From contig NZ_LMJJ01000012.1 in NCBI RefSeq assembly GCF_001429285.1, forward strand, positions 62,530 through 126,529: 64,000 nt of DNA, in the 5' to 3' direction. The notes under the pieces were generated by a model that had not been told where the DNA came from, ran no database searches, and saw only the letters and a program-made list of their open reading frames with translations. Positions 1-64,000 of the stretch are shown piece after piece. The DNA is from Ensifer sp. Root278 (lineage in GTDB: Bacteria > Pseudomonadota > Alphaproteobacteria > Rhizobiales > Rhizobiaceae). Made by a program: the position numbers and the translations under genes. How positions within the stretch are numbered: position 1 is the stretch's first letter; each line of letters starts with the position of its first letter.

Positions 1-1
1 G

Positions 2-1987
2 ATGTTCCGCGATCCCTCGATCCTCGATCCGGAAATCCGCAAGCACCTGGAAGCGGAAAACGCCTATATGAACGCGGCCATGGACGACACGAAGGCGCTG
101 CAGAAGGCGCTGTTTGCCGAGATGCGCGGCCGGATCAAGGAAGACGACAGCTCGATACCGGTCAAGGACGGCCCGTTTGCCTACGGCCACGCCTATGTCA
201 CCGGCGGCGAGCAGCCGCGTTACTTCCGCATTCCGCGCAACGGCGACCACAAGGACGAGGCGATCCGCCAACTGCTGCTCGACGGCGACAAGGAGGCCGA
301 GGGCAAGGCTTATTTCCGCCTCGCGGGCCTCGACCACTCGACCGACCACAGCCTCGGCATCTGGGGCTATGACGACAAGGGCTCGGAATATTTCACGCTG
401 AGGGTTCGCGATCTCTCCACCGGCGAGGACCTGACCGATATCATCGAGAACACCGGCGGTGGCGGCGCCTGGGCGCCGGACGGCAAGAGCTTCTTCTACA
501 CCGTGCTCGACGACAACCACCGGCCATCGAAGATCTTCCATCACGTGCTCGGCACCAGCCAGGCGGACGACCGGCTGGTCTATGAAGAGGACGATCCGGG
601 CTTCTTCATGTCTGTCGGCGGCTCGCTGCTCGACGACTTCATCTACATCGACATCCATGACCACGAGACGAGCGAATATCGGCTGCTTTCGACCAGCGAC
701 CTGACGGCAGAACCGAAGCTCGTCGCCGAGCGCGTCACCGGTCTCGAATATTCGATGACCGAGGGCGGCGACGTCTTCTACATCCTGACCAACGCCGACG
801 GCGCCAAGGACTTCAAGATCTTGGAAGCGCCGGTAAATGCACCGGGCAAAGAGAGCTGGCGCGAGGTGGTGCCGCACAAGCCGGGCACGCTGATCCTCAG
901 CCACATGGCCTATGCCCGTCATCTCGTCTGGCTGCAGCGGCGTGAAGGTCTGCCGGAAATCGTCATCCGCGACCGAAAGACCGGCGAGGAACATGCGATC
1001 GCCTTTGCCGAAGAGGCCTATTCGCTCGGCCTTTCGGGTGCCGCCGAATACGATACCGACGTCATCCGCTTCTCCTACTCTTCGATGACGACGCCGTCGC
1101 AGCTCTTCGACTACGACATGGCGACGCGTCAACGCACGCTGCTGAAGACCCAGGAGGTGCCTTCCGGCCACAACCCGGACGACTATGTCACCCGGCGCGT
1201 CTTCGCCCCCTCCTGGGACGGCACTGAAGTGCCGGTGACGCTGCTCTATCGCAAGGACACGCCGCTCGACGGCTCCGCCCCCTGCCTGCTCTATGGCTAT
1301 GGCGCCTACGGCATCACCATTCCGGCCGGCTTCAACACCAATTGCCTGTCGCTCGCCGATCGCGGCTTCGTCTACGCCATTGCCCACATTCGCGGCGGCA
1401 AGGATCGCGGCTTTGCCTGGTACGAAGACGGCAAGATGGCCAAGAAGACCAATACCTTCAAGGATTTCATCGCCGCCGCTGACTATCTGAATCAGCAGAA
1501 GTTCACATCCTACGCAAAGATCGTTGCCGAGGGCGGCTCGGCCGGCGGCATGCTGATGGGCGCTATCGCCAACATGGCTCCGGAGAAGTTCACCGGGATC
1601 ATCGCCGCCGTGCCCTTCGTCGACGTGCTCAACACCATGCTCGACGACACGCTGCCGCTGACCCCGCCGGAATGGCCGGAATGGGGCAACCCGATCGAAA
1701 GCCGCGAATTCTACGACATCATCGCCGGCTACTCGCCCTACGACAATGTCGGCGCAAAGTCCTACCCGGCGATCCTCGCGCTCGGTGGCCTCACCGATCC
1801 GCGCGTCACCTATTGGGAGCCGGCAAAGTGGGTCGCGCGGCTGCGCGAGAAGACCACCGGCAGCGAACCGATCCTGATGAAGACCAACATGGATGCCGGC
1901 CATGGCGGCGCGTCCGGGCGCTTCCAGCGGCTCGAAGAGATCGCCTTCGAGTATGCCTTTGCGATCAAGGTCGCCGGCAGGATGTAA
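2..1987 (+). CDS. ptrB: Oligopeptidase B / prolyl oligopeptidase family serine peptidase (S9), 5'-truncated by window edge
   Basis: Cytoplasmic S9 peptidase that cleaves short peptides, usually after basic residues. The N-terminal part is the beta-propeller and the C-terminal third the alpha/beta-hydrolase domain. The catalytic triad is visible: Ser513 in GGSAGG, Asp599 in GGLTDPR and His634 in GHGGASG (numbered from the first visible Met). The 661 visible residues begin at a point that is internal in the family (RDPSILDPEIRKHLEAEN follows a DPYxWL segment), so about 40 N-terminal residues lie left of the window. The ATG at base 2 is therefore probably not the real start. The stop is followed by an intergenic palindromic repeat. 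Family assignment is firm; cleavage specificity is inferred. Confidence 0.9.
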   Translation: MFRDPSILDPEIRKHLEAENAYMNAAMDDTKALQKALFAEMRGRIKEDDSSIPVKDGPFAYGHAYVTGGEQPRYFRIPRNGDHKDEAIRQLLLDGDKEAEGKAYFRLAGLDHSTDHSLGIWGYDDKGSEYFTLRVRDLSTGEDLTDIIENTGGGGAWAPDGKSFFYTVLDDNHRPSKIFHHVLGTSQADDRLVYEEDDPGFFMSVGGSLLDDFIYIDIHDHETSEYRLLSTSDLTAEPKLVAERVTGLEYSMTEGGDVFYILTNADGAKDFKILEAPVNAPGKESWREVVPHKPGTLILSHMAYARHLVWLQRREGLPEIVIRDRKTGEEHAIAFAEEAYSLGLSGAAEYDTDVIRFSYSSMTTPSQLFDYDMATRQRTLLKTQEVPSGHNPDDYVTRRVFAPSWDGTEVPVTLLYRKDTPLDGSAPCLLYGYGAYGITIPAGFNTNCLSLADRGFVYAIAHIRGGKDRGFAWYEDGKMAKKTNTFKDFIAAADYLNQQKFTSYAKIVAEGGSAGGMLMGAIANMAPEKFTGIIAAVPFVDVLNTMLDDTLPLTPPEWPEWGNPIESREFYDIIAGYSPYDNVGAKSYPAILALGGLTDPRVTYWEPAKWVARLREKTTGSEPILMKTNMDAGHGGASGRFQRLEEIAFEYAFAIKVAGRM

Positions 1988-1992
1988 CCAGT

Positions 1993-2098
1993 GCGGGATG
2001 AGGAAAAGTGTATGCGGTTTTCCGCCCGCATCCCGCTCTAGCTTATGGAATCGATCACGATGGATTTGGGGTCGATCCGACCCAAAATCATCGTGATC
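1993..2098. repeat. RIME-like palindromic repeat R1, copy A (two modules)
   Basis: Module 1: GCGGGATG (1993-2000) pairs with CATCCCGC (2029-2036), enclosing GGAAAA/TTTTCC. Module 2: a 46-bp near-perfect palindrome at 2053-2098 whose ends read GATCACGATG and CATCGTGATC. The same two modules recur at 4528-4628, and module 1 alone at 27351-27400. It resembles Rhizobium intergenic mosaic elements; that naming is from knowledge, not a search. Confidence 0.85.
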
Positions 2099-2112
2099 TA
2101 GGAGGCACTGCC

Positions 2113-2631
2113 ATGCCCGTCCATGTCGCCCTGCTCCGTGCCGTCAATGTCGGCGGCACGACTTCGCTCGCCATGGCAGACCTGAAGGCAATCTGCGAGG
2201 GGCTCGGCTTTGCCGACGTCAAGACCTACATCCAGAGCGGCAACGTCCTGTTCCGCTCGGATCTGCCGGCAGCCAAAGCAGCAGCAATGCTGGACGGCGC
2301 CCTTCTCGAAAAGTTTGGGAAGGCGCCGGGCGTGATGGTCCGGACCGGCGCACAATTGCAGGCGATCGCCGATCGCGCCCCTTTCCCGGACGCCAAACCC
2401 AACCTGCTGCACATCGTGTTCCTCTCGGAGCCCGCACCCGCGGACGCGCTCGACAAGCTTGTCGCCCCGGATGATGAGGAAGTGCGGTTGGCTGGACACG
2501 AAATCTACATTCATTTCCCCAATGGCTCGGGACGTTCGAAGCTCAAGCTGCCGGCGGCAAAGGCCGGCACCGCGCGCAACCTCAATACGGTGCGCAAGCT
2601 CGCCGCTTTGGCGCTTGAGATGGAAGGTTAG
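2113..2631 (+). CDS. DUF1697 family protein
   Basis: 172-residue protein beginning MPVHVALLRAVNVGG and continuing with YIQSGNVLF, the conserved N-terminal signature of DUF1697, a cytoplasmic family of unknown function. The start is chosen at 2113 because a strong ribosome-binding site (AGGAGG, 2100-2105) lies 7 nt upstream; the reading frame stays open further upstream only across the repeat. The stop codon overlaps the convergent TetR gene by 4 bp (2628-2631), so the two genes meet tail to tail with no terminator between them. Family is confident, function unknown. Confidence 0.85.
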   Translation: MPVHVALLRAVNVGGTTSLAMADLKAICEGLGFADVKTYIQSGNVLFRSDLPAAKAAAMLDGALLEKFGKAPGVMVRTGAQLQAIADRAPFPDAKPNLLHIVFLSEPAPADALDKLVAPDDEEVRLAGHEIYIHFPNGSGRSKLKLPAAKAGTARNLNTVRKLAALALEMEG

Positions 2632-3245
2632 GCGGCGGCCGGCTGGAACAGCAGCCGGACCAGGGATCGGAGTACGAGCAACTGCTGCGGCAGGCTTTCG
2701 GGCTGCTTCAGCGCTTTCGACAGGATGATGCCGCCTTCGAGCACGGTCGAAACCATGTCGGCCAATTGATCGACATCCAGCGGTTCGCGGGGCCGATAGA
2801 CGCGCATGATCTCCGCGAACATCGCGCCGAAGCGTCGACGCCACGCCAACGCCGCCTGCCGGTTGATTTCCTGAATCTCGCGATCGAAGGCGCGCTCCTG
2901 GGTACACATCACCGCAACCAGACATCCGGGGTGGCCGTTCGGCAGGTCGGACAGAGTTTCGGACAGCAGTTTCAAACCGAGCAGGAACGCCTGCAGCGGG
3001 TCGTCGGCCAACTGATGGGCTCGACCGAAGATCTCATCGTAGATGCGCTCGTCGTTCTCGATGTAGCGTTCGAGCAGCGCCCGGGCGAGTTCGTTCTTGT
3101 CACGGAAATGGTAGAAGAACCCGCTCTTGGTAATGCCGATCTCGGCGATCAGTTCGTCGATCGAGGTCGCGCCGAAACCCTTCGCCAGCACCGCCGCCTC
3201 CGCGGTGTCGAGGATTCTCGCTCGCGTTTCCTCACCCTTTCGCAT
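2628..3245 (-). CDS. TetR/AcrR family transcriptional regulator
   Basis: About 205 residues. The N-terminal helix-turn-helix (roughly residues 5-50) contains RARILDTAEAAVLAKGFGA, ITKSGFFYHF and KNELARALLE, typical of TetR proteins; the C-terminal ligand domain is divergent and gives no inducer. The start is placed at MRKGEETRARIL rather than at upstream in-frame Mets because the conserved domain begins there. It is divergent from a homocysteine S-methyltransferase-like gene across a 239-bp AT-rich gap holding an inverted repeat (3381-3400), so that gene and its own promoter are the likely targets. Confidence 0.85.
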   Translation of the reverse strand: MRKGEETRARILDTAEAAVLAKGFGATSIDELIAEIGITKSGFFYHFRDKNELARALLERYIENDERIYDEIFGRAHQLADDPLQAFLLGLKLLSETLSDLPNGHPGCLVAVMCTQERAFDREIQEINRQAALAWRRRFGAMFAEIMRVYRPREPLDVDQLADMVSTVLEGGIILSKALKQPESLPQQLLVLRSLVRLLFQPAAA

Positions 3246-3380
3246 TAGCGGCTGCCCTACCATTGGTGCGGTTTCCGACAACGAAGGGGCCATCAGCCGA
3301 CGACGCCGTGACGGAACCAACGCAGTAAGTGACTGATTTCGCTACAATATGCGGATATATTAGCAATAGTATACCTTAAG

Positions 3381-3400
3381 TCGTCTAGTTTAGAAGACGA
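3381..3400. promoter_or_regulatory. Inverted repeat in divergent promoter region, candidate TetR operator
   Basis: TCGTCT-N8-AGACGA lies in the AT-rich gap between the TetR gene and the S-methyltransferase gene. Position and symmetry fit an operator for the neighbouring TetR; binding is inferred. Confidence 0.5.
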
Positions 3401-3484
3401 TAAAAAGGCAGTAATTTACGTGGTTCTGCGGGATTGGAGGCGTCCCCGAGCCCCATCAGCAAGACTGAACCGGTGGAGACCGAC

Positions 3485-4441
3485 ATGGCCAAATACCGAC
3501 GGAGCCTGCCACTCTTGAAGGGTGGGCTGTTCCTGAGCGACGGCGGCATGGAGACGACGCTGATTTTCCACGAAGGCGTCACGCTTCCACACTTCGCAGC
3601 CTTCGTGTTGCTTTCGACCGCCGATGGGCGGCGTCGGTTGCTGAGCTACTACGCGCGCTACCTCGCGATCGCTCAGCAACATGGCATCGGCTTCGTGCTC
3701 GATACGCCCACATGGCGGGCAAGCTCGGACTGGGGCGTAAAGCTTGGCTACAATGACGAGGCACTGGCCGTCACAAACCAGAATGCCGTCTACATGCTTG
3801 CGGAACTGCGCGGCGAATATGAGCGCCCGCAGGCACCGATCGTGCTCAGCGGGGCGATCGGGCCGCGTGGCGACGGCTACCGCCTGGGCCGTATGAGCCC
3901 TGACGAGGCCGAAGACTACCATTCGCCGCAAATCTCGGCCTTTGCCGTCAGCGATGCGGACATGGTGAGCGCCTATACGCTGACCAGCATCGACGAAGCG
4001 ACCGGCATTGCCCGTGCGGCCCAGAGCCACGGCATGCCCTGCGCCATTTCCTTCACGGTGGAGACAAATGGTCGGCTACCGGACGGCCGCACGCTTCAGA
4101 CAGCAATCGAGACCGTCGACGCTGCGACCGGCGGCTATCCGCACTACTACATGATCAACTGCGCCCATCCGAGCCACTTCGAAACAATCCTCGACGCCGA
4201 AGGCACCTGGACGCAACGCATTGCCGGCATCCGGGCCAACGCCTCGATGATGAGCCATGCTGAACTCGACAATAGCGAAACGCTCGATGCCGGCGATCCC
4301 GCCGACCTCGGGCAGCGGTACAGAACACTGACAGCGCATTTGCCACGATTGCGCATCCTCGGTGGCTGCTGCGGCACCGATCATCGCCATATCGCGGCAA
4401 TCTGCGAGGCCTGCCTTCCACCGACGGCGCTGAGCGCCTGA
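3485..4441 (+). CDS. Homocysteine S-methyltransferase family protein
   Basis: 318-residue zinc-dependent methyltransferase-fold protein (S-methyl_trans domain). The N-terminal LSDGGMETTLIFHEG matches the family's opening motif. The zinc cysteines are seen as MINCAHP and the paired cysteines of GGCCGTDHRHI near the C-terminus. Family members move a methyl group from S-methylmethionine or betaines to homocysteine or other thiols; the substrate here is not evident. The start is set at ATG 3485 (MAKYRRSLP); an in-frame TTG at 3434 would add 17 residues without homology. It is divergent from a TetR regulator and followed by a hairpin at 4465-4490. Confidence 0.85.
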   Translation: MAKYRRSLPLLKGGLFLSDGGMETTLIFHEGVTLPHFAAFVLLSTADGRRRLLSYYARYLAIAQQHGIGFVLDTPTWRASSDWGVKLGYNDEALAVTNQNAVYMLAELRGEYERPQAPIVLSGAIGPRGDGYRLGRMSPDEAEDYHSPQISAFAVSDADMVSAYTLTSIDEATGIARAAQSHGMPCAISFTVETNGRLPDGRTLQTAIETVDAATGGYPHYYMINCAHPSHFETILDAEGTWTQRIAGIRANASMMSHAELDNSETLDAGDPADLGQRYRTLTAHLPRLRILGGCCGTDHRHIAAICEACLPPTALSA

Positions 4442-4464
4442 GGCACGGGGCCTCGCCCTCCCGG

Positions 4465-4502
4465 CCCTCTCGCGAGTAATCGCGGGAGGGCGCCGCGTTT
4501 TT
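4465..4502 (+). terminator. Hairpin with distal T-run after the S-methyltransferase gene
   Basis: 11-bp stem (4465-4475 / 4480-4490, one T-G wobble) with loop GTAA; a TTTTT run begins 8 nt later at 4498. The offset of the T-run makes it an imperfect intrinsic terminator. Confidence 0.5.
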
Positions 4503-4527
4503 GGGCTCCCGCAAAGCCATAGTGTTA

Positions 4528-4628
4528 GGGATGAGGAATGCGTGCGCGGCTTTCCGCCCGCATCCCGCTCACTTCCAAGAATCGATCACGATGATTTTTG
4601 GCCGCGCCGACCCACAATCATCGTGATC
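4528..4628. repeat. RIME-like palindromic repeat R1, copy B (two modules)
   Basis: Module 1 uses GGGATG (4528-4533) / CATCCC (4561-4566) around a GCGGCTTTCCGCC core. Module 2 spans 4584-4628 with GATCACGATGATTTT and its complement. Same module order and orientation as copy A. Confidence 0.85.
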
Positions 4629-4694
4629 TCGTGTAGACTTGGGCGGAAAGGACGGCCCCGGGTTATCCCGGCAGACGCCGTTGACCGCTTGATC

Positions 4695-6200
4695 ATGAAC
4701 TACGCTCCCCCCTCACCGACCGGAAATGCTGAAGCCTTTGTCTTCGACACCAGCTATGCGCGGCTGCCACAGCAGTTCTTCGCCCGCGTCGAGCCGACCC
4801 CTGTTGCCGAACCCTGGCTGATCAAGCTCAATAAGTCCCTGGCAGAGGAGCTCAGGCTCGACGTCGCCGCACTCGAGCGCGAAGGTGCACAGATCTTCTC
4901 CGGAAACCATGTGCCTGTTGGCGCCGAACCGCTTGCCATGGCCTATGCCGGCCATCAGTTCGGCACCTTCGTGCCGCAGCTTGGCGACGGCCGGGCGATC
5001 CTGCTCGGCGAAGTGATCGATCGAAACGGAACGCGGCGCGACATTCAGTTGAAGGGACCGGGCCAGACGCCGTTTTCACGCCGTGGCGACGGTCGCGCGG
5101 CGCTCGGGCCGGTGCTGCGCGAATATATCGTCAGCGAGGCGATGTTTGCCCTGGGTATCCCGACGACACGGGCGCTGGCGGCCGTCGTCACCGGCCAGCC
5201 CGTCTATCGCGAACAGATCCTGCCCGGCGCCATCGTTACGCGCGTTGCCGCGAGCCACATGCGCGTCGGCACCTTCCAGTTCTTCGCTGCGCGCGGCGAC
5301 ATGGCTTCGGTGAAGATCCTCGCCGATTACGCGATAGACCGGCACTATCCCGACATCAAGGACAAGGACCGGCCGTATCTCGCCTTCTTCAAGGCGGTGA
5401 CCGCGCGCCAGGCGGAGCTGATCGCCCGCTGGTTGCATGTCGGTTTCATCCATGGCGTAATGAACACCGACAACATGACGATATCCGGCGAGACGATCGA
5501 CTTCGGCCCCTGCGCCTTCATGGACGCCTACGACCCCAGGAAGGTGTTCTCCTCGATCGACCAGATCGGCCGTTATGCCTATGCGAGCCAACCCGGCATC
5601 GGCCAGTGGAACCTCGCCCGCCTCGCAGAGACCCTGGTGCCGCTCTTCGACGATAATGCGGACACGGCGGTCGAACTGGCCAACGATGCGCTCGGCGAAT
5701 ACGGCGCAATCTTCCAGCGCCATTGGCTGGACGGCATGCGGGCCAAGATCGGACTGGCCACGAGCGAAGAGAGCGATCTCGATCTCGTGCAATCACTGCT
5801 GACCGCCATGCACAAAGGCGAGGCCGATTTCACTCTCACCTTCCGGCGGCTGTGCGACAGTGCCCGCGATCCGGCAGGCGATGCGATGGTCAGCGCTACC
5901 TTTGCCTCGGCCGAGGCAATCCAGCCATGGCTTCAGGACTGGCGCCAACGGCTTTCCCGCGAAACGGCAACGCCCGAAGCGCGCTCGGCGGCGATGAAGG
6001 CCGTGAACCCCGCCTACATCCCCCGCAATCACCGCATCGAACAGGCGATCGCGGCGGCAACCGACGACGCGGACTTTTCGCTGTTCGAAGCGCTGATCGA
6101 CGTCACCGCGAAGCCCTCCGAGGATCAACCGCAATTTGCCGCCTACCAGGAGCCGCCAAAGCCCGAAGAGGAAGTGCAGCGAACCTTCTGCGGCACTTGA
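4695..6200 (+). CDS. selO: Protein adenylyltransferase SelO (YdiU/UPF0061 family)
   Basis: 501-residue pseudokinase-fold AMPylase that transfers AMP from ATP to Ser, Thr or Tyr of target proteins, linked to oxidative-stress signalling. Motifs seen: GDGRAILLGE (from 97), LKGPGQTPFSRRGDGRAA with the conserved Lys at 120, HGVMNTDNM (253-261) and DFGPC (from 269), the last two carrying metal and nucleotide ligands. The third residue from the C-terminus is Cys499 (FCGT), the position occupied by selenocysteine in animal SelO. The start at 4695 (MNYAPPSPTG) is preferred because the 51 upstream codons run through repeat R1. Length and motifs fit the bacterial family. Confidence 0.95.
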   Translation: MNYAPPSPTGNAEAFVFDTSYARLPQQFFARVEPTPVAEPWLIKLNKSLAEELRLDVAALEREGAQIFSGNHVPVGAEPLAMAYAGHQFGTFVPQLGDGRAILLGEVIDRNGTRRDIQLKGPGQTPFSRRGDGRAALGPVLREYIVSEAMFALGIPTTRALAAVVTGQPVYREQILPGAIVTRVAASHMRVGTFQFFAARGDMASVKILADYAIDRHYPDIKDKDRPYLAFFKAVTARQAELIARWLHVGFIHGVMNTDNMTISGETIDFGPCAFMDAYDPRKVFSSIDQIGRYAYASQPGIGQWNLARLAETLVPLFDDNADTAVELANDALGEYGAIFQRHWLDGMRAKIGLATSEESDLDLVQSLLTAMHKGEADFTLTFRRLCDSARDPAGDAMVSATFASAEAIQPWLQDWRQRLSRETATPEARSAAMKAVNPAYIPRNHRIEQAIAAATDDADFSLFEALIDVTAKPSEDQPQFAAYQEPPKPEEEVQRTFCGT

Positions 6201-6633
6201 CCGCCGCCTGAAGCAAGCCAGCTAATGCAACGTCGCCTTGAAGCGATCCCGCACAGTTCCTCCGGTATTGATTCACCGAAACGCTCTATCTTCTTGTTTT
6301 TGCGCGCTGCGAAGGCAGCGCCGCTTTCTCTGGCAGCGGGCCGAGCCGAAGCGCATGTCCGCCTTGCCTTCAGCTACCTCGGCGCCTTGAGCACAACCCC
6401 ATCGCATGCCTCTAAATTTCCGCGCTGCGGAATTGTGGCTATTGAAAGGCAGGTGCGGCGCGTTAGGTGCTACCGGTAAGGGTGCCAAACGCGCCATTCC
6501 ACGCCAGGCTGCCGCGAAGTTGCTTGCGACCGCCAACTCCGAAACCGACCTGTCTCACGCGGCCCCGAACGGGGACCGGCGTTATGGAAAAAACCGTGCC
6601 GCGGCACCGTTCTTCAATGCGGGAGTTTCCATC
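6201..6633. other. 433-bp gap between selO and gcd
   Basis: No gene is recognised. A perfect 7-bp hairpin with loop GAAG (GCGCTGC/GCAGCGC, 6304-6321) lies about 100 bp after selO and may end its transcript, although it lacks a clean T-run. The open frame from 6406 into gcd has no family-like sequence before 6634. Confidence 0.4.
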
Positions 6634-8967
6634 ATGCTCATCCTGACGGCCATCGTCTTCGCTCTCATCGGCCTCGTGCTCGGTGGCGGCGGGGCCAAGC
6701 TGCTGATACTCGGCGGCAGCCCCTACTACCTCGTCGTCGGTATCGGCTTCCTGCTGACGGCCGTGCTCCTGTTCATGCGGAAATCGGCGGCGATCTGGCT
6801 CTATGCGTTCATTATCGTCGGCTCGCTCGGCTGGGCGATCTCGGAAGTCGGCTTCGACTGGTGGCAGCTTGGCCCGCGCGGCGGCGTCATCGTGCTTCTG
6901 GGGCTCTGGCTGCTGCTGCCGGCCGTCCGTCAGCCACTCGGCTTCCAGAGCCCTACGGGCGAGCGCTATGCGGTGAGCGCCTGGCCGCTGGCGATCGCCA
7001 TACTCATCTCGATCGGCGTGGCGGGCTATGCCCTGATGCTGGATCAGCACGATATCCGCGGCGATCTGCCAAGCGATGTCGTTGCCGCCAACCCGCCGCT
7101 GGGAGGTTCGGTGCCTCCGGGCGAATGGCATCAATACGGGCGCACGCCGTTCGGTCAAAGGTATTCGCCGCTCAATCAGATCACGCCGGACAATGTCGGC
7201 AATCTGAGGGTTGCCTGGCAATACCAGACAGGCGACGTCAAACGGCCCGACGACGTCGGGGAGACGACCTATCAGGTCACGCCGCTCAAGATCAAAGACA
7301 CGCTCTATGCCTGCACGCCGCACAATTGGGCGATCGCGCTCGATGCCGCAACCGGTGAGGAAAAATGGAAGTATGATTCCAACTCGGGCATGAACCCCGA
7401 CCGCCAGCATCAGACCTGCCGCGGTGTCACCTATTGGGCCGATCCGGCTGCCGCGCCGGGCAGCCCCTGCGCCGAGCGGGTCTACCTGCCGACCTCCGAT
7501 GCGCGCCTGATCGCGCTCGACGCGGCGACCGGCTCCGTCTGCACCAGCTTTGCCGATAACGGCGTGCTGCATCTCGAAACGGGCATGAAGTACAATCCGG
7601 CCGGCTACTATTATTCGACGTCACCACCGGTGGCCGTTGCCGGCAAGCTCATTATCGGCGGCGCCGTCAACGACAACTACTCGACCCAGGAACAATCCGG
7701 CGTCATCCGTGCCTTCGACATCAACACCGGCGCGCTGATCTGGAACTGGGACAGCGGCAACCCGGATGTAACGACGCCCCTTCCCGAGGGCCAGACCTAC
7801 ACGACCAACTCGCCAAACAGCTGGTCGGTGTTCAGCTACGACGAGGGCCTCGGCCTGGTCTACATCCCCATGGGCAACCAGGTGCCGGACCAGCTGGGCA
7901 TGGGCCGCAGCGAGCACGTCGAGAAATACTCGTCGTCAATCGTCGCGCTCGACATCAACTCCGGCGCCGTGCGCTGGGTGCGCCAGACCGTGCATCACGA
8001 CCTCTGGGACATGGACGTGCCGGCGCAACCGGCCTTGCTCGACATCACCAAGGAAGACGGCACAGTGGTGCCGGCGCTGGTCGGGCCGACGAAGCAGGGC
8101 GATATCTACGTGCTCGACCGCAGGAGCGGCGAGCCGATCATCCCCGTTGAGGAGGTTCAGGCGCCGGGCGGAGCGATCGCTGAGGATTTCACCGCGCCGA
8201 CGCAGCCGGTCTCCGGCCTCACCTTCATGCCTGCGCCGCTGCAGGAGAAGGACATGTGGGGCGTCACGCTCTTCGACCAGCTTGCCTGCCGCATCGCGTT
8301 CCGGTCGCTGAAATACGAGGGGCGCTACACGCCGCCGTCGATCGAAGGGACGCTCGTCTATCCCGGCAACTTCGGCACCTTCAATTGGGGCTCCGTCGCC
8401 ATCGATCCGGAACGGCAGGTGATGTTCGGCATGCCGACCTACCTTGCATTCACCTCGCGTCTCGTGCCTCGCGATCAGGTTCCGCCAAAGGGACAGGACG
8501 AGAAGGGATCGGAACAGGGCCTCAACCGCAACGACGGCGCGCCCTATGGCGTCTTTATGGGCCCCTTCCTCGGGCCGCTCGGCATTCCCTGCCAGGCGCC
8601 GCCATGGGGTTATGTCGCCGGCGCGGATCTTCGAACCGGCAAGATCGCCTACAAGCACAAGAATGGCACCGTCGAGGACATGACGCCGCTGCCGTTGCCG
8701 TTCAAGGTAGGTGTGCCAGGCATCGGCGGACCAATGATCACCAAGGGCGGCCTCGCCTTCCTCGGCGCCGCGGTCGACGACTATCTGCGCGCCTATGACC
8801 TGACGACCGGCCGCCAGCTCTGGGAAGCACGCCTGCCCGCCGGCGGCCAGTCGACACCGATGAGCTACGCGGTCGGCGACAAGCAATATGTGCTGATCGT
8901 CGCCGGGGGCCACGGCTCGGTCGGCACGAGGCCCGGCGACTACATCATCGCCTACACCCTGCCTTGA
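6634..8967 (+). CDS. gcd: Membrane-bound PQQ-dependent (quinoprotein) glucose dehydrogenase
   Basis: 777 residues, close to the roughly 800 of enterobacterial Gcd. It oxidises glucose to gluconolactone on the periplasmic face and passes electrons to ubiquinone; in rhizobia this supports gluconate formation and phosphate solubilisation. The first 150 residues form about five membrane helices (starting MLILTAIVFALIGLVLGG). The rest is an eight-bladed PQQ propeller beginning EWHQYGRTPFGQRYSPLNQI, with repeated blade motifs such as LIALDAATG and GALIWNWDSGN and a closing blade GGHGSVGTRPGDYIIAY. The start at 6634 follows GGGAG (6621-6625) and gives a proper first membrane helix. No pqq genes are nearby, so the cofactor must be made elsewhere. 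Confidence 0.92.
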   Translation: MLILTAIVFALIGLVLGGGGAKLLILGGSPYYLVVGIGFLLTAVLLFMRKSAAIWLYAFIIVGSLGWAISEVGFDWWQLGPRGGVIVLLGLWLLLPAVRQPLGFQSPTGERYAVSAWPLAIAILISIGVAGYALMLDQHDIRGDLPSDVVAANPPLGGSVPPGEWHQYGRTPFGQRYSPLNQITPDNVGNLRVAWQYQTGDVKRPDDVGETTYQVTPLKIKDTLYACTPHNWAIALDAATGEEKWKYDSNSGMNPDRQHQTCRGVTYWADPAAAPGSPCAERVYLPTSDARLIALDAATGSVCTSFADNGVLHLETGMKYNPAGYYYSTSPPVAVAGKLIIGGAVNDNYSTQEQSGVIRAFDINTGALIWNWDSGNPDVTTPLPEGQTYTTNSPNSWSVFSYDEGLGLVYIPMGNQVPDQLGMGRSEHVEKYSSSIVALDINSGAVRWVRQTVHHDLWDMDVPAQPALLDITKEDGTVVPALVGPTKQGDIYVLDRRSGEPIIPVEEVQAPGGAIAEDFTAPTQPVSGLTFMPAPLQEKDMWGVTLFDQLACRIAFRSLKYEGRYTPPSIEGTLVYPGNFGTFNWGSVAIDPERQVMFGMPTYLAFTSRLVPRDQVPPKGQDEKGSEQGLNRNDGAPYGVFMGPFLGPLGIPCQAPPWGYVAGADLRTGKIAYKHKNGTVEDMTPLPLPFKVGVPGIGGPMITKGGLAFLGAAVDDYLRAYDLTTGRQLWEARLPAGGQSTPMSYAVGDKQYVLIVAGGHGSVGTRPGDYIIAYTLP

Positions 8968-8970
8968 GGT

Positions 8971-8994
8971 GCGAGAATCATCCCTAATTCTCGC
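8971..8994 (+). terminator. Perfect hairpin after gcd
   Basis: GCGAGAAT (8971-8978) and ATTCTCGC (8987-8994) form an 8-bp stem 4 nt after the gcd stop. There is no T-run, so it may stabilise or end the transcript. Confidence 0.35.
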
Positions 8995-9041
8995 TAGAAG
9001 GTTGCATGGGCAGGCTCCGCGCAAGCCCGCAAAAGCAGCTT

Positions 9042-9065
9042 CCCCCGGACGACAGATTCCGGGGG
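9042..9065 (+). promoter_or_regulatory. Hairpin sequestering the Shine-Dalgarno of the next gene
   Basis: CCCCCGG (9042-9048) pairs with CCGGGGG (9059-9065). The GGGGG strand is the only purine-rich ribosome-binding candidate, 6 nt before ATG 9072. A 7-bp all-GC stem over it would limit translation unless opened; regulation is inferred. Confidence 0.45.
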
Positions 9066-9071
9066 TTTCCC

Positions 9072-9539
9072 ATGAAGATCGACAACAGCATCTCGAACTA
9101 CTACTTCTCCCAACGCCGCCAGCAGATGGGTACGGTTTCGCCGATAGAAGAGACCGGCACCGACGCGCGCCCGCGCCAAGCCCCGACGATTGCGCCGCCG
9201 TCGACGTTGAATGCGCTCTCCAACGCCTTGTGGGCGACCGCGACCCGCGACGAAACCGGCACGGCCTCGATCACGGACCAGGAAGGGGCGGCTCCCTCAG
9301 GCAACTCGGTCAGCGACGAATTCCTGAAGCGCGCGAAGATGAGCCTGGCGGAACAGATCCGCGCGCAGATCCTGGAATCGCTTGGTCTCAGTGAAGAAGA
9401 CCTCAAGGCGATGGATCCCGATCAGCGCAAGGCTGTCGAGGACGAAGTCCGCCAGGCGATCGAACGTGCGATGGGTGTCGAAAAGCAACGTGATGACGCC
9501 GCTACGGACATCGCGAACGGCGGCGATGACATCCTCTGA
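9072..9539 (+). CDS. Conserved hypothetical protein, acidic C-terminal helical segment
   Basis: 155 residues, no family recognised. The first 80 residues are low in structure (Ser, Thr, Pro and Ala rich). Residues about 85-145 look helical and charged (FLKRAKMSLAEQIRAQILE, then LGLSEEDLKAMDPDQRKAVE), a pattern seen in other short rhizobial hypotheticals. There is no signal peptide or membrane segment. It sits 104 bp after gcd on the same strand, but two hairpins lie between, so co-transcription is uncertain. Coding is supported by GC3 bias, the start context and a length with no competing frame. Confidence 0.7.
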   Translation: MKIDNSISNYYFSQRRQQMGTVSPIEETGTDARPRQAPTIAPPSTLNALSNALWATATRDETGTASITDQEGAAPSGNSVSDEFLKRAKMSLAEQIRAQILESLGLSEEDLKAMDPDQRKAVEDEVRQAIERAMGVEKQRDDAATDIANGGDDIL

Positions 9540-9730
9540 GCAAGCGGAATTGCCGGTCCGGCTTGCCTCGGTCCGGTTATGGATTGTAACCGCGAGCCCG
9601 GCGCGCAAAGCGACCTTCGGCCGGGAGATGGCTGAGCTTGGCGCTGTTCGAGTAGGTCAGGCCAGGATTTGCCGACGCCACAGTCTCGGCATTCGGGAGG
9701 GCCTAGATGGGCCCTTCCCTCCCACTGCCA

Positions 9731-9777
9731 TTGACACCCGACAGCGTGTCATTATCTATTGCTCCAGAAGCTATAGG
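9731..9777 (+). promoter_or_regulatory. Candidate promoter and MerR-type operator upstream of the MerR gene
   Basis: TTGACA (9731-9736) with TATCTA (9753-9758), 16-bp spacer, and an inverted repeat GACAC/GTGTC over the -35 and spacer (9733-9750). An imperfect dyad CTCCAG-N3-CTATAGG (9762-9777), similar in look to MerR-family sites, lies just before the start codon. Autoregulation is inferred. Confidence 0.45.
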
Positions 9778-9789
9778 TTTGAGGCGAGC

Positions 9790-10203
9790 ATGTATTCCAT
9801 CGGCGATCTCTCACGGCGCACCGGCGTCAAAATCCCGACGATCCGCTATTACGAGCAGATGGGGCTGATCGCGGCACCCGAACGGTCCGAAGGCAACCAG
9901 CGGCGCTATGAGAAGAGCGAGCTCGAGCGACTTGCCTTCATCCGCCATGCGCGCGACCTCGGCCTGTCGATCGATTCCATCCGCGACTTGCTCGCCCTCA
10001 GCCAGCATCCGGAACGCCCGTGCGGCGAAGCCGACCGGATCGCCAGCGAACATCTGGCGACCGTTCGCGAGAAGATCGCCCGGCTGAAGAAGCTGGAGCA
10101 GGAACTGGAACGCATCGTCGCCTGCGACGGCAACCATACGGTGGGCGACTGCTATGTGATCCGGGCCCTGGCCGACCACTCGATGTGCGAAAACGAGCAC
10201 TGA
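9790..10203 (+). CDS. MerR family regulator, divalent-metal type (ZntR/CadR/PbrR-like)
   Basis: 137 residues. The N-terminal winged helix-turn-helix reads MYSIGDLSRRTGVKIPTIRYYEQ with the family's NQRRY wing. It is followed by a dimerisation helix (VREKIARLKKLEQELERIV) and a metal-binding loop. Cysteines at 78, 112 and 121 match the three-Cys pattern of Zn/Cd/Pb sensors; the C112-x8-C121 spacing is one residue longer than the Cu(I) sensor CueR. Family members activate efflux genes by untwisting a long-spacer promoter. No efflux ATPase or diffusion facilitator is adjacent, so the target is unknown. Start at ATG 9790, directly at the conserved domain. Confidence 0.85.
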   Translation: MYSIGDLSRRTGVKIPTIRYYEQMGLIAAPERSEGNQRRYEKSELERLAFIRHARDLGLSIDSIRDLLALSQHPERPCGEADRIASEHLATVREKIARLKKLEQELERIVACDGNHTVGDCYVIRALADHSMCENEH

Positions 10204-10242
10204 GACTGCCGAGCCACCGTCGCTCGCGCGAAAAAATTCCCG

Positions 10243-10270
10243 TTGACAAAATCGCGAAAACGAACAATCT
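10243..10270 (+). promoter_or_regulatory. Promoter for a leaderless attenuator transcript
   Basis: Consensus TTGACA at 10243-10248 and CAATCT at 10265-10270, 16-bp spacer. The predicted start of transcription coincides with the ATG of the leader ORF at 10278, so the mRNA would be leaderless, as known for the rhizobial trp leader. Confidence 0.65.
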
Positions 10271-10277
10271 AGCGCCC

Positions 10278-10328
10278 ATGATCAAGAACGCACCCATTTG
10301 CCGCGTGTATTTTTGGCTGTTCCGATAG
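10278..10328 (+). CDS. 16-residue aromatic-rich leader peptide (MIKNAPICRVYFWLFR)
   Basis: Short ORF with no ribosome-binding site, beginning where transcription should start. Codons 11-15 are Tyr-Phe-Trp-Leu-Phe (TAT TTT TGG CTG TTC), followed by Arg and the stop. Downstream lie antiterminator and terminator hairpins whose formation would depend on where a ribosome pauses in this ORF. The layout parallels the leaderless trpL of Sinorhizobium, but the peptide is different and the downstream gene is an acetyltransferase. Translation is inferred from the architecture. Confidence 0.6.
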   Translation: MIKNAPICRVYFWLFR

Positions 10329-10382
10329 GAGCGGCCTGCTGATCATATTCAACAAGGCCGCCATCAGGCGGCTTTTGTTTTT
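10300..10382 (+). promoter_or_regulatory. Four-segment transcription attenuator
   Basis: Segment 1 GCCGC (10300-10304, inside the leader ORF) can pair with segment 2 GCGGC (10331-10335). Segment 2 GCGGCCT (10331-10337) can instead pair with segment 3 AGGCCGC (10355-10361) as antiterminator. Segment 3 overlaps GCCGCC (10357-10362), which pairs with segment 4 GGCGGC (10367-10372) to form the terminator. A ribosome stalled on the aromatic codons would cover segment 1 and free 2:3; one finishing at the stop would cover segment 2 and allow 3:4. Confidence 0.65.
10354..10382 (+). terminator. Intrinsic terminator of the attenuator
   Basis: GCCGCC-ATCA-GGCGGC stem-loop (10357-10372), extended by A-T/G-U pairs and followed by TTTTGTTTTT (10373-10382), 38 bp before the GNAT start codon. 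Confidence 0.8.
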
Positions 10383-10420
10383 CCGGCTCCTGATGGCGAG
10401 AAAACCCGAGGAGCCAAGAC

Positions 10421-10924
10421 ATGCTACAGACCGCCATCCCTACCCTTCATCCGGTCCCGTCGACGCGGCCACCGATGGTCACGATCCGCTGCGCCAAGCA
10501 GCGCGACCTGCCGGAACTGCGCGAGATGATCGCCGAGCTTGCCGCCCACCACGGCGATGCCGCGCCGATCACGCCCGAACAGCTCGAGCGCGATCTCTTC
10601 GGCCGCACGCCCTGGATCACGGCACTCGTTGCCGAGGCCGGCAATCGGCTGATCGGCTATGCGATCCTGGTGCCGATCTACCGGGCAGCCGAAGGTGCAC
10701 GCGGCATGGAACTGCATCACCTCTTCGTTCGCCCTGAAAGCCGCGGCACCGGCATCGGCCGTCACCTCGTTGCCAAGGCGCGCGAGCAGGCGAAGATGGC
10801 CGGCTGCGACTTCCTTTCGGTCAGCGCCGCCACGGGCAACTTCCAGGCGCATCATTTCTACGAATCCGAACGCTTCGTGCCTCGTCCGGTGACCGGCATG
10901 CGCTATATGCAGAAGCTTGGATGA
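10421..10924 (+). CDS. GNAT family N-acetyltransferase
   Basis: 167 residues. The acetyl-CoA-binding signature is seen as LHHLFVRPESRGTGIGRHLV (RGTGIG pyrophosphate loop), followed by the C-terminal HFYESERFVPR strand. The fold resembles diamine/aminoglycoside-like acetyltransferases, but the acceptor cannot be told. The start at 10421 is fixed by GAGGAG (10409-10414), 6 nt upstream; the alternative ATG at 10475 has no such site. It lies behind an attenuator and 10 bp ahead of a DJ-1 family gene, so both are probably one transcript controlled by the leader. Confidence 0.88.
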   Translation: MLQTAIPTLHPVPSTRPPMVTIRCAKQRDLPELREMIAELAAHHGDAAPITPEQLERDLFGRTPWITALVAEAGNRLIGYAILVPIYRAAEGARGMELHHLFVRPESRGTGIGRHLVAKAREQAKMAGCDFLSVSAATGNFQAHHFYESERFVPRPVTGMRYMQKLG

Positions 10925-10934
10925 GGATCGAACG

Positions 10935-11522
10935 ATGCGTCTTGCAATCGTGCTCTGTGAAGGCTTCGCCGATTGGGAATGTGCGCTGTTGATGGCGGCG
11001 GCGCGCACCCATCTCGGCATCGATGTCGAGGTCGCCACAGCCGACGGCGCACGCGTGACGTCGATGGGCGGGCTCGACGTCTCGGCGCATCTGTCGATCG
11101 ACGCGCTCGATCCTGCGGGCTTCGATGGCTTGGTGATCTGCGGCGGATCGATCTGGGACACGAATGAGGCTCCTGATCTCTCGACAACGATCCGCGCTTT
11201 CGATCGCGACAAGCGGGTGGTCGCGGCCATCTGCGGTGGTGTCAATGCGCTCGCCACAAGCGGTCTTCTCAACGGCATCGACCACACCGGCAACAGCGCC
11301 GAAAGCCTTGCGGCGCTGCCCGGCTATCGCGGTGGGCCGCACTATCGCGATCAGCCGCAGGCACTGCGCGGCGGCCATGTCGTCACCGCCGCCGGAACCG
11401 CGCCGATCAGTTTTGCCGGCGAGATCCTGCACGGACTTGGCCTTGGCTCGACGGAACTCGACGGCTTTCTCGCGCTCTACGGACACGAGCATCGGACGAA
11501 TGAAAGCGGCAGCGTCGGCTGA
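10935..11522 (+). CDS. DJ-1/PfpI family protein (class I glutamine-amidotransferase-like)
   Basis: 195 residues with the DJ-1/PfpI flavodoxin-like fold. It opens MRLAIVLCEGFADWECALLM, where the Glu of the catalytic pair is expected, and has the nucleophile elbow AAICGG with Cys100. Relatives act as glyoxalases, deglycases, chaperones or peptidases, and the activity here is not predictable. It begins 10 bp after the acetyltransferase stop with GAGG in the gap, so the two form an operon. A mosaic repeat follows. Confidence 0.85.
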   Translation: MRLAIVLCEGFADWECALLMAAARTHLGIDVEVATADGARVTSMGGLDVSAHLSIDALDPAGFDGLVICGGSIWDTNEAPDLSTTIRAFDRDKRVVAAICGGVNALATSGLLNGIDHTGNSAESLAALPGYRGGPHYRDQPQALRGGHVVTAAGTAPISFAGEILHGLGLGSTELDGFLALYGHEHRTNESGSVG

Positions 11523-11540
11523 GACTTGCGCTAAAGCGCC

Positions 11541-11636
11541 GTGCGTTCTTATGAACGCACAAAGGTCGCTCTAGCACTTTGATTCTAGAGCATCTTTCTG
11601 CCCACAGCGATTCCACTTGAGGGCAGGATGCTCTAG
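11541..11636. repeat. Palindromic repeat R2, subtype a, copy 1
   Basis: Hairpin GTGCGTTC/GAACGCAC (11541-11560), then AAAGGTCGCTCTAGCACTTTG, then a second hairpin CTAGAGCATC (11585-11594) / GATGCTCTAG (11627-11636) with inner CTGCCC/GGGCAG. The end of the repeat contains the stop codon of the convergent nitroreductase gene. Confidence 0.85.
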
Positions 11637-12307
11637 AGCCAGTTCGAGATCTGATCCAACGGCTTTTTCACCTTGCCGGCGACCGGAACGGTCGCATCCG
11701 GGGCGGGATAACCGACAACCAGGATCAGGAACGGCTTTTCACTTTCCGGTCGGCCGCAGATCTCATTGAGGAAATTCATTGGCGCCGGTGTATGGGTGAG
11801 TGTCGCGAGCCCGGCATGATGCAGCGCCGTGATCAGGATACCCGTGGCGATGCCGACACCTTCGTTGATGTAGTAGTTCTTCTTCAGGTCGCCCGGATTG
11901 GGGCCGCCGCGCTTCTGCGAGAAGATGACGATCAGGTAGGGAGCGGTCTCAAGGAAAGGTTTGTCCTCGTCCGTGCCCAGTGGCGCCAATGCGTCGAGCC
12001 ATTCCTGCGGCGCCTTATCCCGATAGAAGATGCGCTCTTCCTCTTCCGCCGCGCGGCGCACCTCGGCCTTGATCGCGGCGCTCTCGATGACCGTGAAATG
12101 CCAGGGCTGATGATTGGCGCCACTCGGCGCCGTGCCGGCCGCCTTCAGACAGGTTTCGATCACCTCCCGCGGCACCGTGCGATCGCTGAAATAGCGTGTG
12201 GTGCGCCGACGGTTGATCTCGTCGTAGAAGTCGGCGGCACGCGTCGCCATCTCCTCGGGGCTGCGCTCGATCCACTGGTCATAGGGCACGGTTTCGTGTG
12301 GGCGCAT
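11633..12307 (-). CDS. Nitroreductase-family flavoprotein, iodotyrosine-deiodinase-like
   Basis: 224 residues, FMN-dependent nitroreductase fold. It resembles iodotyrosine deiodinase rather than NfsA/Nfs[35 protein letters not shown], the lid-like [10 protein letters not shown] segment, [18 protein letters not shown], and a C-terminal [15 protein letters not shown]. Deiodinase relatives remove halogens from halotyrosines, and bacterial homologues are known; the substrate here is inferred only. The last Leu codon and the stop lie within repeat R2 copy 1, and another R2 copy lies just upstream, so the gene is bracketed by repeats. No partner reductase is adjacent. Confidence 0.85.
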
Positions 12308-12335
12308 TCAGTCTCCTCCTCGTTGTCCTGCAGCA

Positions 12336-12430
12336 ACGCGCGCCCCTCTTGACGCACAAAGGTCGCTGCAGCACTTTGAATTCCTGCATGTTTTTCCCCT
12401 CAACCGGTGACGATCGGGGAAAGCATGCAG
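12336..12430. repeat. Palindromic repeat R2, subtype b, copy 3
   Basis: Shares the core GACGCACAAAGGTCGCTGCAG and GCACTTTGAATT with the other R2 copies. Its second hairpin is CTGCATG (12384-12390) / CATGCAG (12424-12430) with inner TTTCCCC/GGGGAAA. It lies between the nitroreductase start and the diheme cytochrome stop. Confidence 0.85.
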
Positions 12431-12466
12431 AAGGAGTTGAGCGCGCCTCGACGCGAAGATCAAGGG

Positions 12467-13381
12467 TCAGAGCGCCGGGACCGCCTTGAGATAGGCGGCA
12501 ATCGCCTCCCGGTCGGCCGGCGTCAGTTTCGCCATGTTCTTCTGCACCTCGACCATCGAGCCGCCGACCGAATCGAATTCCGGCGTGAAGCCGGTTTCCA
12601 GATAGGAGGCGATATCTGATGCACTCCAGCCGCCGATGCTCTTGGAACCGGGTGTGATGTCGGGGATGCGGCCCTGGCCCTCCGGATTCGGCGCGCCGGC
12701 CAGCCACTGATCGGGCTCGAAACCGCCAATCGCATTACGGGGCGTATGGCACTCGCCGCAATGGCCCGGTCCCTCGACGAGATACTGGCCGCGGGCAAGC
12801 TTTGGATCGTTGGCGTCCACCGCGACGCGTGGCTTGTCTGTCAGGAACAGCAGCTTCCAGCCGCCCAATGCCACCCGCATATTGTAGGGGAACGGCAGTT
12901 CGTGCGGCGGCGCCACGTAAGCGCTCTTCGGCAGGGTCTTCATGAAACCCCAGAGATCGTTGACGTCATTGGGCGTCATGCGCGTATAGGAGCCATAGGG
13001 GAAGGACGGATAGAGATGCTCGCCGTTGCGTCCCACGCCGCGGGTCATCGCATTGCCGAAGTCCGCAAGCGTCCACCCGCCGATGCCGGCGGTCTCGTCA
13101 GGCGAGATGTTCGGCGCATGGAAGGTTCCGAACGGGCTCTTCAACGGTGCGCCGCCGGAAAGAACGAGGCGAGCGTCACCTTCGGCGCCCCGCTTGGCGT
13201 GACAGCTCACGCAGCCGCCGGCCCAGAAAACCTGTTCGCCGTTGGCAAGATCCGGTTCCCCGAGCCCCTCCCAATGAGACGCACTCCACGGCGCCGGCTT
13301 CGTCAGCCACCAGAAGGCTGCTCCACCCACGACGCCCAGCACCACAAGACCCGAAATCAGCTTTCTCGTGCGACGCCCCAT
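12467..13381 (-). CDS. Membrane-anchored diheme c-type cytochrome
   Basis: 304 residues with one N-terminal membrane anchor (residues about 9-27) and two cytochrome c domains, each with a heme motif: CVSCH in the first and CGECH in the second. It resembles the cytochrome subunits of periplasmic alcohol, aldehyde or gluconate dehydrogenases and SoxX-type carriers, and should pass electrons in the periplasm. The start is set at ATG 13381 because AGGGG lies about 5 nt upstream; a GTG at 13387 would add two residues. It lies 109 bp downstream of a cytochrome c' gene on the same strand, so co-transcription is likely. No dehydrogenase subunit is adjacent. Confidence 0.88.
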   Translation of the reverse strand: MGRRTRKLISGLVVLGVVGGAAFWWLTKPAPWSASHWEGLGEPDLANGEQVFWAGGCVSCHAKRGAEGDARLVLSGGAPLKSPFGTFHAPNISPDETAGIGGWTLADFGNAMTRGVGRNGEHLYPSFPYGSYTRMTPNDVNDLWGFMKTLPKSAYVAPPHELPFPYNMRVALGGWKLLFLTDKPRVAVDANDPKLARGQYLVEGPGHCGECHTPRNAIGGFEPDQWLAGAPNPEGQGRIPDITPGSKSIGGWSASDIASYLETGFTPEFDSVGGSMVEVQKNMAKLTPADREAIAAYLKAVPAL

Positions 13382-13490
13382 TGTCACCCCTCATGCCTAG
13401 CCGCAGGCGGGCCGGCTCTAAATGCAGATAGAGGCACGCGGCTCGAAGTCGCGTGCCTCCCTAGTCAACATGATGCGACGTCGCCGCCCC

Positions 13491-13937
13491 TTAATCCTTC
13501 TTCAGGCGATAGCTCTCATGACAGCTGCCGCAGTCCTTGCCGATGCCGCCAAGGGCCGCGCCGACTCCGGCCTGGTCAGCCGGGAGCTGTGCCAGAACCG
13601 TCGCGGTATCCGTGCCGAGCTTGGCGGCCTTGGCCTTGAAGTCATCCATGTTTACCCAGATCTTCGGGCTCGCCTCGGTCTCATGCCCCGTCTCCGAACC
13701 GGCCGGGAAATGGTCAGGGAAGGTCTTTATCGTTTCGCTGATCGTCGTCAGCGACGCTTTGACGACCTCGGCGTCATAGGGTTTCTCACCTTTGGCGATG
13801 CCGGCAAGCGCGCCGGTCGCCGCACCCACCTTTTTCATCAGCTGCTGACGAACCACCTGCGGCTCGTCGGCTGCCGTGACGGCAGTAACCCCCAGGCCCG
13901 CAAGAGCGGCAGCCAACATCAGTGCGCGTATTTTCAT
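13491..13937 (-). CDS. Cytochrome c' / c-556 family protein
   Basis: 148 residues. A signal peptide (about residues 1-22, ending AVTAA) leads into a four-helix bundle with the heme motif CGSCH very near the C-terminus, followed by ESYRLKKD. This is the hallmark of cytochrome c', a periplasmic NO-binding or electron-transfer heme protein. Start at ATG 13937, preceded by GGGAGAA. It is first in a probable two-gene unit with the diheme cytochrome c. Its upstream region holds two inverted repeats (14036-14062 and 14115-14153), suggesting specific regulation. Confidence 0.88.
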   Translation of the reverse strand: MKIRALMLAAALAGLGVTAVTAADEPQVVRQQLMKKVGAATGALAGIAKGEKPYDAEVVKASLTTISETIKTFPDHFPAGSETGHETEASPKIWVNMDDFKAKAAKLGTDTATVLAQLPADQAGVGAALGGIGKDCGSCHESYRLKKD

Positions 13938-14035
13938 CAGGTTCTCCCGGTCAATCAAATCTGTTTGGCGAATCTGCCTGGCAAGCCTTCATGTCCAATG
14001 CGCCGGCATGATGTCATCTTGATTATTCTGCGGAA

Positions 14036-14062
14036 GTAACATTTTTTTGATGTGCTTGTTAC
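14036..14062. promoter_or_regulatory. GTAACA/TGTTAC inverted repeat upstream of the cytochrome c' gene
   Basis: 6-bp arms at 14036-14041 and 14057-14062, AT-rich spacer, about 100 bp before the cytochrome c' start codon. Role inferred from position only. Confidence 0.35.
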
Positions 14063-14114
14063 GACAGCAGAATTTCCAATGATCGCCTCGTATTTCCGGG
14101 ATTTCGACCGGTCA

Positions 14115-14153
14115 GAAGTATAAATATGACATTTATAATCATGTTTATACTTC
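14115..14153. promoter_or_regulatory. 39-bp AT-rich dyad upstream of the cytochrome c' operon
   Basis: GAAGTATAAA (14115-14124) and TTTATACTTC (14144-14153) are perfect 10-bp arms, with an inner ATGA/TCAT pair. It lies between the LysE stop and the cytochrome c' gene. It could be a regulator site or an AT-rich terminator element. Confidence 0.5.
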
Positions 14154-14173
14154 ACTCGCGGCCACGATGGACA

Positions 14174-14806
14174 TCAGTTCGCCCAGCCCTGCCAGATGGT
14201 GAACGCCGCGACCAGAATGAGCACCACGCCGGCGGCGCGGCCGATCCACATCGTTGCGCCGGGGCTGCCAACCAGGAAATCACGACCGCGGCCGGCGGCA
14301 AGCGCCAGGCCGCCATAGATCGCGAGCTGCGTTGTCGCGATCATTGCGGCCATGACCAGAGCCTGCGACCAGATCGGCCCAAACTGGGGTTTGAGGAACT
14401 GCGGATAGACCGCCAGCATGAAGAGATAGGCCTTGGGGTTCATCAGGCTCGTCAGCGCACCCTGCCGGAAACTCGCCCAGCGCGAGAGCTTCCCCGAGCC
14501 TTCGATGCCGCCGATGGTGATCGAACTCCTGACGAGCGAAAAGCCGATCCAGGCGATATAGGCAGCACCGGCGACGAGCAGCACGTTGAAGAGACCAGGC
14601 ACCAGATGCAGAATGACGCTGACCCCGAGCGCCGCATAGAGCGTGTGCAGCACGCCGCCCGCCATGATGCCGGCCGTCGCCGACAGGCCGGAGGCCCGGC
14701 CGCCGGTCAGCGAGTTCGCCAGAACGAAGACCATGTCCATGCCCGGCACGATGATGATGCCGAACAGCAAGGTGAAGAAGAGCCAGAGATTTTCCGTGTA
14801 GGTCAT
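14174..14806 (-). CDS. LysE/RhtB family amino-acid exporter
   Basis: 210 residues with about six membrane helices. Family motifs are GIIIVPGMDMVFVLANSLTGGRASGLSATAGI near the N-terminus (the PGPN-like region with a G-rich loop) and LMNPKAYLFMLAVYPQF in the middle. The family exports amino acids such as threonine, homoserine or lysine; the substrate is not predictable. It is divergent from a WYL-domain regulator across 131 bp, and that regulator is its likely controller. Confidence 0.88.
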   Translation of the reverse strand: MTYTENLWLFFTLLFGIIIVPGMDMVFVLANSLTGGRASGLSATAGIMAGGVLHTLYAALGVSVILHLVPGLFNVLLVAGAAYIAWIGFSLVRSSITIGGIEGSGKLSRWASFRQGALTSLMNPKAYLFMLAVYPQFLKPQFGPIWSQALVMAAMIATTQLAIYGGLALAAGRGRDFLVGSPGATMWIGRAAGVVLILVAAFTIWQGWAN

Positions 14807-14937
14807 GTCAGTTGTCCGTCGCCTGATTTTTCATTTCTCTATACGAATTGCTGTTTTTTCAATTCGTTGGCTGATGGTATAAATCCGGGCAACTGACAAG
14901 GTATTGTCAGGAGCGTTGACGACGGGAGCGGTTTTCG

Positions 14938-15633
14938 ATGCGCAAGGCGGCACGGCTTTTCGAGATCATCCAGATCCTCAGGCTTGCGCGAAAGCCCGTG
15001 ACCGGCGCGGCGATGGCCGAGACGCTGGAGGTGACGGTGCGCTCGATCTACCGCGATATCGCAGCACTTCAGGCGATGCGGGTGCCGATCGAGGGCGGCC
15101 GCGGCATCGGCTATATCCTCAGGCCCGGTTTCGACCTGCCGCCGCTGATGTTCTCGATCGAAGAAACGGAAGCGATCGCCGTGGCGCTGGCGCTGCTTTC
15201 ACGGACCGGCGACGAAGAACTGAAGGCGGCAGCCGGCCGCGTCAACAAGAAGATCACTGCCGCGGTGCCCGAGCCGCTCCGGCTCGCCTTCCGTTCCCAG
15301 GCGCTGCATGCCTGGGGAACGATCGCCCCTTCGCCCGCCGGCATCGATCTCGCTTTGGTGCGCCGGGCGATCCGCGACGAGCAGAAGCTCGAACTCAACT
15401 ATCGCGACGAACTCGGCCGCGCGACGGAGCGGATGATCCGGCCCGTGGCGCTGATCTACTATTCCGAAACTGCCAACATCGTTGCCTGGTGCGAATTGCG
15501 GCAGGCTATCCGCAATTTCCGCGCCGACCGCGTCGAACATTGCGAGGCGGCGGGCGCGTATTTCCCGGGCGAAGGCAACCGCCTGAGGGAACTCTGGGTC
15601 AGCGCCTGGAAAACGCCACCGACCGCGGCCTGA
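14938..15633 (+). CDS. YafY-type HTH/WYL-domain transcriptional regulator
   Basis: 231 residues. The N-terminal HTH_11 domain reads RLFEIIQILRLARKPVTGAAMAETLEVTVRSIYRDIAALQ. The C-terminal WYL-like domain (about residues 140-225) contains RAIRDEQKLELNYRDELGR and the conserved RPVALIYYSETANIVAWC. WYL domains sense ligands such as nucleotides or ssDNA. It is divergent from the LysE-family exporter. Start at ATG 14938, the first Met of the conserved domain. Confidence 0.88.
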   Translation: MRKAARLFEIIQILRLARKPVTGAAMAETLEVTVRSIYRDIAALQAMRVPIEGGRGIGYILRPGFDLPPLMFSIEETEAIAVALALLSRTGDEELKAAAGRVNKKITAAVPEPLRLAFRSQALHAWGTIAPSPAGIDLALVRRAIRDEQKLELNYRDELGRATERMIRPVALIYYSETANIVAWCELRQAIRNFRADRVEHCEAAGAYFPGEGNRLRELWVSAWKTPPTAA

Positions 15634-15660
15634 CCCATCTATTGCCGGAGCGCAGCCCAA

Positions 15661-15689
15661 ATGAAAAGACCCGGCGCAAGCGCCGGGTC
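15661..15689 (-). terminator. Intrinsic terminator of sodB
   Basis: Perfect 9-bp stem 15668-15676 / 15681-15689 (GACCCGGCG, loop CAAG). In the minus direction it is followed by TTTTCATTT, 29 bp after the sodB stop. Confidence 0.85.
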
Positions 15690-15717
15690 CAAACGTCATG
15701 CACGGAAAACGAGCGAC

Positions 15718-16320
15718 TTACTTGGCCGCGGCTTCGTACATTTCGAGCACGTAGTCCCAATTGATCAGGCTGTCGACGAAGGCTTCGAGGTACTTCGGAC
15801 GGGCGTTGCGGTAGTCGATGTAATAGGAGTGTTCCCAGACATCGACGCCGAGGATCGGCGAAGCACCGTGAACGAGCGGGTTTTCGCCGTTCGGAGTCTT
15901 GGAGATCTCAAGCTTGCCGTTCTTGACCGAGAGCCATGCCCAGCCCGAGCCGAACTGGCCGGTGCCGGCAGCGATGAAATCGGCGCGGAACTTGTCGTAG
16001 CCGCCGAGGTCGGACTTGATGGCCGCGTCGAGCTTGGCCGGCAGGCTGGTGCCGCCGCCGCCCTTCTTCATCCACTTCCAGAAGTGGATGTGGTTGTAGT
16101 GCTGGCCGGCATTGTTGAACAGCGGCTGGTTGGTGCCATAGGACTTCTTGACGACTTCCTCGAGCGACAGGTCGGCAAGGCCGGCTTCTTCAGCAAGCTT
16201 GTTGCCGTTGGTCACGTAAGCGAGGTGATGCTTGTCGTGGTGGTATTCGAGCGTCTCGCGCGACATGTAGGGCGCCAGCGCATCGTAATCGTAGGGAAGG
16301 TTCGGCAATTCGAAAGCCAT
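15718..16320 (-). CDS. sodB: Superoxide dismutase, Fe/Mn family
   Basis: 200 residues. It dismutates superoxide to hydrogen peroxide and oxygen in the cytoplasm. Metal ligands are visible: His in EYHHDKHHLAYV, His in NNAGQHYNHIHFW, and the Asp and His of ILGVDVWEHSYYIDYRN. The FGSGWAWL strand is conserved. The rhizobial orthologue is known as SodB and can use Mn or Fe; metal preference cannot be read here. The start at MAFELPNLPYDYDAL is preferred over an upstream in-frame Met because it begins the conserved domain and follows GGAGA. It ends in an intrinsic terminator, and an inverted repeat lies upstream (16440-16460). Confidence 0.95.
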   Translation of the reverse strand: MAFELPNLPYDYDALAPYMSRETLEYHHDKHHLAYVTNGNKLAEEAGLADLSLEEVVKKSYGTNQPLFNNAGQHYNHIHFWKWMKKGGGGTSLPAKLDAAIKSDLGGYDKFRADFIAAGTGQFGSGWAWLSVKNGKLEISKTPNGENPLVHGASPILGVDVWEHSYYIDYRNARPKYLEAFVDSLINWDYVLEMYEAAAK

Positions 16321-16439
16321 GTGGGCATCTCCTCTTGGCATGGGATTTCGTCAGGTAAATCTGTGAGCGGGAACATAGGCACCGGCCCCCATGGAGGCAA
16401 CCGATGCAATGCCAATTTTTCCTCAACCCACGGAATATA

Positions 16440-16460
16440 CTTTCAACATCATTTTGAAAG
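16440..16460. promoter_or_regulatory. Inverted repeat upstream of sodB
   Basis: CTTTCAA-N7-TTGAAAG, perfect 7-bp arms, 120 bp before the sodB start and 80 bp before the next rightward gene. Candidate regulator site for either; the regulator is unknown. Confidence 0.45.
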
Positions 16461-16539
16461 CATGACACTTTCGAGCACATTGACGCCACGGTTTGCCTGC
16501 AGCCTCGCCGCTCTTGCAATCATGCACTAAGGATCACCC

Positions 16540-16878
16540 ATGCCACAGCGCTTGCTCCCCGCTCTCGTTCTCTCCACTGCTGCGGCCTTCACCGCATCCG
16601 GTGCCGCGGCCTCTTCCGGCGATGCGTGGGAGACGTTCCGGGCAGAGGTTTCGAAGAAGTGCCTGGCGGCCGCCACCTCCCTGCAAAAGGCCAGCGCCGT
16701 CGTCGATCCCTTCGGCTCCGAGAGCTTCGGTCTGGCGCTGGTGATCGGTACGCCAAAGGGCTCCAAGGCCGCGGTCACGCAGATCTGCGTCTTCGACAAG
16801 AAAAAGAAGACGGTCGAACTCGGCGGCGAGCTTACGCCCGACACGGTGAAGGTGGGCGTGCCGACAAAGAAGAAATAG
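16540..16878 (+). CDS. Small secreted hypothetical protein
   Basis: 112 residues with a clear signal peptide (about residues 1-25, MPQRLLPALVLSTAAAFTASGAA). The mature part has two Cys (KKCLAAATS and TQICVFDKKKK), which could form a disulfide, and a lysine-rich tail ending VPTKKK. No family is recognised. It is probably periplasmic. It is divergent from sodB with about 220 bp between, sharing the inverted-repeat region, but a functional link is not shown. Confidence 0.7.
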   Translation: MPQRLLPALVLSTAAAFTASGAAASSGDAWETFRAEVSKKCLAAATSLQKASAVVDPFGSESFGLALVIGTPKGSKAAVTQICVFDKKKKTVELGGELTPDTVKVGVPTKKK

Positions 16879-17111
16879 CCGAGAGCCGACCTAGACCACG
16901 AACTGCCTGCCGTTTGCAGCCAGTTGGCGTCCGCCACAATGAGTTGCGAATCGAACATGCGATCCTGCAAGGCCGATAGGCCGGCAGCCGCAGACTTCGT
17001 CTGCCCAGCCGCACAGACCGGCTGGGCGCCTCTGCACCAAGACAATGGCACAAGCGCCTCGACGGCCGCTCGTCGCTTGAGCTTCAACCGACCCGTTGAT
17101 AAGTCTTGGTC

Positions 17112-17699
17112 ATGGTGAGCGATACCTATGAGAGGATCCTGGACTCAGCCGAACACCTCATGGTGTCGCGGGGCTACAACGCGTTCAGCTATGCCGACAT
17201 CTCGGGCGAACTGGGCGTCGGCAAGGCGACCATCCACCATCACTTCCCGACCAAGGCTGACCTTGCGGCTATGGTGCTTGCTCGCTACCGCAAGAGCAAT
17301 CGGCGCCACGTCGAGGGATTGTTTGCCGCCGTCAGCGATCCGGTCGCGCGGCTTGAAGCCTATGTCGGCTACTGGGAAGACTGTATCGCCAGGCAGGATT
17401 TGCCCTTCTGCATTGGCGCCCTGCTCGCCTCGGAGTTACCCTCGCTGCCGGACGCTGTCGTTCAGCAGGTACGCGGTCATTTTGCCGACCTTTCCGGCTG
17501 GCTCGGCGCAGTGATCGAGGACGGCGTGGTCAGCGGGCATCTGAAGGCGGTGCGAGGGCCGAAGGCAGAGGCCGAGACCCTGATGGCCACCGTCCATGGT
17601 GCGATGCTTGCCGCGCGCGTCGCCGGTTCCGATCCGGCCGTTTTTTCCGCGATCGCCCGGCCCGCATTGGACCGGCTCAAGCCGACAGTCGAAGCTTGA
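17112..17699 (+). CDS. TetR/AcrR family transcriptional regulator
   Basis: 195 residues. N-terminal HTH: YERILDSAEHLMVSRGYNAFSYADISGELGVGKATIHHHF with KADLAAMVL. The C-terminal domain has LEAYVGYWEDCIARQDLPFCIGALLASELPSLP, a segment common in TetR_C_11-like regulators. Start at ATG 17112 (MVSDTYERIL). The next gene (17888, membrane protein) has a palindrome right at its promoter (17848-17867), the likely operator. Confidence 0.88.
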   Translation: MVSDTYERILDSAEHLMVSRGYNAFSYADISGELGVGKATIHHHFPTKADLAAMVLARYRKSNRRHVEGLFAAVSDPVARLEAYVGYWEDCIARQDLPFCIGALLASELPSLPDAVVQQVRGHFADLSGWLGAVIEDGVVSGHLKAVRGPKAEAETLMATVHGAMLAARVAGSDPAVFSAIARPALDRLKPTVEA

Positions 17700-17847
17700 T
17701 CGCCGACCCGAAAGCGCCGGCGATGGAACGAGCATGTGCAGGACGCTGTTCCCGCGGGAACGGTGGACTGTGCAGACCCGCGCTAAAAATCAAAACCAAC
17801 GGACGCGATGGGCAGCTAAATCCATCGCGTCTCTTTTTCGCTAAGTT

Positions 17848-17867
17848 ACCGACCAACTAGTCGGTCG
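17848..17867. promoter_or_regulatory. TetR-type operator upstream of the membrane protein gene
   Basis: ACCGAC-N6-GTCGGT, within a 16-bp near-perfect palindrome GACC(A/G)ACTAGT(C/T)GGTC (one mismatched pair), 20 bp before the start of the 17888 gene. This is the size and symmetry typical of TetR-family sites; the TetR gene immediately upstream is the obvious binder. Confidence 0.65.
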
Positions 17868-17887
17868 AAATCTGAAGGAGTAAGCTC

Positions 17888-18403
17888 ATGGCAAATCCGC
17901 TTTCCACGCTCGGCATCATTCATACCGCAATCAGCCTCGCGCCCGTCGTTACCGGCCTCTACGGCTTTGCCCGCTACGGCGCGATCGTGCCCGCCACCCG
18001 ATCCGGCAAGATCTACCTCGCCACGCTCGTCCTGGCGGTCCTGACCGCTGCCGGGCTTTCAAGCATCGGCGGCTTCAACGAGGGTCATGCGCTTGGCATC
18101 GTGACGCTGGCGGTCATCGCCGGCAGCTTGGCGATCGAACGGTTGGCCTTCGTTGGCCGCCTGAAACCCTATCTGACGACGTTGGGCTTCTCCTTCAGCT
18201 ATTTCCTGCTGATCGTGCCGGCAATCGCCGAGACGCTGAAGCGCCTGCCCGCCTCGCAACCGCTTGCCAGCGGGCCGGAATCGCCGATCGTGCAGACCAC
18301 GCTGCTTGCCTGGCTGGTCATCTTCCTGGCAGGCTTGTCGGTCCAGGCCTACCTGATCCACAAGCGCGCCTTGGTCAGGGCGCGCGCTCCCCGCTCGTAC
18401 TGA
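17888..18403 (+). CDS. Multi-pass membrane protein of unknown function (DUF2306-like)
   Basis: 171 residues with about five membrane helices (TLGIIHTAISLAPVVTGLYGF, IYLATLVLAVLTAAGLSSI, ALGIVTLAVIAGSLAIERLAF, TLGFSFSYFLLIVPAIAETL and TTLLAWLVIFLAGLSVQAYL). The overall shape recalls DUF2306-type proteins, but I am not certain of the family. GAAGGAG sits 7-8 nt before the ATG. Probably controlled by the upstream TetR through the operator at 17848. Confidence 0.75.
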   Translation: MANPLSTLGIIHTAISLAPVVTGLYGFARYGAIVPATRSGKIYLATLVLAVLTAAGLSSIGGFNEGHALGIVTLAVIAGSLAIERLAFVGRLKPYLTTLGFSFSYFLLIVPAIAETLKRLPASQPLASGPESPIVQTTLLAWLVIFLAGLSVQAYLIHKRALVRARAPRSY

Positions 18404-18467
18404 GTGCCCGAACCGACAGCCATTTTGCCCCAGCGCCGAGCGCCGGGGCATTGCATGTGAGCGTGCG

Positions 18468-19349
18468 TCAGACGTCGCGGACTGCGTGCGCCCAATCCAT
18501 ATAGAGATCGCGCGCCTTGGCGGCGACCGGACCGGCCTGCAGGTCTCGGCTTTCGAGGCGCGTGACCGGCAGCACCTTGGAATAGTTGCCCGTGGTGAAG
18601 ATCTCGTCGGCCGTTTCGAAGTCGGCCATGGTCAGTGTCGCCTCGACCACTTCGAAACCGGCTTCGCGCAGGAGCGTCATCACGCGGAAGCGGGTGATGC
18701 CGGCGAGGAAGGTGCGGTTGGCGGCCGGCGTATAGACGACGCCGTCCTTGACCAGGAAGACGTTGGAAGAGCCGGTCTCGGCGATGTTGCCGAGCATGTC
18801 GCGCACCAGCGCATTGTCGAAGCCCCGCGAGCGGGCTTCGGTCAGGACGCGCGCATTGTTTGGATAGAGGCAGCCGGCCTTGGCATCGGTCGGCATCGAT
18901 TCCAGCGTCGGTCGGCGGAAGGGCGAGAGCGTCAGCGACGAGCCGCCATGGCCGTTGCCCATCGGCGCCTCGAACAGGCAGAGCGCGAAACGGGTCGATT
19001 CCGGGTCGATGGCGACGACCCCGGCAGCGCCGTGCTCGGCCCAATACATCGGCTTCACATAGAGCGCTGTCTCGCCGTCGAACTTCTTGGCACCCTCCCA
19101 GGTCAGCGCCTCGATCTCTTCCGCTGCCATCGTCGGCTTCAAACCAAGCGCCGTCGCCGAGCGGTTGACGCGCTGGCAATGCAGATCAAGGTCGGGCGCA
19201 ACGCCGTCGAAGACGCGGGCGCCGTCAAACACCGTCGAACCCAGCCACATCGCGTGCGAGGTCGGGCCGATCAGCGGCGGGTTGCCCGAGAGCCATTCGC
19301 CATCGACATAGGTCCAGGTCACTGAGCGGGGGGATGTATCGACGGCCAT
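18468..19349 (-). CDS. ilvE: Branched-chain-amino-acid aminotransferase (class IV PLP)
   Basis: 293 residues. It interconverts Leu, Ile and Val with their 2-keto acids using PLP and 2-oxoglutarate. The PLP Lys is expected in the early-middle region (ALYVKPMYW); the cofactor and substrate-binding parts are seen as NNARVLTEARSRGFDNALVRD, GNIAETGSSNVFLVKDGVVYTP and a GITR-type turn. Several rhizobial paralogues exist, so this may be a D-amino-acid or broad-range class IV enzyme. Start at ATG 19349, with GGAGA upstream. No ilv genes are adjacent. Confidence 0.82.
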   Translation of the reverse strand: MAVDTSPRSVTWTYVDGEWLSGNPPLIGPTSHAMWLGSTVFDGARVFDGVAPDLDLHCQRVNRSATALGLKPTMAAEEIEALTWEGAKKFDGETALYVKPMYWAEHGAAGVVAIDPESTRFALCLFEAPMGNGHGGSSLTLSPFRRPTLESMPTDAKAGCLYPNNARVLTEARSRGFDNALVRDMLGNIAETGSSNVFLVKDGVVYTPAANRTFLAGITRFRVMTLLREAGFEVVEATLTMADFETADEIFTTGNYSKVLPVTRLESRDLQAGPVAAKARDLYMDWAHAVRDV

Positions 19350-19502
19350 CGGCGTCTCCTTCAGGTTTTTTGTTCTGCTTACTCGGCATAACCCGAAAAA
19401 ACAGCATCGTGGTGAATGGGTATATCAAAAAATGTCATGGCGGCCATTCTGGTACCTGGACGGCCTCTCGCTTAGTCTCATGCGCAAAGGAAAGGGACAG
19501 CC

Positions 19503-20030
19503 GTGCGCATCAAGCATCTGGACGAGGACGACGTGGATATCTTCCGCCGCATACGGCTGGAAGCGCTCAACCGCGAGCCACAAGCATTCGCCTCGACTAC
19601 GGCAGACTGGGAGCGCCTTTCGACGGAGGAATGGCGGGCGCGGCTGACGACCAACGCCGTCTTTGCCGCTCTCGACGGGGACCAGCCTGTCGGCATCATG
19701 GGGCTGATGCGCGAACGCGCGAGCCGGCTGGCGCACCGCGCCACGATCATCATGGTTTATGTGCGCGACGAAGCCCGCGGATCCGGCGTGGCGCGGCACC
19801 TTCTCACCCATCTGACCGACCATGCCCGCGCGTCCGGCATCCGCCTGCTGGAACTGGTCGTACGCGCCGACAACCCGACGGCCATCCGCTTCTACGCGCG
19901 TGAGGGTTTTCACGAAATCGGCCGTGTCCCCGGGGGCATGCTCGACGGAGACGTAGAGGTCGACGAAATTCTGATGGCGCGACACATCGACGGCCGCGCC
20001 GTACCCGCATTGCAAGGAGCGCCCCGATGA
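19503..20030 (+). CDS. GNAT family N-acetyltransferase
   Basis: 175 residues. The CoA-binding region is [24 protein letters not shown], followed by [25 protein letters not shown], the classic GNAT C-terminal half. The acceptor is unknown; RimI/phosphinothricin-type relatives acetylate small amines or N-termini. GTG start at 19503 with AAAGGAAAGGGA upstream. The stop overlaps the alcohol dehydrogenase start by 4 bp (ATGA), so the two are translationally coupled. Confidence 0.87.
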
Positions 20031-21067
20031 AAGCCATGTATTACGATGCGTTCGAAAAGACGCCCGAAATCCGGACCCTTCCCGATCCGACCCCGACCGA
20101 AAACGGCGTCGTCATCAAGGTCGAGGCCACAGGGCTTTGCCGGTCCGACTGGCACGGCTGGATGGGCCATGACGCCGATATCCGGTTGCCGCACGTACCG
20201 GGCCACGAGCTGGCGGGGGTTGTCACCGCCGCGGGCCGCGGCGTGATGCGCTACAAGGTCGGCGACCGGGTCACCGTGCCCTTCGTTTCCGGTTGCGGCC
20301 GCTGCGGCGAGTGCCGCTCCGGCAACCAGCAGGTCTGCGAGGCACAGTTCCAGCCGGGCTTTACCCATTGGGGTTCTTTTGCCGAATATGTCGCGCTCGA
20401 CTTTGCCGACCAGAACCTCGTGCATCTGCCCGAAAGCATGGACTTCACCACGGCCGCGAGCCTCGGTTGCCGTTTCGCCACCTCGTTTCGCGCCATCGCC
20501 GACCAGGCGAAGGTGAAGGGCGGCGAATGGGTCGCTGTACACGGCTGTGGCGGTGTGGGCCTGTCGGCGATCATGATCGCAGCCGCCCTCGGCGCCCAGC
20601 CGATCGCGATCGACATTGCCGAGGACAAGCTCGCCTTCGCGAAGACGCTCGGCGCGGTCGCGACGATCAACGGCCGAGAAGTACAGGATGTGGCTGCGGC
20701 GGTGAAAGACATCACCGGCGGCGGCGCGCACGTCTCGATTGACGCGCTCGGCAACCCGGTGACCTGCTTCAACTCGATCAAGAACCTGCGCCGGCGTGGC
20801 CGCCACGTGCAGGTCGGGTTGATGCTCGGCGACCAGGCGACGCCGCAGATCCCGATGGCGCAGGTGATCGGCCATGAGCTCGAGATCTATGGCAGCCACG
20901 GCATGCAGGCCTGGCGCTACGACGCCATGCTGACGATGATCGCCGACGGCAAGCTGAAGCCGCAACAATTGATCGGCCGGGAGATCTCGCTTTCAGAGGC
21001 GATCCCTGCACTGACCGCCATGGACCGCGCAACCGACCTCGGCATCAGCGTCATCACGCGGTTCTGA
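20027..21067 (+). CDS. Zinc-dependent alcohol dehydrogenase (MDR superfamily)
   Basis: 346 residues. Catalytic zinc ligands lie in [10 protein letters not shown] and VPGHELAG. The structural zinc site is [15 protein letters not shown] (C-x2-C-x2-C-x7-C), and the Rossmann motif is [14 protein letters not shown]. It should oxidise an alcohol or reduce an aldehyde with NAD(P); the substrate is unknown. Overlap of ATGA with the GNAT gene points to an operon. Ends with a short gap before a DUF1275 gene. Confidence 0.92.
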
Positions 21068-21178
21068 TAGCGCCATGGGCGGCCGGAAAAGCGCCGTCTA
21101 CGAGAGGGTGCCGGCAATGCCCATTCCGACTCACGGCCTCAATGCGCTAAACCTTGTTCCGGATCGGGGGCAAGGCAG

Positions 21179-21862
21179 ATGACCATTGGGAGACGGCGAA
21201 GGTTGATCAAACGTCAGCGCACCGGCACGGCGCTTGCCATTGCCGCGACGATCTCTTTCCTTGCCGGCATGACCGACGCGATCGGGCTCTTGAGCATTGG
21301 CGACTTCGTCTCCTTCATGAGCGGCAACACGACCCGGGCAGCAATCGCCCTCGGCGATGGCGATTTTATCGGCGCCTTGCTGCTCGTCGGCGCGCTCGGG
21401 GCGTTCATCATCGGCAACGCACTTGGCGTCATCGCAGCCGCGCGCCTCGGCGTCGTCGGCGTGCTCTCGACGGTCAGCCTCGTGCTGATGCTCTGCGCCG
21501 GTTTCGGGGCCCTTATGCCGCGGCCCTTCTATTTCTACGGCGTCGTGCTCGCCATGGGCCTGGTCAATGCGGCGGTCGAACATATCGAGGGCTTGCCGAT
21601 CGGGCTTACCTACGTGACGGGGGCACTTTCCCGCTTCGGGCGCGGTCTCGGCCGCTGGCTGCTCGGCAACAGGAACCGTCAGTGGCTGGTGCAAATCGTG
21701 CCCTGGCTCGGCATGTTCTCCGGCGCGGTCGCCGGCGCTCTCTTGCAGCGCCACTTCGGCGCGGCCTCGCTCTGGGCGTCCTTTGCGCTCGCCGCTGGGC
21801 TAGCGCTTGCCACTGTTCTCGTGCCGTCTCGCTGGTCGCGGCGCTATATCCATTCGGGGTGA
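21179..21862 (+). CDS. DUF1275 (YoaK-like) membrane protein
   Basis: 227 residues with about six membrane helices. The family signature is FLAGMTDAIGLLSIGDFVSFMSGNTTRAAIALG near the N-terminus. A positively charged interior loop reads RFGRGLGRWLLGNRNRQW. Role unknown; the family is often linked to transport or stress. ATG at 21179, 8 nt after GGGGG. 111 bp separates it from the alcohol dehydrogenase. Confidence 0.87.
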   Translation: MTIGRRRRLIKRQRTGTALAIAATISFLAGMTDAIGLLSIGDFVSFMSGNTTRAAIALGDGDFIGALLLVGALGAFIIGNALGVIAAARLGVVGVLSTVSLVLMLCAGFGALMPRPFYFYGVVLAMGLVNAAVEHIEGLPIGLTYVTGALSRFGRGLGRWLLGNRNRQWLVQIVPWLGMFSGAVAGALLQRHFGAASLWASFALAAGLALATVLVPSRWSRRYIHSG

Positions 21863-21969
21863 GCCTCAGCTCCAACGGCAGCTTTTCACCCCTCCCAAGA
21901 TTTTGCCCTTAAGCGCGGCCGGGTTTCAGGGCAAAATCTGCAAAGAAGAATCACGAGCGAGGTCCTGCC

Positions 21970-22530
21970 ATGGCGCTTGCGGCAGCCGTCACCACGGATG
22001 AACTCTATCATCCCATCCTCAAGGCCAATCCGGCGCATCCGGCCGGATGGCCGATCCGGGCAATCGTCAGCTCACAGACCGAAGCGCGACACAATCGCGC
22101 GCTCTGGGCGCCAACGCACCTGATCTCGATCCGCGCTCCCGGCAGCCGACTGCTCTCGATGATCGAGCTGCCGCCGGAAAAGAATCTGGAACTCTTTTTC
22201 GGCGATACCACCGATCCGGACGAGCCGGATGCGGCGCGCCCGCAAGCCATCGAAGCCACCTTCGCCTTTGTCGACCGCCTGCCCGAAGACGCCCATCTGC
22301 TCGTCCATTGCCTTCGGGGCATTGGGCGCGCGACCGCGCTCACCCTCGGCATTCTGGCGCGCTACATGCCACCGGAGGACGCCGCCGCCGCACTCCATGC
22401 GCTGCGCCCGGAGGCCAAGCCGAACAGGCATGTCGTCAACCTTTGCGACACGGCGCTCGGGCTCAAGGGCAAGCTCGCCAAGCAGGCACTACGCTTCCCG
22501 GCGAAAGTCTGGAAACCAGCCAAAAGCTGA
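21970..22530 (+). CDS. Protein-tyrosine/dual-specificity phosphatase-like protein
   Basis: 186 residues. It carries the phosphatase P-loop HCLRGIGRAT, with Cys114 and Arg120 (C-x5-R), after VDRLPEDAHLLV. An acidic stretch upstream (GDTTDPDEPD) may supply the general-acid Asp. This is the cysteine phosphatase core seen in small rhizobial PTP-like proteins; the substrate is unknown. Start at ATG 21970 with GAGG at 21959-21962. It stands alone; the next gene is 190 bp away behind its own promoter. Confidence 0.8.
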   Translation: MALAAAVTTDELYHPILKANPAHPAGWPIRAIVSSQTEARHNRALWAPTHLISIRAPGSRLLSMIELPPEKNLELFFGDTTDPDEPDAARPQAIEATFAFVDRLPEDAHLLVHCLRGIGRATALTLGILARYMPPEDAAAALHALRPEAKPNRHVVNLCDTALGLKGKLAKQALRFPAKVWKPAKS

Positions 22531-22611
22531 AGCTAGAAATACGCAGCTTGGCCGCCAGCCGTTGTGCATCGCACAAAGATTTGACATGATCCCACGAAAG
22601 AACGGTGACAG

Positions 22612-22642
22612 TTGACTGCCTGATCAGGCATGATGCTGTAAG
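22612..22642 (+). promoter_or_regulatory. Promoter with perfect palindrome in the spacer
   Basis: TTGACT (22612-22617) and a weak -10 around 22636-22642. TGCCTGATCAGGCA (22617-22630), a perfect 14-bp palindrome, fills the spacer. A second dyad, TTGTGC-ATC-GCACAA, lies at 22562-22576. Candidate operator controlling the dehalogenase/tam pair. Confidence 0.5.
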
Positions 22643-22721
22643 CCTTTGTTTTCGGACGGGCTTTGACGGGAAGATTCGACCTTGACCCGCCAGCGCCGAA
22701 TACAAAAGACGGGAGGAAAAG

Positions 22722-23384
22722 ATGTCCCACGCGGCCTATGTGTTTGACGCTTACGGCACGCTCTTCGACGTGCACGCGGCCGTCAGGCGCCACGCGCAGG
22801 AAATCGGCCCGGACGGGCAGGCTTTTTCCGAACTCTGGCGGGCCAAGCAACTCGAATATTCCTGGGTGCGCTCGCTGATGGGCAGCTATCAGGATTTCTG
22901 GCAACTGACCGAACAGTCGCTCGACTACGCCTTCGCACGTTTTCCCTCCGCCGACCCGAAACTTCGCAAGCGATTGCTCGACGCCTATTGGACGCTCGAC
23001 TGCTATCCGGAAGTGCCGGCGGTTCTGAAAGGGCTCAAGGAGCGCGGCGCCCGCATCGCCATCCTCTCCAACGGCTCGCCGGCCATGCTCGCCTCTGCGG
23101 TCCGCAACGCGGCACTCGACATCGTCATCGACGACGTGTTTTCCGTCGACGCGGTGAAGGCCTTCAAGACCGCGCCTGCCGTCTACGACATCGTCACAAC
23201 CGGCTACCGGCTTTACCCGCATGCCGTTTCCTTCCAGTCGTCGAACCGCTGGGATATCGCCGGGGCGACGAAATTCGGGTTTCGCACCGTATGGATCAAT
23301 CGGGCGGACATGCCGGACGAATATCGTGATCACGGGCCGGCGCTGATCCTGCCCTCTCTCGAAAGTCTGCAATTCGGTATCTGA
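22722..23384 (+). CDS. L-2-haloacid dehalogenase (HAD type II)
   Basis: 220 residues. It hydrolyses the C-halogen bond of (S)-2-haloacids to give (R)-2-hydroxyacids. The Asp nucleophile is Asp9 in [11 protein letters not shown]. Later motifs are [10 protein letters not shown], the Lys of [14 protein letters not shown], and [22 protein letters not shown]. This set is specific for the haloacid dehalogenase subgroup rather than general HAD phosphatases. ATG 22722 has GGGAGG 9 nt upstream. It is followed after 11 bp by tam, so probably co-transcribed. Confidence 0.9.
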
Positions 23385-23395
23385 AGGATCTCCCC

Positions 23396-24166
23396 ATGGT
23401 CTGGTCGCCTGCGCAGTATCTGAAGTTCGAAGACGAACGCACGCGCCCAGCCAGAGATCTCCTCGCCCAAGTGCCCGACCTGCCCGAAGGCATCGCCTTC
23501 GATCTCGGCTGCGGCCCGGGCAACTCCACCGAGCTCATCCGCGACCGGTTCCCCGAGGCCACACTTTCAGGCCTCGACAGCGACGAGAACATGCTCGTTG
23601 CGGCGGCGAAGCGGCTGCCGGGCATCACCTTCGAAAAGGCGGATCTCGCAAACTGGGTCCCCCCTGCCGGCGCTTCGCTGTTTTACGGCAACGCTGTCTT
23701 TCAATGGCTGCCGAACCACCTCACGATCTTCGAAAGACTGATGGGAGCGCTCGCATCAGGCGGCACGCTTGCGGTCCAGATGCCGGACAATCTCGGGGAG
23801 CTGAGCCATTTGCTGATGGAGGAGACAGCGCGCAGCTCGGCTTTCACTGACGCCTTTGCCGGCAAGACCGTCCGCCGCAATCCCATGCCGGGCCCGGCAA
23901 CCTATGTCGAACGCCTGGCGCCACAGGCCGCCAGCATCGAGGTCTGGCACACGATCTACTACCACCGGCTCGCCAATGCCGAAGCGATCGTCGAATGGGT
24001 GAAGGGGACCGGCCTCAGACCCTATCTCGATGCCTTGCCGGAAGATAAACGCGACGCCTTTGCTGCCGACTACACGGACCGGATCCGCGCTGCCTATCCG
24101 GCCATGAGCGACGGCAAGGTCCTTCTGCGCTTCCCGAGATTTTTCATCGTCGCGGTGAAGGCCTAG
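23396..24166 (+). CDS. tam: Trans-aconitate 2-methyltransferase
   Basis: 256 residues. This cytoplasmic SAM-dependent enzyme methylates trans-aconitate, limiting its inhibition of aconitase. The family opening is [21 protein letters not shown]. The SAM loop is [14 protein letters not shown], followed by GLDSDENML and [10 protein letters not shown]. Length equals the usual 255. Spacing of 11 bp from the dehalogenase suggests one transcript. The stop is 12 bp from the convergent LysR stop. Confidence 0.92.
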
Positions 24167-24178
24167 CGCCGGGCGACG

Positions 24179-25072
24179 CTACATGCGTTCGACCAGGAAA
24201 TCGATGAAGGCACGGATACGGGCGGCGAGATGCTCATGTCCGGCATAGACGGCGTAGACCGTCTCGATCTCGCCCGACTGATAATCTTCGAGCAGCGGCA
24301 CGAGCGTTCCGGCTTCGAAGTCCGGCTCGACATGGAAACGGCCGATACGGCCAACGCCAATGCCGGCAAGGCAAAGCTGGCGGACGATCGAACCGCTCGA
24401 GACCTGCATGTTGCCGAAGACCGAGCGCAATTCCGCAGCCGGCTGCCCCGGCATGCGGAACGCCCATTCGTCGACGCTGCGACGGAAATTGAAACGAATG
24501 CAATTGTGGCCGTCGAGTTCATCGGGCGTTTGCGGGACCCCATGCTTTTCCAGATAGCCCGGCGATGCGATCACGACCGGACGGCTTTCCATGAGCTTGC
24601 GTGCCTTGAGGGATGAATCGCGCAACGGACCGGTGCGGATCGCCACGTCGGCGCGCTCTCCGACGACATCGATCATGCTGTCCGTCAGCGTCAGATCAAG
24701 TTGCACCTCCGGATAGCGGGCGAGGAACTCTGGCGCGAGCGGCATGATGTAGCGCTCGCCAAAGCCGACTGCGGCGTTCACCCGCAACAGCCCGCGCGGC
24801 GTCATGCGGCCCCCGGCAGCGACCAGTTGTTCGGTCTCCGCGATTTCCGTGAGAATCCGCTGGGCGCGTTGCAGATAGACTTCCCCCTCCGGCGTCAGCT
24901 GCAGGGTCCTGGTCGAGCGCACGAGCAGGCGCGTGCCCAACCGGTCCTCGATACGGGTCACCAGTTTGCTGACGGCCGACGGCGAAAGCTTCAGGCGCCG
25001 CGCAGCCGCCGAGAAGCTGCGGGTCTCCGAAACGGCAACGAAGACCTCCATTTCACCTGCCCGATTGTCCAT
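24179..25072 (-). CDS. LysR family transcriptional regulator
   Basis: 297 residues. Winged HTH at the N-terminus (AGEMEVFVAVSETRSFSAAARRLKLSPSAVSKLVTRIEDRLG) and a periplasmic-binding-like effector domain behind. It belongs to the group that includes many MFS-linked regulators (RLLVRSTRTLQLTPEG). It is divergent from an MFS exporter across a 60-bp gap, which is therefore the likely target together with the downstream aldo/keto reductase. Confidence 0.9.
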   Translation of the reverse strand: MDNRAGEMEVFVAVSETRSFSAAARRLKLSPSAVSKLVTRIEDRLGTRLLVRSTRTLQLTPEGEVYLQRAQRILTEIAETEQLVAAGGRMTPRGLLRVNAAVGFGERYIMPLAPEFLARYPEVQLDLTLTDSMIDVVGERADVAIRTGPLRDSSLKARKLMESRPVVIASPGYLEKHGVPQTPDELDGHNCIRFNFRRSVDEWAFRMPGQPAAELRSVFGNMQVSSGSIVRQLCLAGIGVGRIGRFHVEPDFEAGTLVPLLEDYQSGEIETVYAVYAGHEHLAARIRAFIDFLVERM

Positions 25073-25131
25073 GCGTCACCTTTGAATCCAATTCACAGTC
25101 ATTTGTACCATTATGCTGATTATCATGATGA

Positions 25132-26394
25132 GTGCCAAGGCTCATATTCCGCCCGACTTCAACAACAACCAACGCGCCCGGTTCCTCCCAGCCGGGTGGG
25201 AAAGGTCTCGTCGTGCCTATTGCTATCCTTGCGCTGACGATCGCGGCCTATGCGATCGGAACAACGGAATTCGTGATCGTCGGTCTGCTGCCGACGGTCG
25301 CCACCGACCTCAATGTCACCCTGCCGCTCGCCGGCCTGATCGTCAGCGTCTATGCGCTCGGCGTCACCTTCGGCGCGCCGGTGCTGACGGCACTCACCGG
25401 CCGGATCGAGCGCAAGCCGCTCCTGATCGGCCTGATGGCGCTGTTCATCGTCGGCAATGCTGCGGCCGCCCTGTCGCCGAGCTACGAACCGCTTCTCATT
25501 GCACGGGTCATCTCCGCCTTTGCCCATGGAGTGTTCTTCTCGGTCGGCTCGACCATCGCCGCCGACCTCGTTCCGGAAGACCGGCGCGCATCGGCCATCG
25601 CCATGATGTTCATGGGCCTCACCGTCGCGATCGTCACCGGCGTGCCGCTCGGCACCTGGATCGGCCAGACCTTCGGCTGGCGCGCCACCTTCTGGGCTGT
25701 GACCGGCCTCGGTGTCGTCGCGCTCACCGCGATCGTCGCCCTGCTGCCGAACACGCTCTCCAAGGCCCCGCCGGCCAAGCTTATCGACCAGGTGCGCGTG
25801 CTCGGGTCCGGCCGCCTGCTGATCGTCTTTGCCATGACCGCGCTCGGCTACGGCGGCACCTTCGTCGCCTTCACTTTCCTGGCGCCGATCCTGCAGGACA
25901 TCACCGGTTTCTCGGAAGGCGCCGTCAGCCTGATCCTCGTGCTCTATGGCGTCGCGATCGCCATCGGCAACATTGCCGGCGGCAAGATCGCCAACCGCGA
26001 TCCGGTCAAGGCGCTTATCGGCCTGTTTCTGGCCCAGGCGGCCGTGCTGGTGCTCTTTACGTTCACGGCCCCCTCGCCGGTGCTGACGCTGGTGACGCTC
26101 GCCGCACTCGGCTTCCTGTCCTTTGCCAATGTTCCCGGCCTGCAGCTCTATGTCGTGCAGCTTGCTAAGCAGTACCGGCCGGGCGCCGTCGATGTAGCCT
26201 CGGCGCTGAATATCGCCGCCTTCAACCTCGGCATTGCCGTCGGCGCCTGGCTCGGTGGCTTGATCGTCGCCTCACCGCTCGGCCTCGGCATGACGCCCGT
26301 CATCGGCGCCCTGCTTGTCGCCGCCGCGCTGCTGCTCACGCTTTTGAGCGGCGTTCTTGATCGCCGGGCCGGCGCCGCCTACCAACCGGCTTGA
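25132..26394 (+). CDS. MFS transporter, AraJ-type efflux
   Basis: 420 residues with 12 membrane helices. The first helices read LVVPIAILALTIAAYAIGTTEFVIVGLLP and the MFS loop 2-3 is GRIERKPLLIGL. It resembles arabinose-efflux (AraJ/YdhP) permeases, proton-driven exporters of sugars or drugs. The GTG at 25132 gives an N-terminal tail of unclear value; GTG 25213 with GGGAAAGG upstream may be the real start, giving 393 residues. Divergent from LysR; the aldo/keto reductase follows on the same strand. Confidence 0.87.
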   Translation: MPRLIFRPTSTTTNAPGSSQPGGKGLVVPIAILALTIAAYAIGTTEFVIVGLLPTVATDLNVTLPLAGLIVSVYALGVTFGAPVLTALTGRIERKPLLIGLMALFIVGNAAAALSPSYEPLLIARVISAFAHGVFFSVGSTIAADLVPEDRRASAIAMMFMGLTVAIVTGVPLGTWIGQTFGWRATFWAVTGLGVVALTAIVALLPNTLSKAPPAKLIDQVRVLGSGRLLIVFAMTALGYGGTFVAFTFLAPILQDITGFSEGAVSLILVLYGVAIAIGNIAGGKIANRDPVKALIGLFLAQAAVLVLFTFTAPSPVLTLVTLAALGFLSFANVPGLQLYVVQLAKQYRPGAVDVASALNIAAFNLGIAVGAWLGGLIVASPLGLGMTPVIGALLVAAALLLTLLSGVLDRRAGAAYQPA

Positions 26395-26434
26395 ACCGCC
26401 GCACCTGAGGACCACCTATAGATCGTTCCTTTTT

Positions 26435-26456
26435 CGCCCGGCCATCCGGCCGGGCG
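26435..26456. other. Strong hairpin between MFS and aldo/keto reductase genes
   Basis: CGCCCGGCC (26435-26443) and GGCCGGGCG (26448-26456), loop ATCC. The T-run is on the 5' side only, so it is not a rightward intrinsic terminator. It may be an RNA-processing or stability element. Confidence 0.4.
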
Positions 26457-26497
26457 CTCGCCAAGTACAGCAGGTCAAGTACAAGGAGTTACCCACC

Positions 26498-27334
26498 ATG
26501 CATTCCGTCAATTCAAACGGTGCCAACATCCCGGCGCTCGGCTTCGGCACTTTCCGCATGCCCGGCGCCGACGTGCTGCGGGTGCTGCCGGAAGCGCTCA
26601 AGCTCGGCTTCCACCATGTCGACACGGCCCAGATCTACGGCAACGAGGCCGAGGTCGGCGAAGCCATCCATAACTCCGGCGTGTCACGCGCCGACATCTT
26701 CCTCACCACCAAGGTCTGGGTCGACAAATATGCGCATCGCGACTTCCTCGCCTCGGTCGACGAGAGCCTGAAAAAGCTGAGGACCGACCATGTCGACCTG
26801 CTTCTCCTGCACTGGCCGGGCGGCAGTGACGTGCCGATGGCCGAGCGCATCGGCGCCCTCAACGAGGTGCAGAAGGCCGGCAAGGTCCGTCATATCGGCG
26901 TCAGCAACTTCAACACGGCACAGATGGAAGAAGCGGTGAAGCTCAGCGACGCCCCGATCGCCACCAACCAGGTCGAATACCATCCCTATCTCGACCAGAC
27001 CAAGGTGCTCGAGATCGCGCGCAAGCACGGCATGTCGATCACTGCCTACTACGCGATGGCGAACGGCAAGGTCCCGAACGATCCGCTGCTGAAGGAGATC
27101 GGCGCACGCCGCGGCAAGACGGCCGCCCAGGTGGTGCTGCGCTGGCTGGTGCAGCAGAAGGACGTGATCACGCTTTCCAAGACCGCGACGATCGATCGGT
27201 TGAAGGAAAACTTCGCGATCTTCGACTTCGCGCTCGGCGACGGCGAGATGGCAGAGATCCACGCGCTTGCCCGCCCCGACGGTCGCATCGTCAATCCGGA
27301 AGGTCTGGCTCCGGTCTGGGACAAGGCCGCCTGA
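26498..27334 (+). CDS. Aldo/keto reductase (2,5-diketo-D-gluconate reductase-like)
   Basis: 278 residues, NADPH-dependent TIM-barrel reductase. Catalytic tetrad: Asp and Tyr in HVDTAQIYGNEAEVG, Lys in LTTKVW, His in LLLLHWPG. The NADP site near the C-terminus reads LSKTATIDRLKENF. Closest in style to DkgB. The start at 26498 is fixed by AAGGAGTT 8 nt upstream; the open frame before it is not family-like. It lies 103 bp after the MFS gene. A repeat copy follows. Confidence 0.92.
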   Translation: MHSVNSNGANIPALGFGTFRMPGADVLRVLPEALKLGFHHVDTAQIYGNEAEVGEAIHNSGVSRADIFLTTKVWVDKYAHRDFLASVDESLKKLRTDHVDLLLLHWPGGSDVPMAERIGALNEVQKAGKVRHIGVSNFNTAQMEEAVKLSDAPIATNQVEYHPYLDQTKVLEIARKHGMSITAYYAMANGKVPNDPLLKEIGARRGKTAAQVVLRWLVQQKDVITLSKTATIDRLKENFAIFDFALGDGEMAEIHALARPDGRIVNPEGLAPVWDKAA

Positions 27335-27350
27335 TCTACTCTCTTGTAGT

Positions 27351-27400
27351 GGAGCGGGATGCGGGCGGAAAACCGCTCACACTTTTCCTCATCCCGCTCC
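27351..27400. repeat. RIME-like palindromic repeat R1, copy C (module 1 only, inverted)
   Basis: GGAGCGGGATG (27351-27361) and CATCCCGCTCC (27390-27400) are perfect 11-bp arms; the interior GGCGGAAAACCGCTCACACTT matches copy A module 1 on the other strand. Module 2 is absent. Confidence 0.85.
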
Positions 27401-27484
27401 GCCATTTCGCCGCCGGCCAATTCCCAGCCGGCGGCGGATACGATATGGACATGCCCCGCAGACACCGATCAGAGGGAGGGGGCG

Positions 27485-28645
27485 ATGTCTTTGCATGAGG
27501 CGCAGACGAGCGATTTCGCTCCCGATTGGCCGGCGATCATCGCCGTCGTCCTGGGGGTCACCGCCTTCTCGGTGGCGCAGGGGCTCACCTATCCGCTGAT
27601 CTCGCTTTCGCTTGAAAGCCGTGGCGTCTCTGCCGGAATGATCGGCCTCAATGCCATGGGCTTTGCCGCCGGTCTCGGCGTGGCGACCCTGCTTCTCGGC
27701 CGGTTGACGCGGCTTGCCTCCGCCGACCGGCTGATCATCGCCAGTCTCTGCGGCTGCTCCATCTGCCTCGCGACGCTTGCCTCGACGTCAGAGCTTCCCA
27801 TCTGGTTTATCGCCCGCTTCGCCCTCGGCTTCTTCGTCAGCATGGTGTTCATGCTCGGCGAAGCCTGGCTGAATACGGCCTGTCCCGACCGGCTGCGCGG
27901 TCGCGTTTCCGGCCTTTACGGCGCCGGCATGTGCGGCGGCTTTGCCGCCGGTCCGCTGGCGATCCCGTTGCTCGGCACCAGCGGCGGCCTCGGCTTTGCG
28001 CTGCTGGCGATCTATATCGCGCTCGTCGCCTTCCTCACCGGGCTCCTGACCATGGGTGCGCGCACTCGGCCCGAGCCTTCCTCGACACGCGACCTCTTCG
28101 CCTTCTTCAAGAAGGCACCGATGCTGATCCTCATGGTGCTGATGTTCGGCATTGCCGATATCGCGGCGATCTCGGCAATGCCGGTCTACTTCGTCAAAAC
28201 GGGCCACAGCCAGGCCTTTGCCGCGCTCAGCGTGACGGCGCTTGCGATCCCGACCGCGCTGGCGCAGCCCTTCATCGGCGTGCTTCTCGACCGGCTGCCG
28301 CGCCGCCGTGTGGCGATCTCAGCAGCCGCCGTCGCCGCCACCGGCTACCTTCTGGTGCCGTTCCTGTCTTCGAACGTGGCTTTGCTGCTGACATTCGCCT
28401 TCATCGGCGCCGCCAGCTTCGCGCTCTACACGGCCGCCCTGACGATGCTTGGCGAAGAATATCGCGGCAGCATGCTCGTTGCCGGCAGTGCCGCCTTCTC
28501 GCTCGCTTATGCCGCCGGCAGCGCTGCAGGGTCGGGCGCCACCGGCGCGCTGATGAACTTCATCGACCCTATCGCCGGCCCGCTCGGCGTGGGCACCGTC
28601 CTCGTCTTCTTCACTCTGATGTTTGCAGCGACAGGGCGCCGTTAG
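27485..28645 (+). CDS. MFS transporter (YcaD/UMF1-like)
   Basis: 386 residues, about 12 membrane helices. MFS motifs include LTYPLISLSLESRGVSAGMIGLNAMGF and GRVSGLYGAGMCGGFAAGPL. Substrate unknown. The start is ATG 27485 (MSLHEAQTSD), with GAGGGAGGG ending 7 nt upstream; the frame extends back into repeat R1, which is not coding. The stop overlaps the convergent LysR gene by 4 bp. Confidence 0.87.
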   Translation: MSLHEAQTSDFAPDWPAIIAVVLGVTAFSVAQGLTYPLISLSLESRGVSAGMIGLNAMGFAAGLGVATLLLGRLTRLASADRLIIASLCGCSICLATLASTSELPIWFIARFALGFFVSMVFMLGEAWLNTACPDRLRGRVSGLYGAGMCGGFAAGPLAIPLLGTSGGLGFALLAIYIALVAFLTGLLTMGARTRPEPSSTRDLFAFFKKAPMLILMVLMFGIADIAAISAMPVYFVKTGHSQAFAALSVTALAIPTALAQPFIGVLLDRLPRRRVAISAAAVAATGYLLVPFLSSNVALLLTFAFIGAASFALYTAALTMLGEEYRGSMLVAGSAAFSLAYAAGSAAGSGATGALMNFIDPIAGPLGVGTVLVFFTLMFAATGRR

Positions 28646-29553
28646 GCCTCGGCGCAGCGCAAGGCAAGCGCCTCACCGAAAACACGGGCAGCCGGCCCGA
28701 GCGGCTCATCGATCCGATGCACCAGATAGGCCTCGGCACCGACTTGACTGTTGCGGCCAAGGGCCGTCGTCGGCATGCGCACCAGCCGGCCCTCTTCGAG
28801 ATCCCGCTCCACCTGCCAGAGCGGCAGCCGGCCCCAACCGAGACCGGCGCAGATCATCGCATGTTTCGTATCCTGGCTGCTGACGCGACAGGTCTGCGGC
28901 GAAAGCACGCCGAAATCCCGCCCCACCGTGCGCTGCGACGGATCGGACTGCACGATCTGCAGATGGTCGGCAAGCGCGGCGTTTTCGAGTGCACCATCGC
29001 CGGCACTCAGCCCCAGGGGATGATGCGCCGCAACGACTGCAACGATCTGAACCGTCGAGAGCGCCTGGCGGGCGATAGCCGGATCGCGGAAATCCTCGCC
29101 GACCATGATACCGAGAGTGAAGCGGCGTTCGACGAGGCCATCCAGCGGTCCGCCCAGCGGTGAAACCGCAAGCCTGATTGAAACATTGGGGTAGATCGTC
29201 CGCATCTCGTTCAGGGCGAGCCCGACCGTCTCGATCGGGAAGAGCGTGTCGACGATCAGCGAAAGCTCCAGTTCGATCCCCTCGCCGAGCCCTCGCGCGC
29301 GGGCCCGCATGGCGTCCACCCGCAGCAGGATATCGCGGGCATTGGCAAGCAGGGCCTGCCCTTCCTGTGTCAGCACCGGCCGATGGCCCGAACGATCAAA
29401 CAGAGCGACTCCGAGTTCCGTCTCGAGATTGGCGATGGCATGGCTGACCGCCGACTGCACTCGGGAAAGCCGGGCTGCACCCCCGCGGAAACTCCCGCTT
29501 TCGGCGACGGTCACGAAGGTCCGCATCTGATCGAGTGTCAGGGCATCCAGCAT
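28642..29553 (-). CDS. LysR family transcriptional regulator
   Basis: 303 residues from the ATG at 29553; another Met at 29565 is possible. N-terminal HTH: LTLDQMRTFVTVAESGSFRGGAARLSRVQSAVSHAIANLETELG, then the LysR effector domain. Divergent from wrbA, with a perfect 9-bp-arm dyad in the 108-bp gap (29575-29599) as a likely LysR box. Convergent and 4-bp overlapping with the MFS gene on its other side. Confidence 0.9.
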   Translation of the reverse strand: MLDALTLDQMRTFVTVAESGSFRGGAARLSRVQSAVSHAIANLETELGVALFDRSGHRPVLTQEGQALLANARDILLRVDAMRARARGLGEGIELELSLIVDTLFPIETVGLALNEMRTIYPNVSIRLAVSPLGGPLDGLVERRFTLGIMVGEDFRDPAIARQALSTVQIVAVVAAHHPLGLSAGDGALENAALADHLQIVQSDPSQRTVGRDFGVLSPQTCRVSSQDTKHAMICAGLGWGRLPLWQVERDLEEGRLVRMPTTALGRNSQVGAEAYLVHRIDEPLGPAARVFGEALALRCAEA

Positions 29554-29574
29554 GATCGATTCCATAGATCAATT

Positions 29575-29599
29575 TGATGAAGTTTATCTCACTTCATCA
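29575..29599. promoter_or_regulatory. Perfect 25-bp dyad between LysR and wrbA, candidate LysR box
   Basis: TGATGAAGT (29575-29583), spacer TTATCTC, ACTTCATCA (29591-29599). It contains T-N11-A type symmetry and sits 63 bp before wrbA and 22 bp before the LysR start codon. Confidence 0.65.
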
Positions 29600-29661
29600 G
29601 ATCATGGAAAGCATCCATCTTCTTTTCCGAACAGCAAGTGCTCAGCAGGAAGGAAGGCCCG

Positions 29662-30294
29662 ATGGCCAGGATACTCGTGCTCTACTACTCATCCTACGGT
29701 CATATCGAGACCATGGCGGCGGCGGTTGCCGAGGGCGCGCGCGCCGCTGGCGCCACCGCCGTGCTCAAGCGGGTGCCCGAAATCGTGCCGGAAGCCGTTG
29801 CCATCAAGGCGGGCTACAAGCGCGATCAGGTCGCACCGGTCGCGACCGTCGCGGAACTGCCTGACTATGACGCGATCATCATCGGTACGCCGACACGCTT
29901 CGGCAACATGGCCGCGCAGATGAAAAACTTCCTCGATCAGGCGGGCGGTATCTGGGCGCGCGACGCTTTGGTCGGCCGCATCGGCAGCGTCTTCACCTCG
30001 ACCGGAAGCCAGCATGGTGGCCAGGAATCGACGATCCTCGCCACCCATACCGTGCTTCTCCATCTCGGCATGGTGATTGCCGGCCTGCCCTACAGCTTCA
30101 AGGGTCAGATGCGCATGGACGAAATCACCGGCGGCTCGCCCTACGGCGCCTCGACGCTCGCCGACGACGGCAACGGCGGCGACCGTCGGCCAAGCGCCAA
30201 CGAGCTGGAAGGCGCACGCTTCCAAGGACGCCACGTCGCAGACCTGGCGGCGGCGCTGGTCGCCGGTCGTGCGCGCGTGGCGGAGATTGCCTGA
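29662..30294 (+). CDS. wrbA: NAD(P)H:quinone oxidoreductase, WrbA type
   Basis: 210 residues, FMN flavodoxin-fold enzyme that reduces quinones by two electrons and protects against redox cycling. Motifs: [22 protein letters not shown] (FMN phosphate loop), [21 protein letters not shown], and [10 protein letters not shown]. Start at [10 protein letters not shown] with GGAAGG upstream; an in-frame TTG or Met 8 codons before adds nothing conserved. The stop overlaps the MFS start by one base (TGATG), giving a coupled pair. Confidence 0.93.
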
Positions 30295-31496
30295 TGGCCA
30301 CGGCCACAACCTTCGCTCGGGAGAGAACAGATTGGGCGGGCGTGATGACGGTCGTTGCCGCCGGCGTGGTCGCGGCCATGCAGGTCGGCAAGGGGCTGAT
30401 TGCCGGTCCGTTGCTTCAGTCCGACCTTGGGCTCGATCTCCCCGCCCTCGGCTGGATCACCTCGGTCTTCGCCATCGTCGGCGTCGTCGGCGGCATGGCG
30501 GCCGGCGCGTTCGTCACTGCTGCCGGGGACCGGCGTCTGGTCGGCATCGGGATGGCGATGCTGGCGCTCGGCTCCTTCAGTGGAGCGGCCAGCCACGCGT
30601 TCACGCTGCTTCTTCTGTCACGCATCGTCGAAGGCTTCGGGTTCCTGCTTGTCGTCGTCGCCGGCCCGGCCATTCTGATGCGCTTGGTGACATCGGATCG
30701 CCGCGACCTCGTCTTTTCGCTGTGGAGCTGTTTCATGCCGGCGGGCATCGCGGCCGCCATGCTGACGGGGCCACTTTTTCCCGATTGGCAAGCGATCTGG
30801 AGGAGCAACGGGCTGATCACGCTGGCAAGCCTGGCTTCCATCTTCCTGGCGGTGTCGCCGTCTCGGGAAACATCCAGCATCGCCGCCAGCTTCCGGGATG
30901 ATGCGACCGAAACGCTTACAAGCCGCGGCCCGGTGCTGCTCTTCGTTCTGTTTTCGCTCTACAGCCTGATGAGCTTCACGCTTTCCAGCTTCCTGCCGAT
31001 CCTGTTGGTCCAGCGTATGCACGTCTCGCTCGGGACCGTCGGCCTCCTCAGCGCCATCATCACACTGGTGAACGTCATCGGCAATCTTGCCGCCGGCCAT
31101 CTGCTGTCTCGCAGCTTTGCCCGCGGCCGGTTGATCGCCAGCGCTGCCTTGCTGATGGGTGTGTTCGGCCTATGGATCTTCCTGAGCCAGTCCGGTGGAA
31201 ATCTGATCTTCGGGCTTTGCGTGCTGTTTTCCGCGATCGGCGGCCTGATCCCCGCCACGTTGATCTCGTCGGTGCCGATCCTGTCGCCGCGTCCGGCGCT
31301 TGCGCCGTTGGCAATGGGGCTCTTGATGCAGGGCAGCAATCTGGGGCAACTCGTCGGGCCGGTTGCAGTCGGAACGGCGATCGAACGCTACGGCTGGGCC
31401 TCGGGCGCGGCCTTCATCGGCGTCGGCGCCCTTCTCTGCATCCTGCTTGCGAGCACACTGGAGCAGACCCTGCGAAGCAAGGCCCAACGGCGATGA
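30294..31496 (+). CDS. MFS transporter (CynX/NimT-like)
   Basis: 400 residues with 12 membrane helices and a charged central loop (SPSRETSSIAASFRDDATET). N-terminal half: GVMTVVAAGVVAAMQVGKGLIAGPLLQSDLG and GDRRLVGIGMAML. Transport direction and substrate are unknown. It starts on the last base of the wrbA stop, so translation is coupled. As a WrbA partner behind a LysR it may export a quinone or aromatic compound (inference). Confidence 0.87.
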   Translation: MATATTFARERTDWAGVMTVVAAGVVAAMQVGKGLIAGPLLQSDLGLDLPALGWITSVFAIVGVVGGMAAGAFVTAAGDRRLVGIGMAMLALGSFSGAASHAFTLLLLSRIVEGFGFLLVVVAGPAILMRLVTSDRRDLVFSLWSCFMPAGIAAAMLTGPLFPDWQAIWRSNGLITLASLASIFLAVSPSRETSSIAASFRDDATETLTSRGPVLLFVLFSLYSLMSFTLSSFLPILLVQRMHVSLGTVGLLSAIITLVNVIGNLAAGHLLSRSFARGRLIASAALLMGVFGLWIFLSQSGGNLIFGLCVLFSAIGGLIPATLISSVPILSPRPALAPLAMGLLMQGSNLGQLVGPVAVGTAIERYGWASGAAFIGVGALLCILLASTLEQTLRSKAQRR

Positions 31497-31519
31497 TGGC
31501 CTGCATGCAAAGAGCAAAT

Positions 31520-31556
31520 CGCAAAGAAAAACCCACCGGCGGCAAACCGGTGGGTT
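31520..31556 (-). terminator. Intrinsic terminator of the 31584 gene
   Basis: 10-bp stem AACCCACCGG (31530-31539) / CCGGTGGGTT (31547-31556). Read leftwards it is followed by TTTTTCTTTGC. It lies 28 bp after the stop. Confidence 0.8.
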
Positions 31557-31583
31557 CGGCATTTCCGGCGGATTGTCCGCGGA

Positions 31584-31976
31584 TCAGACGAACTGGCTGA
31601 GGCCCGGAACCGAGGCGACGACTTCGTCGACCACTTCATCGCCTGCCTTTTCCTTGGCAAAGGCGATGGTCTCCTTGGCGAGCGAGGTGATTTCGCCCAT
31701 GCCGAGACCCTGGCTCATCAGCTGCTGGCCGAGCGCCATGACGCCGCCGCCGCCGATCGCCGACATCAGGCCGCCGAGCAGACCGCCGCCACCCGTGCCT
31801 TCGCCATTGTACTGGGCGATGAGCTCGGAGGCGCCCGGAATCGCTTCGATCATCTGGGCAACCGGGCCGTCAGCGGCTTCGCGCTGCAGGAAGCCGAGGA
31901 TCATGCCGACAGCCTTTTCGGCCGTTGCAGGCTCGATGCCGACGTTCTCCGCGACGCGCGTGACCAGTTCATTCAT
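31584..31976 (-). CDS. Small DUF2267-like protein, Gly-rich middle
   Basis: 130 residues, cytoplasmic. Begins MNELVTRVAENVGIEPATAEKAVGMILGFLQREA, a helix-hairpin pattern seen in DUF2267/DUF2780-type proteins, then a glycine-rich linker (EGTGGGGLLGGLMSAIGGGG) and a helical C-terminus. Function unknown. It has its own intrinsic terminator. Upstream is a 248-bp gap shared with the divergent HerA-like gene, containing a TTGACG direct motif but no clear operator. Confidence 0.75.
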   Translation of the reverse strand: MNELVTRVAENVGIEPATAEKAVGMILGFLQREAADGPVAQMIEAIPGASELIAQYNGEGTGGGGLLGGLMSAIGGGGVMALGQQLMSQGLGMGEITSLAKETIAFAKEKAGDEVVDEVVASVPGLSQFV

Positions 31977-32224
31977 GGAAAAACTCCCTCACTTGGATTT
32001 TTGACGTTGACGTCAAGGTAAATGATCGCCCACCAAATAACAAGCCGTGAGCAGTGACTATCGGCCCGTCGATAACGCCGCTTTCCGGTCGCGCGCTGGC
32101 ACAGCCTTGTTGCCGGGCGCAACCGCAGCACCTATAACAGAAAACCAGGCACATTTCGATGACGGGCACTTGCGATCAACCGCGAACCGCCCGCTTTCAT
32201 TGATGAAACGGAGATGAAGCCCAC

Positions 32225-33799
32225 ATGTTGGAAGAAGGCAAGCTCTTTATCGGCACCAGCCGCAAGCCTGATGATTCGATCAACAAGGGCGAGTATCTGG
32301 AACTCAAGTTCGGCAACCGCCACGGCCTGATCACCGGCGCCACCGGCACCGGCAAGACGATCACCCTGCAGGTCCTCGCCGAAGGTTTTGCCAATGCCGG
32401 CGTCCCCGTCTTCTGCGCCGACGTCAAGGGCGATCTCTCCGGCATCGGCGCGATCGGCGAGCCCAAGGATTTCATCCTGAAGCGCGCCGAGCAGATCGGC
32501 CTGCCGACAAATCCTTACGAGTTCCAGGAATTCCCGGTCATCTTCTGGGATCTCTACGGCGAGAAGGGCCATCGCGTCCGCACCACCATGTCGGAAATGG
32601 GGCCCCTGCTCCTTTCGCGGCTGATGAACGCCACGGATGCGCAGGAAGGCGTGCTCAACATCGCCTTCAAGATCGCCGATGAGGGCGGCCTGCCGCTGCT
32701 CGACCTGAAAGATCTGCAGGCGCTGCTCAACTACATGGGCGACAATGCCAGCGCGCTCTCCAATCAGTTCGGTTTCATCTCCAAGGCCTCGGTCGGTTCG
32801 ATCCAACGCGAACTCCTGATCCTCGAACAGCAGGGCGCCGAACATTTCTTCGGCGAACCGGCGCTGAAGATCACCGACATCATGCGCACGACCAATGACG
32901 GGCGCGGCGCGATCTCGGTGCTGGCGGCCGACAAGCTGATGATGAACCCGCGGCTCTATGCGACCTTCCTGCTTTGGCTGCTTTCGGAACTGTTCGAGGA
33001 ACTGCCTGAGGTGGGCGACCCGGACAAGCCGAAGCTGGTGTTCTTCTTCGACGAGGCGCATCTGCTTTTCAACGATGCGCCGAAGGTGCTGACGGAGCGT
33101 GTCGAACAGGTCGTGCGCCTGATCCGCTCCAAGGGCGTGGGCGTCTACTTCGTCACGCAAAACCCGCTCGACGTGCCGGAAACGATCCTCGGCCAGCTCG
33201 GTAACCGCGTTCAGCACGCGCTTCGCGCCTATACGCCGCGCGACCAGAAGGCGGTGAAGACCGCCGCTGACACCTTCCGCCCGAACCCGGACTTCGACTG
33301 CGCCACCGTCATCACCAATCTCGGCACCGGCGAGGCTCTGGTCTCGACGCTCGAAGGCAAGGGTGCGCCCTCGATGGTCGAGCGCACGCTCGTGCGTCCG
33401 CCGCAATCGCGCGTCGGTCCGCTGACCGAGGCCGAGCGGCAAAAGGTGATGGATGTGAGCCCGGTCCGCGGTCTCTATGACGAGGATTTCGACCGCGAAT
33501 CGGCCTATGAGATGCTGACCGCGCGCGCCAAGAAGACGGCCGAAGCGCAGGCGCAAGCACAAGAACAGGCCGAACAGCAGACAACGGAAGCGAATACCGG
33601 CGGCAGCCGCTGGACGCTGCCCGGCTTCGGCGACGACGAGGCGGCGGCACCAGCGGGCAAGCAGGCGCGGCCACGCAGCTCCGGCTACCAGCGCGAGACG
33701 GTCGTCGAAGCCGCGATGAAATCGGTCGCTCGCACCGTCGCGACCCAGGTCGGCCGCGCCCTGGTGCGCGGCATCCTCGGCAGCCTCAGCCGACGCTGA
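32225..33799 (+). CDS. HerA-like P-loop ATPase (DUF853 family)
   Basis: 524 residues. Walker A is GATGTGKT (residues about 38-45) and Walker B LVFFFDEAHLLF; a catalytic-Gln-like segment TQNPLDVPETILGQLGNRVQH follows. This is the DUF853 branch of the HerA/FtsK family, hexameric DNA pumps. No NurA nuclease is adjacent, so it is not a classic HerA-NurA pair. The C-terminal 100 residues hold a Gln/Ala-rich coiled stretch and a basic end (LGSLSRR). ATG 32225 directly begins the conserved domain. Confidence 0.87.
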   Translation: MLEEGKLFIGTSRKPDDSINKGEYLELKFGNRHGLITGATGTGKTITLQVLAEGFANAGVPVFCADVKGDLSGIGAIGEPKDFILKRAEQIGLPTNPYEFQEFPVIFWDLYGEKGHRVRTTMSEMGPLLLSRLMNATDAQEGVLNIAFKIADEGGLPLLDLKDLQALLNYMGDNASALSNQFGFISKASVGSIQRELLILEQQGAEHFFGEPALKITDIMRTTNDGRGAISVLAADKLMMNPRLYATFLLWLLSELFEELPEVGDPDKPKLVFFFDEAHLLFNDAPKVLTERVEQVVRLIRSKGVGVYFVTQNPLDVPETILGQLGNRVQHALRAYTPRDQKAVKTAADTFRPNPDFDCATVITNLGTGEALVSTLEGKGAPSMVERTLVRPPQSRVGPLTEAERQKVMDVSPVRGLYDEDFDRESAYEMLTARAKKTAEAQAQAQEQAEQQTTEANTGGSRWTLPGFGDDEAAAPAGKQARPRSSGYQRETVVEAAMKSVARTVATQVGRALVRGILGSLSRR

Positions 33800-33894
33800 A
33801 CATAGCCGCGGCAACCGGCAATGCTTGAGGTCGATATTTTGCCCGCGCCCTGATTTCGATCGAGGCGCGTCGTTATTTTGAAAGGAACATTCGC

Positions 33895-34107
33895 ATGGAC
33901 GTTAAGGATTCGAACGGCGCCATCCTCCAGGACGGCGACAACGTTACCCTGATCAAGGATCTGAAGGTCAAGGGCACCTCTACGACGCTGAAGCGCGGCA
34001 CGATGGTCAAGGGTATTCGCCTCACCGACAACCCTGATGAAGTCGAATGCCGGGTGGAGAAGATCAAGGGCCTGGTGCTGCGCACCGAGTTTTTGAAGAA
34101 GGCATAG
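33895..34107 (+). CDS. YjdM/PhnA-family protein, C-terminal domain only
   Basis: 70 residues. MDVKDSNGAILQDGDNVTLI, then KDLKVKGTSTTLKRGTMVKGIRL, match the C-terminal beta-barrel domain of YjdM (PhnA). The usual N-terminal zinc ribbon of about 40 residues is missing, and no coding trace of it lies upstream, so the short form appears native. Despite the PhnA name the family is not shown to act on phosphonates. GAAAGGAAC precedes the ATG. It ends at a bidirectional terminator. Confidence 0.85.
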   Translation: MDVKDSNGAILQDGDNVTLIKDLKVKGTSTTLKRGTMVKGIRLTDNPDEVECRVEKIKGLVLRTEFLKKA

Positions 34108-34184
34108 CCCACGGCTGACGGCCTTCTCCGTCGGCAGCCACCTCATGCAGCGCCTGCGTGGAGCATCATGATCTCCGAGAACAC

Positions 34185-34216
34185 AAAAGCCCGGCGGAAC
34201 GATCCGCCGGGCTTTT
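34185..34216. terminator. Bidirectional intrinsic terminator
   Basis: Perfect 14-bp stem 34185-34198 / 34203-34216 with AAAA...TTTT ends, loop ACGA, between the convergent yjdM-like and ohr genes. Confidence 0.92.
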
Positions 34217-34239
34217 GGATTCCGATTGGAATTCAGATA

Positions 34240-34662
34240 TCAGGCAACCGTCAGCTTGACGTCGATATTGCCCTTGGTCGCATGGCTATAGGGGCAAACG
34301 ATATGCGCCTTCTGGACGAGGTCTTCGAGAACCGCCTTGTCGACGCCCGGAGACGTGATCTCAAGCGCGGCATCGATACCGAAGCCGGTGCCATCTTCGC
34401 GCGGACCAATGCCGACTGTTCCCGTCACTTTCGTGTCTTCCGGAAGCTTTACCTTCTCCTTGCCGGCGACGAACTTCAGGGCGCCGAGGAAGCAGGCCGA
34501 GTAGCCAGCGGCAAAGAGCTGTTCAGGATTGGTGCCGCGGGCGCCGTCGCCGCCAAGTTCCTTCGGCACAGTAAGGGTGACATCGAGAACGCCATCGGCG
34601 CTCTTGGCCTGGCCAGCACGGCCACCGGTTGCGGATGCAGTGGTGCGGTAGAGAATAGGCAT
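34240..34662 (-). CDS. ohr: Organic hydroperoxide resistance protein Ohr
   Basis: 140 residues, OsmC/Ohr family. It reduces organic hydroperoxides through a dithiol mechanism using lipoyl electron donors. The two active cysteines are Cys57 (YSACFLGAL) and Cys123 ([14 protein letters not shown]). The catalytic Arg is in [13 protein letters not shown]. Start at [14 protein letters not shown], with GGAG upstream. It is divergent from an ohrR-type regulator, the standard arrangement. Confidence 0.96.
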
Positions 34663-34722
34663 TGGCGGTCTCCTTTGCGTTTCCAAGTGGATGAGGGTTA
34701 GATAGCGCAAAATTCAATTGCG

Positions 34723-34739
34723 TGCAAATTAATTTTGCA
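34723..34739. promoter_or_regulatory. OhrR-type operator between ohr and ohrR
   Basis: TGCAAA-TTAAT-TTTGCA (34723-34739) in an AT-rich stretch, with a related half-site series CAAAATTCAATTG just before. OhrR boxes in relatives are similar AT-rich dyads; the exact footprint is inferred. Confidence 0.7.
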
Positions 34740-34776
34740 AATTGCATTTTCGCCCTGTTTTTGCGAGAATGCGACC

Positions 34777-35253
34777 ATGGCAAACAAAGCGGCACATATA
34801 GATACCATTCCGGAGGAGGCGCTGTCGCTCGGCAAGCAGCTCTGCTTTGCCGTCTATTCGGCGGCGCATGCCTTCAATCGTGCCTACAAGCCGCTGCTCG
34901 ATCGTTTCGGCCTCACCTACCCGCAATATCTCGTGCTGCTTGCGCTATGGCAACAGGACGAAATGACGGTGAAGCGCATTGGCGAGGAGATAGGGCTCGA
35001 TTCCGGAACGCTGTCGCCGCTTCTGAAACGCCTGGAGGCAGCCGGCTTTGTCGCGCGCCAGCGCGACCCAGGTGACGAGCGACAGGTAATCGTTCGCCTC
35101 ACGGAGAAAGGCCGCGATTTGAAAAGCGAGGCCTTCGGTATTCTCATAGATATCGGCAAGGCTTCAGGCTGCAGCCTGGAAGAAGCGGGCGAAATCCGCG
35201 AGACGCTGCATCAGTTGACGCGGCAGCTCAATTCCGGCCATGGCGCGGACTGA
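34777..35253 (+). CDS. ohrR: MarR family organic-hydroperoxide sensor OhrR
   Basis: 158 residues. The peroxide-sensing Cys23 lies in GKQLCFAVYSAAHAFNRAYKPLL, just as in Xanthomonas and Bacillus OhrR. The winged HTH follows (RIGEEIGLDSGTLSPLLKRLEAAGFVARQRD). Oxidation of the Cys releases DNA and induces ohr. Start at MANKAAHIDTIPEE. The shared AT-rich gap with ohr holds the operator. Only one further Cys (GKASGCSLEE) lies in the C-terminal half. Confidence 0.94.
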   Translation: MANKAAHIDTIPEEALSLGKQLCFAVYSAAHAFNRAYKPLLDRFGLTYPQYLVLLALWQQDEMTVKRIGEEIGLDSGTLSPLLKRLEAAGFVARQRDPGDERQVIVRLTEKGRDLKSEAFGILIDIGKASGCSLEEAGEIRETLHQLTRQLNSGHGAD

Positions 35254-35313
35254 CATTTGCAGAGGCCGCCCCTCGTGACTGGGGGATGCCGCGAGCGACG
35301 ACGCCCGTGGTTG

Positions 35314-36102
35314 TTAGATGACGAGGATCGGCGCCTTGCCACGCACGCGATCGTAGAGGTCCATGACATCCTGGTTGAGCATGCGAACGCAGCCGGACGA
35401 GACGGCCTTGCCGATCGACTTCCATTCCGGCGTTCCGTGGACGCGGTAGAGCGTGTCCTGACCATTCTGGAAGATGTAGAGAGCGCGTGAACCGAGCGGG
35501 TTGTTGAGGCCCGGCGCCATACCGCCATTCTTGGCCGAATAGGGTTTCAGCTGCGGCTGGCGGGCGACCATGCTGTCCGGCGGGGTCCAGCGCGGCCACT
35601 TCTGCTTCCACTGGATGACGCCGCGGCCCGACCAGGCGAAACCTTCACGGCCGAGGCCGACGCCGTAGCGCAGTGCCCGGCCGCCCGGCTGGATCAGATA
35701 GAGGTAGCGGTCACCGGTATCGACGACGATCGTTCCCGGCTGTTCGCCAAAGGGATCGCTGACCTCCTGACGATAGAAGCGCGCGTCGATCTGACGGAAC
35801 GGTACCTCCGGCACCTGATAGCCGCCGTCGTACATGGAGGCATAAATATCCGAAACATAGAGGCCCTGCGGCGGCAGACCGGTCGGAACTGGCCCTGGGC
35901 CATCCTGCCTTTCATAGATGCCTTCCGCGCGCGGATCGGTAAAGCGTCCTTCGAGCGCAGGATTGCGGAACACAGGCGCCGTCTCATAGCGGAAGACGTC
36001 CGTGTTCATCGAGGAGGTGCAGCCTGCAAGACCGGCGGAGGCAAGAGCCAATCCGGACGAGCGGAGAAATTGACGGCGGGAGAAGACGACTGAAGAGGAC
36101 AT
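35314..36102 (-). CDS. L,D-transpeptidase (YkuD), Tat-exported lipoprotein
   Basis: 262 residues. N-terminal twin-arginine signal SRRQFLRSSGLALASAGLAGC, which also carries a lipobox (LAGC), then a YkuD domain with the catalytic HGTPEWKSIGKAVSSGCVRM motif, Cys238. Such enzymes form 3-3 crosslinks in peptidoglycan or attach lipoproteins to it. Start at Met 36102 (MSSSVVFSRRQF) is chosen so that the twin-Arg is near the N-terminus; two further upstream Mets in frame are possible. Tat plus lipobox together is uncommon but known in rhizobia. Confidence 0.88.
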   Translation of the reverse strand: MSSSVVFSRRQFLRSSGLALASAGLAGCTSSMNTDVFRYETAPVFRNPALEGRFTDPRAEGIYERQDGPGPVPTGLPPQGLYVSDIYASMYDGGYQVPEVPFRQIDARFYRQEVSDPFGEQPGTIVVDTGDRYLYLIQPGGRALRYGVGLGREGFAWSGRGVIQWKQKWPRWTPPDSMVARQPQLKPYSAKNGGMAPGLNNPLGSRALYIFQNGQDTLYRVHGTPEWKSIGKAVSSGCVRMLNQDVMDLYDRVRGKAPILVI

Positions 36103-36246
36103 CGAACTCTGAAGGGCTTGAGTGCGGCCTGAGGAGTGCTGCATGAAATTGCTTAACGAAACACTACGCACAGCCCCTCGGAATGGGGCGATGCTTGCAT
36201 TTCCGGCTGGACCGAAGCTTGCGTCTTGGCGTGAAACGAAGAGAAC

Positions 36247-38580
36247 TCAGACGCTGTGAGCGTTGAAACGTGGCTGGCGCATCAGTGTTTCAAAATCCGG
36301 CGCGGAGAGCGGCCGGCTGAAGAAATAGCCTTGGATCTCGTCACAGCCGCTCTGGCGCAGGAACTCGACCTGGGCCTGGTTTTCCACACCTTCGGCGATG
36401 ACGCGCAGGCCAAGATTTTGGGCGAGTGAGATGATCGCCGCGGTGATCGCGTTGTCGTCGAGATCGACAGGAATATCCGCAACGAAGGACCGGTCGATCT
36501 TAAGGCGGCGCACCGGGAAGCGCTTCAAGGCGCTGAGGCTAGAATAGCCGGTGCCGAAATCGTCGATTGCCAGGTGCACGCCGATCGCCTGCAGCTCATG
36601 CATGGTGGCAATCGCCCCCGGCACGTCCTGCATGATCAGGCTTTCCGTCAGCTCAAGCTCGAGACAGCAGGGCTCAAGCCCGGTTTCGGCGAGAATTGCC
36701 GCCACGTGACCTGCCCAGTTGCGCTCGCGGAACTGGCGCGCCGAAACGTTGACGCTGACGATCAGCGGCGGCAGGCCGTCATCCTGCCAGTCCTTGGCCT
36801 GGCGGCAAGCGGCGCGCAGCACCCAGTCACCGATCGGCACGATCAGCCCGGTTTCTTCGGCAAGCGGAATGAACTCGGCCGGCGAAACCGTGCCGCGCTC
36901 TGGATGACGCCAACGAAGCAAGGCTTCGGCTGCGAAAACGCGGCCATTCGCAAGGTTCATCTGCGGCTGGAACTGCAGAAAGAATTCTTCGTGTGCCAGC
37001 GCCCTGCGCAGCTCCTCCTGCTGACGCAGCTTCTCGTGCGCCTTGGCGGCCATTTCCTCGGTGAAGACCTGCAGATTGTTGCGCCCGAGCTCCTTGGCCC
37101 GATACATCGCCATGTCGGCATTGGCGAGCAGCTCGCCGACGGTCTTGCCCTGATTGGGAAAGCAGGCGACGCCCATGCTGCAGGTGACCTGCAGGCTTCG
37201 GCCCTCGATCTGCATCGGCCCCGCGATGGCGCGGCGAATATCTTCAAGCCTTGCCAGCACGACATCCCGTTCGCAGGGAAGGCCGTTCAGAAGCAGAATG
37301 AATTCGTCGCCGCCGACACGCACGACCATATCCGACTTGCGCACCGACGAGCGCATGCGGGAGGCGGTGACCTTCAACAGCTCGTCGCCGGCCGCATGGC
37401 CGAGCGTATCGTTGACCAGCTTGAAATTATCGAGATCGAGGAAGGCGAGCACCGCCCATTGACCGGTGCCGCGCAGGGCCTCCAGCGCCTCGGCGACCTG
37501 CTCCTCGAACAGCGCCCGGTTGGGCAGGCCCGTCAGCGCATCATGATGCGCCATGAAACTGATACGGTCCTCCGCGTGCTTGCGCTCGATTGCAATACCG
37601 GCGAGATGCGCCGCCATCGCAATCAGCTCCTTCTGCCCTTCGTTGGGAACGCAGACCGCGCCGGAATAGAGCGCAAATGTGCCAAGCACCTTGCGGTCGC
37701 GCGAATGGACGGGAGTCGACCAGCAGGAGCGGAACCCATAGGGTCGAACGAGCTCGCGATAATCGTCCCAGAGAGGATCGGCGAGAATGTCCGAGACGAT
37801 CACCTGTTCGCCGCGCCAGGCCGCCGTGCCGCAGGAGCCCATGTGAGGGCCGATCTCGACGCCATGGATCGTCGCGCAATAGCTCTCGTCGAGGCTTGGT
37901 GCCGCGCCATGGAACAGGTGGCGGCCATCGGCCGACAGCAACAGCACCGACCCCTTGATGCCAGGCATCAGCGCCTCGATCAGCAGGATCATGTCGCGGA
38001 AGAATTCGTCGAGCGGTCGGCTGTTGGCGATCATTTCCAGTAGGCGGGCCTGCCCTTCGAGCAGGCGTTCGGCCGCCTTTCTGTCGGAGATATCGCGCGA
38101 CACGCCGACGACGCCGACAATCTCGCCGCGCTTGTTGCGCAGCGGCACCTTGGAGGTCATCAGCCAGCGGTCGCGGCCCTTGCTGACGATCGCCCGTTCC
38201 TCGATGCCGAAAATCGGTTCGCCGGTTTCGATGACGCGGCGCTCGATGTCGGCGATCGCCTGTGCCATGTGCGGCGGATGGAGATCGAAGTCGGTCTTAC
38301 CGACGATATCCTTGAGACCTTCCAGGCCGTTGTCGGCAACAGTCACCTGGTTGGCGATGAGGAACCGCCCTTCGACATCCTTGGCATAGATGTAGTCGGG
38401 CACATGGTTGATCATCGTCTCCAACCAGTAGTGGCGGTCTGCGATGTCGGGTTCGGTCGGAAAGATCCGCGCAACTTCTTCCGCCAGCCGATGGCTGGCA
38501 TCGATCAGGCGACGTGTATCCTCGTTGCCGCCAGCATTTAAGGCGGCATATCGCGGATTGCGAGACGTGTTCTTCGCCAA
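36247..38580 (-). CDS. PAS-GAF-GGDEF-EAL c-di-GMP turnover protein
   Basis: 777 residues, no membrane segments. Order: PAS (about 40-170, with IYAKDVEGRFLIANQ and a PAC region VVGVSRDISDRKAAERLL), GAF (about 180-335, GSCGTAAWRGEQVIVSDI), GGDEF with an intact GGDEF at 423-427, and EAL with EALLRW from 552. The EAL active-site residues ELTESL, DDFGTGYSSL, LKIDRSF and AEGVENQAQ are present. Both catalytic halves look intact, so it may make or break c-di-GMP depending on the sensor domains. It stands alone on its strand. Confidence 0.93.
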   Translation of the reverse strand: MAKNTSRNPRYAALNAGGNEDTRRLIDASHRLAEEVARIFPTEPDIADRHYWLETMINHVPDYIYAKDVEGRFLIANQVTVADNGLEGLKDIVGKTDFDLHPPHMAQAIADIERRVIETGEPIFGIEERAIVSKGRDRWLMTSKVPLRNKRGEIVGVVGVSRDISDRKAAERLLEGQARLLEMIANSRPLDEFFRDMILLIEALMPGIKGSVLLLSADGRHLFHGAAPSLDESYCATIHGVEIGPHMGSCGTAAWRGEQVIVSDILADPLWDDYRELVRPYGFRSCWSTPVHSRDRKVLGTFALYSGAVCVPNEGQKELIAMAAHLAGIAIERKHAEDRISFMAHHDALTGLPNRALFEEQVAEALEALRGTGQWAVLAFLDLDNFKLVNDTLGHAAGDELLKVTASRMRSSVRKSDMVVRVGGDEFILLLNGLPCERDVVLARLEDIRRAIAGPMQIEGRSLQVTCSMGVACFPNQGKTVGELLANADMAMYRAKELGRNNLQVFTEEMAAKAHEKLRQQEELRRALAHEEFFLQFQPQMNLANGRVFAAEALLRWRHPERGTVSPAEFIPLAEETGLIVPIGDWVLRAACRQAKDWQDDGLPPLIVSVNVSARQFRERNWAGHVAAILAETGLEPCCLELELTESLIMQDVPGAIATMHELQAIGVHLAIDDFGTGYSSLSALKRFPVRRLKIDRSFVADIPVDLDDNAITAAIISLAQNLGLRVIAEGVENQAQVEFLRQSGCDEIQGYFFSRPLSAPDFETLMRQPRFNAHSV

Positions 38581-38717
38581 GCAAGGCCTCCCGACGCGCT
38601 CAGCCGCGTCGCTGGTCGATCTTTCCCCACTTCACGTTAGACGAGCAAGAGTTAGCCCTTCCTAAATAACTTGTAGAAAAATCGTGCAGAGGTTGCAATC
38701 TCCAAGTTGCGTGCCTG

Positions 38718-38746
38718 AAAAGAAGGGGTGACGGCGCCACCCCTTC
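38718..38746 (-). terminator. Intrinsic terminator of the PepSY gene
   Basis: 9-bp stem GAAGGGGTG (38722-38730) / CACCCCTTC (38738-38746); leftwards it is followed by TTTTC. It lies 8 bp after the stop at 38754. Confidence 0.75.
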
Positions 38747-38753
38747 GTCGATT

Positions 38754-40124
38754 TCAGGACAGACGTCGGCGCGCCGCCGGCGCGAGCATCAGCAGTTGGT
38801 CGGCCACCACCATGATAACGATCGCAAGCCCCGTCAGCGGAAAAGTGAGGTCAAAGAAAATGGCCATGATCCACAATCCTGCATAGACACTGCGCTTCGG
38901 CGGCATCGGCGGCACCCCGACGCGCCCCGCCGGGCGACGCTTCCACCACATGACGACGGCGGAGAGCGAGATGAGCACGATGGACAGGCAGGCGGCAAGC
39001 ATCAACAACTGATTGGCGCGCCCCCACTCCTGCCCCTTGTGCACGTTGATGCTCCATTCGATCGCCTTTCCGAGCGCCGGGTAATCGCCAAAGGCTACAT
39101 CGACAAGCGGTTTGCCGGAGTACTGGTCGATGTGGATCGTGCGCTCCCGTGCGAGCTCGGCCGGAAAGATCGCGGCCGTGTAGACGCCGCTCTCATCGGT
39201 CGGGAGCGCCAGCTCATAGCCGGGCAGCATGCCGGCCTCATCGGCGATCGCGACCGCGCGGTCTATGCCGACCGGCTCGGCGCCGACGCCGCTCGACGTC
39301 GGGACCGGAGCATTCTCCATCAGCCAGTTCGCCCTGGGGAGGACATCGGTCGAAACCTTGGTCGCGGTTGGCACCTGGTCCCAAAGCACCGCGGGATAGC
39401 CGAGCCCCATGGCCGTCAGCTTGCCGTTGACGGTGGCGCCCCAGTAGCCGGACCACAGAAGACCGGAGAAGGCGAGGAAGACGATCAGCAGCCCGGCGAC
39501 GATGCCGGTCACGGCATGAAGGTCACGCCAGAACACGCGGCGCGCGGGCGTGCCGCGCACGGTCAGCACACCGCCGGTCTGCTGGCGCGGCCACCAGAGA
39601 TAAATGCCGGTGAAGACCAGCAGAATGGCAAAGCCCGCAACAATCTCGATGATCGTTTCGACCGACTTACCGAAATAGTCGAGGCTGTGCAGGTCCTCGA
39701 CCACCTGATTGAACTCTTCCGTGGGCGCGACGTGATCGAGGATGGCGCCGGTATAGGGATCGACGAAGACCAGCATTTTGGCCTTGCCGATACCCACCGT
39801 GACGCGCGCCGAGCGATCGGCACCGGCGGGTGTGCGATAGGAGACGGCGGCGCTGCCGGGCACGGATTCGACAGCGGTGGCGACGATCGCCGAAGGCGGC
39901 AGCCGTTCGGTCCCGGCAGGCACGATGTTGCGATAGGCGAAGACGGTATCGTCGATCTCGTCGTTGAAGAGATAGAGGCCACCGGTGACGGCCAGGCTGA
40001 TCATGAACGGGATGACGAGCAGGCCGGCAAAGAAGTGCCAGCGCCAGATGGCGCGATAGAGGGAAATGCCGCGCTCGGCGGCGACCGGCTGCGCTGCGGC
40101 GCCGGTAAAGGATGCGGTTGTCAT
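38754..40124 (-). CDS. PepSY-associated membrane protein (iron-reductase/PiuB-like)
   Basis: 456 residues. Typical PepSY_TM layout: a first membrane helix (WHFFAGLLVIPFMISLAVTGGLYLF) with its conserved His, two PepSY modules, further helices with His residues (HAVTGIVAGLLIVFLAFSGLLW and NVHKGQEWG), and a C-terminal pair. The family is found with siderophore receptors and is thought to reduce metals at the inner membrane. No TonB receptor is adjacent. It lies 120 bp downstream of a small Cys-rich secreted protein gene on the same strand, probably one transcript. Confidence 0.88.
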   Translation of the reverse strand: MTTASFTGAAAQPVAAERGISLYRAIWRWHFFAGLLVIPFMISLAVTGGLYLFNDEIDDTVFAYRNIVPAGTERLPPSAIVATAVESVPGSAAVSYRTPAGADRSARVTVGIGKAKMLVFVDPYTGAILDHVAPTEEFNQVVEDLHSLDYFGKSVETIIEIVAGFAILLVFTGIYLWWPRQQTGGVLTVRGTPARRVFWRDLHAVTGIVAGLLIVFLAFSGLLWSGYWGATVNGKLTAMGLGYPAVLWDQVPTATKVSTDVLPRANWLMENAPVPTSSGVGAEPVGIDRAVAIADEAGMLPGYELALPTDESGVYTAAIFPAELARERTIHIDQYSGKPLVDVAFGDYPALGKAIEWSINVHKGQEWGRANQLLMLAACLSIVLISLSAVVMWWKRRPAGRVGVPPMPPKRSVYAGLWIMAIFFDLTFPLTGLAIVIMVVADQLLMLAPAARRRLS

Positions 40125-40244
40125 GGGTTTCTCCGGGAAATCCGCATTATCGCGGCTTCGCCTCGTGATGGTCGGGTCGGTCGCGGATCACGGCCGGCGA
40201 CGTCGAACAGCAGTTTCGACGCCTGGGAGGCCGTCAGCCGCCGC

Positions 40245-40613
40245 TCAAGCGGATATCAGGGAGAAACCCGATGGTGGCGCCCTAGGCCCTGTGCCGCCGC
40301 GGAGCACACCGCGAACAAACAGAAGTTCATTGGCAGGAACCGACACATGCCAGGCGAGAGATAGCGGTGGTGCGGCGATCGGATACGGCGCCGGCAGATC
40401 AGCGGGGGCGACGAGGCAGCAGGACTGGCATCCATGGCCTCTCGTACCACCTTTTCCGTCGGCATCGTCGTGGCCGGTGAGGCAGAGATCGGCAAACGTT
40501 CCATCGGGAAGCGCGTAGGCGGTCGTATCAGGCGCAACCGGCATGGCGACCGCCGGCTGCTGGATCAGGGCCGAGATGACGAGGACAAGCGCGCAGAGCA
40601 AACGCGCCGCCAT
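40245..40613 (-). CDS. Small secreted Cys/His-containing protein (DUF2946-like)
   Basis: 122 residues. Signal peptide MAARLLCALVLVISALIQQPAVA, then a His/Cys cluster (CLTGHDDADGKGGTRGHGCQSCCLVAPADLPAP). DUF2946 proteins share this kind of compact Cys motif and often sit with metal-uptake genes. It lies directly upstream of the PepSY gene, fitting a metal-handling operon. Start at the Met that begins the signal peptide; upstream in-frame residues lack one. Confidence 0.7.
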   Translation of the reverse strand: MAARLLCALVLVISALIQQPAVAMPVAPDTTAYALPDGTFADLCLTGHDDADGKGGTRGHGCQSCCLVAPADLPAPYPIAAPPLSLAWHVSVPANELLFVRGVLRGGTGPRAPPSGFSLISA

Positions 40614-40820
40614 GTCCGTCAACCGATCGCCTAGAAACCGTCGCGCCAAAAGTGCCCCCAAAATCGACTGCGACAGCTAAAGACCAACGGCGCGAAAGGC
40701 AAGCGGGCAATGGGCCGCATGGCCTATCAAAAGATTTCATGTGTGGTATCAGCGGCGCCGGCTTTCGCCGTCCAGCACGCTTGGCTTAAGACAAGGTCAC
40801 GGCAACGACGGGAGGACGAC

Positions 40821-41483
40821 ATGCTGACGATCTACGGAGTCTATCGCTCGCGCGCATCGCGCAATTACTGGATGGCGCGGGAGCTCGGAATCCCCTTCAC
40901 GTCCGTTCCGGTCATCCAGGCGCGCCGGGTTGCAGATCCGCTTGCCGCCGATGCGCCCATCAACACCAAGTCGCCGGCCTTCCTCGCCGTCAACCCGATG
41001 GGTCTGATTCCGGCGATCGAAGACGACGGCGTCGTACTGACGGAATCGCTTGCCAACAATCTTTTCCTTGCGCGCAAATACGGCGGCCCGCTGGGACCGG
41101 CTGATATCCGTGAAGAGGGACTGATGGGCAACTGGACGATGTGGGCGGCGACGGAGGTCGAGCCGCATGCGGTGCAGATCATCCTCACCTACGACTACGG
41201 CACTGAGGAAACCGACCAAGGCAGGGCAACGATCACTACCTGCGCCAAGTCCCTCGACAAGGTGTTTACCCGCCTGGAAGAGCACCTCGACGGGCGCGAC
41301 TACCTGGTTGGCGATCGCTTCACCGTAGCCGACCTCAACCTCGCGGAAGTCTTCCGCTACGCCATGAGCCAGAAACAGCTCTTCGAGAAGCATCCACGCG
41401 TTTCGGCCTGGCTTGCCCGCTGCCATGCCCGCCCGGCTTTCAAGGCGATGATGGAAGAGCGGCTGAAAGAGCCGGCGGATTGA
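40821..41483 (+). CDS. Glutathione S-transferase family protein
   Basis: 220 residues. N-terminal thioredoxin-like domain ([23 protein letters not shown]) with the cis-Pro segment [19 protein letters not shown], and an all-helical C-terminal domain ending [17 protein letters not shown]. It likely conjugates or reduces with glutathione; Ser rather than Cys occupies the usual N-terminal active position. Start at ATG 40821, GGGAGG 5 nt upstream. Convergent with a GcvA-type LysR gene. Confidence 0.9.
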
Positions 41484-41513
41484 GCCGTCCGGAGGGGGGC
41501 TCGTTTCAAGTGA

Positions 41514-42452
41514 TCAGCGCATGGTCGCCGCGTCGAAGCGTACGCGCGGCGCCCTGAGATCGAGCAGGCGCATGCCCTCCTCCACCTCGTCACGAACCCA
41601 GCGCTTGAAGGCGGCTGCGGCCTTGCTTTCCCGCCGCGATGGCGAGCTGACGAAGTAGTGGCCGTAGCCGGTGCCCACGCGGATACCGAAGGGCACGACC
41701 AAACTGCCTTGGGTGATCGCGAAGCCGGCGAGCGTCTGCCAGGCGAGCATGACCCCCTGCCCCGAGATCGCCGCATCGAGCACCAGCGACGCCTCATTGA
41801 ACGTGTGGCGAACGGTCATTTCGGCACCGGAGAGGCCGACTTCGCGAAGCCACACCTCCCAGCTGAACATCGAGTGTCCGTCGATCACGGCGGGGAGCTT
41901 TAGAATATCTGCAGGTACGCGCAAGTTCTGCGCCACGACCGGCGAACAGACGGGAAAGACCTCCTGCTGCAACAGCAGTTCGGATTTAACGCCAGGCCAG
42001 TCGCCCGAGCCCACACGGATGCCGACATCCACATCCGATGTGTCGAGATTGACGAGCTTGGTCGTGGCATCGATGCGCAGGCGAATGTCGGGGTGGCGCT
42101 CGGCGAAACGGTTCAGCCGATAGACCAGCCAGCGGGCGGCAAAGACCGGTGCCACCGAGATCGTCAGCACCGACTCGTCGCGTCGCCGAGCCGAGGCCAC
42201 GGCCTCCGCCAGCTCCTGAAAGGCGTTGCTGAGGCGGACGAGGAAACGCAGGCCAAAGTCGGTCGGGACGAGGCCGCGCGGCGTGCGCTCGAACAGGATG
42301 CGGCCAAGCTGGGCCTCCGCCTTGGCAATCTGCTGGCTGACGGCGCCTGAGGTCACGCCGAGCTCCTCGGCAGCAGCCGCCAACGAACCAAGGCGACCGG
42401 CCGCTTCCACGGCGCGAAGCCCGTTCAAATGGACGGAATTCAGATCTCTCAT
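41514..42452 (-). CDS. LysR family regulator, GcvA type
   Basis: 312 residues. The N-terminal HTH is LNGLRAVEAAGRLGSLAAAAEELGVTSGAVSQQIAKAEAQLG, then FERTPRGLVPTDFG, the GcvA-group pattern. Divergent from a 69-residue gene across about 90 bp. The target is not evident. Confidence 0.9.
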   Translation of the reverse strand: MRDLNSVHLNGLRAVEAAGRLGSLAAAAEELGVTSGAVSQQIAKAEAQLGRILFERTPRGLVPTDFGLRFLVRLSNAFQELAEAVASARRRDESVLTISVAPVFAARWLVYRLNRFAERHPDIRLRIDATTKLVNLDTSDVDVGIRVGSGDWPGVKSELLLQQEVFPVCSPVVAQNLRVPADILKLPAVIDGHSMFSWEVWLREVGLSGAEMTVRHTFNEASLVLDAAISGQGVMLAWQTLAGFAITQGSLVVPFGIRVGTGYGHYFVSSPSRRESKAAAAFKRWVRDEVEEGMRLLDLRAPRVRFDAATMR

Positions 42453-42541
42453 ATAGTTTTCCTAAACCCGTTCGGTGCTATTCTCAATTGAAAAGACAGC
42501 GAGACAGGCAGATCATCCAAGCATCGAAAGGATGGGCCGCC

Positions 42542-42751
42542 ATGTTGAAGCTTCTCTCGATGTTGACCGCATTCGCCACTTTTGAAAGTCGGAAGCAGGA
42601 TACGCGACTAGCCTGGGCGCGTGACCCGCTGCAGCACCCGGATCTCGAGCGGATGGACGAACGCGAACTCGGTGATCTGCCCTTCCCCGGCTGGCCCTGG
42701 CCGCGCGCGGCCGAGTGCGCCAGCGACTGCCTGCAAGCCGGGGGCCGGTGA
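42542..42751 (+). CDS. Small hypothetical protein (DUF1127-like neighbourhood)
   Basis: 69 residues from ATG 42542 (MLKLLSMLTAFATFESRKQ). The central segment DPLQHPDLERMDERELGDLPF resembles the HPdLxxMdxRELaDLP pattern of short rhizobial DUF1127-type proteins, which are often divergent from LysR genes as here. No signal peptide or membrane helix. Coding status rests on this motif and position. Confidence 0.55.
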   Translation: MLKLLSMLTAFATFESRKQDTRLAWARDPLQHPDLERMDERELGDLPFPGWPWPRAAECASDCLQAGGR

Positions 42752-42781
42752 CGGACAATGACCCTGTGATATGCTGACGGG

Positions 42782-43135
42782 ATGAGCGAGGATCTCGACC
42801 GCAATTTCGCACGGGTCGTCAAGCTGGCGGAAGCCGCCGGCTTGCCGGAGGTTGCCATCGGCACCTCCTACGGCACGCCGGCACTGCTGGTGAAAGACAA
42901 GAGCTTCGTGCGCATGAAGGACGGCGACACGCTTGTCGTCATGTGTGCGCTCGAGGAAAAGGAATTGCTGCTGGAACTCGACCCGCAACTCTATTTCGAG
43001 ACCGATCACTACAAAGGCTGGCCGGCGATGCTGGTTCGGCTTTCGGTGATCGACGATAAGAGCCTGACCGGGCGACTGGTTGCAGCCTGGCGCCAGAAGG
43101 CGCCAAAGCGGCTTGCTGCGAAACTCGCCGGCTGA
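42782..43135 (+). CDS. MmcQ/YjbR family protein
   Basis: 117 residues. MSEDLDRNFARVVKLAEAAGLPEVAIGTSYGTPAL and MVRLSVIDDKSLTGRLVAAWRQKAPKRL fit the MmcQ/YjbR fold, a DNA-binding-like domain of unknown role. 30 bp after the small gene on the same strand. Convergent with the dihydrofolate-reductase-like gene. Confidence 0.88.
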   Translation: MSEDLDRNFARVVKLAEAAGLPEVAIGTSYGTPALLVKDKSFVRMKDGDTLVVMCALEEKELLLELDPQLYFETDHYKGWPAMLVRLSVIDDKSLTGRLVAAWRQKAPKRLAAKLAG

Positions 43136-43141
43136 CCGCTT

Positions 43142-43726
43142 TCAGCTTCGATCCCCGACCTTGTAGATCAGGCAAACCTTGCCGTCATCGACCCTCTTCA
43201 CGTCATCGAGTTGCACGTAGTGGCGCTGGGCGATGGTTTCGAACAGCGCCTTGCCCTTCCCCACCACCAGGGGATGGATGGTGAGACGCAATTCGTCGAT
43301 CAGGCCGTGATCCATCAGGCTCGACACGGTGCGAGCGCCGCCGACGACATAGATGGTCCGACCCGGCTGGCGCCTTAGCTGCTCGATCTCGGCAGCATCG
43401 CGAACGATGGTGGCGTTGGCCCATTGCACCTCCGAGCGCTCTTTCGAGAGAACATAATGCGGCGTGCTCAAAGCAAAATCCGTATATTCGATCTCCTCCT
43501 GCGTCGGCACCTTGCCGGTAAACTCCAGCGGCGCATGCGGATTCTGTTTGATCGCGCTCCAATATTGCTCATAGCCCGAATACATGCCGCTCCCGAGGAC
43601 GCAGGCATCGATCTCAGGCAGGAGGTCGAAGGTGTCCGACCAGGAATCGACCCAGTCCGTATAGCCATCCGGTCCATCGATCATCCCGTCGATGGACATC
43701 TGCATGCCGGCAACCACCTTGCGCAT
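43142..43726 (-). CDS. Dihydrofolate reductase family protein (RibD C-terminal-like)
   Basis: 194 residues. The family start is MRKVVAGMQMSIDGMIDGPDGYTDWVDS; the NADPH pocket is IYVVGGARTVSSLMDHGLIDELRLTIHPLVVGKGKALF. Proteins of this type reduce folate-like or flavin precursors; the exact substrate is unknown. ATG at 43726 is the start of the conserved region, although the frame is open to 44554. Divergent from a bestrophin-like gene. Confidence 0.88.
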   Translation of the reverse strand: MRKVVAGMQMSIDGMIDGPDGYTDWVDSWSDTFDLLPEIDACVLGSGMYSGYEQYWSAIKQNPHAPLEFTGKVPTQEEIEYTDFALSTPHYVLSKERSEVQWANATIVRDAAEIEQLRRQPGRTIYVVGGARTVSSLMDHGLIDELRLTIHPLVVGKGKALFETIAQRHYVQLDDVKRVDDGKVCLIYKVGDRS

Positions 43727-43897
43727 CGTCGTTGTCTCCCTGTTGGCGTTACGCAACAAGGACGTGCGCGCGGCGACTGAGCCGACATAGGCGGTAAAAA
43801 TCTCGCGCCGGCGGCTGGGGGCATCCAATGAGCGGCCTTCCATTTCAGAGCTCGCGCCTATACCGGTGGAAGCTGACGGCCACACAGGTGTTCTTCC

Positions 43898-44821
43898 ATG
43901 ATCGTTCGCGACCGCCCCAGCCTTCTGAAACTGTTCTTCATCCTCAGAGGATCGGTCATTCAGCGGATCTTTCCGCAGGTGCTGTTCGTCTTCGGCCTTT
44001 CCGCCTTCGTCGTCTGGGCACACCGTGCCGATCCCGGCATCGTTCCAAGCGTCAACAGCGGCCCTTTCGCCCTGCTCGGCATTGCGCTCTCGGTGTTCCT
44101 CGGTTTCCGCAACAACGCCTGCTACGACCGCTGGTGGGAGGCGCGGAAGGATTGGGGGCAACTGATCTTCACGTCGCGCGATCTCGCCCGGCAGACACTG
44201 GTCCTGGTCGACGCGAAAGCATCGGAGAATGCGGCGCGGCAACGGCTCCTCAACATCGCCATCGCCTTTGCTCGCGCCCTGGTTGGCCACCTGCGGCCGG
44301 GCAATGATGCCACCAGGGCGCTCGCGCGACTGCCCGACGATCTCGCTCCCGGCTACAAGGCAAGCCGCAACGCGCCGGACTACCTCCTGCGTGAGATGGG
44401 CCGCGATCTCGCGGGCTTGCGCGCTTCGGGCGCGATCAGCGACTTTCAGTGGGCCCAACTGGATGGCACCGTCGGCAGGATGTCGGCGATGCTTGCCGCC
44501 TGCGAGCGCATCCGCAACACGCCGGTGCCTTTCGGCTACACGCTGCTCCTGCACCGCACCGCCTATCTCTTCTGCTTCCTGCTGCCCTTCGGCTTTGCCG
44601 ATGCGCTCGGTTGGGCCACGCCCTTTGTCACCGCGCTGGTCGCCTACACCTTCTTCGGCCTCGATGCACTCGGGGACGAACTGGAGGAGCCGTTCGGCGT
44701 ATTACCGAACGACCTGCCGATCATGGCGCTTGCCGAAACGATCGAGATCAACCTGCGCGAGGCGCTCGGCGAGACTGATCTTCCGCCCCTGCCGCAGCCC
44801 AAGGACTACATCCTGATGTAG
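43898..44821 (+). CDS. Bestrophin family anion channel (UPF0187)
   Basis: 307 residues with four membrane helices and a cytosolic helical bundle, forming pentameric anion channels. Signature sequences: the first helix SVIQRIFPQVLFVFGLSAFVVWA, FLGFRNNACYDRWWEARKDWG after the second, and DALGDELEEPFGVLPNDLPI near the C-terminus. The last is the conserved bestrophin loop. No partner gene is nearby. ATG 43898 follows the start context CTTCC. Confidence 0.92.
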   Translation: MIVRDRPSLLKLFFILRGSVIQRIFPQVLFVFGLSAFVVWAHRADPGIVPSVNSGPFALLGIALSVFLGFRNNACYDRWWEARKDWGQLIFTSRDLARQTLVLVDAKASENAARQRLLNIAIAFARALVGHLRPGNDATRALARLPDDLAPGYKASRNAPDYLLREMGRDLAGLRASGAISDFQWAQLDGTVGRMSAMLAACERIRNTPVPFGYTLLLHRTAYLFCFLLPFGFADALGWATPFVTALVAYTFFGLDALGDELEEPFGVLPNDLPIMALAETIEINLREALGETDLPPLPQPKDYILM

Positions 44822-44839
44822 CCCAGATGGTCGCGCAGC

Positions 44840-45460
44840 TCAGGTCTTGAGCGCGGCCAGGACCCGGGCAACGGCCGGACGCGCGGTCATGCGGTTGCGG
44901 TGATCCAGGATTTTCGGGAAACGCGCGGGATCCACACCGTCCGATTCGAGCCAGCCGGCGATGGTGAAAAGGTAGGGATCGGCAACCGAATAGGTCTCGC
45001 CCAGGACGAAGGGGCCTTCCAACATCGTGTTCTCGATCAGTTCGAAGCAGGCCGCCATGTTGGAGGCGACCTTGGCCTTCATTGCCTCGTGCGCCGCCGG
45101 ATCGTCGGCCCAGCGCGCGCCGCGACGTCCATGGGCATGGGCGACATGCACCGTCGAGCAGAGATAGTTCATGAACGACTGCAACTGCGCAAAAGCAAAG
45201 GCATCGCCCCTTGGTGCAAGGTTCGCTGCCGGATTTGTCTCGGCGATATAGGTGAGGATCGCCGGCGTTTCGGTGATGACGCCCCGGTCGGTCAACAGCG
45301 CCGGCACCCGGCCCTTCGGGTTTACCGCGAGATAGTCGGGCTTGGTCTGTTCGGCGGTCGAAAAATCGACGCGGCGCGCCTCGTAGTCAGCGCCCGCCTC
45401 TTCCAGCGCGATATGCGAAGCCAATGAGCAGGTGCCCGGGGCGTAGAACAATTTCAACAC
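44840..45460 (-). CDS. Beta-class glutathione S-transferase
   Basis: 206 residues. The beta-class motif is APGTCSLASHIALEEAGADYEARRVD, with Cys10 and Ser11 near the N-terminus; the thioredoxin fold cis-Pro follows (NPKGRVPALLTD) with helices behind. It conjugates electrophiles with glutathione. Convergent with the bestrophin gene; 235 bp upstream sits a DUF4198 gene in the other direction. Confidence 0.93.
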   Translation of the reverse strand: MLKLFYAPGTCSLASHIALEEAGADYEARRVDFSTAEQTKPDYLAVNPKGRVPALLTDRGVITETPAILTYIAETNPAANLAPRGDAFAFAQLQSFMNYLCSTVHVAHAHGRRGARWADDPAAHEAMKAKVASNMAACFELIENTMLEGPFVLGETYSVADPYLFTIAGWLESDGVDPARFPKILDHRNRMTARPAVARVLAALKT

Positions 45461-45664
45461 TTCAACTCTCCTCTGCGATCACGCGGATCGGACGACGTGG
45501 TGCCGACAGACCCGACCCTGCCCTATCATTCTGGCGGACGGAAGCGGAATGCGTGCGATGAACCGTGCGCTTCCTAACGTTTCAACTCCAGACCAAAGAT
45601 CGGCGGCAGAAGAAAGGAAGTCAGCCCGATTGACAAGCCCGAACGGATTTCAATAGAAGATCAT

Positions 45665-45680
45665 TGTTACGTTATAACAT
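45665..45680 (+). promoter_or_regulatory. Zur-box-like dyad upstream of the DUF4198 gene
   Basis: TGTTACGTTATAACAT, with core GTTA-N5-TAAC (45666-45678), 16 bp before the start codon. Zinc-uptake regulator sites in relatives have a GTTAT-N-ATAAC-type core. Match by eye only. Confidence 0.5.
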
Positions 45681-45695
45681 TATTCGGAGTTGCTT

Positions 45696-46427
45696 ATGAA
45701 AACGCTCTTTTCAACCCTCATCGCTGCTGGCCTGTTTGCCGCCGTCGCCACACCCGCCTTCTCCCATGGCGCATGGATCGGCGAGCGCTGGGGAACGCTG
45801 GCGGTGATCTACGGCCACGGCCCCGCGGACGAATCCTATGATCCGGCCAAAGTGAAATCGGTCTCGGCCGTTGGCGAAGACGGTCAAGCGCTGCCGGTGA
45901 CGATCGAGGCGGAAGACAATCACGCTAGGCTGAAACTCGATGGCAAGCCGGCGCTCGTCGCACTGGAGTTCGACAACGGCTATTGGAGCGAAGGCGCAGA
46001 CGGCAAATGGGTGAACAAGCCCAGGAACGAGGTGCCCGGCGCCAAACAGGCGAGCCATTCGGTCAAATACAGCATCGCGCTGGTGCATGCGCATGGCGCA
46101 CTGCCGGCCTTCCCGGCACAGCCGCTGCAGATCATCCCGCTCGACAACCCTGTTGGCCTGAAGTCGGGCGAGAAATTTCGCATCCGCCTATTGCTCGACG
46201 GCAAGCCGCTCGAAGGCAAGGAAATCACCCTCGACTATGCCGGATTGCCTGAGCTCGTCTCTGAAAAGACGAACGCGAATGGCGAAGCGGAAGTGACGCT
46301 GCGCAACGCCGGCGTCAACATTCTTGCCGTCAGCCACGCGATCCCGCTCGAAAGCAACATCGCCGCCGACAAGAAAGGTTTAACGGCCACGCTGACCTTC
46401 GTCGCCGAGCCGCACGTGCACGAATAG
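45696..46427 (+). CDS. DUF4198 domain protein, periplasmic metal-linked (NikM-like)
   Basis: 243 residues. Signal peptide ending ATPAFS, cleaving before HGAWIGERWGTL, so a His would be the mature N-terminus, a metal-binding feature. The rest is beta-rich (Ig-like), and the C-terminus has HVHE. DUF4198 proteins are thought to help nickel, cobalt or zinc uptake. The upstream dyad resembles a Zur box, so zinc is the favoured metal. Start at ATG 45696; a TTG six bases earlier is less likely. Ends 80 bp before a strong hairpin. Confidence 0.82.
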   Translation: MKTLFSTLIAAGLFAAVATPAFSHGAWIGERWGTLAVIYGHGPADESYDPAKVKSVSAVGEDGQALPVTIEAEDNHARLKLDGKPALVALEFDNGYWSEGADGKWVNKPRNEVPGAKQASHSVKYSIALVHAHGALPAFPAQPLQIIPLDNPVGLKSGEKFRIRLLLDGKPLEGKEITLDYAGLPELVSEKTNANGEAEVTLRNAGVNILAVSHAIPLESNIAADKKGLTATLTFVAEPHVHE

Positions 46428-46507
46428 GCCTCCCGCCTCCCTCACCGCAATGCGGACCCAATCCTCGGGTTGGGGCCGAGATTGAGGTGGAGTTCAGAAG
46501 CACCGCC

Positions 46508-46540
46508 ACGGCCCGGCAGGTATCCCTGCCGGGCCGTTTC
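46508..46540. terminator. Strong hairpin between convergent genes
   Basis: Perfect 13-bp stem 46508-46520 / 46525-46537, loop TATC, with TTTC rightwards. Serves the DUF4198 gene and probably also the DUF4406 gene. Confidence 0.8.
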
Positions 46541-46543
46541 CGG

Positions 46544-46915
46544 TCAGGCAACCAGCGCCTCGCCGCAACCGGGCACGTCTTCCAAGCGGTAGTAGACGGG
46601 AATGCCGCGTTCACGGGCGATGCGCACGTCGTTGTCGGCACCCTTGCTGTCGCCCGGCAGACGCAGCACCGCGTCGCACAGTGCCAGCAAGCGGCCGGCG
46701 ACGGGATGGAAAATTTCCTCGTAGAGGTCGTCCCCGATGCGCTCGCCACCCGCCGCATTCCACACCGGCAGCGCCACCCATTCGCCGATGACAGGCACGT
46801 GCCCGGCCCGAAACAGCGCATAGGACGGCTCCTCCAGTCGCTTCAGGTTGGCGGCCATCTTGGCCGGGTCGTCTCCGGTTCCCGAGCGATAGGGCCCCGC
46901 GATCAAAATCAGCAT
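46544..46915 (-). CDS. DUF4406 / nucleoside 2-deoxyribosyltransferase-like protein
   Basis: 123 residues. MLILIAGPYRSG is the nucleotide-binding start of the nucleoside 2-deoxyribosyltransferase-like fold; later LPVWNAAGGERIGDDLYEEI and LCDAVLRLPGDSKGADNDVRIARERGIPVYY complete it. Relatives exchange bases on deoxynucleosides or bind nucleotides; the substrate is unknown. The start at 46915 puts the conserved motif first. Divergent from a DeoR regulator across about 90 bp with large dyads, so probably the regulated target. Confidence 0.8.
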   Translation of the reverse strand: MLILIAGPYRSGTGDDPAKMAANLKRLEEPSYALFRAGHVPVIGEWVALPVWNAAGGERIGDDLYEEIFHPVAGRLLALCDAVLRLPGDSKGADNDVRIARERGIPVYYRLEDVPGCGEALVA

Positions 46916-46931
46916 GATCTTCTCCAAATTT

Positions 46932-46988
46932 TTGCACGAAATATCCAGATCATTCTGGAATATTCACGATATTTCGTGCAATATCGTG
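46932..46988. promoter_or_regulatory. Multi-site operator between DUF4406 and DeoR genes
   Basis: Perfect 14-bp arms TTGCACGAAATATC (46932-46945) and GATATTTCGTGCAA (46968-46981); in addition CACGATATTTCGTG (46965-46978) is nearly palindromic and ATATCGTG continues to 46988. Repeated CACGA(A/T)AT half-sites fit cooperative binding of a DeoR-type tetramer. Confidence 0.75.
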
Positions 46989-47007
46989 AAGAGTCAAGGA
47001 GGTATTC

Positions 47008-47760
47008 ATGCTGACAACACAGAGACGGGCTTTGATTTCGGCACGGTTGGCGCGCGACGGCGAGATCGTCGCCAAGCGCCTGGCGGACGAACTGGACCTC
47101 TCGGAAGACACGATCCGGCGCGATCTCCGCGAGATGGCGGCGGAAGGTTTGCTGAAGCGCGTACATGGCGGCGCGCTGCCGCTGGTCCCGCCGCTACCAA
47201 ACTTTACCGCACGGCAGGAGATTGCCGGCGACGTCAAACACCGGCTTGGGCGAAAGGCCGCGACGATGATCGAGGCGGGCCAGACGATCTTTCTCGACGG
47301 CGGCACGAGCAACGCGGAAATCGCGCGGGCACTGCCGCGGGAGATGCGGCTGACCGTCGTCACCCACAGCCCGACGATTGCCGCCGAGCTCGAACGCCAC
47401 GAAGCCGAAGTGATCCTGATCGGTGGCCGGCTCTACAAACATTCGATGGTTGCGACGGGCGCGGCGGCGCTCACCGCCATCGCCGGCATCCGCATCGACC
47501 TGTTCTTCCTCGGCGTCACCGCCATTCATCCGGTTCACGGAGTTTCCACCGGCGACTTCGAGGAGGCGGCCGTCAAGCGCGCGATCCTCGCCCAGGCCGC
47601 CGACACCTATGTGCTTGCGACAGCGGAGAAATTCGACGCAGTTTCGCCACATCGCGTGGCCGGAATCGCCGATCTCGCCGGCTTCATCGTACCGGTGGAA
47701 ATCGAGCGCCAGATGCTAACGCCCTATGACGACGCGAGCGTTGTGATGATCGGCGCCTGA
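47008..47760 (+). CDS. DeoR/GlpR family transcriptional regulator
   Basis: 250 residues. N-terminal HTH: RRALISARLARDGEIVAKRLADELDLSEDTIRRDLREMAAEGLLKRVHGGA, the family hallmark. The C-terminal sugar-phosphate/nucleoside-sensing domain reads IFLDGGTSNAEIARALP and ATGAAALTAIAGIRIDLFFLGVTAI. It is 92 bp divergent from a deoxyribosyltransferase-like gene and the gap carries a clear operator. AAGGAGG precedes the ATG. Confidence 0.93.
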   Translation: MLTTQRRALISARLARDGEIVAKRLADELDLSEDTIRRDLREMAAEGLLKRVHGGALPLVPPLPNFTARQEIAGDVKHRLGRKAATMIEAGQTIFLDGGTSNAEIARALPREMRLTVVTHSPTIAAELERHEAEVILIGGRLYKHSMVATGAAALTAIAGIRIDLFFLGVTAIHPVHGVSTGDFEEAAVKRAILAQAADTYVLATAEKFDAVSPHRVAGIADLAGFIVPVEIERQMLTPYDDASVVMIGA

Positions 47761-47821
47761 CGGTGCCAGCGCGCCGAGGCTGTCCGTGAGGGCTGCAGGC
47801 GAGAACCGTCGCCCGCGAACC

Positions 47822-48829
47822 TCAGGCGGCGAAAGCGTCCGTGACCCTGACGTCGCCGACATGGATGCCGTTCCAGTTGTACATCGAGTGATTTGCCTGC
47901 GCCATCAGGGCCGCGTGCAGGTCCGGCTCATCCCTGAAGAAGCGCGCAAGCGTTGCCGCCACCATCGCTTCGGCGGCGCGGGTCGTGCCGTCCTCGCATT
48001 TCAGCGCGATGGCGATGCCCTTTTCCGGGATGGCGGCACAGAACACGCCTTCGGCACCGGTCTTGGCGAAGATGCGGCCGGGGGCCGTTTTCATCAGCCG
48101 GGTGCAGGCGCGCTTGGTTCCGGCCACGTAGAAGGGCTCGACCATGCAGGCCTCGATCAGCCGCCTGGAGGCCCGGGCGCGTTCGGGTCCAAGACCGACG
48201 CCGGTCGCCATCTTGGCAAACCCGTGCGCCAGGCCCTTGAGCGGAACGGCGTAGGTCGGGATCGAGCAGCCGTCGACCCCGCAATTGTCCGTGCCGAGGA
48301 TCGCCCCGGTCAGGCTTTCCATCGTGCCGCGGATTTCCTGCTGCAGCGGATGCTCGTAGCCGACATAGCCCTTCACCTCGGTGCCGGAATGGCAGCAGGC
48401 GCAGATGAAGCCTGAATGTTTGCCGGAGCAGTTGTTATGAAGCGCTGTCGGCGCCTCCAGGCTGCGGGCCTGGCCGATCAAGGTCCTCTGGTCGGACGAC
48501 CAATGGGCGCCGCATTCGAGCGCCGAGACGTCGAGGCCCGCCGCCGCGAGCATCTTTGCGGCAAGCTCTACATGCTCCGGCTCGCCGGAATGGGAGGAGC
48601 AGGCAAGAGCCAGTTCCCTGTTGCCGAAACCGTAGGCGTCGGCCGCACCGCTTTCCATCAAGGGCAGCCCTTGCATCGCCTTGCAGGCGGAGCGCGGGAA
48701 AACGGCGGTGTCAGTCTCACCGAGCGAAAAGACGGTCCGGCCATCGCCGTCGACGGCGATCACAAGTCCGCGATGGCGACTTTCGACGAGGTTTCCGCGG
48801 GTGACTTCGACGAGAACGGGATTCGACAT
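47822..48829 (-). CDS. L-asparaginase, Rhizobium etli ReAV type (class 3)
   Basis: 335 residues. It hydrolyses asparagine to aspartate and ammonia. It belongs to the ReAV group, which is unlike E. coli AnsA/AnsB. Ser47-x-x-Lys50 in PRSACKAM is the catalytic tandem, with a further Ser in ACSSHSGEP. A metal-binding set HNNCSGKHSGF and GTDNCGVDGCS is also present. Rhizobia use it to grow on asparagine. 71 bp divergent from the DUF3750 gene. Confidence 0.88.
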   Translation of the reverse strand: MSNPVLVEVTRGNLVESRHRGLVIAVDGDGRTVFSLGETDTAVFPRSACKAMQGLPLMESGAADAYGFGNRELALACSSHSGEPEHVELAAKMLAAAGLDVSALECGAHWSSDQRTLIGQARSLEAPTALHNNCSGKHSGFICACCHSGTEVKGYVGYEHPLQQEIRGTMESLTGAILGTDNCGVDGCSIPTYAVPLKGLAHGFAKMATGVGLGPERARASRRLIEACMVEPFYVAGTKRACTRLMKTAPGRIFAKTGAEGVFCAAIPEKGIAIALKCEDGTTRAAEAMVAATLARFFRDEPDLHAALMAQANHSMYNWNGIHVGDVRVTDAFAA

Positions 48830-48900
48830 GCCTTGCCCTCAAATTTCCGAAATTGCTCCGTGCATTTAGCAGGAATCTTAAGGCAGGAAACGGAGTTTTC

Positions 48901-49638
48901 ATGAAATTCGCCCGCAGGCTCGCCGCCGCCTTTCTCATCATCTACCTTCTGCCGGCGCTAGCCTCGGCCGGCTGGTGGTACATGCAGGACCGGCCACAGA
49001 GCTGGCGCTCTGCCGACTGGTCCTCGGCGGGCATCCTGCCGAAGACAGCCGAGAGCCCCGATGCGGCGATCTACGTCTTTTCGGCAACGACCGGCGGCAT
49101 GAAGGGCGCCGTCGCCAGCCACGCCTGGATCGTGACCAAGCAACAGGGCGCCCTCGCCTACAACCGCTACGACAAGGTCGGCTGGGGCAAGCCGATCCGC
49201 CGCAACGCCTATCCGGCCGATGCGCGCTGGTATTCGAACGAGCCGAGATTGGTTGTTTCGATCACCGGAACCGAAGCCAGCCGGCTGATCCCGAAGATCG
49301 AAGCGGCGATCGCAAGCTATCCCTATGACGCACCCGGCGGCTATCGGATCTGGCCGGGCCCGAACTCCAACACCTTCGTCGCCCACGTGCTGCGCTCCGT
49401 GCCGGAACTCGGCGCCGTGCTGCCGCCCGACGCCGTCGGCCGCGATTATCTGCCGGAGGGCAAGTTGTTCCAGATCGATGCCGATGGCCGTGACATGCAC
49501 GCCACGCTCTATGGCGTCGCCGGTATCTCGGCTGGTGTTCGCAGCGGCCTCGAACTGCACTTTTTCGGCCTCGTCGCCGGATTTGATTTCGCGAAGCCCG
49601 GCATCAAGATCCCGGCGCTCGGACGCTTCGGGGTGTGA
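48901..49638 (+). CDS. DUF3750 family protein
   Basis: 245 residues with an N-terminal signal anchor (LAAAFLIIYLLPALASAGWWYM). The domain carries FSATTGGMKGAVASHAWIVTK and IWPGPNSNTFVAHVLRSVPELG; the NTF-His pattern recalls NlpC/CHAP-type and DUF3750 proteins. Function unknown, periplasmic or membrane-facing. ATG 48901. Confidence 0.85.
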   Translation: MKFARRLAAAFLIIYLLPALASAGWWYMQDRPQSWRSADWSSAGILPKTAESPDAAIYVFSATTGGMKGAVASHAWIVTKQQGALAYNRYDKVGWGKPIRRNAYPADARWYSNEPRLVVSITGTEASRLIPKIEAAIASYPYDAPGGYRIWPGPNSNTFVAHVLRSVPELGAVLPPDAVGRDYLPEGKLFQIDADGRDMHATLYGVAGISAGVRSGLELHFFGLVAGFDFAKPGIKIPALGRFGV

Positions 49639-49686
49639 TCTGCAAAGTTCCAACAGTTGAGGCTGAAGGCCCGGGCGGGGAATACC

Positions 49687-49719
49687 GAAAATGGAAAAGG
49701 GCCGCCCGAGGCGACCCTT
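49687..49719 (-). terminator. Intrinsic terminator of a short minus-strand transcript
   Basis: Arms at 49697-49706 and 49710-49719; on the minus transcript the single non-Watson-Crick pair is G-U, on the plus it would be C-A, so the minus direction is favoured. Followed leftwards by TTTTCCATTTT. Confidence 0.65.
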
Positions 49720-49775
49720 CCCTGAGTTCTGGCCAAGTGAGTGGCCCGGGCTTTAGGCCCGAAGGAAGGCGGGGA

Positions 49776-49847
49776 TCAAGCCGAGGGCTGCCTCGACGTG
49801 TTCACCTCTCCCATGCCCTTCACCAAGACCGAAATCTCATTAGACAT
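49776..49847 (-). CDS. Putative 23-residue small protein (starts MSNEISVLVKGMG)
   Basis: Short minus-strand ORF with a strong ribosome-binding site AAGGAAGGTG ending 5 nt before ATG 49847. Peptide: MSNEISVLVKGMG then EVNTSRQPSA. No family recognised. An intrinsic terminator lies about 60 bp after its stop. It fills most of an otherwise empty 319-bp gap between the DUF3750 gene and the quinone oxidoreductase stop. Could also be an sRNA in which the ORF is incidental. Confidence 0.45.
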   Translation of the reverse strand: MSNEISVLVKGMGEVNTSRQPSA

Positions 49848-49957
49848 TGGATCACCTTCCTTTCTGTTCGTTTCAGATGGCAACAAGGTAGGTGATCCCA
49901 CGGTATTTGCAAGACCGACTAAGGTTTAATGGCGCAAATCACGTGGCGATCCGGGGA

Positions 49958-50956
49958 TCACATGGACATGATGATCTTGCCGATATGGTCGCCGGTCTCC
50001 ATCTCGCGATGCCCGTCCGCCACCTTGGCAAAGGGCAGCACGGAGTGGATCACCGGCGCGACCTTGCCCGCCTCGAGCAGCGGCCAGACCTTTGCCACCA
50101 GACCATCGCGGATCGCCTGCTTCTCCGCCGGCGTACGGGGACGGAGCGCCGAGCCCATCACATGCAGACGCTTTGTCAGGATCGGCGCGATGTTCGCCGC
50201 CTCGACCTTGGCGCCGCCGAGGAAGGCGATGATCGACAGGCGGCCGTCCTTCGCCAGCGAAGCGATGTTGCGGTCGAAGTAACGCCCGCCGACCATATCG
50301 AGGATGACGTCGACGCCGCGTCCATCCGTCTCTTCGATAACGACCGTTTTGAAGTCCTCTTCGCGATAGTTGATCGCGCGCTTGGCGCCGAGCGACTCGC
50401 AAGCCTGACATTTCTCGGCGCTGCCGGCGGTGACGAAGACCTCGGCGCCGAAGGCCTTGGCAAGCTGGATCGCCGTCGTGCCGATGCCACTGGAGCCGCC
50501 ATGGATGAGGATCGTTTCGCTCGCCTTCAAGCCGGCCATGTCGAAGACATTGGCCCAGACGGTGAAGAAGGTTTCGGGCAGAGCCGCCGCCTTCACCGCG
50601 TCATAGCCCTTCGGCCAGGCCAGCGCCTGGCTTGCCGGGACTGCCGCATATTCCGCATAGCCGCCGCCGTTGGCGAGCGCGCAGACTTTGTCTCCGATTT
50701 GAAATCCTTCCGCACCCGCGCCGAGCGCCACCACCTCGCCTGCCACTTCAAGGCCGAGGATCGGACTTGCACCCGGCGGTGGCGGATAGTCGCCCTTGCG
50801 CTGCAAGACATCGGGACGGTTGATGCCGGCCGCCTCCACCCGAACGAGGATGTCGCCCGGTTTGATCTCAGGCAACGGTCCCTTTTTCAGGACCATGTTT
50901 TCCGGTCCGCCTGGGGCCGGAAGATCGACGAAGTTCATTTCTGACGGAAGGGACAT
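49958..50956 (-). CDS. NAD(P)H quinone oxidoreductase, PIG3/QOR type
   Basis: 332 residues, zinc-free MDR family. Motifs: [21 protein letters not shown] near the N-terminus, [14 protein letters not shown], and the Rossmann loop [21 protein letters not shown]. The NADPH-binding region continues with [15 protein letters not shown]. It reduces quinones by one or two electrons. It stands alone, 79 bp from the end of the hydrolase gene. Confidence 0.93.
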
Positions 50957-51035
50957 GGCACCACCTCATGCTGCTGATGTGCCACATCTAGCGCTGACGG
51001 CGTGCCGCGAAAAGGGTGGCGGTAGTATTGGCCGA

Positions 51036-51848
51036 TCAGGGTTCGGCCGCCAGGAAGGACAGGATCTCGCCAGCCACCAGTGCCGGGCTTTCCCAATGAG
51101 GGTTGTGGCCATGGCCGGCCAAGCTGATCGAGCGCGCCGAGCCGATGGTTTCCGCCAGCAGCCGGCGATGCCCAGCGTCGAACAGCGGATCCTCACTGCC
51201 GCCGATCGCCAGCACCGGCAAACGCAACTGCCGCGCGGCGGCGCGAAGATCGGTCGCGGCAAGGCCATCGAGGATAGCGAGCCACGTCTGCGTCGGTATC
51301 TCTGCGGCCTCCTTGCGCATGTGCGCAAGGAACGCCGGGTCGACTGGTTGGTTGCAGGCGTGCCAGACATCGAAGAACGGGTGTTCCTGATCCAGCGGAT
51401 CCTTCAACGCGCGGATCGCCCGCGCCGTTGGACTCCTCGCGTCGAGGCCCGGCTGCAGGCTGCCGGATAAAAGAACGAGGGCCCGGACCAGGTCCGGGCG
51501 AAGGGCGGCAAGCGCAATGGCGGTCATTGCCCCCATGGAATGGCCGATGACGACGATATCCCTCAGCGCCAGCCTATCGGCCAGACAAGCGAGATCCCGC
51601 GAAAAATCGGCAACCGTTGCCCCCGGCCCCGCCTGCGACGCGCCGTGGCCGGCGAGATCCGGAATGATCAGTCGATAGCCCACGAGGTGGGGCGCGACCA
51701 GCGAGAAAGAGCGGCTATTGTCGGAATAGCCGTGGAGCAGCAACAGCGCCGGCCCCTCGCCGCGATCGACATAGGCGAACTGGCGCCCGCCGGGCAGTTC
51801 GAGCCGCCGCTTCAGCGGCGACCAATCTTGCTGGTCGATGACGATCAC
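51036..51848 (-). CDS. Alpha/beta hydrolase
   Basis: 270 residues from a GTG start at 51848. The nucleophile elbow is VIGHSMGAMTA, the acid Asp is expected in GGSEDPLFD and the His in GHGHNPHWE. The oxyanion region is LLLLHGYSDNSRSF. Substrate unknown. The start overlaps the stop of the binding-protein gene (GTGA), so its translation is coupled to that gene. This suggests the hydrolase works on, or releases, the ligand the binding protein takes up. Confidence 0.87.
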   Translation of the reverse strand: MIVIDQQDWSPLKRRLELPGGRQFAYVDRGEGPALLLLHGYSDNSRSFSLVAPHLVGYRLIIPDLAGHGASQAGPGATVADFSRDLACLADRLALRDIVVIGHSMGAMTAIALAALRPDLVRALVLLSGSLQPGLDARSPTARAIRALKDPLDQEHPFFDVWHACNQPVDPAFLAHMRKEAAEIPTQTWLAILDGLAATDLRAAARQLRLPVLAIGGSEDPLFDAGHRRLLAETIGSARSISLAGHGHNPHWESPALVAGEILSFLAAEP

Positions 51849-52780
51849 AGTCCGAGCGCGGCCTTGACCGCGGCAAGCCCCGGCTGCCCGTCGAAGGTCG
51901 TCACCCCGGAAAGCCAGGCGTCGAGCCGCTGCGGCTCCTGCTCGATGGCCTTCTTGCCGGCCTCCTCCGGCGCCAGCCCGTCGCTCATCAGGGAACCCAT
52001 GCCGCGGTTCTCGAAGTCGATATCGAAGCTCAGATTGTTGAGGAGCCTGGCGACATTCGGGCATTCCTGCAGGTAGCCCTTGCGCACCTGGGTCGAAACG
52101 GTCGCCGCGCCAAAGTCCGGTCCATAGAACTTGTCGCCGCCGGTCAGATACTTGATCGACAGGGCCGTGTTCATCGGATGCGGCGCCCAGCCCTGAAAGA
52201 CGATGAAGGACTTGTCGCGAACCCGGCGCGTGACTTCCGCCAGCATGCCTTGCTCGCTTGATTCCACCACTTCCCAGCCATCAAGCCCGAGGCCCTGGTC
52301 CTTGACGGCATCCAGCATCAGCTGGTTGGAGCCGGGCTCGATGCCGTACATCTTCTTCTCGAATTTGTCGGCAAAGGTCTTCAGGTCCGCGAAATCCCTG
52401 ACGCCCGCCTCCCAGACATAATCGGGTACGGCGAACGTGTACTTGGCCCCCTTCAGATTGGTGCGGACGGTTTCGACCGAACCGTCGTCCTTGTAGGGCT
52501 TGTAATAGGAGACCATCGCCGGGTCCCAATAGCCAAGGAAGACGTCGAGATCGCCGCTGCGCAGACTGGTGTAGATGACGTCAATGCCGAGCAGCTTGCT
52601 TTCGGGTTCATAACCCAATGCCTTGAGGACTGTCAGCCCGACGCCCGTGGTGAACGCCAGATCGTTCCAACCGGGCTCGGCCAGCCGGACTTGCCGACAG
52701 GATTGCGCCTCGCCGGCCAAGGCCGGAGAGGCGACGGCGACAACGGCAATGGTGGACATCAACAGTTTCAGCTTCGGCAT
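51845..52780 (-). CDS. Choline/quaternary-amine ABC substrate-binding protein (ChoX/ProX-like), orphan
   Basis: 311 residues. Signal peptide MPKLKLLMSTIAVVAVASPALA; the mature part is OpuAC-like, with QVRLAEPGWNDLAFTTG, YTSLRSGDLDVFLGYWDPAM and FQGWAPHPMN, where the aromatic cage Trp residues of choline- and betaine-binding proteins lie. No permease or ATPase gene is adjacent, so it is an orphan or works with a distant transporter. Start at Met 52780, with GGAGG 5 nt upstream. Divergent from a BetI-like regulator and coupled to a hydrolase. Confidence 0.88.
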   Translation of the reverse strand: MPKLKLLMSTIAVVAVASPALAGEAQSCRQVRLAEPGWNDLAFTTGVGLTVLKALGYEPESKLLGIDVIYTSLRSGDLDVFLGYWDPAMVSYYKPYKDDGSVETVRTNLKGAKYTFAVPDYVWEAGVRDFADLKTFADKFEKKMYGIEPGSNQLMLDAVKDQGLGLDGWEVVESSEQGMLAEVTRRVRDKSFIVFQGWAPHPMNTALSIKYLTGGDKFYGPDFGAATVSTQVRKGYLQECPNVARLLNNLSFDIDFENRGMGSLMSDGLAPEEAGKKAIEQEPQRLDAWLSGVTTFDGQPGLAAVKAALGL

Positions 52781-52793
52781 CGCATCCTCCAGT

Positions 52794-52849
52794 TTGTCCA
52801 TTCGGACTAATAATTGTCCCATGGGTCAACATTTGATCTTTCCGGAAAG
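52794..52849. promoter_or_regulatory. Cluster of three palindromes between choX-like and betI-like genes
   Basis: TTGTCC-ATTC-GGACTAA (52794-52810), TTGTCCCATGGGTCAA (52814-52829) and CTTTCCGGAAAG (52838-52849). The first two share TTGTCC and GG(A/T)C-AA ends. Candidate operators of the divergent BetI-like regulator. Confidence 0.6.
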
Positions 52850-52882
52850 TTTGTCAATGTGGGAATCGTTTGGAGGCGGCTG

Positions 52883-53464
52883 ATGCGACTGACGAGGATA
52901 AGCGAGATCAGGCGGCGCGAGCTGCGCCGCGCGGCCTTTGAGGTGCTGCAGAAAGAGGGCATGGCCGGCGCGACGCTGGAGAAGGTCGCGACACACGCCG
53001 GCGCCTCCAAGGGCATCGTGCTGCATTATTTCGCCAACAAACAGGAGCTTTTCGAACATGCCATGCGCGAGGCGAACGCCGCGCTCAAGGAAGCGGTGGT
53101 CGTTCGGCTGAACCGCGCACGCACGCCGCGCGAGCGGCTAGAGGCGATCATTGAGGCGAACTTCGAGGAGCGCTTCTTCCAGCCTTCGGTCTGCCATGCC
53201 TGGCTTTCCCTTTGTGCCGAAGTTCCGCGCGAGCCGCAGCTTGCCCGCATCCAGAAGGTGATCCACGCGCGCATGCGCTCGAACCTGCTTTCCGCGCTCG
53301 TGGACCTGTTGCCGGCAGAAGACTGCGAGACCGTGGCGCTCGGCATCACTTCATTGATCGACGGCCTTTGGCTTAGGCTCGGATTGCAATCGGAAGGGCT
53401 GACGCGCGACACGGCGCTTTCCCAGATGCGCGACTATCTCGCCCATCGCATACCCGCGACCTAA
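52883..53464 (+). CDS. BetI-like TetR family regulator (second copy)
   Basis: 193 residues. TetR HTH: RRRELRRAAFEVLQKEGMAGATLEKVATHAGASKGIVLHYFANKQELFEHAM. The C-terminal part has RMRSNLLSALVDLLPAEDC and LIDGLWLRLGL, matching enterobacterial BetI more closely than the BetI at 56227. Choline-responsive repression is inferred from homology and from the ChoX-like gene it faces. Start at ATG 52883 with GGAGG 8 nt upstream. Confidence 0.87.
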   Translation: MRLTRISEIRRRELRRAAFEVLQKEGMAGATLEKVATHAGASKGIVLHYFANKQELFEHAMREANAALKEAVVVRLNRARTPRERLEAIIEANFEERFFQPSVCHAWLSLCAEVPREPQLARIQKVIHARMRSNLLSALVDLLPAEDCETVALGITSLIDGLWLRLGLQSEGLTRDTALSQMRDYLAHRIPAT

Positions 53465-53484
53465 GCGAGCCCGAAGACGGGAAA

Positions 53485-55281
53485 TCAGCCGCCGAGTGCG
53501 TCCATGACAAGACCGGCTTCGCTGGTCTTGGCGCGGGATTTGATTTCGGCGATGCGGGCGCTGACGGCCTGGGCATCGGAAAAGACGAAGCCCTCCGGCA
53601 GGCCGAGGACGGCGATCGAGCAGCGCATCAGCGCGAATTCCTTCGGCGCACCGTCGCGACCATGGCCGCTGATGCGGCCCTCGGCCTGGTGCTCCGCCGA
53701 GTAGAGCTGGCGCACGTCGGAGCGGAAATCGTCCAGCAGGCGGTTCAGCACCGCCTCCAGCTCCTCAACCGAACAGCCGCTGATGCCGACGAAGAAATCA
53801 TCTCCTCCGACATGGCCGAGGAACTTCTCCTCGCCGATGAAGTGGCGGCGCAGGAGTGCGGCAAACAGCGTGATCGCGAGATCGCCCTTCTGGAAGCCGT
53901 AGGTGTCGTTGAACGGCTTGAAGTCGTCGAAGTCGCAATAGCAGAAATAGCGGGTCTGATCGCCGTCGAGGATCGCGTCCTGGACGTAGTCGCGGATGGC
54001 GCGGTTGCCGGGCAGGCCCGTCAGCGGGTTCTGCTCCTGCGCCATCTTGAGCTGCTTTTCGTTGATGATCTTCAGAAGCGACGAGGCCGAAAGCGTACCG
54101 GCGTAACGCATGTTCTCCGTAAGGATCAGGCAATCGCTGCCGTCCATGCCGGCGAAGATCTTCAGCATTTCATCCGCGGGCGTATCGAGATCGGCGATCG
54201 GTGCCGGGCTGACGAAATGCGAGATCCGCCGCTGGTAGATCCGGTTCTTGAGGAGATCACGGCCGAAGGGGTGATAGATCAGCTCCTTGACGTGATACTC
54301 ATGCAGAATGCCGCGCGGCTCGCCATTGGCGTTCAGAACCGGGAAGAAGCCCTGGCGCGGGTTTCGCCGGAAGAGATCGAAGACGGAATCGAGTTCATCG
54401 CTTTCGCGCACCGTCGGCAGTTGCTCGATCTGCTTGCGGATCAGGATACTGTCGAGCGAGGACGAGGGTTGCCTCACGCTGACGCTCTGATCGAGATGCG
54501 GATAGGCGGGCAGAAGCTCGCTGAGATGGGTGGTCGGCCGGGCGACGTAATAGCCCTGCACGAGATCGCAGCCGAGGTCGCGGCAGGTGAGGAACTCCGC
54601 CTCCGTCTCGACGCCCTCGGCGATGACCCGCGTACCAAGCACATGCGCGGTGTTGACGGTGTGGCGCACGAGGTGGCGCTTGCGGGCGTCAGCCTCGATG
54701 CCGGAGATGAAGTGCCTGTCGATCTTCACGTAATCGACCGGCTGGTCGCAGAGCAGCTTCAGCCCGTTGAAGCCAGCCCCGAAATCGTCAATGGCGAGCT
54801 TGAAGCCGGCGAGCCGGAGATCGCGCACGAGCGCGGAGAAGTCCGGCATCTTGCCGCTGTCGAAACGCTCGGAAAGCTCGAAGCAGAGCGACGAAGGGGC
54901 GATACCGGCGCGCTTCAGATGGTTGACGAGGCGCTCGACGATGTCGCCCTCGCCGCCGACGAGGCGCGAGTCGAAATTCAGAAACAGGGTGCGGGCGGAA
55001 TGATCGGGCAGCGTCGCGAAGCCGGCGACGGCGCGGCTGTTGATCATGTGCTCCAGCGCCAGCAATTGCCCGGCTTCTTCCGCCTTGTCGAGCAGTTCCA
55101 GCGGCGAGGCAAAGCCCAGTTTCTGGAAGCCGCGCATCAGCGATTCGTAACCGAAGACGGTGCCGGTCGCCGCTTCGGTGATCGGCTGGAAGGCACTCTC
55201 GATCACCAGCTTGGCGAGCGTGACGATCTGGTCGTCGCCGAACCGGCGCAACGAGAGGATTTCGGCGGGGGCGGCGGACAT
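53485..55281 (-). CDS. EAL-CBS-CBS-GGDEF signalling protein
   Basis: 598 residues. The N-terminal EAL domain has FGYESLMRG (ESL in place of EAL), NFDSRL, ELSERF, IDDFGAGF, VKIDRHF and IAEGVET; the metal and catalytic residues of active phosphodiesterases are kept. Two CBS-like repeats follow at about 300-440. The C-terminal GGDEF domain has GGDDF, a variant that may still be active. Start at MSAAPAEILSLRRF. No partner is adjacent, and no membrane segment is seen. Confidence 0.9.
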   Translation of the reverse strand: MSAAPAEILSLRRFGDDQIVTLAKLVIESAFQPITEAATGTVFGYESLMRGFQKLGFASPLELLDKAEEAGQLLALEHMINSRAVAGFATLPDHSARTLFLNFDSRLVGGEGDIVERLVNHLKRAGIAPSSLCFELSERFDSGKMPDFSALVRDLRLAGFKLAIDDFGAGFNGLKLLCDQPVDYVKIDRHFISGIEADARKRHLVRHTVNTAHVLGTRVIAEGVETEAEFLTCRDLGCDLVQGYYVARPTTHLSELLPAYPHLDQSVSVRQPSSSLDSILIRKQIEQLPTVRESDELDSVFDLFRRNPRQGFFPVLNANGEPRGILHEYHVKELIYHPFGRDLLKNRIYQRRISHFVSPAPIADLDTPADEMLKIFAGMDGSDCLILTENMRYAGTLSASSLLKIINEKQLKMAQEQNPLTGLPGNRAIRDYVQDAILDGDQTRYFCYCDFDDFKPFNDTYGFQKGDLAITLFAALLRRHFIGEEKFLGHVGGDDFFVGISGCSVEELEAVLNRLLDDFRSDVRQLYSAEHQAEGRISGHGRDGAPKEFALMRCSIAVLGLPEGFVFSDAQAVSARIAEIKSRAKTSEAGLVMDALGG

Positions 55282-55531
55282 GCCGGGCTCCAGAGACAGG
55301 GGAACGGACGATCGGACGCCGGCAGCATGGCCGCCAACTATCAACGAAGTCTTTCCCCATTATGAAGCTTTGATGAAAGCTATATGACAGTCGCTACCGC
55401 CCTTGATCTACTGCAAACATTCTAATGAAATCAGTAGTTTCATGAGCGATTGCTGCGGTTGCCCGGGCGCCGATAACGGCCGCTTTCGTACGGCCGGGCA
55501 CCCAGCTCGGAACCCCACAGGAAGGGGGCGG

Positions 55532-56080
55532 TTATCCCTTCGCCAGCACGCCGAAGGCGATCAGCGACAGGCCCTGCATCACCAGGTCGACGGCGAGGAA
55601 AAGGCCGAGGATCCAGAGACTGTTGACCGGCCAGCCGGCGGCGATGATGAGGCCGGCGGCAAGCGTGACCAGACCGCCGAGTGCCACCCATCCCCAGCCT
55701 TGTACTGGCCTGAGCTTGAGACCGACCCAGATGCGGAAGCAGCCGGCGACGATGAGGGCGATCGCCATCACGAAGGTCAGGAAGGACGAGGCAAGCAAGG
55801 GATTGATGAAGGCAAACAGGCCGGCGATCGTATAACAGGCGCCGCTGAGCCCCCAGTAAAGTACGCTGTCCCAGCCCTTGACCTGGAAGGCGTGGGCGAG
55901 ATTGAAAAGCCCGCCGACCAGCATGATGATCCCGACATAATAGACCGAAGCGACCGTGGCCATCAGCAGATTGCCGAAGGCAAGGCCACCGCACATGATG
56001 AGCAGCACGCCGAGTGCTACGAACCACCCCCATTTGCGGGCAACCGCCGTCTTGTCGGCGTGATCGAATGCATGGGTCAT
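55532..56080 (-). CDS. HdeD family acid-resistance-type membrane protein (DUF308)
   Basis: 182 residues with about six membrane helices (VALGVLLIMCGGLAFGNLLMA, YVGIIMLVGGLFNLAHAF, TIAGLFAFINPLLASSFLTF and so on). HdeD/DUF308 proteins are stress-related membrane proteins of unclear mechanism. ATG 56080 with GGAGG 6-7 nt upstream; the frame is open further up but not family-like. Divergent from betI across 146 bp. Confidence 0.85.
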   Translation of the reverse strand: MTHAFDHADKTAVARKWGWFVALGVLLIMCGGLAFGNLLMATVASVYYVGIIMLVGGLFNLAHAFQVKGWDSVLYWGLSGACYTIAGLFAFINPLLASSFLTFVMAIALIVAGCFRIWVGLKLRPVQGWGWVALGGLVTLAAGLIIAAGWPVNSLWILGLFLAVDLVMQGLSLIAFGVLAKG

Positions 56081-56174
56081 TTCAACCTCCAGTCCTTCAG
56101 ATCGCGGGATCGCTACCGGGAGGATTGAGCCGGATTTCTTCGAAAAAGGGAAGCGAAAACACCGAAGATTTTTA

Positions 56175-56194
56175 TTGATTGATGAGTCAATCAA
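56175..56194 (+). promoter_or_regulatory. BetI operator
   Basis: TTGATTGA (56175-56182), TGAG, TCAATCAA (56187-56194): a perfect 20-bp inverted repeat in an AT-rich stretch, 32 bp before the betI start. Well placed for BetI autorepression released by choline. Confidence 0.75.
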
Positions 56195-56226
56195 AAATAA
56201 ACTGACCTCCGTCAAGGGAGAGACGG

Positions 56227-56829
56227 ATGCCAAAGGTCGGAATGGAGCCAGTGCGCCGCAAGGCGCTGGTGGACGCAGCACTTCGCGTGATCGGCGACCA
56301 GGGCACGCTGACCGTCACCATGTCCGAGATCGCCCGCCACGCCGGCGTCTCCCCTGCCCTTGCCCACCACTATTTCGGCAGCAAGGAACAATTGCTGATC
56401 GAGACGATCCGCAGCCTTCTACGGCAGTTGCGCGACGACACGGTGACGGCGCTTCGCACGGTGGCAGGCCCACGCGAAAGGCTGAGCGCCTTGATCCGCG
56501 TCTCCTTCCAGGCAAGCCAGTTCGCCCCAGATACGATTGCCGCATGGCTCGCCTTCTATTCGGAGGCGCAACGGTCTGAGGAGGTGCGGCGGCTGCTCGT
56601 CGTCTATGCCCGGCGCCTGCGCTCCAACCTCATGGCGAGCCTCAAGGCCCTTTGTGCCGACGATGACGCGGAACGCATCGCTGAAGGCGCTGCTGCGATG
56701 ATCGACGGGCTTTATATCCGCCAGAGTCTGCGCTCCGCGCCGATCAGCATCGAAGCATCGATCGCGCTCACGGAAGACTACGTCAGCTCGCACATCGATC
56801 GGCTCAAATACCAGGGAACGGCCGCATGA
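56227..56829 (+). CDS. betI: Transcriptional repressor BetI
   Basis: 200 residues. MPKVGMEPVRRKALVDAALRVIGDQGTLTVTMSEIARHAGVSPALAHHYFGSK is the rhizobial BetI N-terminal DNA-binding region. The C-terminal ligand domain has RLRSNLMASLKAL and AAMIDGLYIRQSL. It represses the bet operon until choline is present. First gene of betICBA; its stop overlaps betC by 4 bp (ATGA). Confidence 0.94.
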   Translation: MPKVGMEPVRRKALVDAALRVIGDQGTLTVTMSEIARHAGVSPALAHHYFGSKEQLLIETIRSLLRQLRDDTVTALRTVAGPRERLSALIRVSFQASQFAPDTIAAWLAFYSEAQRSEEVRRLLVVYARRLRSNLMASLKALCADDDAERIAEGAAAMIDGLYIRQSLRSAPISIEASIALTEDYVSSHIDRLKYQGTAA

Positions 56830-58361
56830 CAGCAAGATCGAACATCCTGATCATCATGGTCGACCAGCTGAACGGAAAGCTCTTTCCGGACGGACCGGCC
56901 GCGTTCCTGCATGCGCCGAACCTGAAAGCGCTCGCCGCGCGCTCGGCCCGCTTCCGCAACAACTACACCTCGTCGCCGCTCTGCGCCCCTGCCCGCGCCT
57001 CGTTCATGGCCGGGCAATTGCCGAGCCGCACCCGCGTCTACGACAACGCTGCCGAGTACCAGTCCTCGATCCCGACCTATGCGCATCATCTGCGCCGCGC
57101 CGGCTACTACACGGCTCTGTCGGGCAAGATGCATTTCGTCGGGCCGGACCAGCTGCACGGCTTCGAGGAGCGGCTGACGACCGACATCTACCCGGCCGAT
57201 TTCGGCTGGACGCCCGATTATCGCAAGCCCGGCGAGCGCATCGACTGGTGGTACCACAATCTCGGCTCTGTCACGGGCGCCGGCGTCGCCGAGATCACCA
57301 ACCAGATGGAATATGACGACGAGGTCGCCTTCCTCGCCAATCAGAAGCTCTATCAGCTCTCGCGCGAAAACGACGACGCGACACGCCGTCCCTGGTGCCT
57401 GACCGTCTCCTTCACCCACCCGCACGACCCCTATGTGGCGCGCAAGAAATTCTGGGATCTCTACGAGGATTGCGAGCATCTGCTGCCCGAGATCGGCATG
57501 CTGGCGGAGGACCAGCAGGACCCGCATTCCAAGCGCATCATGCATTCCTGCGACTATGTCAATTTCGACCTGACGGAAGACAATATCCGCCGGTCGCGCC
57601 AGGCCTACTTCGCCAATATCTCCTATCTCGACGAGAAGGTCGGAGAGCTCATCGACACGCTGACGCGCACCCGCATGCTCGACGACACGCTGATCCTTTT
57701 CTGCTCGGATCACGGCGACATGCTCGGCGAGCGCGGCCTGTGGTTCAAGATGAATTTCTTCGAAGGTTCAGCCCGCGTGCCGCTGATGGTCGCAGGCCCC
57801 GGTGTGACGCCGGGTCTGCACTTGGCCCCGACCTCCAATCTCGACGTGACGCCGACGCTTGCCGATCTCGCCGGTATTTCGATGGACGAGGTGAAGCCGT
57901 GGACCGACGGCATGAGTCTCGTGCCCATGATCAAAGGTGAGGAGCGCAGCGAGCCGGTGCTGATGGAATATGCAGCGGAAGCTTCTTACGCCCCGCTCGT
58001 CGCCATCCGCGAGGGCAAGTGGAAATACATCCACTGCGCGCTCGATCCGGATCAGCTCTACGATCTCGACGCCGACCCGCTGGAACTGAAGAATCTGGCG
58101 GCCCATCCGGAAACGCAGGTGCAGGCGGCAACGCTGCAGGCCTTCCGCGAGATGTGCGCCGCCCATTGGGACATGGAGGCTTTCGACGCGGCCGTGCGCG
58201 AAAGCCAGGCGCGGCGCTGGGTGGTCTACGAGGCGCTCCGCAACGGTGCCTACTACCCCTGGGATCACCAGCCGCTGCAGAAAGCATCCGAGCGCTACAT
58301 GCGCAACCATATGAACCTCGACAATCTCGAGGAATCCAAACGCTATCCGCGGGGAGAATGA
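56826..58361 (+). CDS. betC: Choline-sulfatase
   Basis: 511 residues. It hydrolyses choline-O-sulfate to choline and sulfate. The sulfatase signature [15 protein letters not shown] contains Cys53, the residue converted to formylglycine. Metal ligands come from [10 protein letters not shown] near the N-terminus and [12 protein letters not shown] in the middle. Starts inside the betI stop, so translation is coupled. Its presence in the bet operon is a Sinorhizobium trait. Confidence 0.96.
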
Positions 58362-58362
58362 C

Positions 58363-59826
58363 ATGAAAGCCCAACCGCAAGCCTCGCACTTCATCGACGG
58401 CGAATATGTCGAGGACATCGAAGGCACCGTCATCGAGAGCATCTATCCGGCGACCGGCGAAGTGATCGCCCGGCTGCATGCGGCAACGCCGGCGATCGTC
58501 GAAAAGGCGATTGCAGCCGCCAAGCGCGCTCAACCGGAATGGGCGGCGATGAGCCCGACGGCCCGTGGCCGTATTTTGAAGCGCGCTGCCGAGATCATGC
58601 GCGAGCGCAACCGCGAGCTCTCGGAGCTCGAGACGCTCGATACCGGCAAGCCGATCCAAGAGACGATCGTCGCCGATCCGACGTCCGGTGCCGACAGTTT
58701 CGAATTCTTCGGTGGCGTCATCGCCACGGCGCTCAACGGCGACTACATCCCGCTCGGCGGCGATTTTGCCTATACCAAGCGCGTGCCGCTCGGCGTCTGC
58801 GTGGGTATCGGCGCCTGGAACTATCCGCAGCAGATCGCCTGCTGGAAGGGTGCGCCGGCGCTTGCCGCCGGCAATGCCATGGTCTTCAAGCCGTCGGAGA
58901 ACACGCCGCTCGGCGCGCTGAAGATCGCCGAGATCCTGGTCGAGGCCGGCCTGCCGAAGGGCCTCTACAACGTCATCCAGGGGGATCGCACCACCGGTCC
59001 GTTGCTCGTCAACCATCCTGACGTCGCCAAGGTGTCGCTGACCGGCTCCGTGCCGACAGGCAAGAAGGTAGCCGGTGCGGCCGCAGCCGAACTCAAGCAC
59101 GTCACCATGGAGCTCGGCGGCAAGTCGCCGCTGATCGTCTTCGACGATGCCGATCTCGAAAGCGCCATCGGCGGCGCCATGCTCGGCAATTTCTATTCGA
59201 CCGGCCAGGTCTGCTCCAACGGCACCCGCGTTTTCGTGCAGAAAGGCATCAAGGAACAGTTCCTCACCCGGCTGAAGGCCCGCACCGAGGCGATCGTCAT
59301 CGGCGACCCGATGGACGAGGCGACGCAGCTCGGCCCAATGGTATCGATGCCGCAGCGCGACAAGGTCTTTTCCTATATCGAGAAGGGCAAGGCGGAGGGC
59401 GCACGGCTCCTGACCGGCGGCGGCATTCCGAATGCCGTCAACGCAGAAGGCACCTACATCCAGCCGACGGTTTTTGCCGACGTCACCGACGACATGACGA
59501 TCGCCCGCGAAGAGATCTTCGGGCCGGTCATGTGCGTGCTCGATTTCGACGACGAGGCCGAGGTGATCGCGCGGGCCAATGCGACCGAATTCGGCCTTTC
59601 GGCCGGCGTCTTCACCGCCGACATCACCCGCGCGCACCGCGTCGTCGATCAGCTCGAGGCCGGGACGCTGTGGATCAACACCTACAACCTTTGCCCGGTG
59701 GAGATCCCGTTCGGCGGCTCGAAGCAGTCCGGCTTCGGCCGCGAGAATTCGGTCGCCGCGCTCAACCACTACAGCGAATTGAAGACCGTCTATGTCGGCA
59801 TGGGGCCGGTACAGGCGCCGTATTGA
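58363..59826 (+). CDS. betB: Betaine-aldehyde dehydrogenase
   Basis: 487 residues. It oxidises betaine aldehyde to glycine betaine with NAD. Glu250 in TMELGGKSP and Cys284 in [13 protein letters not shown] are the catalytic pair. The NAD loop is [13 protein letters not shown], and [36 protein letters not shown] is the family hallmark. 1 bp after betC, so tightly coupled. A palindromic repeat R3 separates it from betA. Confidence 0.96.
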
Positions 59827-59860
59827 GAATTGGGGCCTCCATCGAGAGGCGGCTCCACCT

Positions 59861-59985
59861 CCCTCATCCTCGGGCGAGCGAAGCGAGTTCCGGGGATCCA
59901 GCAGCGCCACGTCTGTGGCGCACAAGAGTCTTCAAGCGACAGACGTCGCTTGGCTGGATTCCTGTGACACGCACAGGAATGAGGG
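59861..59985. repeat. Cloverleaf-like palindromic repeat R3 between betB and betA
   Basis: Outer arms CCCTCAT (59861-59867) / ATGAGGG (59979-59985), then ATCCAGC (59896-59902) / GCTGGAT (59953-59959). Inner hairpins are GCGCCAC-GTCT-GTGGCGC (59904-59921) and CAAGCGAC-AGAC-GTCGCTTG (59933-59952). CCTGTG/CACAGG also pair. A long multi-hairpin element inside an operon. Confidence 0.8.
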
Positions 59986-60037
59986 GTGAAAGCGCCAGAT
60001 AGGTCGAACGCGAGACGCTAGAAGAAAGACCACGCTT

Positions 60038-61687
60038 ATGCAGGCAGATTACATCATCATCGGCTCCGGCTCCGCCGGTTCGGCGCTCGCCTACCGCTTG
60101 TCCGAAGACGGCAAGAACACGGTGCTGGTGCTGGAATATGGCGGCTCGGATATCGGCCCCTTCATCCAGATGCCGGCGGCCCTTGCCTGGCCGATGAGCA
60201 TGAAGCGCTACAACTGGGGCTATCTCTCCGAACCGGAACCGAATCTCAACAACCGGCGCATCACCGCGCCGCGGGGCAAGGTGATCGGCGGCTCCTCCTC
60301 GATCAACGGTCTCGTCTATGTGCGCGGCCATGCGGAAGACTACAACCGCTGGGACGAGCTCGGCGCACGCGGCTGGGCCTATGCGGACGTGCTTCCCTAT
60401 TTCAAGCGCATGGAAAATTCGCATGGCGGCGAAGCGGGCTGGCGCGGCACCGACGGGCCGCTGCACGTCAAGCGCGGCCCGGTCCACAACCCGCTGTTCC
60501 ACGCCTTCATCGAAGCGGGCCAACAGGCCGGCTTCGAACTCACCGACGATTACAACGGCTCGAAGCAGGAAGGCTTCGGGCTGATGGAGCAGACCGTCTG
60601 GCAGGGACGGCGCTGGTCGGCGGCGAACGCCTACCTGAAGCCGGCAATGAAACGGCAAAACGTCTCGCTCGTGCGCTGCTTCGCCCGCCGGATCATCATC
60701 GAGAACGGCCGGGCGACCGGGGTCGAGATCGAGCGCGGCGGCAAGATCGAGATCGTCAAGGCGAACCGTGAGGTGATCGTCTCGGCCTCGTCGTTCAATT
60801 CGCCGAAACTGCTGATGCTCTCGGGCATTGGTCCAGCACAGCACCTCAAGGACATGGGTATCGAGGTGAAGGTCGACCGGCCCGGCGTCGGCCAGAACCT
60901 GCAGGACCACATGGAGTTCTATTTCCAGCAGATTTCGACCAAGCCTGTGTCGCTCTATTCCTGGCTGCCGTGGTTCTGGCAGGGCGTTGCCGGCGCGCAA
61001 TGGCTGTTCTTCAAGAAGGGCCTCGGCATCTCCAACCAGTTCGAGGCCTGCGCCTTCCTGCGCTCCGCACCCGGCGTCAAGCAGCCGGATATCCAGTACC
61101 ACTTCCTGCCGGTGGCGATCAGCTACGACGGCAAGGCGGCCGCCAACACGCACGGCTTCCAGGTGCATGTCGGCTACAATCTTTCCAAGTCGCGCGGCAA
61201 CGTCACGCTGCGCTCCTCCGATCCGATGGCCGATCCTGTCATCCGCTTCAATTATATGAGCCACCCGGAGGACTGGGAGAAGTTCCGCCACTGCGTGCGC
61301 CTCACCCGCGAGATCTTCGGCCAGAAGGCTTTCGACCACTATCGCGGTCCGGAGATCCAGCCGGGCGAGAAGGTGCAGTCGGACGAGCAGATCGACGAAT
61401 TTCTGCGCGAGCACCTGGAAAGCGCCTATCACCCTTGCGGCACCTGCAAGATGGGCGCCAAGGACGATCCGATGGCGGTTGTCGATCCGGAAACCCGCGT
61501 CATCGGCGTCGATGGCCTGCGCGTCGCCGACAGCTCGATCTTCCCGCATGTGACCTACGGCAACCTCAACAGCCCGTCGATCATGACCGGCGAGAAGGCA
61601 GCCGACCACATTCTCGGCAAGCAGCCGCTGGCGCGCTCCAACCAGGAGCCGTGGATCAACCCGCGCTGGGAGGTCAGCGACCGATAA
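60038..61687 (+). CDS. betA: Choline dehydrogenase
   Basis: 549 residues, FAD-dependent GMC oxidoreductase. It oxidises choline to betaine aldehyde. The FAD motif is [24 protein letters not shown] signatures: [21 protein letters not shown], and [16 protein letters not shown]. The catalytic His pair is in [10 protein letters not shown] and [12 protein letters not shown]. Separated from betB by 211 bp holding R3, but on the same strand and part of the same pathway. Confidence 0.96.
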
Positions 61688-61700
61688 GGATCGCGTGCAC

Positions 61701-61801
61701 CAGAGCGCCGTGCGTTCAGACGAACGCACGGCGCTCTAGCACTTTGATTCTAGAGCATCTTATACGCTTTCAGTGATTCCACTTGAAAGCGGGATGCTCT
61801 A
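61701..61801. repeat. Palindromic repeat R2, subtype a, copy 2
   Basis: Perfect 16-bp hairpin AGAGCGCCGTGCGTTC / GAACGCACGGCGCTCT (61701-61736), then GCACTTTGATT, then CTAGAGCATC (61749-61758) / GATGCTCTAG (61792-61801) with inner CGCTTTC/GAAAGCG. Same order as copy 1 at 11541. Confidence 0.85.
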
Positions 61802-61909
61802 GGCGGCACGTTTTCCTCGCATTCGACAGCCGCAATGTCTGCGGCATGTCACGTTCGCCGACGCTATCTCGTCCTATCTTCTCGAGTGCCCGAGAAGAAG
61901 GAGACGAAC

Positions 61910-62023
61910 ATGACACCGAGGCTGGACCTGCTTGCCGTTACTCCAGCGGCAATGCCATCATGGCTCCTCGTGCCTGCCGGCCATGCCATAGCCGATTGCC
62001 CCGAACGGCGATGGGGGGCGTGA
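61910..62023 (+). pseudogene. Truncated carboxymuconolactone decarboxylase / AhpD-like N-terminus
   Basis: 37 codons with AAGGAG upstream. MTPRLDLLAVTPAAM matches the start of CMD/AhpD-family proteins, but the Cys-x-x-Cys part that should follow is gone, and the frame ends after PERRWGA with TGA. The stop overlaps the sigma-factor ATG (TGATG), so the fragment probably serves only as a leader for coupling. ECF41 sigma loci normally carry such a gene intact, which fits a deletion. Confidence 0.5.
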
Positions 62024-62910
62024 TGACCGACGAAGACGTCAGAACGACCTTCGAGCCGCTGCGTCCCCGACTGATCCGCATCGCCTATCGGATGCTGGGT
62101 TCGGTCAGCGAAGCCGAGGATGTCGTCCAGGAGGCATTCCTGCGCTGGCTCGACGCCGACCGCACCGCCGTCAAGGATTCGTCAGCCTTCCTGCGCCGCA
62201 TCGTGACGCGACTTTGCCTCGATCAGTTGAAGTCGGCGCGGCACCGACGCGAGACCTATGTCGGACCATGGCTGCCGGAACCGGTCCTCGAGGAAAACGA
62301 CGACCTCGACGACATCACCTTGCCACTGATGATGGCGCTGGAGCGCCTGTCGCCGCTCGAACGGGCCGCGTTTCTATTGCACGATGTCTTCGGCGTCAGC
62401 TTCGATGAAATCGGCGAGACGCTCAGCCGCAAACCGGCGACCTGCCGTCAACTTGCCAGCCGCGCCCGCGTCAATATCCGCAGCGCTCGTCGCCGCTTTG
62501 TCATGCCCCGGGAACAAGGCCTCGAAATCGCCTGCGCTTTCTTCGCGGCTTCGCGCAGCGGCGACATGCAGCAGCTTCGCTCGCTGCTCGCAACGGAGGC
62601 GATCGTCTATGCCGACGGCGGCGGCAAGACAGTGGCGCCGAGATGGCCAATCATGGGCTTCGACAAGGTCATGAAACTCCACGCGTCGCTGGCGCTGATC
62701 TTTGCGGAGACGATGTCGCGGCTCGTGCGCTACGACTTCATCAACGGGCTACCCGGTTTCATCACCATCGAAGACGGTGAGATCCTGCAGACAACCGCCC
62801 TTGAGATCGAACAGGACCGGATCACCGCCATCTATGTCACGCGCAATCCGGAGAAGCTCAAACATCTCCCGGAGACGCTGAGGCAGTTCGATGGTCACGC
62901 CATTCATTGA
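62023..62910 (+). CDS. ECF41-type RNA polymerase sigma factor with SnoaL-like C-terminal extension
   Basis: 295 residues. Sigma region 2 is RLIRIAYRMLGSVSEAEDVVQEAFLRWL, region 4 LSPLERAAFLLHDVFGVSFDEIGETLSRKPATCRQLASRAR. A SnoaL-like extension follows with ADGGGK (DGGGK at 198-202), the hallmark motif of ECF41, which tunes activity in place of an anti-sigma factor. Typical ECF41 targets are carboxymuconolactone decarboxylases, oxidoreductases or epimerases, and here the CMD neighbour is only a fragment. Start ATG 62023 overlaps the fragment's stop. Confidence 0.92.
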   Translation: MTDEDVRTTFEPLRPRLIRIAYRMLGSVSEAEDVVQEAFLRWLDADRTAVKDSSAFLRRIVTRLCLDQLKSARHRRETYVGPWLPEPVLEENDDLDDITLPLMMALERLSPLERAAFLLHDVFGVSFDEIGETLSRKPATCRQLASRARVNIRSARRRFVMPREQGLEIACAFFAASRSGDMQQLRSLLATEAIVYADGGGKTVAPRWPIMGFDKVMKLHASLALIFAETMSRLVRYDFINGLPGFITIEDGEILQTTALEIEQDRITAIYVTRNPEKLKHLPETLRQFDGHAIH

Positions 62911-62950
62911 ACGACAGTGACTGCGTCCTGACGATCGCACGCGGTCGCTA

Positions 62951-63054
62951 CTGCATGTTTCCTTAAATCGTAGCCGATTTAAGGACAAAAACTTGCAGCA
63001 AGGCAAAGTGCTACAGCGACCTTTGCGCGTCTCATAAGAAGCGCGGCACTGTAG
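62951..63054. repeat. Palindromic repeat R2, subtype b, copy 4 (inverted)
   Basis: CTGCA (62951-62955) / TGCAG (62994-62998) outside CCTTAAATCG (62961-62970) / CGATTTAAGG (62975-62984), then GGCAAAGTGCTACAGCGACC, the complement of the R2 core, and a GCGCG-type hairpin. Orientation opposite to the other copies. Confidence 0.85.
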
Positions 63055-63174
63055 AGCCCACCGCCCCATCAACCGATCCTGACCAGCGTTGCCTTCAACG
63101 TGCAACGCGCCGCCGGCGCGCGTCTTCGCTCGCGCGCTGCAGATCCATCACCCAAAACCAATGGAGACCAAACC

Positions 63175-63810
63175 ATGAGCAACATATGCATCGCCGTTAT
63201 CTATCACAGCGGCTACGGCCACACCGCACGTCAGGCGGAAGCCGTCAAAGCCGGAATCGAGCGGGTCGACGGCACGCAATGCCTGCTCTTGACCGTCGAC
63301 GAAGCACCGGACCGGTGGAACGATCTGCTCTCGGCTGAGGCGATCATCTTCGGCACGCCAACCTATGTCGGGGGTCCATCAGCCGCGTTCAAATCTTTCC
63401 AGGAGGCAAGTTCGAACGCGGTGATGGCCAAAGGCTATCTCTGGAAAGACAAGATCGCCGCTGGCTTCACCAATTCGGGAACCGCTTCCGGCGACAAGCT
63501 CGCGACGCTGATGCAACTTGCACTCTTTGCTGCCCAGCACGGCATGCACTGGATCAACCTCGATCTGCCGCCGGCCAACCACTCGACCACAGGATCTTCT
63601 GACGATCTCAACCGGTTAGGCTTCTGGCTGGGTGCTGGGGCGCAGTCGAATGTCGACCAGGGGGCCGATCTTGCGCCGCCGCAATCCGATCTCGCCACCG
63701 CAACGCATCTCGGGCAACGGGTGGCCGAAGCGACGCTGCAGTTCGTGCGCGGCAGAGCGCTCAAGCAGGAGCCAGCCCTCCCCGCGTGGAAAACGGCCAA
63801 CGACCGATAG
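63175..63810 (+). CDS. Flavodoxin-fold NAD(P)H oxidoreductase (WrbA/NADPH-FMN reductase-like)
   Basis: 211 residues. Opens ICIAVIYHSGYGHTARQAEAVKAGIERVDG (FMN phosphate loop), then FGTPTYVGGPSAAFKSFQEASS and GFTNSGTASGDKLATLMQLALFAAQHGMHWINL. The order matches WrbA, but the C-terminal QSNVDQGADLAPPQSDL part differs, so it is a distant cousin of the wrbA at 29662. Start at MSNICIAVIY with GGAG upstream. It lies downstream of an ECF41 sigma gene and could be one of its targets (inference). Confidence 0.88.
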   Translation: MSNICIAVIYHSGYGHTARQAEAVKAGIERVDGTQCLLLTVDEAPDRWNDLLSAEAIIFGTPTYVGGPSAAFKSFQEASSNAVMAKGYLWKDKIAAGFTNSGTASGDKLATLMQLALFAAQHGMHWINLDLPPANHSTTGSSDDLNRLGFWLGAGAQSNVDQGADLAPPQSDLATATHLGQRVAEATLQFVRGRALKQEPALPAWKTANDR

Positions 63811-63818
63811 AACCAGCA

Positions 63819-64000
63819 TCAGAGAAAGCCGATCCAGCGCCCAGCCAGGAGCGCTGCCGGCCACACCGTCAGCGAGACGGCTGCCGGGATGCGAAGACGC
63901 CATGAGACCGGGCCGCCATTTACGGCGGCCCGCCAGGCGCCGCCCATATGCACACTGACAGCGTTGACGGCACCGATCCCCAGCAGAGCGATCTTTGCGA
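63819..64000 (-). CDS. C-terminus of a multi-helix membrane protein, cut by window edge
   Basis: About 60 codons in frame, opening with KIALLGIGAVNAVSVHM and GGAWRAAV, continuing SWRLRIPAAVSLTVWPAALL and ending AGRWIGFL before TGA at 63819. Alternation of hydrophobic helices and Arg-rich turns is typical of small bacterial membrane proteins. Family not recognised; the start lies beyond the right edge. Nine bases separate it from the convergent oxidoreductase stop. Confidence 0.65.
   Translation of the reverse strand, partial: AKIALLGIGAVNAVSVHMGGAWRAAVNGGPVSWRLRIPAAVSLTVWPAALLAGRWIGFL

Follow-up and report, generated by a model that had tools for sequence, protein, structure and literature searches.

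The leader peptides of ermC and cat are translational attenuators, the Bacillus subtilis at operon combines two layers of control, and an auxiliary tryptophanyl-tRNA synthetase (TrpRS) of Streptomyces is under ribosome-mediated attenuation. In the accessible part of PMC1262725, trpS2 of Streptomyces avermitilis figures as an attenuator candidate. For Sinorhizobium meliloti, the available portions of PMC7298713 and PMC10117765 describe trpL/rnTrpL as a leaderless upstream ORF (uORF) of 14-19 codons on a short attenuator RNA.

Attenuators of this mechanism are already known. The element analyzed here is a leader upstream of a GNAT N-acetyltransferase gene in a 64,000-nt stretch of DNA (the window) that belongs to the 7.1-Mb genome of Ensifer sp. 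Root278. As in ermC, cat and at, a hairpin is predicted to mask the Shine-Dalgarno sequence (SD) and would be opened by a stalled ribosome; unlike in those systems, the same RNA also carries the intrinsic terminator of an amino-acid attenuator of the Gram-negative type. The auxiliary TrpRS of Streptomyces, a synthetase and not an acetyltransferase, may offer a parallel, in that attenuation may in both cases couple defective tRNA charging to resistance. As far as the available portions of PMC7298713 and PMC10117765 describe trpL/rnTrpL, the GNAT leader resembles it in its leaderless-type uORF, in control codons placed in the second half of that ORF and in the choice between antiterminator and terminator. 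It differs from it in carrying one codon each for Tyr, Phe and Trp before a GNAT gene instead of consecutive Trp codons before trpE(G), so that the run of Trp codons ahead of trpE that marks trpL/rnTrpL is absent, and also in having covarying helices that reach the SD. With the classical amino-acid and aminoacyl-tRNA synthetase (pheST) attenuators of Proteobacteria, as covered in the accessible part of PMC1262725, it would share its mechanism, and its family members before tyrS, tyrA and trpS have codons that match the pathway; unlike those attenuators, the GNAT leader has mixed rather than repeated control codons, and no biosynthetic or charging role is known for its target. In the literature searched (titles and the starts of abstracts, with few subscription papers), we recognized no description of a three-aromatic control region, a GNAT target or a coupled SD lock, and the word acetyltransferase does not occur in the main text of any of PMC10117765, PMC12218461 and PMC3616915.

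Anatomy and conservation of the leader

A preliminary description of this DNA had proposed a complete leader-peptide attenuator in front of a GNAT/DJ-1 operon. The TTGACA, the -10, the ATG, the ORF, the pairing segments and the U tract that it named are all present, and are listed here with the further segments and neighboring genes used below:

9790..10203, + strand: MerR-family regulator, upstream of the leader
10243..10271, + strand: promoter-like element, with -35 TTGACA at 10243-10248 and a weak -10, CAATCT/AATCTA, at 10265-10271
10278..10328, + strand: leader ORF MIKNAPICRVYFWLFR*, leaderless-type, with ATG at 10278 and stop codon TAG at 10326-10328
10308..10316, + strand: control codons TAT TTT TGG (Tyr-Phe-Trp)
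10315..10323, + strand: segment 1, GGCTGTTCC, paired with 10328-10336 in the MFE fold
10328..10337, + strand: segment 2, GGAGCGGCCT, overlapping the end of the stop codon by one base; its partner is segment 1 or 3
10340..10346, + strand: TGATCAT, paired in the MFE fold with its complement ATGATCA at the 5' end (10278-10284)
10354..10362, + strand: segment 3, AAGGCCGCC, antiterminator strand or 5' arm of the terminator
10359..10368, + strand: segment 4', CGCCATCAGG, end of the terminator 5' arm, its loop and two further bases; complementary to segment 5
10367..10382, + strand: segment 4, GGCGGCTTT, with the U tract; 3' side of the terminator (9 pairs, loop of 4)
10385..10398, + strand: segment 5, GGCTCCTGATGGCG; 10389-10398 pairs with 4' and 10385-10391 with the SD
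10409..10415, + strand: segment 6, AGGAGCC, the SD of the GNAT gene
10421..10924, + strand: GNAT N-acetyltransferase (PF00583, 1.2e-16), the constant gene behind the leader
10935..11522, + strand: DJ-1/PfpI family protein (PF01965, 6.6e-25), an optional second gene

The spacing of the promoter-like -35 and -10 would put a transcription start at the ATG at 10278 or next to it, and on this promoter-to-ATG spacing the ORF is a candidate leaderless ORF, in keeping with the geometry proposed earlier. A strict scan with an E. coli-type consensus does not pass the leader promoter because its -10 is weak. Of the 324 short ATG-to-stop ORFs in the window, a single one has Tyr, Phe and Trp adjacent, which is therefore the leader ORF at 10278-10328; as a weaker control, shuffling the residues of the leader peptide brings the three together in 5.6% of cases. 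Given that Phe is encoded by TTC in 53 and by TTT in 4 of the 57 cases in six neighboring genes, the TTT of the leader is a rare codon, and it may sharpen ribosome stalling. The Tyr codon TAT is not rare in the same genes (TAT 35 of 65, TAC 30).

Relatives of the GNAT were collected by a contig scan with seven GNATs (A1); this found 372, of which the best 80 were examined, these being picked by their GNAT protein and not by their leader. In each of these best 80 of 372 loci, a 16- or 17-codon ORF upstream of the GNAT contains Tyr-Phe with Trp directly after the pair (YFW, 61/80) or before it (WYF, 19/80), an exact TTGACA starts 34-38 nt 5' of the ATG, and a terminator-type hairpin follows; the end of the peptide, its start, the terminator and the spacing of the promoter are likewise preserved in 80/80. 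The leader at 10243-10420 is thus real and conserved, and the alignment of orthologous 5' regions that the preliminary description had suggested as a check bears out its Tyr, Phe and Trp codons. That description had remarked on single rather than repeated control codons; there is indeed a single control codon for each of the three aromatics, and what it had missed is that this very set is the conserved pattern. Tyr is TAT and Phe is TTT in all of the best 80 of 372 loci, which makes a constraint at the level of bases possible. To explain YFW and WYF on the GNAT tree takes two changes, and for one of these the well-supported branches leave no alternative.

The pattern extends through the genus and the family, in sets of GNAT leaders (80, 25, 20 and 20) that overlap in part. 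All 15 same-genus genomes searched matched the leader-GNAT stretch, and their 15 leaders were aligned; among the matches listed, the closest named GNAT is identical and comes from Ensifer sesbaniae (L040). In the alignment with these leaders the three residues are adjacent in 19 of 20, the exception and the sole same-genus leader without Tyr being L015 (genome G014), in which Phe replaces Tyr to give FFW. The GNAT frame of L015 diverges from the others near its C-terminus, and this locus may reflect decay or a sequence error. In Rhizobiaceae at large, the GNAT is found at E<=1e-30 in 101 of 394 genomes, and the leader lies <=900 nt from it, as a covariance-model match, in 68/68 of those compared; G002, G005 and G006, whose leaders were read in the alignment with the same-genus leaders, and 30 genomes that are not among the covariance-model matches listed were set aside. 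Tyr, Phe and Trp are adjacent in 25/25 GNAT leaders of Rhizobiaceae and in 4/4 of other families. Among 20 further Rhizobiaceae leaders that matched the covariance model, the three aromatics are adjacent in 19, once as WFYY (L245), and L243 has Tyr-Phe without Trp.

Alternative helices and the Shine-Dalgarno sequence

All three alternative pairings drawn in the preliminary description are exact in the window, namely: 1) GCCGC at 10300-10304 with GCGGC at 10331-10335; 2) 10331-10337 with 10355-10361; 3) GCCGCC at 10357-10362 with GGCGGC at 10367-10372, followed by TTTTGTTTTT at 10373-10382. The first stem as drawn is nevertheless rarely conserved, GCCGC being present in 19 of 76 unique leaders, and is not upheld. 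A hairpin that encloses the stop codon, made in the window by 10315-10323 and 10328-10336, is possible in 76/76 unique leaders, and the 5' end has a 5-nt Watson-Crick match to the TGATCAT-type segment in 53 of the 76. Folding of the leader RNA (10278-10385) lies 4.6 sd below dinucleotide shuffles, with 0 of 200 shuffles as low, and a terminator scan, which is a weaker control, found 2 sites against a shuffle mean of 1.4. Together with the positions of the elements and their conservation in the best 80 of 372 loci, this folding bears out the anatomy of a complete leader-peptide attenuator, in which a short ORF has its control codons directly before the stop and is followed by a mutually exclusive antiterminator and terminator with a U tract, the last being absent in four leaders of one genus.

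We propose that the leader is probably a ribosome-mediated attenuator that switches on the GNAT when charged aromatic tRNA is short. Ribosomes would begin on the leaderless AUG; with Tyr-, Phe- and Trp-tRNA plentiful, the ribosome would proceed to the stop codon and cover segment 2, upon which the terminator 3:4 would form and the RNA would end after ~105 nt. A stall at Tyr, Phe or Trp would instead leave 2:3 free to pair, and RNA polymerase would read on. With equilibrium folding up to the end of the terminator, P(terminator) is 0.75-1.00 at every ribosome position in nine leaders; as this measure is insensitive to the ribosome, pairing was followed in the RNA that exists before arm 4, with the bases 5' of the front edge of the ribosome kept unpaired. 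P(2:3) is then 0.79, 0.85 and 0.89 with Y11, F12 and W13 in the A site, and drops to 0.33 at R16 and 0.02 at the stop codon. These three codons do not stand out in the folding model, since P(2:3) is similar at V10, L14 and F15 (0.79, 0.89 and 0.83) and in ribosome-free RNA (0.78); by this model, a stall anywhere in codons 10-15 would antiterminate. At the stop codon P(2:3) is 0.00-0.12 in 11 of 16 leaders and 0.29-0.49 in three (L142, L152 and L154), and it stays at 0.81-0.94 in two (L205 and L207).

Absent from the preliminary description is a pairing that reaches the SD of the GNAT gene. Segment 5 can pair either with 4' or with segment 6, and both helices show compensatory changes: GGCUCCU:AGGAGCC, GCGUCCU:AGGACGC and CGUCCU:AGGACG for 5:6, and CGCCAUCAGG:CCUGAUGGCG and CGCCGCAAGG:CCUUGCGGCG for 4':5. 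Among 73 unique leaders in 12 groups defined by peptide ending, a segment's own partner is better than swapped partners in 12/12 groups for 5:6 (one of them equal at the precision printed) and in 11/12 for 4':5. In the wider family, which includes the leaders before other genes described below, own beats swapped in 21 of 23 leaders for 5:6 and 22 of 23 for 4':5, with p-values that are indicative only because the sequences are related; L207, in which the start motif was not found, was dropped from the 24, and the result for L206 is inflated by a 5-nt overlap between segments 5 and 6 in this test. Of the 20 further Rhizobiaceae leaders read, 14 entered the test, and own beats swapped in 9 (5:6) and 13 (4':5). 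Pairing of 5:6 is no better than swapped in L152, L156, L241, L242, L246, L248 and L249, and L156 and L243 fail the test for 4':5.

Given these helices, we lean slightly towards a second, translational lock. Once 2:3 had formed, the free 4' would capture segment 5 as it emerged and hold it off the SD; with 3:4 formed, 5 would pair with 6, and leaky read-through mRNA would go untranslated. When 2:3 is imposed before segment 6 emerges, mean P(4':5) is 0.97 and exceeds 0.5 in 80/80 loci (best 80 of 372), and it drops to 0.16 when the RNA extends 20 nt beyond the ATG. At equilibrium in the full-length RNA, the SD is masked alike in both states (mean unpaired 0.19 vs 0.18), being more open in 5, less open in 1 and equal in 74 of these 80 leaders (best 80 of 372). 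Hence the lock would need kinetics; step-by-step folding is the one analysis that backs the SD switch, and equilibrium folding of the read-through mRNA lends it no support.

It is possible, though less likely than not, that the element attenuates transcription only, with 5:6 a fixed translational damper and 4':5 acting elsewhere, for instance in RNA stability or in a trans-acting sRNA like rnTrpL. The equilibrium masking of the SD in both states would agree with this, as would the action in trans of the S. meliloti trp attenuator RNA and its peptide, as reported in the available portion of PMC7298713. On the other hand, 4':5 and 5:6 have bases in common and each of them covaries, and both helices are kept in L238, L239, L240 and L244, four leaders of one genus that have the hairpin with no U tract directly behind it. 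In these four, the energy of 5:6 ranges from -15.0 to -16.0 kcal/mol and that of 4':5 from -15.9 to -22.6, and the least stable 4':5 lies close to its swapped mean of -15.0; the four fit translational control alone.

Homologous leaders before tyrS, tyrA and trpS

A covariance model (R1) was run on the same genome and on 297 genomes of the order, and a second (R2) on 289 genomes of the class. In the same genome R1 gave a second strong match (3.8e-16), which had been overlooked in the preliminary description: a leader (L142), MIKTALIAAIYYATSP, before a copy of the tyrosyl-tRNA synthetase gene (TIGR00234, 1.2e-82). That genome has two tyrS matches, at L142 (C40:847786-848616) and at C11:21489-22277, and the reading frame of the copy under the Tyr-Tyr leader L142 shifts after ~277 codons, through mutation or sequence error. 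The order and class searches extend the family as follows, gene identities coming from family searches for TrpRS, TyrRS, two TyrA, three GNAT and S4, and otherwise from phmmer:

tyrS: L152, L153, L162 and L205 (order and class searches), and further L142, L199, L229 and L230
tyrA: L154, L155, L156, L208 and L211
trpS: L207 and L218, both Trp-Trp
small S4-domain protein: L210
GNATs with WYF in distant Alphaproteobacteria: L203, L204, L206 and L209

The tyrS and tyrA leaders are mostly Tyr-Tyr, though L205 (tyrS) has Tyr-Phe. The leader L210, also Tyr-Phe, precedes an S4-domain protein of 92 aa that weakly matches the C-terminal domain of TyrRS. Tyr, Phe and Trp occur together in 0/16 homologous leaders before tyrS, tyrA, trpS or the S4-domain gene. 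The window GNAT is distantly related to those of the wider family (phmmer 4e-7 to 6e-10 in three); that of L203 has no phmmer match at 1e-6 and is a GNAT by Pfam.

In the relatives before tyrS, tyrA and trpS the control codons thus fit the regulated gene, which is our main reason for interpreting it as an attenuator that responds to amino acids. Attenuators of tyrS or trpS are most likely to be mentioned in Vitreschak 2004 and Lopatovskaya 2010, and we therefore claim no novelty for these. The preliminary description had left open whether the leader senses aromatic amino-acid supply or stalling by an antibiotic; the homologous Tyr-Tyr leaders of tyrS and tyrA and Trp-Trp leaders of trpS favor supply over antibiotic-induced arrest. 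An arrest peptide, on which a drug would stall the ribosome at YFWLF and so induce a GNAT that inactivates it, appears improbable: GNATs do include antibiotic acetyltransferases, such models match the window GNAT weakly and far below cut-offs, and the peptide end is conserved, but the order of the residues changes (YFW, WYF, WFYY), the last residue of the peptide varies (R, P, L, S, Q) and the homologous leaders bear codons matched to their genes. That the conserved bases are instead an RNA element, such as a pause or protein site, with Tyr-Phe-Trp a by-product, is very improbable, for the invariance of TAT and TTT in 80/80 (best 80 of 372), where neighboring genes use TTC in 53 of 57 but TAT is not rare, is countered by TAC for Tyr in L018 and in the WFYY leader L245, by the Trp codon having moved across YF in one set, where Thr occupies its usual position, and by the match of Tyr-Tyr and Trp-Trp to gene function across the family.

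Several weaker matches were set apart from these counts. They comprise five of the seven R1 matches in the same genome (E 0.06-0.64), order-search matches at E 8.8e-4 to 0.01, which are weak or partial (L160, L164, L172 and L173 being scanned for peptides only), and the class-search matches L214-L217 and L221 (partial). L157 was dropped as its ORF reads, by eye, as the end of a longer gene; five weak Rhizobiaceae covariance matches resemble plain terminators, and L212, L213, L219, L220 and L222 from the class search were judged to be chance. Rfam at gathering score gave 0 matches over the whole window, and in five related loci two matches up to E 0.5, both at the trpS locus L207 and below the gathering score (Trp_leader, E 0.16).

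The acetyltransferase and its neighborhood

The GNAT acetyltransferase is the constant gene behind the leader, and the unusual target named in the preliminary description is upheld. DJ-1 lies directly downstream of it in 44/80 loci (best 80 of 372) and does not adjoin it in the annotated S. meliloti record, and a MerR-family match occurs <=2.5 kb upstream in 56/80 (best 80 of 372). With such frequencies neither gene defines the unit, and the earlier view of a GNAT/DJ-1 operon as that unit finds no support. The predicted model of the GNAT (pLDDT 85.6) has an SSAT-like fold; its best fold matches include 2fe7, 3bj7 and 2bei, and it has a profile match to 2bei at 5.7e-17. By sequence and fold it is closest to diamine and thialysine acetyltransferases, and by this similarity it is assigned to the SSAT/thialysine type. 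For a cell short of an aromatic amino acid, it would make little sense to acetylate that same amino acid. We infer that the probable substrate of the GNAT is a small amine, either an aromatic amino-acid analogue or an inhibitor of the synthesis or charging of these amino acids, and that the role of the enzyme would be one of detoxification.

More speculatively, and unlikely to hold in all its parts, the leaders might form one alphaproteobacterial RNA class that combines single-codon sensing of Tyr, Phe and Trp with termination and a kinetic SD lock, its three-aromatic version driving a defense GNAT against aromatic inhibitors or analogues as a partner to the leader-controlled TyrRS and TrpRS genes. 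Were the GNAT leader to work as proposed, attenuation would extend from amino-acid genes to an enzyme outside them, and termination and SD masking might be combined in one ribosome-read RNA. The leader could serve as an assay, in that a stress that empties aromatic tRNAs would be what the GNAT answers, and the family (GNAT, tyrS, tyrA, trpS) supplies natural variants of the control codons.

Farther out in the window, two 57-nt direct repeats that are 74% identical (11526-11582 and 12323-12379) flank a nitroreductase gene. The gene at 6406-8967 looks, by eye, like a PQQ-type dehydrogenase, and an annotated glucose/quinate/shikimate PQQ-dependent dehydrogenase is also found near the GNAT of S. 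meliloti.
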